From an uncultured Alphaproteobacteria bacterium (lineage in GTDB: Bacteria; Pseudomonadota; Alphaproteobacteria; RF32; CAG-239), in NCBI GenBank assembly GCA_944389095.1, contig CALXLC010000015.1, positions 1-32,911 of the forward strand: a stretch of DNA of 32,911 bases. The letters run 5' to 3'. Shown here one piece after another: positions 1-32,911 of this stretch. Below the pieces are notes generated by a model. The model was not told where the DNA came from. It worked only from the letters and a program-made list of their open reading frames with translations, and did no database searches. Every line of letters starts with the position of its first letter. Position 1 is the first letter of the stretch. The position numbers were made by a program, and so were the translations under genes.

Positions 1-75
1 AGCAAAGTCCGCGGCCCCGGTCCAAGCGGCACAGATTAATCCGAAAAGAATTATTTTCCCTGCCGACTTCTTCAT
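1..75 (-). CDS. Secreted or membrane protein, N-terminal fragment
   Basis: Only the first 25 residues lie in the window; the gene runs off the left edge. They read as a classic signal peptide: MKK basic start, a hydrophobic stretch (IILFGLICAAW) and small residues (TGAA) where a signal peptidase could cut. The ATG at 75 is supported by an AAGGA motif about 9 bases upstream and by a strong promoter at 117-145. The mature protein is not visible, so no function can be given. Confidence 0.65.
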   Translation of the reverse strand, partial: MKKSAGKIILFGLICAAWTGAADFA

Positions 76-116
76 GGTCCTCGTCCTTTGCTGTTGAAAC
101 CGCTTCTCTATCCTCC

Positions 117-145
117 ACTATAACAAAATTAAAGGCGTGTGTCAA
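117..145 (-). promoter_or_regulatory. Sigma70-type promoter for the left-edge secreted protein
   Basis: On the minus strand a perfect TTGACA (140-145) is followed after 17 bases by TATAGT (117-122). It lies about 40 bases upstream of the start codon at 75. The spacing and both hexamers match the housekeeping promoter consensus. Confidence 0.6.
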
Positions 146-160
146 CAACCAATTAAATCC

Positions 161-227
161 CCTGGACGAAACCAGGCAGCGCCTGGAGGCGTAACTTAAG
201 CGGCGGTGGAGAGGCTTCCACTTTTCT
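161..227. repeat. Structured dispersed repeat, copy A
   Basis: This copy contains a hairpin with stem CCAGGC/GCCTGG and loop AGC (172-186), a conserved linker AGGC-GTAACTTAAGC, and a second hairpin GTGGA/TCCAC (206-221) followed by TTTTCT. The same layout recurs at 251-340 and 11431-11531 with different first-stem bases but preserved pairing. It is intergenic. A degenerate extra hairpin with loop GGC follows at about 233-246, before copy B. The transcribed strand is unknown. Confidence 0.6.
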
Positions 228-250
228 GCGAGTCAGGCGGCGTCTGGAGG

Positions 251-340
251 CACGCACGGCGTGAGCGGTGGCAGCGCCACGGGCATAACTTAAGCGGATG
301 TGGAGAGGCTTCCACTTTTCTGAGGGTGTGGTCTTGCGTT
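251..340. repeat. Structured dispersed repeat, copy B
   Basis: It starts with CACGC-ACG-GCGTG (251-263), then GTGGC-AGC-GCCAC (268-280), linker GGGC-ATAACTTAAGC, hairpin GTGGA/TCCAC (300-315) and TTTTCT, and then a weaker conserved tail containing GTTGAG. The AGC loop, the linker and the second stem match copies A and C, while the first stem differs with compensatory changes. Its first 17 bases also occur inside the 3' end of prfC (11330-11346). Confidence 0.65.
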
Positions 341-430
341 GAGGGAATAATTTTTAAATCGGTGTAATGCCAGGGGTTTGATTTAAGCGCGGACGGCATA
401 TTATTTTTATGGTATATAATAAACAAAACA

Positions 431-456
431 AAGCCCTGCCGTTGCAGGGCTTTTGG
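431..456 (-). terminator. Rho-independent terminator
   Basis: A perfect 9-bp stem AAGCCCTGC/GCAGGGCTT has a four-base loop and is flanked by T-rich tracts on both strands. It lies 64 bases downstream of the stop codon of the small minus-strand gene ending at 520, which it most likely serves. It could work in both directions. Confidence 0.6.
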
Positions 457-519
457 TGTTTTTCAGATTTGAAAGGATACGGAGGTATCGTCTGAACGAA
501 TCTCCGCGGAAGGTTGGGT

Positions 520-789
520 TTATTTCTTCACGGGACTGCAGTGGGCTGCCGTCTCGGGAAAAAATTTTAATTTTTTGTCGGCTACATTGACGATATAGCC
601 CTTTTTGGTGCCTTTTTTGGCCGGGACTGCCGTATGTACCTGACTGCGCCCCGACACGGAGTTGAAAAGGCTTACTTCACAGAAACCGGGGATGCCGAGT
701 AAAAGTATGCCCCTTTTTTTGGCGTATTTTTCAAATTTTTCATTGATGTGTTCTTGTACGCCTGCTGCTGTTTTTGTCATTTTATTCAT
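520..789 (-). CDS. Small hypothetical protein
   Basis: An 89-residue lysine-rich protein with no signal peptide or membrane segment. The N-terminal 30 residues look helical and charged (EHINEKFEKYAKK). The rest looks beta-rich, with several GYIVNVADKK-type strands. I do not recognise the family. The start is tentative: there is no clear ribosome binding site, and a second ATG sits three codons in. A promoter-like pair upstream (845-874) and the terminator at 431-456 support a single-gene transcription unit. Confidence 0.45.
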   Translation of the reverse strand: MNKMTKTAAGVQEHINEKFEKYAKKRGILLLGIPGFCEVSLFNSVSGRSQVHTAVPAKKGTKKGYIVNVADKKLKFFPETAAHCSPVKK

Positions 790-844
790 AAGCTTAAATT
801 TTTTATGACCCGTCTCAGTCTTGTTATTTTCTGTCCGGATCTGT

Positions 845-874
845 TAATAATTTTGTTAATTATATCTTGTCAAT
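845..874 (-). promoter_or_regulatory. Putative promoter of the small gene at 520-789
   Basis: On the minus strand TTGACA (869-874) is followed by an AT-rich 18-base spacer and TTATTA (845-850), about 55 bases upstream of the ATG. The -10 is a weak match, so this is a tentative call. Confidence 0.3.
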
Positions 875-963
875 GACATTGGTGTATCATATTTTTCCAG
901 GCTTGGCAAGCATAAAACGACAAAATATTGAAGAATTTTGACAAAATAAATTATTTCAAAGAG

Positions 964-1614
964 TTATCCCATAGCAGTCAACACGATTCCTACCACTAAC
1001 GGGATAGATAAATTATCATCCATACCGATTTTATCTTCATAAATCTCAACCAGAGTCGCGGCCAGGCAAGCTGCAACCGAGGCAATGCCGAAGGGATACA
1101 ACGGATTGAATAAAACCGTCGCAAACAGCGCGCTGCTCAAAAAAGCCACCGTTCCCTCCAGGGTTTTGCCTTTATAAATCTTCTCACGCCCAAATTTTTT
1201 GCCGACCAGGGCCGCCAGCGTATCGGAAATCAGCATGATTGTCATGGCCAAAGCAGCAACAGGCTTAGAAAACAGCACACTGCTCAATAAAGCTGCAAGC
1301 AGGACATAAGTCGCGCCGCTGGCCTTAAAAAATCTGCCGCAACACTCGCCGCTCCGCAAAGTTTTGAAAAAAAAGCGGCCAAATGTTTGCCGGGCCCAGT
1401 CATATTTTTTATAATTTGCATATTCCCAAATAAAATCGCCGCACAAAAGCAGGGCAAACAAAACGGCTGCAAAATCCGTTTCGGCAACGTAAATTACCCA
1501 CGGAATCCACAATGCGCTGATGTGAAGGGCTTTTCGGTATACTTCTTTTTTGAGGGATTTGTTAAAATCACTCCGGTAGTCCGGCTTTTTCAGGCTTTTA
1601 TAAAGCGGCGGCAT
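964..1614 (-). CDS. CTP-dependent diacylglycerol/polyprenol kinase-like membrane protein
   Basis: A 216-residue protein with about six or seven hydrophobic segments. The motif DTLAALVGKKFGREKI followed by GKTLEGT (about residues 130-155) is typical of the SEC59/Dgk1/VTE5 group, which phosphorylates lipid alcohols such as dolichol, phytol or diacylglycerol with CTP, and of the related phosphatidate cytidylyltransferases. Which lipid is used cannot be told. The start at 1614 has a good AAGGA motif. It lies in the same direction as the bactofilin operon but beyond that operon's terminator (1701-1727). The short C-terminus ends in a last membrane helix. Confidence 0.75.
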   Translation of the reverse strand: MPPLYKSLKKPDYRSDFNKSLKKEVYRKALHISALWIPWVIYVAETDFAAVLFALLLCGDFIWEYANYKKYDWARQTFGRFFFKTLRSGECCGRFFKASGATYVLLAALLSSVLFSKPVAALAMTIMLISDTLAALVGKKFGREKIYKGKTLEGTVAFLSSALFATVLFNPLYPFGIASVAACLAATLVEIYEDKIGMDDNLSIPLVVGIVLTAMG

Positions 1615-1700
1615 CGGTAATATCCTTCGGATTTTTTTTGATTATTATAATTATTTTTGCCAAGCTTTCAAGGCATCGGCTTTTTTGCCTCAAATATTCA

Positions 1701-1730
1701 AAACCCCGGCTCTGTCGTCCGGGGTTTTTG
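1701..1730 (-). terminator. Terminator of the peptidase-bactofilin operon
   Basis: AAACCCCGG pairs with CCGGGGTTT, giving a 9-bp stem followed by T-rich sequence on the minus strand. It starts a few bases after the bactofilin stop codon. Confidence 0.7.
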
Positions 1731-1735
1731 TAACA

Positions 1736-2191
1736 TCAACTGATTTTTTTGGGCTTGCGGCTGCTGTCAACCAGCATTAAATCCGGTTTGGCCTGTTCGG
1801 CCGGTATCGGCGCGCCGTTACGCATGCAGCGGCCGTCGACATAAGCGCCGGGTTCTATGGCGATTGTATTATGTGTCGCGTCTCCGATGAGCTTGGCTGT
1901 TTTGGCCACAAACAGGCTGTCGACCGAAGCCTTGCCGTTTAACGTGCCAAACAACTGCAGGCTGTTTGCGGTGACGGACCCCGTTACGGAGCCTTTAATG
2001 CCGATAATCAACTCATTACAGCTGATATCGCCCTCTATGATGCCATCAATGTGAACAACGCCTTCGCTGATAATATCGCCGTTGATTTTGGTGTTGTCAC
2101 TGATGATTGTCGGCACGGAAGCGCCTTCCACATTGCTGCGCTCCAGACGGCGTGCCATCTTCAGATAAATCAATTTTCTAAGTTTTTTCAT
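1736..2191 (-). CDS. Bactofilin (polymer-forming cytoskeletal protein)
   Basis: A 151-residue protein whose centre (about residues 28-125) is a bactofilin/DUF583 beta-helix. It starts with TIISDNTKINGDIISEG and continues through regular hydrophobic strands and VHIDGIIEGDI-type turns. Short charged tails flank it: a basic N-terminus (KKLRKLIYLKMARR) that may touch membrane, and a Lys/Pro C-terminus. Bactofilins self-assemble into filaments that localise cell-wall enzymes. It starts 26 bases after an M23 peptidase gene, a pairing known in several proteobacteria, so it probably scaffolds that enzyme. The ribosome site GAGAGGGA lies just upstream of the ATG. Confidence 0.9.
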   Translation of the reverse strand: MKKLRKLIYLKMARRLERSNVEGASVPTIISDNTKINGDIISEGVVHIDGIIEGDISCNELIIGIKGSVTGSVTANSLQLFGTLNGKASVDSLFVAKTAKLIGDATHNTIAIEPGAYVDGRCMRNGAPIPAEQAKPDLMLVDSSRKPKKIS

Positions 2192-2217
2192 GCTTCCCTC
2201 TCTTAAAAACTAATGGC

Positions 2218-3453
2218 TCAGGACGCTTTGGCCTGAATAAACGGCAACGGATCTACCGGTTGGTTATTATACAAAACCTCATAATGCAGATGCGGTCCGG
2301 TTGACCGGCCGGTATTGCCTACTTCGCCTATTGTATCATTTATTTTTAAATAATCACCCTTTTTTACATATATTTTATGCATATGCGCATATTTGGTCTG
2401 AAAACCGTTGCCGTGATCTACAACGACATAGTTGCCGTATCCCCGATTGCCATGCACGGCTTTGGTGACTTTTCCCTCCGCCTGAATCTGAATTTTGTTT
2501 CCGGTACGGCTGGCCAAATCTATCCCTTTGTGCCCGGCCGTTTTCTTGTTAAAAGGATCGCTCCGCCAGCCAAACTTGGAGCTGACCCAATAGCTCCAGA
2601 CGGGTTTGCCCAGCGGAACACCCTTGACAACCTCCCGGTAATATTCCAAATCATCCATTTTTTTATAAATGCCGGAAATTTTTTTGTTCATCTTTTTATC
2701 TTCCAGCTTGGAAACAGATGCCGGAATATACGGCCCGCCGAGATTTTTCTTTTTGCTGTTGGCCAGAGGGTTGAAATAAAGCCCTTTTTGACGCAGAGAA
2801 ACATTAATCTTGCCGAAAGCGCTCTTTATCTTATCAATTTCCTTAGAGGCAATTTCTTCCACCCGGTTAAAAACGTCCATTTCCGCTTCTTTAATCGCTT
2901 TGACGGTCTCCTCCAGCTCTGATAGCCGCTGCCGCAGTTCATCCCGCTCCGAAATGGCTATATCGCGCTGCAACAGCGCCTCATTGAGGCTCATTTTTTT
3001 GTTGAGAACCTCGTCGTCCACCCAGTCGGTTTCCGCGGTAATTTGTTTGATTTTATCTTCCACGACCATGGCCTGACGCTTATATTCGTCAAGCTCCTTG
3101 CCGGCCTTGACGTTCTTCTTGTCCAATGAGGCCAAAACTTCGTCAATGTTCTTATGAATGGTTACAAAGTCGCTCATCAATTCAATATACGCATCTCTGG
3201 TTTCGGTTAATTCCTGATTTTTATGAGAGATGATGCTGCCGGATTTGTGATATATGTGATAAGAATAGAAACTCCATCCCCCGATAAAGCAAATTAATGC
3301 CAAAACGACAACCTGCAACCGGGAAGATATTTTAAAAACTTTGGCGCGACCGGCACTGCGAAAAATAATCTCTTTCTCCGAAAAAAAAGTTTTCTTTTCG
3401 CTGTATTGCGGAGAATAATCCTCCGGATCCGGTAAATGAGCGTTTTCCAGCAT
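2218..3453 (-). CDS. M23 family peptidoglycan endopeptidase with membrane anchor and coiled coil
   Basis: A 411-residue protein. A cytoplasmic N-terminus of about 45 residues is followed by one membrane helix (VVVLALICFIGGWSFY, about 48-65), a long coiled coil (about 75-215), a linker and a C-terminal M23/LytM domain (about 285-405). The zinc ligands and catalytic residues are present: H308 and D312 in HKGID, and H388 and H390 in HLHYE. It should therefore be an active periplasmic peptidase cutting cell-wall cross-links. It is first in an operon with bactofilin. The ATG at 3453 has no obvious ribosome site, but no better in-frame start was found. Confidence 0.9.
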   Translation of the reverse strand: MLENAHLPDPEDYSPQYSEKKTFFSEKEIIFRSAGRAKVFKISSRLQVVVLALICFIGGWSFYSYHIYHKSGSIISHKNQELTETRDAYIELMSDFVTIHKNIDEVLASLDKKNVKAGKELDEYKRQAMVVEDKIKQITAETDWVDDEVLNKKMSLNEALLQRDIAISERDELRQRLSELEETVKAIKEAEMDVFNRVEEIASKEIDKIKSAFGKINVSLRQKGLYFNPLANSKKKNLGGPYIPASVSKLEDKKMNKKISGIYKKMDDLEYYREVVKGVPLGKPVWSYWVSSKFGWRSDPFNKKTAGHKGIDLASRTGNKIQIQAEGKVTKAVHGNRGYGNYVVVDHGNGFQTKYAHMHKIYVKKGDYLKINDTIGEVGNTGRSTGPHLHYEVLYNNQPVDPLPFIQAKAS

Positions 3454-3638
3454 TCGAAAATCCGAATTGTTAAACCAATGCCGTCCTGCGATAAAAAACG
3501 GCTGGAGTATGTATAACAGAAAAAATCCAAAAATACAGCTTTTTTTACAAAGTTATCCAACATTCTCAAATATCACCTTGTTTTCAAACAAAAAATGTCA
3601 TTATATCTGCTTTAGGAGAATCGATTAGGGAGGGCTTG

Positions 3639-4097
3639 ATGAAATCTTTTTGGCTGAAATATACCGCAACATGGTTTGGCAGCGGCCTGTCCCCCAAAGC
3701 ACCGGGGACGGCAGGATCATTGGCAACGCTGCCTTTTGTTTATGCTTTGGCGCTGGTCGGCGGCTGGCAGGCTGTTCTGGCATTTGCTCTGGCGGTTTCC
3801 GTTTTGGGTGTTTTTGCAGCCGATGCTTATGCCCGCCAACTCGGAAAAGAAGATCCGGGCTGCATTGTGATTGACGAAACTGCGGGCCAGGCTTTGACGC
3901 TGCTGGCGGCCGGGACCGACTGGCGGCTGTATGTTGTCGGATTTGCCCTGTTCCGGCTGTTGGATATTACCAAACCGGGGCCTATCGGCTGGGCGGATCG
4001 CAGGCTGCACGGCGGCTTGGGAATTATGGCCGATGATATTATTGCCGGTCTTATCGGCGCCTTGATATTATGGGGAATTAAAATTTATATTTTTTAA
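3639..4097 (+). CDS. pgpA: Phosphatidylglycerophosphatase A
   Basis: A 152-residue membrane protein of the PgpA family, which removes phosphate from phosphatidylglycerophosphate in phosphatidylglycerol synthesis at the inner membrane. Family signatures are the N-terminal TWFGSGLSPKAPGTAGSL, the acidic IVIDETAGQ and the LFRLLDITKPGPIGWADR segment followed by GGLGIMADDIIAG. The ATG at 3639 has GGGAGGG four bases upstream; an in-frame TTG one codon earlier is less likely. The gene is divergent from the M23 peptidase and ends at a strong terminator. Length matches the family. Confidence 0.93.
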   Translation: MKSFWLKYTATWFGSGLSPKAPGTAGSLATLPFVYALALVGGWQAVLAFALAVSVLGVFAADAYARQLGKEDPGCIVIDETAGQALTLLAAGTDWRLYVVGFALFRLLDITKPGPIGWADRRLHGGLGIMADDIIAGLIGALILWGIKIYIF

Positions 4098-4111
4098 TCC
4101 GCCTCCAAAAA

Positions 4112-4142
4112 GAAAACGCCCCAAACAGGGCGTTTTCTTTTA
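4112..4142. terminator. Bidirectional terminator between pgpA and ftsB
   Basis: AAAACGCCC and GGGCGTTTT form a 9-bp stem with T-rich flanks on both strands. It lies between two convergent genes and overlaps the last codon of ftsB. Confidence 0.75.
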
Positions 4143-4460
4143 ATTTTCCGGTTCATCAAGAATAATAAACTCATCTTCGCCGGCCAGATTTAAAACTATT
4201 CTGGCTCTCTCTTCCAGTAAATCCAAGTCAAGGCTGTTGTTGGAGAGATGACGGACTTTTTCTTCCAGATGCTGCTTCTGACGACTGTATTGTTCGGCAA
4301 TTTTTCCCGCTTCGGCAATCTCCTGACGAAGATAAAGGTATCTTATTAATCCCCGTTCGCCGTTAATGGCGTGAAAAGCAAAATACACCAGCAGGAATGC
4401 CCCTACAATCCAAAAGCCGGAGTCCTTCAATCTGTTTTGAAGTTCAGCAAACAGCCCCAT
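4140..4460 (-). CDS. ftsB: Septum formation initiator FtsB/DivIC family
   Basis: A protein of about 106 residues: short cytoplasmic N-terminus, one membrane helix (FWIVGAFLLVYFAFHAI), then a periplasmic coiled coil (QEIAEAGKIAEQYSRQKQHLEEKVRHL) and the conserved LDLLEERARIVLNLAGEDEFI end. This is the layout of FtsB/DivIC, which joins FtsL and FtsQ in the divisome. I chose the ATG at 4460 because a GGA motif lies five bases upstream; an ATG at 4472, four codons earlier, lacks one. It stands alone here rather than next to eno or pdhA as in many alphaproteobacteria. Confidence 0.85.
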   Translation of the reverse strand: MGLFAELQNRLKDSGFWIVGAFLLVYFAFHAINGERGLIRYLYLRQEIAEAGKIAEQYSRQKQHLEEKVRHLSNNSLDLDLLEERARIVLNLAGEDEFIILDEPEN

Positions 4461-4579
4461 CTTTATCCCCATATTATTTATCAGCCGAACAGACTCGCCA
4501 TAAATGTTTCTTGTTTGTTTAAGTAGAGCATATTTAAGTTAACATTTGGTTTAGTCCGGCCGATTTATTTTCGGGCATT

Positions 4580-4990
4580 TTAAGGCGCGACGCAGTTGTT
4601 TCCTTTCCACTTCCAGCCCGTAACCCGACCGTTTTGCAGTAAAAATACCGTTTGGCAATAATATTCAACCTGATAACCGAAACTGGCTCCGTACGGCGAA
4701 AAGTCATAATCCCCTAAAAAGGGAGAATAAATGCCGTCGACTTCATTATACAGATTCCCCTGATTATAGAGATAGTATTCTGACGGAACATAGACATTAT
4801 CGGCTTTGACATAAGATAAAAGCTCATCGCCGTTCGCCAGAATTTTGGCCGCGCTGGGTTGTCCGAGCTTTTGTATTAATTCAGTCTTACTCAATCCGAC
4901 CAACGCATTCAGCTTGGCATCGTATTTGGCCGGCGTGGCACAGGCAAAAAGCAAAAATGCAATTATTAAAATAAAACTTATTTTCTTCAT
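4580..4990 (-). CDS. Small lipoprotein, SmpA/OmlA-like N-terminal region
   Basis: A 136-residue protein starting MKKISFILIIAFLLFAC; the lipobox LFAC (Cys17) marks lipidation by signal peptidase II. The following LNALVGLSKTELIQKLGQPSAA segment resembles the short helical start seen in SmpA/BamE-like and other outer-membrane lipoproteins. The rest is Tyr-rich (YVPSEYYLYNQGNLYNEVDGIYS) and ends GWKWKGNNC. The chosen ATG has GGGGAAGAG upstream. The frame stays open to 5164, but that extension would bury the signal peptide. Exact function unknown. Confidence 0.8.
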   Translation of the reverse strand: MKKISFILIIAFLLFACATPAKYDAKLNALVGLSKTELIQKLGQPSAAKILANGDELLSYVKADNVYVPSEYYLYNQGNLYNEVDGIYSPFLGDYDFSPYGASFGYQVEYYCQTVFLLQNGRVTGWKWKGNNCVAP

Positions 4991-5188
4991 CTCTTCCCCC
5001 TCTGAAATATTTATCCGCCCTTCATTTAAGCTTTTAATGCAAGGAAACAATCTGTCATTTAGTCTAAGCCACTTTAGTCCACTTTGACACACCTTTAAGT
5101 ATGCCAGAGTAAAAACATAATCTGTAGAGTGTTGGTGGTTGTTTGAAGGAGTTGTGCCCTTCAAATCATACAGATTAATCAGAAGTTT

Positions 5189-5212
5189 ATCCGGTCATGT
5201 GTGTGGCCGGAT
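5189..5212. other. Strong hairpin in a 437-base gene-poor stretch
   Basis: ATCCGGTCA pairs with TGGCCGGAT (9 bp with one G-U), loop TGTGTG. It has no clear T-run, so it is a poor terminator. It lies in the stretch 4991-5428 between the lipoprotein and the helical-repeat gene, where I otherwise see only promoter-like AT-rich sequence and one very short possible reading frame. It may be part of a leader or small RNA. Confidence 0.3.
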
Positions 5213-5288
5213 TGTTTCGGTTAATCGTCTTTATTATTCCTCCCTGTAGATTTCGTTTGCCGGTTTTAACAACAAAAGGACTACGGAA

Positions 5289-5351
5289 ATGGCGAAATCA
5301 TACAATCCCCCTGACCTATTATGGATTAAGGAGAGGATTTATTTTGCTTGA
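5289..5351 (+). CDS. Possible 20-residue leader peptide
   Basis: ATG at 5289 opens a 20-codon frame (MAKSYNPPDLLWIKERIYFA) ending in TGA, with AAAGGA about 8 bases upstream. This is a better ribosome site than that of the next gene, which starts at 5429 with none. It could be a short upstream peptide influencing that gene. Length alone gives little support. Confidence 0.22.
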   Translation: MAKSYNPPDLLWIKERIYFA

Positions 5352-5428
5352 TTTTTTTCAACAACCGTATTAATAAGCAGTCATAAACTTATCATTATAC
5401 ATTTATTAACTTCTTACAAAATTATTTT

Positions 5429-6592
5429 ATGAAAACAACAGAATCTACCGAACGTGTTGCCCAGGCTGCAGCAGTTTGGAATGAGAACGAAAAGCACAAA
5501 CAGGTTATGAAACTTCTTGACGGCGTCTACGGACATGTTGCCGTCAGACAGGAAATCAACGGTAATTATTATTACTGGGAAGTTTTTCGTTTGCCGGAAG
5601 CTCAGGCTTTGGAAATTGTCAAACGGGGCCGCCATGATGAAATTATGTATATGATTCATCGCTATGGTCAAACGGCATGTCCTCCGGAACAACGCTCAAC
5701 TTGTCATCTTTGGGGCGACGGAAGAGCTATTTTGCCGGAAAGCGTGCAAGAATTGATTGCTCTGCGTGATAATTGGGAAGAAATTAACGCTTATCTTTCT
5801 TATCAGGGTTTTGACAAGAGAGGACAAGACGTTATTTTAGACCGCGGAAACCATTACGAAATTATGGGGTATATCCAACGTCACGGTTTTCAGCCGGTAC
5901 AGCAGCGCAAGCTGAAAAACCGAAACAACAAAGACGAATTTCTGCTGCATATTGCCAGACACGGTTTGTGCGATGAGTTGATTGACGAGTTGTTTGACAG
6001 GCTGGAAAACGGCGGAAGCACTGATGAATATTATGATTTTATTACCAGGCACGAGCTTCCCGTCAATTTTCAGAAACGAATGCTTAAAATCGTGAAAGAA
6101 CCGGAGTTTAAGGCCTATGTCGACCGCTACGGTTTATGGGAAGATGTTCATTCCGATTTGTTGGACTACCGCTCGGATCAGGAATTGTTCTATTATTTTT
6201 TGAAACATCCTTATCTGGAGCAAAATGCCGAAACAAAACTGGCAAAAAGAAATGTTCATTCTCTGAACGTGCTTTATGCGGAAAAACGTCCGGAAACCCG
6301 ATTTAGCAAAATTAATCATTTTTGGAACGAGCTTTTGCATGTTCAACCGCTGGATTACGAAGCGCTGGCGACCTGCTTTTTGAGGCTTGATTATACGCCG
6401 GAAAGGTGGAAAGTGTCGTCTCCGGATTGCTCTGACGAAGATGCTGACGTTCAGTTGATGAAAGACGGCAGTCATGAGGAGGTTATGGCGCGTATTCATC
6501 AAGGACAACTGAGCAAGAAAGCTTTGGCAACGCTTTTCTTCCGCAACAATCCGGAAGAATTTGAAGCTTATGTTCACAAATGGATTCACTAA
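5429..6592 (+). CDS. Helical-repeat protein of unknown function
   Basis: A 387-residue soluble protein without signal peptide. Degenerate units of about 30 residues recur around the pattern hEEhMxYIxRHG. Examples are RHDEIMYMIHRYG, NHYEIMGYIQRHG, NKDEFLLHIARHG, EPEFKAYVDRYG and SHEEVMARIHQG. This implies a solenoid of paired helices used for binding a partner, by analogy with other helical repeats. I do not recognise a named family. The start codon has no Shine-Dalgarno sequence; its leader is almost pure A/T, like the variable-protein cassettes and the gene at 15484. It ends at its own terminator (6597-6632). Confidence 0.8.
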   Translation: MKTTESTERVAQAAAVWNENEKHKQVMKLLDGVYGHVAVRQEINGNYYYWEVFRLPEAQALEIVKRGRHDEIMYMIHRYGQTACPPEQRSTCHLWGDGRAILPESVQELIALRDNWEEINAYLSYQGFDKRGQDVILDRGNHYEIMGYIQRHGFQPVQQRKLKNRNNKDEFLLHIARHGLCDELIDELFDRLENGGSTDEYYDFITRHELPVNFQKRMLKIVKEPEFKAYVDRYGLWEDVHSDLLDYRSDQELFYYFLKHPYLEQNAETKLAKRNVHSLNVLYAEKRPETRFSKINHFWNELLHVQPLDYEALATCFLRLDYTPERWKVSSPDCSDEDADVQLMKDGSHEEVMARIHQGQLSKKALATLFFRNNPEEFEAYVHKWIH

Positions 6593-6596
6593 CGAA

Positions 6597-6632
6597 AGAA
6601 ACCCCGAAGGCACCGGCTCTTCGGGGTTTCTT
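6597..6632 (+). terminator. Terminator of the helical-repeat gene
   Basis: GAAACCCCGAAG pairs with CTTCGGGGTTTC, a 12-bp stem, then a short T-rich end, right after the stop codon at 6592. Confidence 0.7.
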
Positions 6633-6640
6633 CATAAAAC

Positions 6641-6675
6641 AAATCCCGGCGGGAAAACTGCCGGGATTTGTTTTT
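6641..6675 (-). terminator. Terminator of tig, probably bidirectional
   Basis: AAATCCCGGC pairs with GCCGGGATTT, with T-rich flanks on both strands. It lies 9 bases beyond the tig stop codon. Confidence 0.7.
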
Positions 6676-6683
6676 GAAAAGGA

Positions 6684-8099
6684 CTAAGCAGATTTTTTAG
6701 CCGTTGTTTTTTTGGCTTTGGGTGCTTCTTCCTTATCTGCCTTGGCCGTTGTCTTCTTGGAAGTTTTTTTGGCCTTACCGTTTTCTTCGGCAAAGTTGTA
6801 CAAATCTTCTACGCTGACAATTTTTTCGGAAACCTTAGCTTTGCTGATAATATGGTCAACGATTTTTTCTTCAAAAATCGGCGCCTTCAAAGCTTCTACC
6901 GCTGATTTGTTTTTGACATAATAGTCAAGAACCATTTTCTCCTGTCCGGGGTATTTTTTGGCCTCGTTCATAATTGCCGCATTGATGTCTTCCGGTTTGA
7001 CGGAGATTTCGGCTTCCTGCCCGATTTGGGACAAAACCAGACCGAGTTTGACGCGGCGGACGGCTATATCCTTGTATTCTTTCATCAACTCGTCTTCCGG
7101 CTTATCTTTTTCGCTTTCATCAAGCTGATTATATTTTTTGGCCTGCTCATACTGAGCGACAATGCCTTTGAACTCGGCATCGACCAGAGACTGCGGCAGA
7201 TCAAAATCATATTCCTTATCCAGAATATCCAGCAACTGGCGTTTAATCTTCATGCGGGAAGCGTTTTCGTAGTCGCCTTTAATCCGTCCGGAGATAACCT
7301 CTTTCAGCTTGTCAAGGTTCTCTTCACCCATAGATTTGGCAAAGTCGTCATTGATTTCCACTTTTTTGGGTTCGCGGACTTCTTTGACCTCAACGGCAAA
7401 AACCGAATCCTTGCCGGCCAGGTCTTTGGCATGGTAGTTTTCGGGGAATTTGACTTTGACATCAACCTTATCACCGGCAGAGGCACCTACCAGCTGGTCT
7501 TCAAATCCCGGGATAAAGGAACCGGATCCCAGCTCCAGGGGATAATTGCTGCCTTTGCCGCCTTGGAATTCGACACCGTCGACAGAACCGGTGAAGTCAA
7601 TGACGACAACATCGCCTTTGGCGGCCTTTTTGCCTTCGACAACTTTGGTTTCTTTGCGAGCCTCGGCCAGGTAATTCAAGGCCTTGTCAACTTCTTCCGC
7701 CGGAACTTCGGCCATCAGTTTGTCAAGAGCGATGCCTGAAAAGTCCTTAATTTTGATTTCCGGCAGATTTTCAACCGAAACTTCAAACTCGACATCTTTG
7801 CCGTTTTCAAAAGACGTGATTTTGACGTTGGGCTGCTGAGCCGGACGCAGTTTTTTGTCCTTAATCAAATCTGCCGTGGCCGTGCGGATTGCCTCGTCCA
7901 AAGCCTCTCCCGCAACGCTGTCGTGATACTTCTTTTTGAGCATTGCAAAAGGCGCTTTTCCGGCGCGGAAGCCGGGAAGTTTGACGTTTTTGGCAATCTG
8001 TTTGATTTTGGCATCAAGCTGGGCCTCAAAGTCGGCCGCAGGAACCAATACTTTATATTCTTTATTCAGACCTTCGGATTTTAATTCAGTAACTTTCAT
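6684..8099 (-). CDS. tig: Trigger factor (ribosome-bound chaperone, prolyl isomerase)
   Basis: A 471-residue protein with three trigger factor parts. The N-terminal ribosome-binding domain (MKVTELKSEGLNKEYKVLVP, with the GFRAGKAP ribosome-contact motif near residue 43) comes first. The FKBP-type isomerase domain (about 155-245, GDVVVIDFTGSVDGVEFQGG) comes next, and the helical C-terminal chaperone domain follows. The protein ends in a Lys/Ala-rich tail (KKTTAKADKEEAPKAKKTTAKK) longer than in many homologues. The start MKVTELK is preceded by AGAAAAGAG; an in-frame ATG 11 codons earlier is not needed. It lies 50 bases after tRNA-Leu and is probably co-transcribed with it. Confidence 0.95.
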   Translation of the reverse strand: MKVTELKSEGLNKEYKVLVPAADFEAQLDAKIKQIAKNVKLPGFRAGKAPFAMLKKKYHDSVAGEALDEAIRTATADLIKDKKLRPAQQPNVKITSFENGKDVEFEVSVENLPEIKIKDFSGIALDKLMAEVPAEEVDKALNYLAEARKETKVVEGKKAAKGDVVVIDFTGSVDGVEFQGGKGSNYPLELGSGSFIPGFEDQLVGASAGDKVDVKVKFPENYHAKDLAGKDSVFAVEVKEVREPKKVEINDDFAKSMGEENLDKLKEVISGRIKGDYENASRMKIKRQLLDILDKEYDFDLPQSLVDAEFKGIVAQYEQAKKYNQLDESEKDKPEDELMKEYKDIAVRRVKLGLVLSQIGQEAEISVKPEDINAAIMNEAKKYPGQEKMVLDYYVKNKSAVEALKAPIFEEKIVDHIISKAKVSEKIVSVEDLYNFAEENGKAKKTSKKTTAKADKEEAPKAKKTTAKKSA

Positions 8100-8148
8100 G
8101 AACACACTCTTTTCTTGGTTAATAACCATCACGCGCCGGAGCGCATGA

Positions 8149-8233
<85 letters not shown>

Positions 8234-8266
8234 GATTTATTGTTAAAAAACGGTTAATTGCCTTGC

Positions 8267-8294
8267 ATACTACCCAAAATATTTTATAAATCAA
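8267..8294 (-). promoter_or_regulatory. Promoter for tRNA-Leu and tig
   Basis: On the minus strand TTGATT (8289-8294), a 16-base spacer and TAGTAT (8267-8272) stand about 33 bases before the mature tRNA 5' end. Confidence 0.5.
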
Positions 8295-8397
8295 GCATAA
8301 ATTCACATAGCAAACAAAATTATTGTAATGTGCTTTAATATTTTATAATATATCCGCAGGTATTGTCTTCCAACCGGGAAAAATAAGGAGTATTCCG

Positions 8398-9669
8398 TTG
8401 TTTTCTAAACATGCAAACCAGAAAATCATCTGCTCGGCTCTGGCTTTGAGCCTGCTCGGCGGGTGCGCGATTTTTGACAAGAAAGATACCGATGAAGAAT
8501 CCGGCTGGCTGCTCCGTCAGTTTGAAAAAGACGGTCAGGAATTGGCTAACCGGGCCACTGTTGCCTACTCCAAGGGCGACTTCAAAAAGACGCAGGAACT
8601 TGTTTCGGAAGCTCTTAAAGACAATCCGCGCAACCAGCAGGCGCTCCTTGTCGGCGCGCTGGCCGCCGAAAAACTCGGGCGGATTAACCGCGCCCGTCAG
8701 TATTATGAAGACCTCATCATCATCGGCGGCGACCAAACTTCGGTGCTCGGCTCCTCCTCCGGAGCGCCGCAGAAAATTGCCGATATTGCCAAAGAGCGTC
8801 TGCGGACCATATCCATTAAGCAAAGCGAAATCGTGATTGAAGACAAAAACGGCACCAAAGTCTTCAATATTTCTCAGGAAGCGGCTTCCGCCCAAAGCCA
8901 AAAGGTTATTACCCGCGCTCTGGTGCAGAAAAACAACGCCGCCGCTGCCCCCCGGAGCACTTCTCCGGCGCTGGATTTGTTTACGCCCGAAGAACAAAAC
9001 ATCATCACCCGCTTTTTGACGCTTAAGGAGCTGGCCGAAAAAGATTTGATTACCAAAGAAGAATTTTTAACCCGCCGCCAGACCAATATCGGCGGCCTGC
9101 TTCCTCTGACCCATAAGCCGGGCGCTGCCGGAATTGATGCGCCGGTTCCCTCCCCCGACCTGATTATCGAACGTATCAACGTGCTGAAAGAAGCCGTTGA
9201 AAGCCGGGCAATTACACCGCGCGAATTTTCGGCCGAACGCGATATTATCATCGAGGCGCTGATGCCGCCTTCACCCAGAACCAGAATGAAGCCCAAGGCT
9301 CCGTCCAAGGATATTCTCGGCGCAGCCAAAGATTTGCGCAAGCTGGAGGCGCTTTACGACCTCAATTTGATTACCTCAAAAGAAAAAGCCGCCGAAAAGA
9401 AAGCCATCGAAAAATATCTCGGTATTAACCGCGCTCAGCCTAAACCGGCTCCGGCTCCCGCGGCGGTCGTTGCTCAGCCCAAACCGGTGCCTGCCGCTCA
9501 ACCGGCCGCTCCGGCGCAGGAAACCGGCATAACCGTTCTGCAACCGGAACAACCGCTCAATATGGTTGAAAAAATAGAGAAAATAGAGGTTATTCAGCCG
9601 CTCCCGCCTGCGCCCGCCGCGGAAGGCGCGCCGACAAACATCGTGCCGAACGTCACCTCGCCGTTTTAA
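8398..9669 (+). CDS. Lipoprotein with TPR-like N-terminus and three SHOCT-like repeats
   Basis: A 423-residue protein starting at TTG (8398) with AAGGAG eight bases upstream. The signal ends in a lipobox LLGGC (Cys22). Residues about 45-100 form helical pairs like a TPR. Three units of about 30 residues then share the pattern hLKEhxExxhIT-x-EEF: LTLKELAEKDLITKEEF near 204, INVLKEAVESRAITPREF near 259, and LRKLEALYDLNLITSKE near 312. These resemble SHOCT oligomerisation modules. A long Pro/Ala/Lys/Gln tail follows, suited to spanning the periplasm or touching cell wall. Specific role unknown. It is divergent from tRNA-Leu. Confidence 0.8.
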   Translation: MFSKHANQKIICSALALSLLGGCAIFDKKDTDEESGWLLRQFEKDGQELANRATVAYSKGDFKKTQELVSEALKDNPRNQQALLVGALAAEKLGRINRARQYYEDLIIIGGDQTSVLGSSSGAPQKIADIAKERLRTISIKQSEIVIEDKNGTKVFNISQEAASAQSQKVITRALVQKNNAAAAPRSTSPALDLFTPEEQNIITRFLTLKELAEKDLITKEEFLTRRQTNIGGLLPLTHKPGAAGIDAPVPSPDLIIERINVLKEAVESRAITPREFSAERDIIIEALMPPSPRTRMKPKAPSKDILGAAKDLRKLEALYDLNLITSKEKAAEKKAIEKYLGINRAQPKPAPAPAAVVAQPKPVPAAQPAAPAQETGITVLQPEQPLNMVEKIEKIEVIQPLPPAPAAEGAPTNIVPNVTSPF

Positions 9670-9682
9670 TTTAACGTAAAAC

Positions 9683-9710
9683 TTGACATTAAGCCGCTAA
9701 GCTGTATAAA
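9683..9710 (+). promoter_or_regulatory. Putative prfC promoter overlapping a hairpin
   Basis: TTGACA (9683-9688), a 16-base spacer and TATAAA (9705-9710) lie 46 bases before the prfC start codon. The -10 sits in the loop of the terminator hairpin of the previous gene, so promoter and terminator share the same bases. Confidence 0.45.
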
Positions 9711-9730
9711 ACCTTAGCGGTTTATTTTTA
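9692..9730 (+). terminator. Terminator of the TPR/SHOCT lipoprotein gene
   Basis: CCGCTAAG (9694-9701) pairs with CTTAGCGG (9713-9720), followed by TTTATTTTTA. It begins about 20 bases after the stop codon. Confidence 0.65.
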
Positions 9731-9755
9731 ACAACAATCATTTCAGGCTAACATT

Positions 9756-11366
9756 ATGACAAGCAACAAAGTTAATCCCCGCAAGACTTTTGCGATTATT
9801 TCCCACCCTGACGCAGGTAAAACAACCCTGACCGAAAAACTGCTGCTGTTCGGCGGTGCCATTCAGCAGGCCGGTGCCGTCAAGGCCCGCGGCGAAAACA
9901 GGCATGCCCGTTCAGACTGGATGAAAGTCGAACAGGAACGAGGCATTTCCGTCGCGTCTTCGGTGATGAACTTTGAATATAACGGCATTACTTTTAACCT
10001 GCTGGACACTCCCGGACACGAGGACTTTTCCGAAGATACCTACCGCGTGCTTACCGCCGTTGACTCCGCCGTTATGGTGCTTGATTCCGCAAAGGGTATT
10101 GAAGCTCAGACAAAAAAGTTGTTTGAAGTCTGCCGTTTGCGCGATGTGCCTATTATCACCTTTATCAATAAGCTTGACCGCGAAGGTCAGGATCCGTTTG
10201 CTCTGCTGGACGAGATTGAAAAAACGCTGGCGCTCGATGTTACTCCCGCCAGCTGGCCTATCGGCATGGGACGGGATTTTTCCGGATGTTACGATTTGCT
10301 GAACGATCGTCTGATTTTGATGAACAAAACCGGCGACAAATCGCAAATCAACACCGTTATCGAAACCTGCCAGGGACTGGATGATGAAAAACTTGACCGG
10401 CTGCTGCCCGGTTATCTGGCCGCCAAGCTGCGCGAAGACGTCGCCATGATTAAAGAACTCTGCCCGAAATTCGATTTAGATGCTTATTTGTCCGGCACGA
10501 TGACCCCCGTCTTTTTTGGCAGTGCCATCAACAATTTCGGCGTTCGGGAAGTTTTGGAAGGCCTGTGCGAAATGGCGCCCCTGCCGCGCCCTCATCCCGC
10601 CATTGAACGCATGGTGAATCCCGACGAACCCAAGGTTACCGGTTTTATTTTCAAAATTCAGGCTAACATGGATCCCAAACATCGTGACCGGATTGCCTTT
10701 ATGCGCATTTGTTCCGGTCATTTCAAACGCGGCATGAAACTCCTGCAAATCCGCACCGGAAAAGAAATTAAGGTCCCCACGCCGGTCATGTTTCTGGCAC
10801 AGGAGCGCGAACTGGCCGAAGATGCCTATGCCGGAGACATTATCGGTATTCCCAACCACGGGCAACTGCACATCGGCGATACCCTCTCCGAAGGTGAAAA
10901 ACTTAATTTTACGGGCATTCCCGCTTTTGCGCCGGAACTCTTAAAATCCGTCCGGGCTCTTGATCCGCTAAAATCCAAACATCTCAGCGACGCGTTGCGT
11001 CAAATTGCCGAAGAAGGCGGCGCCAGCATATTTAAGCCCGTTATCGGCACAGAATGGATTGTCGGCGTGGTCGGCGTCTTGCAATTTGAAGTCATGGCGG
11101 ACCGAATCAAAAACGAATTCGGACTTCCCGTCATGTTTGAACCGACTCAGTATTTTACCGCCCGCTGGGTTTACAGTGATGATAAAACCGAGTGGAAGCG
11201 CTTTCTTGATGCCAATCAGGCCAATATTGCCGAAGACAGCAACGGCGCAACCGTTTTTCTGGCTCGCAACGCTTGGCATCTCAACAAAACACAGGAAGAT
11301 TTTCCGCACATCATTTTTGCCAAAACCCACACGCACGGCGTGAGCGAAGACTGGCTGCCTAAATAA
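9756..11366 (+). CDS. prfC: Peptide chain release factor 3 (RF3)
   Basis: A 536-residue translational GTPase that recycles RF1/RF2 after termination. The GTP-binding motifs are intact: HPDAGKTT (17-24), DTPGH (84-88) and NKLD (138-141). The switch region has the RF3-specific RSDWMKVEQERGISV. RF3 domains II and III follow, with GVVGVLQFEV near the end. Length is normal, but the last roughly 9 residues (GVSEDWLPK) extend past where I expect RF3 to stop. The DNA there (11330-11346) is identical to the first 17 bases of repeat copy B. The tail may therefore be repeat-derived. Confidence 0.96.
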   Translation: MTSNKVNPRKTFAIISHPDAGKTTLTEKLLLFGGAIQQAGAVKARGENRHARSDWMKVEQERGISVASSVMNFEYNGITFNLLDTPGHEDFSEDTYRVLTAVDSAVMVLDSAKGIEAQTKKLFEVCRLRDVPIITFINKLDREGQDPFALLDEIEKTLALDVTPASWPIGMGRDFSGCYDLLNDRLILMNKTGDKSQINTVIETCQGLDDEKLDRLLPGYLAAKLREDVAMIKELCPKFDLDAYLSGTMTPVFFGSAINNFGVREVLEGLCEMAPLPRPHPAIERMVNPDEPKVTGFIFKIQANMDPKHRDRIAFMRICSGHFKRGMKLLQIRTGKEIKVPTPVMFLAQERELAEDAYAGDIIGIPNHGQLHIGDTLSEGEKLNFTGIPAFAPELLKSVRALDPLKSKHLSDALRQIAEEGGASIFKPVIGTEWIVGVVGVLQFEVMADRIKNEFGLPVMFEPTQYFTARWVYSDDKTEWKRFLDANQANIAEDSNGATVFLARNAWHLNKTQEDFPHIIFAKTHTHGVSEDWLPK

Positions 11367-11430
11367 TCTTTAAGTAGGCGCGCGATGCTTTTCCATGCCT
11401 GCCTTTTCTTTCGTGCCTGTTGTCCACTGG

Positions 11431-11531
11431 CACGCACGGTGGGAGCGGTGCGAGCCGCACAGGCATAACTTAAGCTGAAGTGGAGAGAATTCCACTTTTC
11501 TACTGCTATGGTATAGGTTGAGAGTACAATA
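11431..11531. repeat. Structured dispersed repeat, copy C
   Basis: It begins CACGCACGG, has hairpin GTGCG-AGC-CGCAC (11448-11460), linker AGGC-ATAACTTAAGC, hairpin GTGGA/TCCAC (11480-11495) with loop GAGAAT, then TTTTCT and a tail with GGTTGAGAGTACAAT. Compared with copy B, both strands of the first stem changed together. It fills the convergent gap 11367-11732 between prfC and the first variable-protein cassette. The rest of that gap is AT-rich and shows nothing else apart from the cassette terminator. Confidence 0.65.
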
Positions 11532-11682
11532 GAAGGTTCAAATCGTTTTCGGTTTGGGCCTTTATTTTTTTGTTGCAAAATCGCCTTGATTTATTATCAT
11601 AATCCCGTCGTCCGGTGAGCGGACGGCGGAGTGTAAGAACTTCTTTACAGCACCTCTTTAGGGAAGCTGTTGATATAAGCAG

Positions 11683-11719
11683 AAAAAAATCCCGGCGGCC
11701 GATAAATGACCACCGGGAT
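11683..11719 (-). terminator. Terminator of variable-protein cassette 1
   Basis: On the minus strand ATCCCGG and CCGGGAT enclose a GC-rich loop region and end in a run of seven T. It starts 14 bases after the stop codon. A near-identical hairpin follows cassettes 2 and 3, and a fourth copy lies at 13930-13965. Besides ending transcription it might act as the hairpin found downstream of DGR variable repeats; that part is inference. Confidence 0.7.
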
Positions 11720-11732
11720 AAAATAAAAAAAG

Positions 11733-12398
11733 CTAAAAAGCGAGAGCACAACGAACGCGGCCATAGTTATTCTTACTGCCGTAGATGGATATATTGCCGT
11801 CGGACGGCCTGACGTCCCAGGCGTAACTGCTATTGTGCTCGGACGAAGACCAATACCAATTATACTTATCAAGCAATGGCCTATTAATCTTCTCAAGTGC
11901 TTTTTGAACAGCATCAAGATTTCTAAATATCTTGACCAATTCATCTCTGCTTGCCAAGAAAGCCTCTCCGGAACGAACACCGTCAAAAGCATACGCGGCA
12001 CACCATTCGGCCGCCTCCGCCTTTTTATTCTGCTTCCGAGCCGCTTCCAAAATCAAACGGGTATTCTCCCTGCCGTCTTCTCTGAAAGCATCGGCAACCA
12101 AATCATCGCCAGACCACGGCAACTTAGCTTCCCGCAACCCGAGAACCAAACCATGTTGCCTGCTGTCATCGACCCAGCCAACAACACCGGAAAGCTGTTT
12201 TTTCGAAAGAACCTCTGCCGAAATCGTCCCGTCAGAGTAATAATACATTCCAGGACAAACAACATCAGGTAATACAGCTTCTTCTGTTTCTTCAGAGTGA
12301 ACAGAAATTTTGCCAAAATACGCTGCTGCCGCTTCAGCGGTCAAACCTAAACTCTCTGCAACGGCTGCTAACACTTTTAACTTTTCATTTTTCTTCAT
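11733..12398 (-). CDS. Variable protein 1, DUF1566/C-type-lectin-like, probable DGR target
   Basis: A 221-residue protein. The N-terminus (MKKNEKLKVLAAVAESLGLT) continues into an Ala/Glu-rich helical stretch of about 34 residues absent from cassettes 2 and 3. Then comes a shared domain starting VVCPGMYYYSDGT and a helical middle. The C-terminal module runs YWSSSE, variable, AW, VRPSDG, variable, RVRCALAF. The variable core is 11760-11837. No signal peptide is visible. The start has an AT-rich leader without Shine-Dalgarno. Third codon bases in the core match cassette 3. Ligand-binding surface display by a lectin-like fold is the family expectation; the actual partner is unknown. Confidence 0.85.
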   Translation of the reverse strand: MKKNEKLKVLAAVAESLGLTAEAAAAYFGKISVHSEETEEAVLPDVVCPGMYYYSDGTISAEVLSKKQLSGVVGWVDDSRQHGLVLGLREAKLPWSGDDLVADAFREDGRENTRLILEAARKQNKKAEAAEWCAAYAFDGVRSGEAFLASRDELVKIFRNLDAVQKALEKINRPLLDKYNWYWSSSEHNSSYAWDVRPSDGNISIYGSKNNYGRVRCALAF

Positions 12399-12438
12399 AA
12401 TTATAGGGTTTAAGTTAATAATTCGCTTTCTACCCAAC

Positions 12439-12467
12439 AAACTAAATCACATCCGCCTTTCTGTCAA
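12439..12467 (-). promoter_or_regulatory. Promoter of cassette 1, degenerate -10
   Basis: TTGACA (12462-12467) with a 17-base spacer to TAGTTT (12439-12444). The same region upstream of cassettes 2 and 3 has TATACT, so this copy looks weakened. Confidence 0.5.
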
Positions 12468-12483
12468 GGACAAAATAGACAAA

Positions 12484-12522
12484 CAAAAAAAATCCCGGCG
12501 GCCGATAAATGACCACCGGGAT
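12484..12522 (-). terminator. Terminator of variable-protein cassette 2
   Basis: ATCCCGG (12492-12498) pairs with CCGGGAT (12516-12522), followed on the minus strand by a T-run. The sequence is almost the same as after cassette 1. Confidence 0.7.
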
Positions 12523-12535
12523 AAAATAAAAAAAG

Positions 12536-13099
12536 CTAAAAAGCGAGGACACAACGAACGCGGTAATAGTCGTTATTCTTATTGTAGCTGTACATGAAGC
12601 CGTCGGACGGTCTGACCCGCCACGCGCTGATATTATTGCCCTCGGACGAAGACCAATACCAATTATACTTATCAAGCAATGGCCTATTAATCTTCTTAAG
12701 TGCTTTTTGAACAGCATCAAGATTTTTAAATATCTTGACCAATTCGTCCCCGTTGGGCAAAAAAGCCTCTCCGGGTTGAATACCGTCAAAATCATACGCA
12801 ACGCACCATTCGGCTGCCTCTGCCTTTTTATTCTGCTTTTGAGCCGCTTCCAAAATCAAGCGGGTATTCTCCCTGCCGTCTTCTCTGAAAGCATCGGCAA
12901 CCAAATCATCGCCGGACCACGGCAACTTAGCTTCCCGCAACCCGAGAACCAAACCGTGCTTGCTGCTTTCATCGACCCAGCCGACAACCCCGGAAATTTG
13001 CTTCTCCGAAAGAACCTCTGCCGAAATTGTTCCGTCAGAGTAATAATACATTCCCGGACAAACGACACCTGCTAACGCTTTTATTTCATTTTTTTTCAT
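12536..13099 (-). CDS. Variable protein 2, DUF1566/C-type-lectin-like, probable DGR target
   Basis: A 187-residue protein, starting MKKNEIKALAG and lacking the Ala/Glu-rich insert of cassette 1. From VVCPGMYYYSDGT to YWSSSE it is almost identical to cassette 3: about 18 base changes in about 400 by my hand count. The variable core (12563-12640) nevertheless differs at most variable residues. Its pattern of third codon bases differs from cassettes 1 and 3 but agrees with the right-edge genes. No signal peptide and no Shine-Dalgarno; strong promoter at 13139-13167. The C-terminal RVRCVLAF is invariant, as expected for the anchor side of template transfer. Confidence 0.85.
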   Translation of the reverse strand: MKKNEIKALAGVVCPGMYYYSDGTISAEVLSEKQISGVVGWVDESSKHGLVLGLREAKLPWSGDDLVADAFREDGRENTRLILEAAQKQNKKAEAAEWCVAYDFDGIQPGEAFLPNGDELVKIFKNLDAVQKALKKINRPLLDKYNWYWSSSEGNNISAWRVRPSDGFMYSYNKNNDYYRVRCVLAF

Positions 13100-13138
13100 A
13101 ATATATATAATTTATTTATAATTCATTTTCTACCTGAT

Positions 13139-13167
13139 AGTATAAATCACATCCGTCTTTCTGTCAA
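13139..13167 (-). promoter_or_regulatory. Strong sigma70-type promoter of cassette 2
   Basis: TTGACA (13162-13167), exactly 17 bases, TATACT (13139-13144). The ATG at 13099 lies about 40 bases downstream behind an AT-rich leader. Confidence 0.7.
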
Positions 13168-13184
13168 GGACAAAATAGACAAAC

Positions 13185-13223
13185 AAAAAAAATCCCGGCT
13201 GCCGACAAACGGTCTACCGGGAT
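13185..13223 (-). terminator. Terminator of variable-protein cassette 3
   Basis: ATCCCGG (13192-13198) pairs with CCGGGAT (13217-13223) with a T-run on the minus strand. The loop side differs from the cassette 1 and 2 copies while the stem is kept. Confidence 0.7.
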
Positions 13224-13236
13224 AAAATAAAAAAAG

Positions 13237-13842
13237 CTAAAAAGCGAGGACACAACGAACGCGGTAATTGCCATCCTTATTGGTGAAGTTGGTCATACTG
13301 CCGTCGGACGGTCTGACGCCCCAGGCGTTATAGTAACTGTACTCGGACGAAGACCAATACCAATTATACTTATCAAGCAACGGCCTATTAATCTTCTTAA
13401 GTACTTTTTGAACAGCATACGGCCAATTAATCTTCTTAAGTGCTTTTTGAACAGCATCAAGATTTTTAAATATTTTGACCAATTCGTCCCCGTTGGGCAA
13501 AAAAGCCTCTCCGGGTTGAATACCGTCAAAATCATACGCAACGCACCATTCGGCTGCCTCTGCCTTTTTATTCTGCTTCCGAGCCGCTTCCAAAATCAAG
13601 CGGGTATTCTCCCTGCCGTCTTCTCTGAAAGCATCGGCAACCAAATCATCGCCGGACCACGGCAACTCTGTTTCCCGCAACCCGAGAACCAAACCGTGCT
13701 TGCTGCTTTCATCGACCCAGCCGACAACGCCGGAAAGCTGTTTTTTCGAAAGAACCTCTGCCGAAATCGTCCCGTCAGAATAATAATACATACCGGGACA
13801 AACGACACCTGCTAACGCTTTTAATTTTTCATTTTGTTTCAT
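13237..13842 (-). CDS. Variable protein 3, DUF1566/C-type-lectin-like, probable DGR target
   Basis: A 201-residue protein, MKQNEKLKALAG then VVCPGMYYYSDGT, otherwise like cassette 2. A 39-bp direct duplication (13382-13459) repeats 13 residues, AVQKALKKINWPY then AVQKVLKKINRPL, and stays in frame. The variable core is 13264-13341. Against cassette 1 there are 23 differing bases in 78, only two at third codon positions, both A/G. No signal peptide, no Shine-Dalgarno, strong promoter at 13883-13911. Confidence 0.85.
   Translation of the reverse strand: MKQNEKLKALAGVVCPGMYYYSDGTISAEVLSKKQLSGVVGWVDESSKHGLVLGLRETELPWSGDDLVADAFREDGRENTRLILEAARKQNKKAEAAEWCVAYDFDGIQPGEAFLPNGDELVKIFKNLDAVQKALKKINWPYAVQKVLKKINRPLLDKYNWYWSSSEYSYYNAWGVRPSDGSMTNFTNKDGNYRVRCVLAF
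13382..13459 (-). repeat. 39-bp in-frame tandem duplication
   Basis: Two 39-base units (13382-13420 and 13421-13459) differ at only a few bases. They lie inside variable protein 3, just upstream of its variable core, and add 13 residues of an amphipathic helix. Cassettes 1 and 2 have one unit. Confidence 0.85.
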
Positions 13843-13882
13843 ATTAAAAATAATTTATTTTATAATTGAGTTTCTATTTGAT

Positions 13883-13911
13883 AGTATAAATTACATCCAC
13901 CGCTCTGTCAA
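13883..13911 (-). promoter_or_regulatory. Strong sigma70-type promoter of cassette 3
   Basis: TTGACA (13906-13911), 17 bases, TATACT (13883-13888), with the same flanks as the cassette 2 promoter. The leader before the ATG at 13842 is AT-rich with no ribosome site. Confidence 0.7.
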
Positions 13912-13929
13912 GGACAAAATAGACAAACA

Positions 13930-13965
13930 AAAAAATCCCGGCTGCCAGACAAGGCAAACCGGGAT
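13930..13965 (-). terminator. Fourth copy of the cassette terminator hairpin
   Basis: ATCCCGG (13935-13941) and CCGGGAT (13959-13965) with a T-run on the minus strand, placed just upstream of the cassette 3 promoter. No variable-protein gene lies behind it; the next gene upstream is the porin, which has its own hairpin at 14011-14035. It may be the remnant of a lost fourth cassette. Confidence 0.55.
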
Positions 13966-14010
13966 AAAAAACATAAACTAAAATTTTAAAACACTAAGAA
14001 TGGATACTTA

Positions 14011-14035
14011 AAAGGCCGGGAGTTTTGTTCCCGTC
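14011..14035 (-). terminator. Putative terminator of the porin gene
   Basis: On the minus strand ACGGGA, loop ACAAAAC, TCCCGG, then CCTTTTAAG. It lies just after the porin stop codon. The stem is short. Confidence 0.45.
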
Positions 14036-14046
14036 TTCTTTCTTGA

Positions 14047-15306
14047 TCAGAAAAATATTGTGCCGCGGAGGCTGACTACCGTTGCATAATCCGATTTCGG
14101 ATTCAACGCCGGATCGAAATAAAACTGGATATCCGGCGTTATTGTCATCCATTTGGAAACGCCCCATGCCCAATATGCTTCCAAAACTTTTTCCGCATCG
14201 TGACTAAGCTCCTGCCCCACCGCTTCCCGGTTGATTTTATTATAGGCGCCGGCAAAACCTATCTGGTCCAGCGGATTACGCTCTAACGGGTCGTTTATAA
14301 CCGCACCCAACACCCAGGACTGGTCGATTTCGGCCTGACTGCCGGATACCCCGTTCACTCTGGCAAAGACCGTCCACTTTTCTCCCAAATCCTGACTGAG
14401 ATTTAATGACCAGCCGTTTGTGCTCTGCTGCTGCTTAAAAGTATACGGCTGATTGTACACCATGATTGAATATTGTCCGGATCCCAGCCCCTTGATTGTC
14501 GGCGTGTAGCTCAAAGACCCGAAAGTGGTGTAATGCTTTTGATCCAGATGAGCCGTGGAAATACTGTTGCCGTCAATATTGGTGGCGTCCTGCGCGCCCA
14601 GAGCCAGACTCCATTCATTATTCGGCGCTATCTGAACATAACCGCCCAGTGACGCCGTCGGATATGTGGCGCTGGCGTTTTGAGAAAGCGCATAGTTGAT
14701 AAAATTGACCTGCTGGTTGGAATCATAAGCCGTCCCGTCAAAATTATACAAGGTTATCTGTCCCAGCGCCACAGTCAGCCAATCCATTTGACCGGGAAGC
14801 TGGTAGCTGAAATATAATTCGTTATAAGAATTTGACTGGGCCGTATAGTCATTTATGCCGGTAACGGCGCCGATGCGGCTGCCGACTTCTTCCGCAGTGC
14901 GTCCGGAATATCTGACGGCGGTAAACGCCGCATTCAACGTCAGGTTTCCGTATTCATTATCAAAAGCCTGCCAAGTCAGCGACGGTGCTATAATTGTCTG
15001 AAAAGCCGTCTTTTTGCCGCTTGGGGCTCCGTATTGCGGCATATAAGTTACATCAACGGCATATCCCAGTCCGTATTCTTTTTGCAGCCGGTTCTTGAAC
15101 TCAGCATAATCGTTGCCGAAATCCGTAAAAGAATGATTGCGTTGGATTTTATTGGCGGCAACCCGCTGACCGGCGCTGCGCGTCTTTTTATGCGCGGCGG
15201 TTGGCGCCGACTCGGAGCCGGACAATATTTGGCCCATAACCGGCGTTGTTGCCGAAATAATGCTTAAAACACATATTGAAGCAAATAAATATTTTTTTGT
15301 TTTCAT
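14047..15306 (-). CDS. OprB-family carbohydrate-selective porin
   Basis: A 419-residue outer membrane protein. A signal peptide (MKTKKYLFASICVLSIISATTPVMG) is followed by a Lys/Arg/Ala-rich linker and a beta-barrel with alternating strands, ending in a C-terminal phenylalanine (LRGTIFF) as needed for barrel assembly. The NLTLNAAFTAV, LYFSYQLPG, WSLALGAQDATN and WAWGVSKWMTITPDIQFYFDPALNPKSD segments fit the OprB group that passes sugars. Substrate unknown. The ATG at 15306 has AGGGA upstream. It is divergent from the gene pair at 15484. Confidence 0.8.
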   Translation of the reverse strand: MKTKKYLFASICVLSIISATTPVMGQILSGSESAPTAAHKKTRSAGQRVAANKIQRNHSFTDFGNDYAEFKNRLQKEYGLGYAVDVTYMPQYGAPSGKKTAFQTIIAPSLTWQAFDNEYGNLTLNAAFTAVRYSGRTAEEVGSRIGAVTGINDYTAQSNSYNELYFSYQLPGQMDWLTVALGQITLYNFDGTAYDSNQQVNFINYALSQNASATYPTASLGGYVQIAPNNEWSLALGAQDATNIDGNSISTAHLDQKHYTTFGSLSYTPTIKGLGSGQYSIMVYNQPYTFKQQQSTNGWSLNLSQDLGEKWTVFARVNGVSGSQAEIDQSWVLGAVINDPLERNPLDQIGFAGAYNKINREAVGQELSHDAEKVLEAYWAWGVSKWMTITPDIQFYFDPALNPKSDYATVVSLRGTIFF

Positions 15307-15402
15307 TTCCGTTTTCCCTGAAAAAACAATGACTGCCACGGATATATTCATATTCGGCGGAATTTAAAGTACATTTTTTTGGACAGATAATGCAAACACC
15401 TC

Positions 15403-15430
15403 TTGACTTTTGTCTAAAACGTGTTAGCGT
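15403..15430 (+). promoter_or_regulatory. Promoter of the small gene pair
   Basis: TTGACT (15403-15408), 16 bases, TAGCGT (15425-15430). A leader of roughly 50 bases, almost pure A/T, follows before the ATG at 15484. Confidence 0.4.
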
Positions 15431-15483
15431 GGTTGTTAATTCGAGAATTATTAACATTATTTATTAATTAAAAACTTTCGATT

Positions 15484-15873
15484 ATGGAACAAAAGAAAGA
15501 ACAAAGGGTTGTTGAAAAAACATGGACAGAAACCCTGGAGTCCATCAAAGATGGTATTACGTCCACTTTTCCTCATGTGCCGACTTATTATGAGCTTGGC
15601 GAAGGGACTGTGGCATTGCTGGAAAACAATAAAAGCAAATACAGAATCGGCGTTGTTTTTCCGGTAAAATATAAGGAAACCGGTGAAATTGACCATATCG
15701 TCTATTTTCCCATAAAAGGCGATTATATTTTGGCCTCCGGGTTGAAGTATAAGCCGGTTAATCTGATCGGGCAAAAATTTTCCGCCAAGCGCGGCGACTT
15801 TGAGGTGAAGGAATTGAAAGGACGTCAGGCTTTTGCCTTCCACCGTATTTATAATACTTTTGTTGAACTCTAA
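15484..15873 (+). CDS. Hypothetical small beta-rich protein
   Basis: A 129-residue soluble protein with no signal peptide. After a charged helical start (EQKKEQRVVEKTWTETLESI) it is mostly beta: GEGTVALLENNKSKYRIGVVF, GDYILASGLKYKPVNLIGQKF. It has no cysteines. The leader has no Shine-Dalgarno sequence and shares an ATTATTAAC element with other genes of this kind in the window. It is first of a pair with the gene at 15887, 13 bases downstream. I do not recognise the family. Its length resembles Avd accessory proteins of DGRs, but Avd is all-helical and this is not. Confidence 0.7.
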   Translation: MEQKKEQRVVEKTWTETLESIKDGITSTFPHVPTYYELGEGTVALLENNKSKYRIGVVFPVKYKETGEIDHIVYFPIKGDYILASGLKYKPVNLIGQKFSAKRGDFEVKELKGRQAFAFHRIYNTFVEL

Positions 15874-15886
15874 ATAATTTCTAATC

Positions 15887-16219
15887 ATGATAAGAATTCA
15901 AAACCCGCAAAACATTACAAGAATGATGCATGCTTTCCTCGGCCACAGGCTGAAAGCGTATGCCTATACCTCAAACGCCCAGCTCGGCACCATTAAATAT
16001 GTTGACGGACCGGTTTGGGTAATGGAATTAAACGAAGGCCGCACCCTTCACTATGCCATCTTTGAGGTGCAGTCAAGAAACTTATACATCTATGCCGGCG
16101 GTTTGCGTTATACCCCGACAATAGATTTGCATCAGCAGCTGAATCTCGGCAATCGGCAGGCTGAGGTTTTCTCCGACGAAAAAGGCAACGTCTGCCTTTA
16201 TGTTGAAGAAGAAGAATAA
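15887..16219 (+). CDS. Hypothetical small protein
   Basis: A 110-residue protein starting MIRIQNPQNITRMMHAFLGHRLKAY, then beta strands (AQLGTIKYVDGPVWVMELNEGR, LYIYAGGLRYTP) and an acidic end (YVEEEE). The GLRYTP and DLHQQLNLG segments echo the GLKYKPVNLIGQ segment of the preceding protein, so the two may be distant paralogues with the same fold. No ribosome site. They are co-transcribed and end at the terminator 16237-16270. Function unknown. Confidence 0.7.
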   Translation: MIRIQNPQNITRMMHAFLGHRLKAYAYTSNAQLGTIKYVDGPVWVMELNEGRTLHYAIFEVQSRNLYIYAGGLRYTPTIDLHQQLNLGNRQAEVFSDEKGNVCLYVEEEE

Positions 16220-16236
16220 ACAAATTTTTATTTTAT

Positions 16237-16270
16237 GCAAAACCGGCTTTTTACAAGTCGGTTTTGCTTT
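16237..16270 (+). terminator. Terminator of the small gene pair
   Basis: GCAAAACCG pairs with CGGTTTTGC (9 bp), followed by a T-rich end, 17 bases after the stop codon. Confidence 0.7.
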
Positions 16271-16373
16271 AAATGACTACTTATCCCAACCTGAGGTAAA
16301 AACTTAATTTTTTCTTTACAAAAGACCGAATTTGCGCCTAAATAAGGCTGATTGAATTTTTGGGAACGGGGTT

Positions 16374-16901
16374 ATGAATAAGATTTGTAAAGTACTTTTT
16401 TACACGGGAGTTCTGATAATGAATACCGGGTGCCACACTCAGGTGCAGCCGACCATTGTGCCTGCTGTTGAAGTTAAACAACCGGTCAAACACGAGCTTG
16501 ATGTTATCGGCGGCGTGGAGCCTGTTTATGTTCTGCCGATTAAAGCTCCCTTCCCGGCACGAATTGACACCGGCGCCGAAACCTCCTCAATTGACGTTAC
16601 CCAGATGAAAACTTTTGAACGCGACGGCGAGAAATGGGTGGCATTTAACCTTGACCATGACGGCAACGGCGAAAAGCACCGTTTTGAGAAAAAAATTGCC
16701 CGCCGCACCGTTATTCGCCGGGCGGGTAAAGATGAGTACCGCATTGTGGTCAACATGGACGTCAAAATCGGCAAAGAACTAATCAGTACCGAATTTACCC
16801 TTGCCGACCGCACGAAATTTACTTATCAGGTGCTTATCGGCCGTAACATTCTCAACGGACGTTTCATCGTCGATCCGTCGGTCGAAAATACTTTACACTA
16901 A
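16374..16901 (+). CDS. Retropepsin-like aspartic protease lipoprotein (RimB-type, PF05618)
   Basis: A 175-residue protein with a signal ending in lipobox MNTGC (Cys20), so a periplasmic lipoprotein. The catalytic motif is D65-T-G-A in FPARIDTGAETSSID. The C-terminal LIGRNILNGRFIVDPS is the hallmark of the family often labelled 'ATP-dependent zinc protease', which is really retropepsin-like. It is first gene of an operon with an inactive transglutaminase/membrane protein and an ATP-grasp ligase, a triad that recurs in proteobacteria. The substrate is not known to me; the ligase product is a reasonable guess. Confidence 0.88.
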   Translation: MNKICKVLFYTGVLIMNTGCHTQVQPTIVPAVEVKQPVKHELDVIGGVEPVYVLPIKAPFPARIDTGAETSSIDVTQMKTFERDGEKWVAFNLDHDGNGEKHRFEKKIARRTVIRRAGKDEYRIVVNMDVKIGKELISTEFTLADRTKFTYQVLIGRNILNGRFIVDPSVENTLH

Positions 16902-16919
16902 CTTTTGAGAAGATTATCC

Positions 16920-18455
16920 ATGTTAAGAAAATTTGCTTCGGTTCGCTTCAGCCTTTCGGTTTTGCTGGTGTTGTCGGTTATTTTTGCGGCATACAGCATT
17001 TATTACAAAACAACTTACTGGGGTTTTAACTTTGCTCCGGGGCAAAATTCTGACGTCTGGACCATTGAAGCGCATATTGCCTTTGAACCGACCGGCGAGC
17101 CGATTAAGGTTACCCTCACAACACCTCAGGACAGCAATGCCTTCAAGATTTTGGAAGAAAACGTTATTGCCGATGGCTATAAATCTAAAAAAATCGACGG
17201 CGAAATTTCTCAACTTGTTTTGCAATCTCCGGCACAGACAAAATCTCAGGATATCTATTACCGGGTCTTGTTGTTTGATAATATTGACACGCGCGGCAAA
17301 ACCAAAGCTCCCAGGCCCGAAAAGCCCAAAAAACCGATTTTTGACGAACAACGGATGGCTGCGGCCAACCAAATTCTGGAAATTGCCCAAAAGCAGGAAG
17401 GCGATGCCGTGGCGCAGGTTATCCGTCTGTTGAATCAAGTGCCGGCCGATCCGACCGTGCAATCTTATCTGCCGCTCAAAAAAACACAATCGGACATGTT
17501 TGAGACGACTAAGGATCTGCTTGCGCTCAAAGGTATTCCCGCGCGTGCCGTGCGCGGTTTCCGCCTGGAAGAAAACCGCAAATCGGTTGCTCCCGACCTG
17601 ATGCTGGAGGCCTATATCGACAATCAATGGAAAATGTATAATCTGACCACTGCCGACAAAGGACTTCCGGAGAATTTTGTAGTCTTTCAACGCGGCGGAA
17701 AATCTTTGATTGATGTGGAAGGCGGCGAAAATTCCAGCATAAAATTCTCGGTCTTGAAATCCGTAACCTCTTCCATGGGACTGGCCGGTAAGCGCGCTCA
17801 ACTGGCCGGACAGAAGTCGCTGTTTGACTACTCGGTTTACAACCTGCCGCTGGCCGCGCAAAATACCCTGAAATGGCTTTCAATCTTCCCGCTCGGAATT
17901 CTGGTAACGGTTTTGATGCGCAATGTTGTCGGCGTGCAGACGATGGGAACGTTTACGCCCATGCTGCTGGCCATGGCGCTGATTAAAACCGGTTTTTGGG
18001 CCGGCCTCATCTGCTTTTCGCTGATTATCGGCATCGGACTGCTGCTGCGCTTTGTCCTCTCCAAGCTTAATTTGCTGCTGGTGCCCAGAATTGCGGCAGT
18101 GGTTATTTTTGTGATTTTGATTATGCAGATGTTCACGGTTTTCGGTTTTCAGTTTAAGCTGAATATTGCGCAATCCGCGGTCTTTTTCCCGATTATCATT
18201 ATGGCGTGGATTATTGAAAGAGCATCCATCACCTGGGAAGAAGACGGGCCTCTTAATGCCGGAAAGGAAATCTTTTTCAGCGTTCTGGTGGCTATTGTGA
18301 CTTATTTTGTAATTAACGACGAATATATCCGCCATATTATGTTTGCGTTTAACGAGCTTAATCTGGTGATTTTGTTTGCGGTGATGCTGCTCGGAACTTA
18401 TACCGGTTACCGATTGACGGAACTGAAGCGTTTTCAACCGCTTAAAAAGGGCTGA
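16920..18455 (+). CDS. Inactive transglutaminase fused to 7TM domain
   Basis: A 511-residue protein. It has an N-terminal membrane helix (about 8-27), a periplasmic transglutaminase-like domain (to about 315) and a C-terminal block of about seven membrane helices (about 325-500), starting WLSIFPLGILVTVLMRNVVGVQTMGTFTPMLLAMAL. This matches the 'inactive transglutaminase fused to 7 transmembrane helices' family. A Cys-His-Asp triad is not apparent, consistent with lost catalysis and a binding role. I prefer ATG 16920, with GAGAAG upstream, over a TTG at 16905. It starts 18 bases after the protease and ends 6 bases before the ligase. Confidence 0.88.
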   Translation: MLRKFASVRFSLSVLLVLSVIFAAYSIYYKTTYWGFNFAPGQNSDVWTIEAHIAFEPTGEPIKVTLTTPQDSNAFKILEENVIADGYKSKKIDGEISQLVLQSPAQTKSQDIYYRVLLFDNIDTRGKTKAPRPEKPKKPIFDEQRMAAANQILEIAQKQEGDAVAQVIRLLNQVPADPTVQSYLPLKKTQSDMFETTKDLLALKGIPARAVRGFRLEENRKSVAPDLMLEAYIDNQWKMYNLTTADKGLPENFVVFQRGGKSLIDVEGGENSSIKFSVLKSVTSSMGLAGKRAQLAGQKSLFDYSVYNLPLAAQNTLKWLSIFPLGILVTVLMRNVVGVQTMGTFTPMLLAMALIKTGFWAGLICFSLIIGIGLLLRFVLSKLNLLLVPRIAAVVIFVILIMQMFTVFGFQFKLNIAQSAVFFPIIIMAWIIERASITWEEDGPLNAGKEIFFSVLVAIVTYFVINDEYIRHIMFAFNELNLVILFAVMLLGTYTGYRLTELKRFQPLKKG

Positions 18456-18461
18456 CACAAC

Positions 18462-19427
18462 ATGTGGAATTGGCTGAAACAATTTGCTAAACCCTCAGAG
18501 CTCCGGGCTGCCGGTGTGTTGGGTATGAATCGGCGCAATTACAACATCATTGCCAAACACAACAACCGGAGATTGTTTCCGCTGGTGGACGATAAGGTTA
18601 AAACCAAAGAACTGGCCAAACAATACGGTATCAATACTCCCGGCCTTATCGGCGTAATTGCCCATCAATATGAAGTAAAGGATATTTTTAAGATTATCGG
18701 ACGGCGCAAAGAATTTGTGATTAAACCTGCGCAGGGAAGCGGCGGCAAGGGTGTTATGGTTATTGTCGGTTCCGAAAGCGGCTGGTTTGTGACGGCCTCC
18801 CGAAAAAAGGTCGGATACAAACATATTTATCAGCATATTTCCAATATCTTAAGCGGGTTGTACAGTCTCGGCGGACGTTATGATTCCGCCGTGATTGAAG
18901 AACTGGTGCATTTCTCCGATATTTTTAAGGATTACAGTTATCAGGGCGTGCCCGATGTGCGGCTGATTGTTTATAACGGCTACCCGGTGATGGCGATGAC
19001 CCGGCTGCCCACGGCCGAATCTGAGGGACGCGCCAATCTGCATCAGGGTGCGGTCGGCGTCGGTCTTGATATCCGGACCGGACATGCCCTGCACGGCGTT
19101 CAGCGCAATAAACCGATTGAAAAGCATCCGGATACGGGGGCAAATCTGATGAACATTCAGGTCCCCTACTGGAAAGACCATCTGCTTATCGGTGCCAAGG
19201 CTTTTGATATGACCGGGCTGGGGTATTTGGGCGCAGATATCGTGCTCGACGCGCAAAGAGGACCGATGATGCTGGAACTTAATGCCCGGCCGGGACTGGC
19301 AATTCAGATTGCCAACGGCTGCGGTCTGGCACGGAAACTTAAACTGGTGGAAAAATATTATCCCACAAACCTGACGGCGGAAGAACGGGTTGAGTTTGTG
19401 CTGAGCGGCGTTGATTTTGAAAAATAA
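18462..19427 (+). CDS. RimK-related alpha-L-glutamate ligase-like ATP-grasp protein
   Basis: A 321-residue cytoplasmic protein. ATP-grasp signatures are FVIKPAQGSGGKGVMVI (about 85-103), the acidic VIEELV, DVRLIVYNGYPVMAMTRLP, and the Mg-binding LGADIVLDAQRGPMMLELNARPGL near 265-292. It belongs to the RimK-related group that adds an amino acid, probably glutamate, to an acceptor carboxylate using ATP. The acceptor is unknown. Last gene of the operon with the retropepsin and 7TM proteins, it suggests synthesis in the cytoplasm and handling or trimming of the product outside. Confidence 0.88.
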   Translation: MWNWLKQFAKPSELRAAGVLGMNRRNYNIIAKHNNRRLFPLVDDKVKTKELAKQYGINTPGLIGVIAHQYEVKDIFKIIGRRKEFVIKPAQGSGGKGVMVIVGSESGWFVTASRKKVGYKHIYQHISNILSGLYSLGGRYDSAVIEELVHFSDIFKDYSYQGVPDVRLIVYNGYPVMAMTRLPTAESEGRANLHQGAVGVGLDIRTGHALHGVQRNKPIEKHPDTGANLMNIQVPYWKDHLLIGAKAFDMTGLGYLGADIVLDAQRGPMMLELNARPGLAIQIANGCGLARKLKLVEKYYPTNLTAEERVEFVLSGVDFEK

Positions 19428-19565
19428 TTTCTTATATCAGCGCCAGGTATTCTCCTTATCCCGGATGCCGAAAAGTTCACATTTATTTTGTGTCGGCTTT
19501 GACAAAGGGCAGCAGCGCTTCCTATATAAAGTTCAGAACAATAATTTTTTGAGAAAGAGGATGGC

Positions 19566-20201
19566 ATGACTAAAGAAACAAAAAAATCCGAAACCAAACT
19601 GCTTAAAAATACCGAGGCTAAAAAGCTTGGAAAATCGACAACCAAAAGTTTAAAATCCGCCGCGACTAAAAAACTCGGCGTGAGTAAAACCCGGGCAAAA
19701 AAAATTAAACATTCTTATCCGGTCAAAGATGCCGAAAACGCCCTGCTCTTAAAGCTGAAAGACGGCGATGTGGTCATTGAGATGTTTCCGGAAGACGCTC
19801 CGAATCATGTTGCCCGGATTAAAGAGCTGGTGCGCGCCGGTTTTTATAACGGTTTGAAGTTTCATCGCGTTATTGACGGCTTTATGGCTCAGACCGGCTG
19901 CCCTTACGGGACAGGAACCGGCGGCTCGGGCAAAAAGCTCAAAGCCGAGTTTAATCGCAACCATCATGCCCGGGGAACGGTTTCCATGGCGCGCTCCATG
20001 CTGCCGGACTCTGCCGACAGCCAGTTTTTTATTTGTTTTAACGACTGCGACTGGCTGGACGGTCAATATACCGTTTGGGGACAGGTTACCTCCGGAATGG
20101 AGCATGTCGACGCCATCAAGCGCGGCGACGGTCCGAACGGAGCCGTCAGCAATCCTGACGAAATTATCAGCCTGACCGTTATTGCCGATTTGGATAAATA
20201 A
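19566..20201 (+). CDS. Cyclophilin-type peptidyl-prolyl isomerase with basic N-terminal extension
   Basis: A 211-residue protein. Residues about 60-208 are a cyclophilin domain: FHRVIDGFMAQTGCP (catalytic Arg), GTVSMARSMLPDSADSQFFICF and WLDGQYTVWGQV. The usual His or Trp near the last motif is replaced by Tyr-Thr-Val-Trp. The first roughly 52 residues are very rich in Lys, Thr and Ser (KSETKLLKNTEAKKLGKS) and are not a signal peptide. This unusual extension could bind nucleic acid, ribosome or an acidic partner. The ATG at 19566 follows AGAGG. Own terminator at 20226-20265. Confidence 0.88.
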   Translation: MTKETKKSETKLLKNTEAKKLGKSTTKSLKSAATKKLGVSKTRAKKIKHSYPVKDAENALLLKLKDGDVVIEMFPEDAPNHVARIKELVRAGFYNGLKFHRVIDGFMAQTGCPYGTGTGGSGKKLKAEFNRNHHARGTVSMARSMLPDSADSQFFICFNDCDWLDGQYTVWGQVTSGMEHVDAIKRGDGPNGAVSNPDEIISLTVIADLDK

Positions 20202-20225
20202 GCGTTTTATTGGTCAAAAACTACG

Positions 20226-20265
20226 AAAGTGTCGTTCTGCTGCAGAACGGCACTTTTGTTTTATA
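20226..20265 (+). terminator. Terminator of the cyclophilin gene
   Basis: AAAGTG-T-CGTTCTG pairs with CAGAACG-G-CACTTT, a long stem with one mismatch, followed by TGTTTTA. Confidence 0.75.
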
Positions 20266-20278
20266 ACAAATCATTAAA

Positions 20279-20308
20279 CAATTTACAAAGCGCAAAATAT
20301 GTTATATT
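20279..20308 (+). promoter_or_regulatory. Promoter of the structured RNA
   Basis: TATATT (20303-20308) lies about 10 bases before the predicted RNA 5' end GGTC. The -35 could be CAATTT (20279-20284, 18-base spacing) or TTTACA (20282-20287, 15-base spacing). Confidence 0.45.
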
Positions 20309-20317
20309 TTCGGTTTA

Positions 20318-20553
20318 TGGTCTGTTGATGCAGGCCCAGTACCTCAAAAGGTACGGAGCCTTGACAAGCTCTTGGTACTAGACGGCGCAGGATATGCGTC
20401 GTTAGCCGTTGTGCAAACGGCAGTATATCCCCGATTTTTGAAGGTCGGGGAGCTTCAGTGTATGTTCAGAAGCTTAACGGCTTTAAAGACTGGAGGATCA
20501 TCTTCTAGTACATGATTTGTCAACTCTCCGACCACCTTTTAAAGGTGGTTTTG
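20318..20553 (+). ncRNA. Structured RNA of unknown class, or long leader of the glycosyltransferase gene
   Basis: About 235 bases without a convincing reading frame but dense in complementary segments. Ends GGTC/GACC (20319, 20530) and GTTGA/TCAAC (20324, 20520) close the molecule. GTACTAG (20375) pairs with CTAGTAC (20505). Local hairpins are GTACC/GGTAC (20339-20354), GCCGTT/AACGGC (20405-20421), CCCCGA/TCGGGG (20429-20450) and AGCTTC/GAAGCT (20451-20474). A promoter precedes it and a terminator ends it, overlapping the closing stem. I could not match it to tmRNA, 6S, SRP or RNase P RNA. The overlap of closing stem and terminator also fits a riboswitch controlling the next gene. Confidence 0.65.
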
Positions 20554-20559
20554 TTGTTT
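20531..20559 (+). terminator. Terminator of the structured RNA
   Basis: ACCACC (20531-20536) pairs with GGTGGT (20544-20549), extended by TTT/AAA, followed by TTTTGTTGTTT. It lies 28 bases before the glycosyltransferase start codon. Its 5' arm shares ACC with the closing stem of the RNA, so the two folds exclude each other. Confidence 0.75.
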
Positions 20560-20586
20560 AAACCCAAAAACGGGAGTTTGGCGATT

Positions 20587-21465
20587 ATGCCCTGTATATC
20601 TGTTATTGTTCCGGTATATAATGCCGAAAAATTTTTGCCCTGCTGTCTGAAAAGTTTGAGACAGCAGACACTTAAAGATATTGAAATCATTGCGGTCAAC
20701 GACGGTTCAACCGATTGTTCGGCCGAAATTCTAAAACAAACCGCCGCCGTCGATAAAAGGCTTAAAATCTTTTCACAGAAAAATTCCGGCGTTTCTGCTG
20801 CTCGCAACAAAGGCCTGCGGGAAGCAGTCGGAGATTTTGTCTGCTTTGCTGATGCCGATGATTATGTCTGCGACTCTTTTCTGGAAAAGCTCTATCAGGC
20901 CGCCGTTGCCGCCCGGGCTGACATTGCGGCGGGAGAAATCATTTATATCAAGCACAATAAAAACAAGCAGCTTCTAAAATTAAAAAAATCTGCCATTTAT
21001 AAGACGACCCTTGAAAAATATCTGGCCTGCGGCATGCCGCGGCAAAATTTTGTTTGGAATAAGATTTACCGGCGGATGGTTTTGACGGAATCCGGCGTGC
21101 TGTTCACCGAAGGCATGTGCTTTGAAGATGTCGAGTGGTCGCACAAAGCTTTGTACTTTTGCGGAGATCTGGTTACCGTTCCCGGTGCGATTTATTATTA
21201 TCGTCAAAACAGTGCCTCCTTGGCGAACCGTCTGACGGAGAAAACACTGCAGGATTATAAACAAGCCTTTGTTCTGACTAAAAAATTTTTGAGATTGAAC
21301 CATATTGACGTCAGGGAAGACAAATTTCCGGTGACATCACTCATCCGCATTACTTTTTGCGGCCTGCCGCTTCTTAAAATTAAAATCTGGGATAATCTGA
21401 AGATTTATTATCTTTTGGGTCTCAAGTGGCTGAAAATCAGAAGGCAGAATAATTTTGAACTTTGA
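20587..21465 (+). CDS. Family 2 glycosyltransferase (GT-A fold)
   Basis: A 292-residue cytoplasmic enzyme. It starts MPCISVIVPVYNAEKFL, has VNDGSTDCS (38-46) for nucleotide-sugar binding, NSGVSAARNKG, and the metal-binding D-A-D in CFADADDY (89-91). A conserved FEDVEW acid motif follows later. This is the WaaV/EpsJ-like GT2 type adding a sugar to a surface polysaccharide; donor and acceptor are unknown. The ATG at 20587 has GGGAG upstream. The frame is open back to 20512, but that part overlaps the RNA terminator. It is isolated, not in a polysaccharide cluster. Confidence 0.88.
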   Translation: MPCISVIVPVYNAEKFLPCCLKSLRQQTLKDIEIIAVNDGSTDCSAEILKQTAAVDKRLKIFSQKNSGVSAARNKGLREAVGDFVCFADADDYVCDSFLEKLYQAAVAARADIAAGEIIYIKHNKNKQLLKLKKSAIYKTTLEKYLACGMPRQNFVWNKIYRRMVLTESGVLFTEGMCFEDVEWSHKALYFCGDLVTVPGAIYYYRQNSASLANRLTEKTLQDYKQAFVLTKKFLRLNHIDVREDKFPVTSLIRITFCGLPLLKIKIWDNLKIYYLLGLKWLKIRRQNNFEL

Positions 21466-21466
21466 A

Positions 21467-21491
21467 AAAGGGCGGAAATTCCGCCCTTTGC
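21467..21491. terminator. Bidirectional terminator
   Basis: AAAGGGCGGAA pairs with TTCCGCCCTTT, an 11-bp stem between the convergent glycosyltransferase and SIMPL-domain genes. Confidence 0.7.
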
Positions 21492-22232
21492 TTACTTCAA
21501 CCAATATTCAATAGTGGAAACCACCCGGATTTTTTTGTTAATCGAATAATTTTCCGGCTGATTGTTGTCAATCTGCGGCAAAATGGAAAAAACACCCTGA
21601 CTGGCCCGGCGAATCTTACCGACTTTGCTGTTGGAACTTTTGGCAAATTCGGCAGCCGCGGCGGCGGCGTTCTTCGTTGCCAGTTCCAGCATTTGCGGTT
21701 TGACTTCGTTCAATCCGGTAAAGACATACGAAACCGGCGAGCCGTACTGATTTTCAAAAATGATTCCCTGTGCCACCAATTCACCGTTGTTGCGCAGCGC
21801 CTTATCCACGGTATCGACGTCCGGTGACTGGACAGTCAGCGTCTGGCTGACGATGTAGCGGCTGCCGGTCATTTCGTTGTTGCGGTACGGGTTGGCCATC
21901 AAATCGTTGGTTTCTACCCGCCCCTCAATAATTTGCGCGGCGGGAATACCCTGCTTTTGCAAAAAGGTATAAATTACCCCGCGCTGACGGGCAATTTCCG
22001 TCTGAGCGGCGGGAAGATTGTCGGAGGTAACGACATATTTGATATTCCAGATGGCCAAATCGGCTTTGACATCCATTTCCGCCAATCCTTTGACGGTTAC
22101 ATAGTTGGCATTAATTTTGGACTGATAGTAGTAATATCCCGGAAAAAAACCGCCCAGAACCAGACCGGCGGCCACAATCAACGCCGCAGGAAGCCGGTTG
22201 CGGCAGCGGCAAACTTCGTTTTCTTCTTTCAT
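21492..22232 (-). CDS. SIMPL domain (DUF541) membrane-anchored protein
   Basis: A 246-residue protein with one N-terminal membrane segment (LPAALIVAAGLVLGGFFPGYYYY, about 14-36) and a periplasmic SIMPL domain. Family signs are the opening VTVKGLAEMDVKADLAIWNIKY, the central IIEGRVETNDL, and RYIVSQTLTVQSPDVDTVDKA. SIMPL proteins have varied and mostly unclear envelope roles, some linked to oxidative stress. Start supported by AGAGG. It lies 47 bases downstream of the flavoprotein gene in the same direction and may share its transcript. Confidence 0.85.
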   Translation of the reverse strand: MKEENEVCRCRNRLPAALIVAAGLVLGGFFPGYYYYQSKINANYVTVKGLAEMDVKADLAIWNIKYVVTSDNLPAAQTEIARQRGVIYTFLQKQGIPAAQIIEGRVETNDLMANPYRNNEMTGSRYIVSQTLTVQSPDVDTVDKALRNNGELVAQGIIFENQYGSPVSYVFTGLNEVKPQMLELATKNAAAAAAEFAKSSNSKVGKIRRASQGVFSILPQIDNNQPENYSINKKIRVVSTIEYWLK

Positions 22233-22279
22233 AGAACACCTCTTTTATAAAGGAACAGAACAATTTATAAATATAACAG

Positions 22280-23881
22280 TCAGGCGGCGGATTCAAGCTT
22301 TTTAATAATTTGCAAAGCGGTTTTCACGCCATCTGCGGCAGCCGAAACGATTCCGCCGGCATATCCGGCTCCTTCCCCGCAGGGATAAAGCCCCTTCAGC
22401 GGAGATTCTCCCGTCTCGCCGCGTATCATCCTCAGCGGTGAAGAACTGCGGGTTTCCACCCCGGTCATCACGGCATCCGGAAAAGCAAAGCCATGCAGCT
22501 TTTTATCAAGCTCCGGCAGTGCCAAACGCAGTGTTTTACACACATAATCAGGCAGACAGTCATCCAAACAGGCAAATGCCGTTCCGCAGGAATAGCTCGG
22601 TTTGACACTTCCCCAGCCGGAAGACGGCCGATGCGCCAAGAAATCGGAAACTTTTTGTGCCGGTGCCTTATAACCGGCTCCGCCGGTTCTGAAAGCCATT
22701 TCCTCAAGCCGGCGCTGAAAATACATTCCGGCCAGCGGTGTTTCATCACCAAAATCCCTGACATCGACGCCAACTAACAACGCCGAATTGGCATTAACCT
22801 TATTCCGGGCGTAATAACTCATGCCGTTGGTAACCAATCTTCCCGGTTCCGATGCCGCAGCGACCACTTCTCCGCCCGGACACATGCAAAAAGTATATGC
22901 CGAACGCCCATTGGGCAAATGAACGGAAAGTTTGTAATCCGCCGCGCCCAAAACCGGATGTCCGGCCAAATTATGATGGACGGCGCGGTTAATCAATTCC
23001 TGCGGGTGCTCTATCCGCACGCCGACGGAAAACGGCTTGGCCGTCAGAGGTACCCCTGCGGCAAAAAGCATTTCAAAAGTATCGCGGGCCGAATGTCCGA
23101 TGGCCAAAATCACGTTTTCTGCCGGGAGTTCCCCTGTTTTTCCGCCTCCGGCAATGCGAACCGCGGTTAATCTGCCGTTTTTGACTATCAGACCTTCAAG
23201 CTTATGCTCAAAACGATATTCTCCCCCAAGGGAGATAATTTTTTTGCGGATATTCGGCACAATTTCGGCCAGCTTGTCGGTGCCCAGATGCGGTTTGGAC
23301 AGCCAGAGAATTTCTTCCGGCGCTCCGGCCTCAACCAGTTCGGCAAAAACTTTAGCGGTGACGGCATCTTTTTTGATACCGGTCATCAGCTTGCCGTCAG
23401 AAAAGGTTCCGGCGCCGCCTTCCCCGAATTGGACGTTGGATTCAGGATTTAGTTTTCGATTTTGCCAAAAATCTTTAACGTCACGCTGACGTTCGGCAAC
23501 CGGACGCCCCCTTTCGATTATCAGAGGATTAAGCCCGGCTTCGGCCAAAATCAGTCCGGCCAACATTCCCGCCGGACCGCTGCCGACTATCAGCGGGCGA
23601 AGCCCGGAGGTTTTGAGCCGGGGGACGGACAGCGGCGGCAGAGGTTTTATTTTTTCAACATGCGGCCAGGTCGCGGCGGCCAGAATTTGTTCTTCCGCTT
23701 CAAATTCGACATCAATCGTATAAATTTCGTATCCATGGCCACGGCTGCGGGTGTCAAAGGCCTTTTTGACAACGGTAAACGATTTGAACGGCTGCGTTGT
23801 CTGCAAGACCCGGCGACATTCTTCCCGCACTTGGGCCGCCGAGGCGCCCAGATTCAGTTTCAGACTGCTGATGCGAAGCAT
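22280..23881 (-). CDS. FAD-dependent dehydrogenase, COG2509 type
   Basis: A 533-residue protein. An N-terminal region of about 90 residues (with FTVVKKAFDTRSRGHGYEIYTIDVEF, typical of the COG2509 family) precedes the dinucleotide-binding site IVGSGPAGMLAGLILAEAG (about 97-115) and ERGRPVAERQRDV. Later motifs are VQFGEGGAGTFSDGKL, ILAIGHSARDTFEML and the C-terminal FAD contact GLYPCGEGAGYAGGIVSAAADG. These proteins are often annotated 'uncharacterised FAD-dependent dehydrogenase'; the physiological substrate is unknown. Length is normal; start has AAGGAT. Confidence 0.9.
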   Translation of the reverse strand: MLRISSLKLNLGASAAQVREECRRVLQTTQPFKSFTVVKKAFDTRSRGHGYEIYTIDVEFEAEEQILAAATWPHVEKIKPLPPLSVPRLKTSGLRPLIVGSGPAGMLAGLILAEAGLNPLIIERGRPVAERQRDVKDFWQNRKLNPESNVQFGEGGAGTFSDGKLMTGIKKDAVTAKVFAELVEAGAPEEILWLSKPHLGTDKLAEIVPNIRKKIISLGGEYRFEHKLEGLIVKNGRLTAVRIAGGGKTGELPAENVILAIGHSARDTFEMLFAAGVPLTAKPFSVGVRIEHPQELINRAVHHNLAGHPVLGAADYKLSVHLPNGRSAYTFCMCPGGEVVAAASEPGRLVTNGMSYYARNKVNANSALLVGVDVRDFGDETPLAGMYFQRRLEEMAFRTGGAGYKAPAQKVSDFLAHRPSSGWGSVKPSYSCGTAFACLDDCLPDYVCKTLRLALPELDKKLHGFAFPDAVMTGVETRSSSPLRMIRGETGESPLKGLYPCGEGAGYAGGIVSAAADGVKTALQIIKKLESAA

Positions 23882-23999
23882 TGTTATCCTTTCTGTTTTT
23901 TTCTTTGTATCTGATTTTGAAAAAAAATGAAAGTTTTTTGAGACAAATTTTAAAATTAAAGATTGCTAAATGACAAAAATGTTATATTATTGTCATGTT

Positions 24000-24311
24000 A
24001 TGAGGAAGATTCTGAGTTGCTTTTTAATCTTCGCCTTTACGGTGTCTTTGTTTGACATCGTGGACGTTACGGATTTTTGTCTGGGGGAAAAAGAAATTTT
24101 TTCCTCCGATAATGTTTACTCAAATCATGACAATGACGACATGGATTATGTTGATATTTCCCATGTTCCGGCCATGCCGCCGATGATTTTGCCGGATAAA
24201 ATTACGGCAAAACCGTTTGCTCCCGAACAAAAGGAAAATTTTTATTCCCGCGGAGAAACAACGCAGTTTTCATTCGAACCCCAAAACGAATGCCGCCCTC
24301 CGATTGCCTGA
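24000..24311 (+). CDS. Small secreted protein of unknown function
   Basis: A protein of about 103 residues beginning MRKILSCFLIFAFTVSLF, a signal peptide, then an acidic stretch (SNHDNDDMDYVDIS) and a Pro-rich part (VPAMPPMILPDK). The frame is open 10 codons further upstream, but the ATG at 24000 puts the signal peptide at the N-terminus. No ribosome site is visible, and an AT-rich TATATTAT lies very close upstream. Family not recognised. Confidence 0.55.
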   Translation: MRKILSCFLIFAFTVSLFDIVDVTDFCLGEKEIFSSDNVYSNHDNDDMDYVDISHVPAMPPMILPDKITAKPFAPEQKENFYSRGETTQFSFEPQNECRPPIA

Positions 24312-24356
24312 CCTGATTTAAAAATATGTGCAATTTTTTAAATAAGGTTAAGGACT

Positions 24357-24893
24357 ATGCAAAAAGAACTACATCTCTTTATTATATGGGAAAAAGGCCT
24401 GTTTTTGGCCGACCCTATTTGTAACGATCTTGCAACAAGATTCAAAATTTTACAAAAATTCAAAGTAACCTGGAACAAAAACGGTTTTGGCCGCAAACTG
24501 GCAGAATTTTACGGCAAGAGCCTGCCGAAGGGCTGTAAAAAAGAACGGGAATGCGGCTGCGGCAGTTTTTTGGCGATTGTTGTGGAAGATACGCATCCGG
24601 TTTATCAAAACGACAAAAATATTAATCTGACTTCGGCCAAACAAATGTACCGCAGATGGTTTGAAAAAAGAAACTTCATTCACTGCAGTGATACCAGAGC
24701 CGAGGGAATTGATAATATTCGATATATTCTGGGGTTGACGCCGGCAGAAGTTTACGCATCGGCCAAAAGAAACCCGGCGGAAAAAATTATTGAGATAAAA
24801 GAAGCAGAACCGGAAAAACCAAAAGTTATTCTGTGGTTGCAAAATTTCAACACTTTTGGCAAAAGGTTGCGTCAAACGCTTAATTTATGGTGA
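24357..24893 (+). CDS. Conserved-looking protein of unknown function
   Basis: A 178-residue protein, start supported by AAGGA four bases upstream. The opening KELHLFIIWEKGL, then KFKVTWNKNGFGRKLAEFYGKSLPKG and GCGSFLAIVVEDTHPVY, look like an alpha/beta enzyme core, and a helical part DTRAEGIDNIRYILGLTPAEV follows. A Cys-rich spot (CKKERECGCG) lies near residues 60-69. I have an impression of similar proteins near surface polysaccharide genes but cannot name the family. Its stop codon abuts that of the convergent gene ending at 24894. Confidence 0.65.
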   Translation: MQKELHLFIIWEKGLFLADPICNDLATRFKILQKFKVTWNKNGFGRKLAEFYGKSLPKGCKKERECGCGSFLAIVVEDTHPVYQNDKNINLTSAKQMYRRWFEKRNFIHCSDTRAEGIDNIRYILGLTPAEVYASAKRNPAEKIIEIKEAEPEKPKVILWLQNFNTFGKRLRQTLNLW

Positions 24894-25217
24894 TTATTTG
24901 ACCGATGCCGTTTCTTCTTCGTCCTCTTCGCCGTCAAACAGAATATGCCACAACGGTTTGCGGTACATCCAGAGATTGATGGCGCCAAGGACGACTGAAA
25001 TGGAGCCAAACAGATAAAGCACATAATACCAGTTCAGCTGGCTGGCCGACATCATGACATCCTGTCTGGTTACCCGCAAAAATCCTATGGCCGCTGCCGT
25101 AACGCAAAAGGCAATGATGAAAGAAACGGTCCAAATCTTATAACGGATGCTGCGGGCGGTAAATACGGACGTGACCACATATAACAAAACAAACGACAGC
25201 AAAAGGTATAATTCCAT
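24894..25217 (-). CDS. Small integral membrane protein
   Basis: A 107-residue protein with three membrane segments (LYLLLSFVLLYVVTSVF, IWTVSFIIAFCVTAAAIGF, WYYVLYLFGSISVVLGAINLW) and an acidic C-terminal tail (FDGEEDEEETASVK). The ATG at 25217 has a strong AAGGAG. The frame extends upstream without a ribosome site and through the neighbouring terminator, so the short form is preferred. Family unknown. Confidence 0.7.
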   Translation of the reverse strand: MELYLLLSFVLLYVVTSVFTARSIRYKIWTVSFIIAFCVTAAAIGFLRVTRQDVMMSASQLNWYYVLYLFGSISVVLGAINLWMYRKPLWHILFDGEEDEEETASVK

Positions 25218-25282
25218 AATTTTCTCCTTCGGATACAGGTTTGACAAAGATGTAATCCCGGAAGAAAAAATTTCAAGAAAGG

Positions 25283-25316
25283 AAAAGCGCAATGCCCCGA
25301 AGGACATTACGCTTTT
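25283..25316 (-). terminator. Terminator of the membrane protein gene at 25307
   Basis: AAAAGCGCAATG pairs with CATTACGCTTTT, an 11-12-bp stem with one mismatch, overlapping the last codons of that gene and ending T-rich on the minus strand. Confidence 0.6.
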
Positions 25317-25747
25317 GCCTTAGCCTTATCAATGACATTCATGGCAGCCAAAGCAAGTACCGCCAGAATGAAGATAAACCCGGCCCCTGCAATTACAGGG
25401 CAGGTGTGAACAAACATCTGGAAGCAGTCCCACAAAAAAGGACCGACAAAATTCCAAGCCAGCCACCCCAGTCCTAATGCTACCAGGATGTAGACGATCT
25501 GTTTCCAGAACACCAACACCACCAGCAGCGGCAGGATTACGCAGTAGCGGACCGGTATAGTCCCCAGTTCTGCGTAATAGGGGTTATAGTCACTCCCTGC
25601 CGCATTGGCAAACAGCAGGGCAATAGCTGCAACCACAGCAATGAAAATTACCGTGATTGCAATTCCTTTAAGGGAAAGTTTACGCAAAGCGTAAACAAGC
25701 AGGAATACCGCGAGGCATGTCCCTATCCCTAAGAAAAAATTTAGCAT
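25307..25747 (-). CDS. Integral membrane protein of unknown function
   Basis: A 146-residue protein with about four to five membrane segments (FFLGIGTCLAVFLLVYAL, GIAITVIFIAVVAAIALLF, VILPLLVVLVFWKQIVYILVALGLGWLAW, AGAGFIFILAVLALAAM) and a Lys-rich end. It has an AT-rich leader without Shine-Dalgarno. The 219 bases upstream (25748-25966), shared with the convergently oriented end of the transglycosylase operon, show no other feature. Family not recognised. Confidence 0.7.
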   Translation of the reverse strand: MLNFFLGIGTCLAVFLLVYALRKLSLKGIAITVIFIAVVAAIALLFANAAGSDYNPYYAELGTIPVRYCVILPLLVVLVFWKQIVYILVALGLGWLAWNFVGPFLWDCFQMFVHTCPVIAGAGFIFILAVLALAAMNVIDKAKAKA

Positions 25748-25966
25748 AATGTTATATTTTTTATCCCGCCCAGGTTTTTATTCTCATCCGAAGACAACAA
25801 CAAATTCCCTGCGGGGGTTAGTACTCAAAATAATCAACAACACATATAATCAACATTTATAATATACCACGAATCTGCGCCGTTGTCCACCGCCTATTGC
25901 GCCAGAAACCAAAATTCTCCCTGATTTTTCAGAAAAATTCCGATAAAAGAATAAACGCCTTCTTTG

Positions 25967-27709
25967 CTACGGGCGTTCCAGCACCGGCCATTTGCCTTCC
26001 GCCACTTGTTGCAGGGTCGGATTGCTCAGCCCGAAGCGCATGTTGTAAATCCAGTAATTGGCTATTACCCGCTCAATGTAAATCCGGGTTTCCGCCGACG
26101 GTATTGCCTCAATAAACATCAGCGGATCGTCTCCGCCGCGGACCGTCTTTTGCCATTTGACCAAATTTCCCGGTCCGGCATTGTAAGCCGCCGCCATATA
26201 AAACAAATTGCCTTCAATAAACGGCTTGGCCATCAGATAATCTATGTAGCGTTGACCCAAGTTCAAATTATATTCCGCGTCCAGCAGGCGGTTTTTATCT
26301 TTTTTGATGCCGGCATCTTTGGTGATGTGATAGGCCGTATTAGGCATCAGCTGCATCAGGCCCCTCGCCCCGGCCGGACTTTTGGCCTCGGGCTTGAAGC
26401 CGGATTCCTGACGTATCAGTGCCAAAACCAGCGCCTTATCCACCTTCCAGCCGCTGTCCGGTATCCAGAGCGGTATCGGATACGCCACTCCGTCATATGA
26501 CTCTCCCGGTTCTTTGACCGTGTTGTTGCAGGCATAAATCGCCAACGCGTGCATTTGGTACTGATTGGCAATATAAATTGTGGCCTCCTGCTGTTTGCGG
26601 TTCATGCCGTTGAATCCGAAACGCAGTTCGCGCTCGGCCAAATCCGGCCGTTTGGCATGGATTAAAATTATTGCCCGGCGGATGGACGGCGACGCCAGCA
26701 GTTCATAAATATATTCCTGACCGTTAAAATTGTTCAAATAGGCCACGGCATCCCAATTGTATTGCAGCGGCTGTCCTGATTTATACGCCGCCAGAATACC
26801 GTAAAAAGTATGTTTGTAACGCGCGGCAGCCCGCAGCATTTCCGCTGCCTTAGCCTTGTTTCCCAAGCGGCCGTATGCCCGATGCGCCCAATAACCGCCG
26901 GCAGAAACCAACCATTGATCCGGATTGCCGGAACGAGCCAGTTTGGCAAAATAAGCCGCGGCGTTTTTATAATTTTTCATTTTCCAGGCGGCCAATCCCG
27001 CCACCCAGGGCGCCGTTCCCGAGGTTCCCCGGCGGGAAGCCCGCACCCCCCATTGCCACGCCAGTTTGTTGTAACCATCCACAAAATATTTTAACGCCAG
27101 GCTGGCGGCCAACTCATCCCAATATTTATCCGGGGCTTCCATTCGAAAGCGCTTTTGTTCCAAAATCAGCCGGGCCCGTCTGGTTTTACCCTGATTCAGC
27201 GCCCGGCGAAATTTGGTAACCTGCAGTTGCAGATAACGTTTTGAGGCCTGGTTGAGATGGGCAATATCTTCGTTTTTCCAGCCGTTAATCAGGCTTTGCT
27301 CCTGCTGTCCTTCCGGCTTGGAAAGTCCCTGAGCTCCGCCTTTGCGCACCGCCAGATTATAAATATGCCGGGCATCGGGCAAATCGCCGTATTTTTCAAG
27401 CCAGTCCTTCAGTTCGGCATAGTTTGAGACATAATCTTTGTGCAGATATTTTTCGGAAAGAACCGTTCCCAGCAAAATATGATTGCTTAAATCTTCCGTC
27501 AGCTTGTCGACTTTTTCAAAATCTCCGGCCTCAATTGCCCGGAAAATTTTTTTATACAGCCGGACATCATTTTCCGAAATCAATAAATATTCAAGAATTT
27601 TGCCATAAGACGCATGGTTGATGACGTCAATACTGCACTGCCCCGCCGCCGCAGCCGTCCGGGAAAAACACAATATCGTTAAAGCTAATACAAGCAGCCG
27701 TCTTATCAT
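25967..27709 (-). CDS. Soluble lytic murein transglycosylase (Slt70-like)
   Basis: A 580-residue periplasmic enzyme with signal peptide (MIRRLLVLALTILCFSRTAAA). A long alpha-helical superhelix (about 30-420) carries TPR-like pairs. The C-terminal lysozyme-like SLT domain has catalytic Glu435 in IRQESGF, then GARGLMQLMPNTA and MAAAYNAGPGN. It cleaves the glycan of peptidoglycan with formation of 1,6-anhydro-muramic acid. The start ATG overlaps the stop of the preceding gene by four bases (ATGA), so it is translationally coupled to the two secreted proteins upstream. Confidence 0.9.
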   Translation of the reverse strand: MIRRLLVLALTILCFSRTAAAAGQCSIDVINHASYGKILEYLLISENDVRLYKKIFRAIEAGDFEKVDKLTEDLSNHILLGTVLSEKYLHKDYVSNYAELKDWLEKYGDLPDARHIYNLAVRKGGAQGLSKPEGQQEQSLINGWKNEDIAHLNQASKRYLQLQVTKFRRALNQGKTRRARLILEQKRFRMEAPDKYWDELAASLALKYFVDGYNKLAWQWGVRASRRGTSGTAPWVAGLAAWKMKNYKNAAAYFAKLARSGNPDQWLVSAGGYWAHRAYGRLGNKAKAAEMLRAAARYKHTFYGILAAYKSGQPLQYNWDAVAYLNNFNGQEYIYELLASPSIRRAIILIHAKRPDLAERELRFGFNGMNRKQQEATIYIANQYQMHALAIYACNNTVKEPGESYDGVAYPIPLWIPDSGWKVDKALVLALIRQESGFKPEAKSPAGARGLMQLMPNTAYHITKDAGIKKDKNRLLDAEYNLNLGQRYIDYLMAKPFIEGNLFYMAAAYNAGPGNLVKWQKTVRGGDDPLMFIEAIPSAETRIYIERVIANYWIYNMRFGLSNPTLQQVAEGKWPVLERP

Positions 27710-28383
27710 TTTAATTCGACAGCGGTTACCCAGGTAATTTTGGAAGCGCATTCTGCCGAATTCATCCCGCGTACGCGACAGCGGTTAACAACGATGTTCG
27801 GCATCTTGTCCAGCGAGTAACAGCCGTCTCCGATTAACGTATAGGGAAAATAAGTCGGCGTGTTGGGCAAAATATTGGAAAAAGACATGGCCGTTGTCAT
27901 CTCGGGCCAGACAAGCTTGGCGTCAAGACTGATAATTTTGCGGTCAAGATTGGAAAGCGCATACAGTTTGAGGTCACAGGTGGTTACGCCGCCGACCGAG
28001 CGGGAAATGTTAAAATCCCGCATGTACATAAAAATTTTTTCGGTCTTCTTGATATTTCCCTTTTCATCGACCATCACCATACCGGAACCGCCGCGCTGAC
28101 TCCCGTCTTTTGCAGAACCGGTAAACATGGTTTTTGCTTCTTCGGGCGTCAGCAAATCTCTGACATCTTCGGATATCAGCGTTGCTTTTTCAGATGTTCG
28201 GGCAACCGGCCGGGCAGCCGTTTCCTGTTGTTTTGCCGCCGGCTGCGACGATATTTTGACGCCGGCCTGATTATCTTGGGAAGAAGACGGGACACCGCTT
28301 CCGGCGCCAAATACTTGCGCCATGGCCGGCACAGACCCCAGCAACCCCAGACAGGTTAAACATACAGCAGCTTGGTGCTTCAC
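27706..28383 (-). CDS. Secreted protein of unknown function, transglycosylase operon
   Basis: A 225-residue protein starting at GTG (28383) with AAGGAG six bases upstream. Signal peptide MKHQAAVCLTCLGLLGSVPAMA, a disordered Gln/Ser/Ala linker, then a domain of about 130 residues with Cys in VTTCDLKLYAL, GDGCYSL, NRCRVRG and SAECASK. Its FNISRSVGGVTTCDLKLYALSNLDRKIISLDAKLVWPEM pattern parallels the DITPVRNSDGLVTSCDVGATFYSRLQNDVSNVSLRLSW pattern of the next protein upstream, so the two look like distant paralogues. Function unknown. Confidence 0.75.
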   Translation of the reverse strand: MKHQAAVCLTCLGLLGSVPAMAQVFGAGSGVPSSSQDNQAGVKISSQPAAKQQETAARPVARTSEKATLISEDVRDLLTPEEAKTMFTGSAKDGSQRGGSGMVMVDEKGNIKKTEKIFMYMRDFNISRSVGGVTTCDLKLYALSNLDRKIISLDAKLVWPEMTTAMSFSNILPNTPTYFPYTLIGDGCYSLDKMPNIVVNRCRVRGMNSAECASKITWVTAVELK

Positions 28384-28396
28384 ATCTTTCTCCTTG

Positions 28397-29107
28397 TTAT
28401 TTAGAATCCGGCAATGCAGGAGCCGTCAGTTCGGCCGTCAGGGCATTGACGGCATCGATTGCCTCATTGAAGGCTTTGTCAATTTCGTTTTTCTGCTCGA
28501 CCAGCTCAATCTCTTCCTGTTTTTTCAGCTCTTCCAGCGAAATGCTTTGGAACTCGGTATAATATTCAGGATCCTTAACCGAAACGAATCGGAACATGTT
28601 GGCGCAGCTAACACCGCTGTTTTTGTTTGCGGCACTGTTGCCCGTTCCACAGTTGGTCACACTGATTTCCGGATCATTCATCAACAAAAAGCAGCGGTCG
28701 GTATTGACTTTTGTCTTCAACGTCACCTGCTGATCAGGACGAATGGTCGGCAGTTTCAGATTGAGCACAATATTTTTGCTGTTAAAACTGGCCGTCGAAT
28801 ACCGTGATGTCGTGCGGCGCAGGCGGGTAGCCTCCTTTTGTGCGCGTTCCTCCTGGGCGATGGTCTCATTGACAACATCATCAATCCAGGAAAGCCTCAG
28901 CGAAACATTGCTGACATCGTTTTGAAGCCGGCTGTAAAAAGTGGCCCCCACATCACAGGATGTGACCAAGCCGTCAGAATTGCGTACCGGCGTGATATCG
29001 TGAATTTTGAAAAGGATACTGTTATCGTCCGCGGCGGCATTGCCTGCCAGCAGACAAAATCCGGCGCCCAAACAATATTGCAGCAAGACTTTTTTGGCTT
29101 TGTTCAT
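28397..29107 (-). CDS. Secreted protein of unknown function, paralogue of the 27706 protein
   Basis: A 236-residue protein. MNKAKKVLLQYCLGAGFCLLAGNAAA is a signal peptide; AGGAA precedes the ATG at 29107. A beta-rich domain with Cys residues (VTSCDVG, TDRCFLL, VTNCGTG, VSCANMF) is followed by a charged helical tail (LEELKKQEEIELVEQKNEIDKAFNEAIDAV), probably a coiled coil. It is first in the three-gene unit ending in the lytic transglycosylase, 13 bases before the next gene. A cell-wall-spanning assembly is a possible setting, but no secretion genes are nearby. Confidence 0.75.
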   Translation of the reverse strand: MNKAKKVLLQYCLGAGFCLLAGNAAADDNSILFKIHDITPVRNSDGLVTSCDVGATFYSRLQNDVSNVSLRLSWIDDVVNETIAQEERAQKEATRLRRTTSRYSTASFNSKNIVLNLKLPTIRPDQQVTLKTKVNTDRCFLLMNDPEISVTNCGTGNSAANKNSGVSCANMFRFVSVKDPEYYTEFQSISLEELKKQEEIELVEQKNEIDKAFNEAIDAVNALTAELTAPALPDSK

Positions 29108-29178
29108 TTCGCTTTTCCTTAAACTGAAACTTGAATTTGTATTCATAATAATCAATTTGTTTTAACAAATTAATAATT

Positions 29179-29997
29179 TTATGCGTTTTGTTCACCGACT
29201 ATTCCCATTTCCCTGGCCAAACGCAGCAAATCGGCCCAGGACTTGGCTTTTTGTCCGGGGGTTCGCAGCAGATAAGCCGGATGAAAACTCGCCAATACTT
29301 TAGCCGTGCTGCCGTCCGACTTGGTATAATCAAGCCAGCGTCCGCGCAGACGGGAAATGCTCTCGGCAATATCAAGCAGCGCATTGGCCGCACTGCCGCC
29401 CAGCGTAAAGATGTAGTCCGGATTAATCAGATCTATCTGTTTTTTTAAAAACGGCAGGCACACTGCAATTTCCGAATCCAACGGGGTGCGGTTTCCGGGC
29501 GGACGCCAGGGCAAAATGTTGCAAATATAACATTTGGTGCGGTCAATATTGACGGCGGCCAGCATTTTATCCAACAGATGGCCGCTGCGCCCGACAAAGG
29601 GAATACCGATGCGGTCTTCGTCCGCGCCCGGCGCCTCGCCAACAAAAACAACCCGGGCATGCGGATTGCCGTCGCCGAATACGGTGTGGGCCGCGGTCAG
29701 TTTAAGCGCGCAGCCGTCAAAATCTTCCACGGCCTTGCGCAGCTCCTCAAGGGTGGAGACCGACGCACAGATATCATTGGCATTTTGGCGGGCGGTTACC
29801 GTGGCCTGAGCCAGTTCCGTGGTGGCCTGGCGCACCGGTTCGACCGGCTTTGGAGGTACGACGACACTCGCCGCCGGAATAATCCGGGGCGTTGTTTTTT
29901 CTATCTCCGTCCAGGGTTTGTCGCCGCAGATTTCATCAACTCCGGCGGCGATATACCACTCCAGGACGGCTTCTGCCGACATAGATTCACTCATCAT
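29179..29997 (-). CDS. Uracil-DNA glycosylase family 4
   Basis: A 272-residue enzyme that removes uracil from DNA. Motifs: GEAPGADED (120-128) in the active site, the CYICNILPWRPPGNRTP segment and SFHPAYLLR near the C-terminus. The iron-sulphur region starts FDGCALKLTA with one Cys (Cys96) where thermophilic members have CxxC, as I recall for alphaproteobacterial relatives. A Pro/Val/Thr-rich linker of about 50 residues separates a short helical N-terminus. It is divergent from the TPR lipoprotein. The start ATG lacks a clear ribosome site; ATG codons one and five codons in are alternatives. Confidence 0.92.
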   Translation of the reverse strand: MMSESMSAEAVLEWYIAAGVDEICGDKPWTEIEKTTPRIIPAASVVVPPKPVEPVRQATTELAQATVTARQNANDICASVSTLEELRKAVEDFDGCALKLTAAHTVFGDGNPHARVVFVGEAPGADEDRIGIPFVGRSGHLLDKMLAAVNIDRTKCYICNILPWRPPGNRTPLDSEIAVCLPFLKKQIDLINPDYIFTLGGSAANALLDIAESISRLRGRWLDYTKSDGSTAKVLASFHPAYLLRTPGQKAKSWADLLRLAREMGIVGEQNA

Positions 29998-30138
29998 GTG
30001 TTCACGTTAGACGAATTGTGTTATTTTGCAAGATAAAACATTTATTTGCACAAAATTAATAATATATTTAAAAGGATATTGTATGATTTGAAAAATCGGC
30101 TAATATATGATGGCTGTTAAATGTTAGGATTGCAACTC

Positions 30139-31941
30139 ATGGCTAAATTCGGTTTTTTGGGAATTTTATTGGTTTCCGTTGCTTTGTTCGGGTCTTGCTC
30201 CAATAATGTGGTGCAACGCAGTTCTTCTTTGCCCGAAAAGGATATTCCCGTTGCCGAAATGACTGACGGTGAACGGCCCAAAATGCCTTACGGCGCCTAT
30301 CTGGCCGGACGGGTGGCGCATCTGCGTCATGATTTTAACACCGCCTCCGACTATTACATTCAGTCGCTGCAAATTGACCCTGACAACAAAGAACTCATCA
30401 GTCGCCTGTATCTGCTTCTGGCCTCCAAAGGCCGGATTGACGAGGCGGCGGAATATGCCCTCAAAGCAAAAGAAAACGGCGATAAAAACAACTTTATTTA
30501 TGTTATTCTGACGGTTCAGCGCATGAAAAACGGCAATTTCGCCGAGGCTCTGAAAGCCGCCGAAAAACTGAAAAGCCCCGTTTATAAGGAATTTATCAAT
30601 CCGCTGCTGTCGTCCTGGGCTTATGCCGGTCTCAATCAGCCGGAGCAAGCCCTCAAAGAGCTTGAAATTTTGCAAAAAGAACCCAGTTTTGCGGCTATTT
30701 ATCATTTTCATGCCGGCATGATTAACGACTATTTCGGCCGAAACCGCGAAGCGCAGCAAAATTATGAGGCCATTGTCAATAACGAGCAGATGGAGATGTC
30801 TTTGCGCGCTTTGCAGGTGATTACCAACTTTTATGTAAGAACCGAGCAAAAGGACAAGGCTCTTCAGCTTATCGGCAAATATAATCAGGAAAAAATTCTG
30901 GCCGATATTCTTCACAACCTGACCGAAGATATCCGTGAAACGCCGAACGGCAAGGCAGACAAAATCATTACCAATCCCAATATCGGCGTTGCCGAAGCGT
31001 TGTTCAGCATCGGGGCCACTTTGCGCCAAAGCGAAGGCGGGCTGGATACGGCTCATATGTTTATCAGCATGGCCATTTATGAAAATCCGGACTATGATTT
31101 GGCCAAGCTGTTGATGGCCGATATTTTGGAAAACAGAGAAATGTACGAAGACGCCAACGAAGTTTATGACTCTGTTGCCAAAGACTCACCGGCTTATTAT
31201 ACCGCACAGCTCAAAAAGGCCAACAATCTGGTATTGAGCGGTGATTACAATGCGGCGGAACTGCTGCTCAAATCTCTGGCGCTCGACAGCGACAGTTATC
31301 AGCTTTATCTGGATTTGGGCGATGTTTTGCGGATTAAGAACCGGCCGGAAGAATCTATCAAATATTATCGTCAGGCCATCAAAAAAATCGGCAAAGCAGA
31401 CAGCCGGCATTGGATTTTATATTATGCGTTGGGAATCTCTTATGAGCAGAACAAACAATGGGACGAAGCGGAAAAAGCCTTTAAAAAAGCTTTGGAACTG
31501 AGCCAGAATCATTATTTGGTCCTTAATTATCTGGGCTACAGCTGGTTTAAGCAGGGGCGCAACATAGACCAGGCTTTTGCCATGTTGGTGGAGGCCTACA
31601 ATCAGGCGCCGAACGACGGCAATATCAACGACAGTCTGGGGTGGGCGCTGTATAATCTCGGCTATTACAGAATGTCTATCGACTATTTGGAAAAAGCGGC
31701 TGAGCTGGATCCGTCCAATGCGGTTATCAGCGATCATCTCGGCGATGCCTATTGGTTTGGCGGACGCAAAAACGAAGCCAGATTTCAGTGGCAGCATGCC
31801 CTGAAAATGAAAGATGATACCGGTGAACTGGTGAAAGCGGACGTACTTGACAAAATCAAAGAAGGCATTGCGCAGGAGCCGGCCCTCACCTATGATAAGG
31901 ATATTATCGAAGAACAAATCAGGCTGATTGCCAAAGATTAA
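30139..31941 (+). CDS. TPR-repeat lipoprotein
   Basis: A 600-residue protein, signal MAKFGFLGILLVSVALFGSC with lipobox LFGSC (Cys20). At least ten tetratricopeptide units follow. Examples are the DFNTASDYYIQSLQIDPDNKELISRLYLL type near 62-90 and NQPEQALKELEILQKEPSF. Near the end, DEAEKAFKKALELSQNHYLVLNYLGYSWFKQGRNIDQAFAMLVEAYNQAP, YRMSIDYLEKAAELDPSNAVISDHLGDAYW and NEARFQWQHALKM follow one another. It probably scaffolds an envelope complex. I prefer ATG 30139, with AGGA upstream, to ATG 30121, which has none. It is a single gene with its own terminator. Confidence 0.88.
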   Translation: MAKFGFLGILLVSVALFGSCSNNVVQRSSSLPEKDIPVAEMTDGERPKMPYGAYLAGRVAHLRHDFNTASDYYIQSLQIDPDNKELISRLYLLLASKGRIDEAAEYALKAKENGDKNNFIYVILTVQRMKNGNFAEALKAAEKLKSPVYKEFINPLLSSWAYAGLNQPEQALKELEILQKEPSFAAIYHFHAGMINDYFGRNREAQQNYEAIVNNEQMEMSLRALQVITNFYVRTEQKDKALQLIGKYNQEKILADILHNLTEDIRETPNGKADKIITNPNIGVAEALFSIGATLRQSEGGLDTAHMFISMAIYENPDYDLAKLLMADILENREMYEDANEVYDSVAKDSPAYYTAQLKKANNLVLSGDYNAAELLLKSLALDSDSYQLYLDLGDVLRIKNRPEESIKYYRQAIKKIGKADSRHWILYYALGISYEQNKQWDEAEKAFKKALELSQNHYLVLNYLGYSWFKQGRNIDQAFAMLVEAYNQAPNDGNINDSLGWALYNLGYYRMSIDYLEKAAELDPSNAVISDHLGDAYWFGGRKNEARFQWQHALKMKDDTGELVKADVLDKIKEGIAQEPALTYDKDIIEEQIRLIAKD

Positions 31942-31944
31942 AAA

Positions 31945-31978
31945 AAATTCCCGGAAGCTGATATTCCGGGGATTTTTT
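31945..31978. terminator. Bidirectional terminator
   Basis: CCCGGAA (31950-31956) pairs with TTCCGGG (31964-31970), with A-run before and T-run after. It lies between the convergent TPR gene and the right-edge variable protein. Confidence 0.75.
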
Positions 31979-31986
31979 GCGCCTGT

Positions 31987-32742
31987 TTAAAACGCGAGAA
32001 CACAACGAACGCGATAAATGCTGGAGGACGTATTGTAGTCGCTCATGCCGCCATCGGACAGTCTCACAACCCACGCACTGTAGCTGGACTTGGCCGCGGA
32101 CGAAGACCAGTAGGCTGAATTACTACTGAGTTGCATCTTCGACAATTTTTGAAGTCCTAAGTTAATAGCCTCATAACTGAAATTGGTGACATATAATTCA
32201 CCCGCTGCCGGTAAGTACCAGCCGCTGCTGCCCGTACCACTGGAGACCGGCTTGTAACTGTTACAATACTCTGCCGCCGGATGCGATTGCCTGTCATTTA
32301 TTAAACATTGTGTATTTGCCGCACCTCTAAAGTCTGTTTGTGCCGATGAACTACTGCTGTTATCTGTTAAACACGAAACAAAATAACTAGAGTCGCCCCA
32401 TTCTGTCTCTGTCTCCTCAAGCGCCACGGCAAATCTTGTCGAACCTTCGACATAGGCCACCACACCGACGGCTGTTTTACCGGAAATAACATCCCATGAC
32501 ACGGTTCCGTCAGAATATAAAATCATGCCGGGTTCCGGGTTCGCTGTAGAACCTCCGGTCGCTGCGCACCAGACCTGGTTTGTATTGAAGGGGCATTTAA
32601 TCATGTCGGTGCCTTCGCAGTCGGAAGCGGATTTGGTGTAGCCCATGGCGTTGCAGTCCGCCGGGACGCAGGTCGCCTGTGCCTGAAACGAGGCCAACAC
32701 CGCAACCGATACTCCGGCCAATAATTTATTCAACTTTCTCAT
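31987..32742 (-). CDS. Secreted variable protein 4, Cys-rich, DUF1566-like, probable DGR target
   Basis: A 251-residue protein. It begins with a signal peptide MRKLNKLLAGVSVAVLASFQAQA and a Cys-rich module (CVPADCNAMGYTKSASDC, then IKCPF). The same core domain as cassettes 1-3 follows (PGMILYSDGTVSWDVISGKTAVGVVAYV), then a DUF1566-type stretch (GWYLPAAGEL). It ends YWSSSA, variable, SAW, VRLSDG, variable, RVRCVLAF. The variable core (32014-32094) has one extra codon. AGGAG precedes the ATG. Unlike cassettes 1-3 it is exported and has a Shine-Dalgarno. It lies 29 bases after the next family member, probably in one operon. Confidence 0.82.
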   Translation of the reverse strand: MRKLNKLLAGVSVAVLASFQAQATCVPADCNAMGYTKSASDCEGTDMIKCPFNTNQVWCAATGGSTANPEPGMILYSDGTVSWDVISGKTAVGVVAYVEGSTRFAVALEETETEWGDSSYFVSCLTDNSSSSSAQTDFRGAANTQCLINDRQSHPAAEYCNSYKPVSSGTGSSGWYLPAAGELYVTNFSYEAINLGLQKLSKMQLSSNSAYWSSSAAKSSYSAWVVRLSDGGMSDYNTSSSIYRVRCVLAF

Positions 32743-32771
32743 CGCTTTTCTCCTAAAAACTTCCCTAATTT

Positions 32772-32911
32772 CTAAAACGCAAGGACACAACGAACGCGGT
32801 TACTGAAGTTAGCCTTACCGCTGTGGCCCATAGCACCGTCGGACGGTCGCACAACCCACACGTTGTTAGCATTGAGCTCGGACGAAGACCAGTACCAATT
32901 GCTGCTAAGCT
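32772..32911 (-). CDS. Variable protein 5, C-terminal fragment, probable DGR target
   Basis: Only the last 45 residues are in the window; the gene continues beyond the right edge. They run NWYWSSSE, variable, VW, VVRPSDG, variable, RVRCVLAF, ending in TAG. The variable core is 32799-32876. In the last twelve variable codons its third bases match cassette 2 at 11 of 12 positions, although the residues differ. It is upstream partner of variable protein 4. Confidence 0.8.
   Translation of the reverse strand, partial: LSSNWYWSSSELNANNVWVVRPSDGAMGHSGKANFSNRVRCVLAF

Follow-up and report, generated by a model that had tools for sequence, protein, structure and literature searches.

The three tandem genes of the window (i.e., the whole stretch of DNA analysed, which is the entire 32,911-base contig C15 of the 1.55-Mb, 60-contig draft genome G000) are, judging from their sequences, almost certainly remote targets of a DGR carried by the same genome. 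Alignment showed each VR to copy one of three templates, with changes at adenines of that template, and tandem paralogs as well as orthologs were found to hold VRs apparently derived from different templates. Continual change in an entire family of putative binding proteins seems to be driven by one error-prone RT.

All three tandem open reading frames of the first-pass annotation were confirmed in place, on the minus strand (Table 1). The 78-base core compared in that annotation was that of cassettes 1 and 3, both of which are TR-B type, and recounting reproduced exactly the reported 23 differences, two of them at third codon positions (both A/G) and 20 with A in one of the two genes. Upstream of the core, where about 18 differences in 400 bases had been estimated between cassettes 2 and 3, 19 of 459 aligned bases differed, in addition to a 42-column gap. 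Most of this gap corresponds to a 39-base near-duplication in cassette 3 (KKINWPYAVQKVLKKINRPLL, window 13380-13460). Overlooked in the earlier comparison were 9-11 third-position differences that separate cassette 2 from cassettes 1 and 3, which are present because cassette 2 was apparently copied from another template, TR-A. The product of cassette 1 has no signal peptide (by eye) and carries a lectin-like domain at its C terminus. The predicted fold of cassette 3 (pLDDT 86.6) is that of a C-type lectin and matched 4eps and the C-terminal domain of Legionella Lcl in a fold search; a PDB sequence search with this protein gave no match.

Table 1. Positions of target genes, VRs and hairpins in the window (contig C15) and of template repeats on contig C14
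Feature	Position	Strand	Remarks
Cassette 1 target gene	11733..12440	-	235 aa from TTG, 221 aa from ATG
VR of cassette 1	11739..11852	-	Template TR-B; 16 adenine and 3 other differences
Terminator-like hairpin after cassette 1	11689..11719	-	
Cassette 2 target gene	12536..13099	-	187 aa
VR of cassette 2	12542..12655	-	Template TR-A; 12 differences, adenines only
Terminator-like hairpin after cassette 2	12492..12522	-	
Cassette 3 target gene	13237..13842	-	201 aa; predicted C-type-lectin fold
VR of cassette 3	13243..13356	-	Template TR-B; 15 differences, adenines only
Terminator-like hairpin after cassette 3	13192..13222	-	
Fourth target gene	31987..32790	-	Signal-peptide-like start (MRKLNKLLAGVSVAVLASFQAQA)
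VR of fourth target	31993..32109	-	TR-C type; 20 adenine and 8-9 other differences; drifted
VR of fifth target gene, cut by contig end	32778..32891	-	TR-C type; 18 adenine and 5 other differences (gapped alignment)
TR-A	C14:31660-31773		Template repeat between avd and RT
TR-B	C14:31392-31505		Template repeat between avd and RT
TR-C	C14:31125-31241		Template repeat between avd and RT

The assignment of VRs to templates was clearest for the tandem cassettes. Cassette 2 was identical to TR-A at all 77 non-adenine positions and changed at 12 of 37 adenines (hypergeometric P = 3.4e-7), cassette 3 was identical to TR-B at all 75 non-adenine positions and changed at 15 of 39 adenines (hypergeometric P = 1.2e-8), and 16 of the 19 differences between cassette 1 and TR-B fell at template adenines (P = 1.3e-6). 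Thus, near-identical tandem genes appear to have been written from different templates. A single template for all window cassettes was rejected, as cassette 2 matched TR-A. Among 16 VRs that aligned without gaps, 44.7% of template adenines were changed, as opposed to 8.7% of C, 6.4% of G and 6.9% of T. Gapped VRs were assigned with a scoring scheme tolerant of adenine mismatches, so that P values for these VRs are not clean; the three cassettes align ungapped and are unaffected. That ordinary diversifying selection or recombination between paralogs made the variable cores, with no retroelement involved, is extremely improbable. Tandem near-identical paralogs can exchange sequence and the core changes are mostly at first and second codon positions, as such an origin would allow, but the cores equal non-coding templates on another contig at every base except adenine, in cassette 1 one template adenine is altered without effect on the amino acid (AGA to AGG), and bias was absent from paralogs without template similarity (C16:1982 and C24:1129).

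A search of the rest of the genome revealed a DGR-type RT gene at C14:29802-31067. The encoded protein was the only RVT_1 match in the genome (E = 1.2e-18), and its closest solved relative was 8ub7 (E = 4.6e-35), which we take to be the BPP-1 enzyme; the next relative was at 5e-11, and group II intron RTs were much more distant. Motifs IGNLSSQ and YVDD were read from the translation. Profile match, solved relative and motifs place this predicted RT in the DGR type. The order of the locus is avd, TR-A, TR-B, TR-C and RT gene, with avd on the same strand as the RT gene and both reading frames open. The avd product matched bAvd (PF22296, E = 5.7e-18) over the cut-off, and its best NCBIfam match, DivGenRetAVD (NF033474, E = 2.6e-16), was below the cut-off for that family. 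Each template of about 115 bases reads WSSSENNNNN...RVRCVLAL, is rich in AAC and AAT codons and ends in the shared CGCGTTCGTTGTG anchor that had been put forward as a search key. An adenine-poor tract, CCGCGTTCGTTGTGTCCTCGCT, is common to templates and VRs and is followed by CTTGG in the former and TTTTAG in the latter, which is the pattern of a putative DGR initiation site. Because RT and templates are located on C14 and the window genes on C15, the targets would be served in trans. The earlier proposal of DGR targets diversified in trans was thus borne out by the RT and templates on another contig, although its single template has to be replaced by three.

Protein and anchor searches combined with VR scans indicated approximately 24 VR-bearing genes with adenine bias, scattered over 1.55 Mb and including five in the window, these counts being approximate, as the ends of many contigs fall within target genes. 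Such ends, noted for C12, C57, C40, C47, C17 and C15, are what an assembler breaking on these repeats would produce; C12 and C57 have one VR in common. By best template, about 4 targets were A-type, 8 B-type and 11 C-type, and at most three non-adenine differences were counted in 13 of the approximately 24. The VRs lie at the 3' ends of predicted C-type-lectin-fold genes of two families, both of which matched Lcl_C weakly to just over the cut-off and use common templates. One family, predicted to be cytoplasmic, lacks a signal peptide (by eye), starts MKKNEKLKALA... and includes the cassettes of the window, and the other, predicted to bear a signal peptide, has a signal-peptide-like start (MRKLNKLLAGVSVAVLASFQAQA..., by eye). 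Relative to TR-C, one or two AAC codons are often missing from TR-C-type VRs of G000, as at C14:1989, C54:11552, C18:6138 and C24:22235, pointing to slippage or to an ancestral template that was shorter. In BPP-1 a hairpin is located just downstream of the VR. Most targets of G000 have a hairpin there too, but it looks terminator-like, and C16:1203, with one non-adenine change, lacks one of similar strength, so that a hairpin after the VR would not seem to be required as a rule.

VRs at C17, C21, C47 and C8 showed at least 8 non-adenine differences and look drifted or rarely rewritten, and paralogs at C16:1982, C24:1129 and C54:12354, without adenine bias, appeared frozen. Non-adenine drift in several VRs would fit a DGR that once diversified these genes and is now silent, the cores having since been inherited unchanged. 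This is very unlikely, however, given an RT and avd that are still open, with YVDD kept in the RT, the three VRs (cassette 2, cassette 3 and C40:231) that show no non-adenine change from a current template, and the different VRs found in two congeners at loci with 85-95% identical flanks.

The congener in question, G032, has an RT 98% identical to that of G000 and two templates adjoining it. The diagnostic codon before ATG is AAT in TR-B of G000 and AAC in TR-B of G032, and among TR-B-type VRs 7 of the 8 in G000 had T as the third base of this codon, while all 5 in G032 had C (Fisher P = 0.005), so VRs of each genome would seem to follow the templates of that genome. In two pairs of orthologs the VR type differed between species, being TR-B in G000 (C14:32753 and C35:33092) and TR-C in G032 (C131:6569 and C72:498, respectively), with gene body and downstream DNA conserved. 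For the pair C40:13631/C135:7918, the gene was 94.7% and downstream DNA 95.2% identical as opposed to only 67.8% for the VRs, the G000 copy being too drifted for firm assignment; a frozen paralog retained 96.5% identity in the VR region between G000 and G032. The same distribution of VR types could have arisen without template switching if recombination had moved genes or gene ends between paralogs that each kept one template. Pairs that also differ upstream of the VR would fit such an origin (C40:231 and C108:871, gene 71.7% identical; C47:231 and C121:28508, 72.8%), whereas gene bodies of the two pairs with different VR types are 85.8-88.8% identical right up to the VR, and cassettes 2 and 3 fit different templates at every non-adenine despite having so few upstream differences. 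Exchange among fixed gene-template pairs is therefore considered unlikely and template switching is preferred. A dedicated template for each target was likewise not favoured by the fits of the cassettes and the comparison of ortholog VRs.

Each template is preceded by a 108-base leader element with two hairpins, which is present in G000 in exactly three copies, one per template. In an alignment of 24 leader copies from nine loci, 92.6% of cells were paired, both sides changed in 14 pairs, and the covariation score was 0.417 compared with 0.222 (sd 0.015) for shuffled alignments, while slid controls collapsed. No Rfam family matched the leader in a search of the template region. The leader was detected in 24 of 152 genomes of the family, and arrays in these related gut Alphaproteobacteria contain as many as seven copies; among genomes drawn evenly over the class, only 3 of 385 had it. 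Azospirillum sp. CAG:239 has four tandem templates, and seven leader units precede the RT gene of a relative in L071 807-2600 (the same array as G066:C129 and L210), the second of which looks degenerate and is poorer in AAC and AAT. In relatives with a single template, the leader is kept 5' of the template and only tens of bases separate the template from the RT gene, which indicates that the conserved structured part is the leader rather than a long 3' spacer. The leader may recruit RT-Avd. Further leader and template units of another scaffold (WSSTQNNNNDAWRVQLGSGAVSNNNKNN...) were noted away from the RT gene in G032 (L162, approximately 2290-2530 and 2660-2905; L204, approximately 130-380); a template with this scaffold was not found in G000, where an orphan target end of the same scaffold lies on C1 (L020 1501-2058).

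By analogy with known DGRs, RT and Avd would reverse-transcribe template RNA, making errors at adenines, and the resulting cDNA would take the place of the corresponding 3' end in any of the target genes, with the common 3' tract that lacks adenine and a 5' anchor probably serving as guides. Variable, putatively ligand-binding lectin-fold proteins would be the outcome. The two-hairpin leader may make each leader and template unit an independent substrate, so that a target could switch template between rounds. Our judgement is evenly divided on a broader model of a modular template library, in which the 5' leader of each unit recruits RT-Avd, tandem duplication gains and loses units (from one to seven) and any unit can rewrite any target. 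If this model holds, the proteins sampled by the cell, cytoplasmic and exported alike, would vary in fixed scaffold as well as in residues, and, if template choice is free, DGRs would alter the scaffold of a binding site in addition to its residues.

DGRs as such, targets remote from the RT and one two-template DGR have been described before; what seems to set the present system apart is its modular leader and template array, how many targets one RT serves, and template swapping. The DGR of Bordetella phage BPP-1 (mtd-avd-TR-brt) resembles the present one in the order of avd, template and RT, in adenine-specific change, in a lectin-fold target end and in its RT, the closest solved relative, but relies on a single template and a cis target, where G000 has three templates and approximately 24 remote targets. 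In BPP-1, the structured spacer that recruits the RT is 3' of the template (PMC12875486), as opposed to the conserved structure 5' of each template in this system, and the covarying leader is a concrete RNA candidate for the role in RT-Avd recruitment held by that spacer. Scattered targets of one RT also occur in Treponema denticola, where up to seven are distributed over the chromosome (PMC4891356), with one template per genome and fewer targets than here. The DGR of Stenotrophomonas sp. SKA14, which combines two templates with six VRs spread over different ORFs and likewise has DUF1566 (Lcl_C) targets (PMC6642488), has fewer templates and targets, and no leader array or template swapping was described there. 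Many remote targets and action in trans are shared with Trichodesmium (18 TR/VR loci; PMC8867640) and Thiohalocapsa (15 target genes; PMC10907252), which have two DGR RTs or nine DGR loci, in contrast with one RT and a template array. No report of a leader and template array or of template swapping between species was found in the papers accessible to the search, a set to which many subscription journals and all bioRxiv preprints do not belong. A search model based on the leader picks up multi-template arrays however distant their targets, which surveys of short contigs miss, a limit stated for its own method in PMC8144416. Overall, a small gut bacterium of 1.55 Mb seems to spend one retroelement on approximately 24 lectin-fold genes, choosing among templates.

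Elsewhere in the window, at 16374-19427, is a trio of genes the products of which presumably resemble a retropepsin-like protease, a transglutaminase-like membrane protein and a RimK-type ligase.
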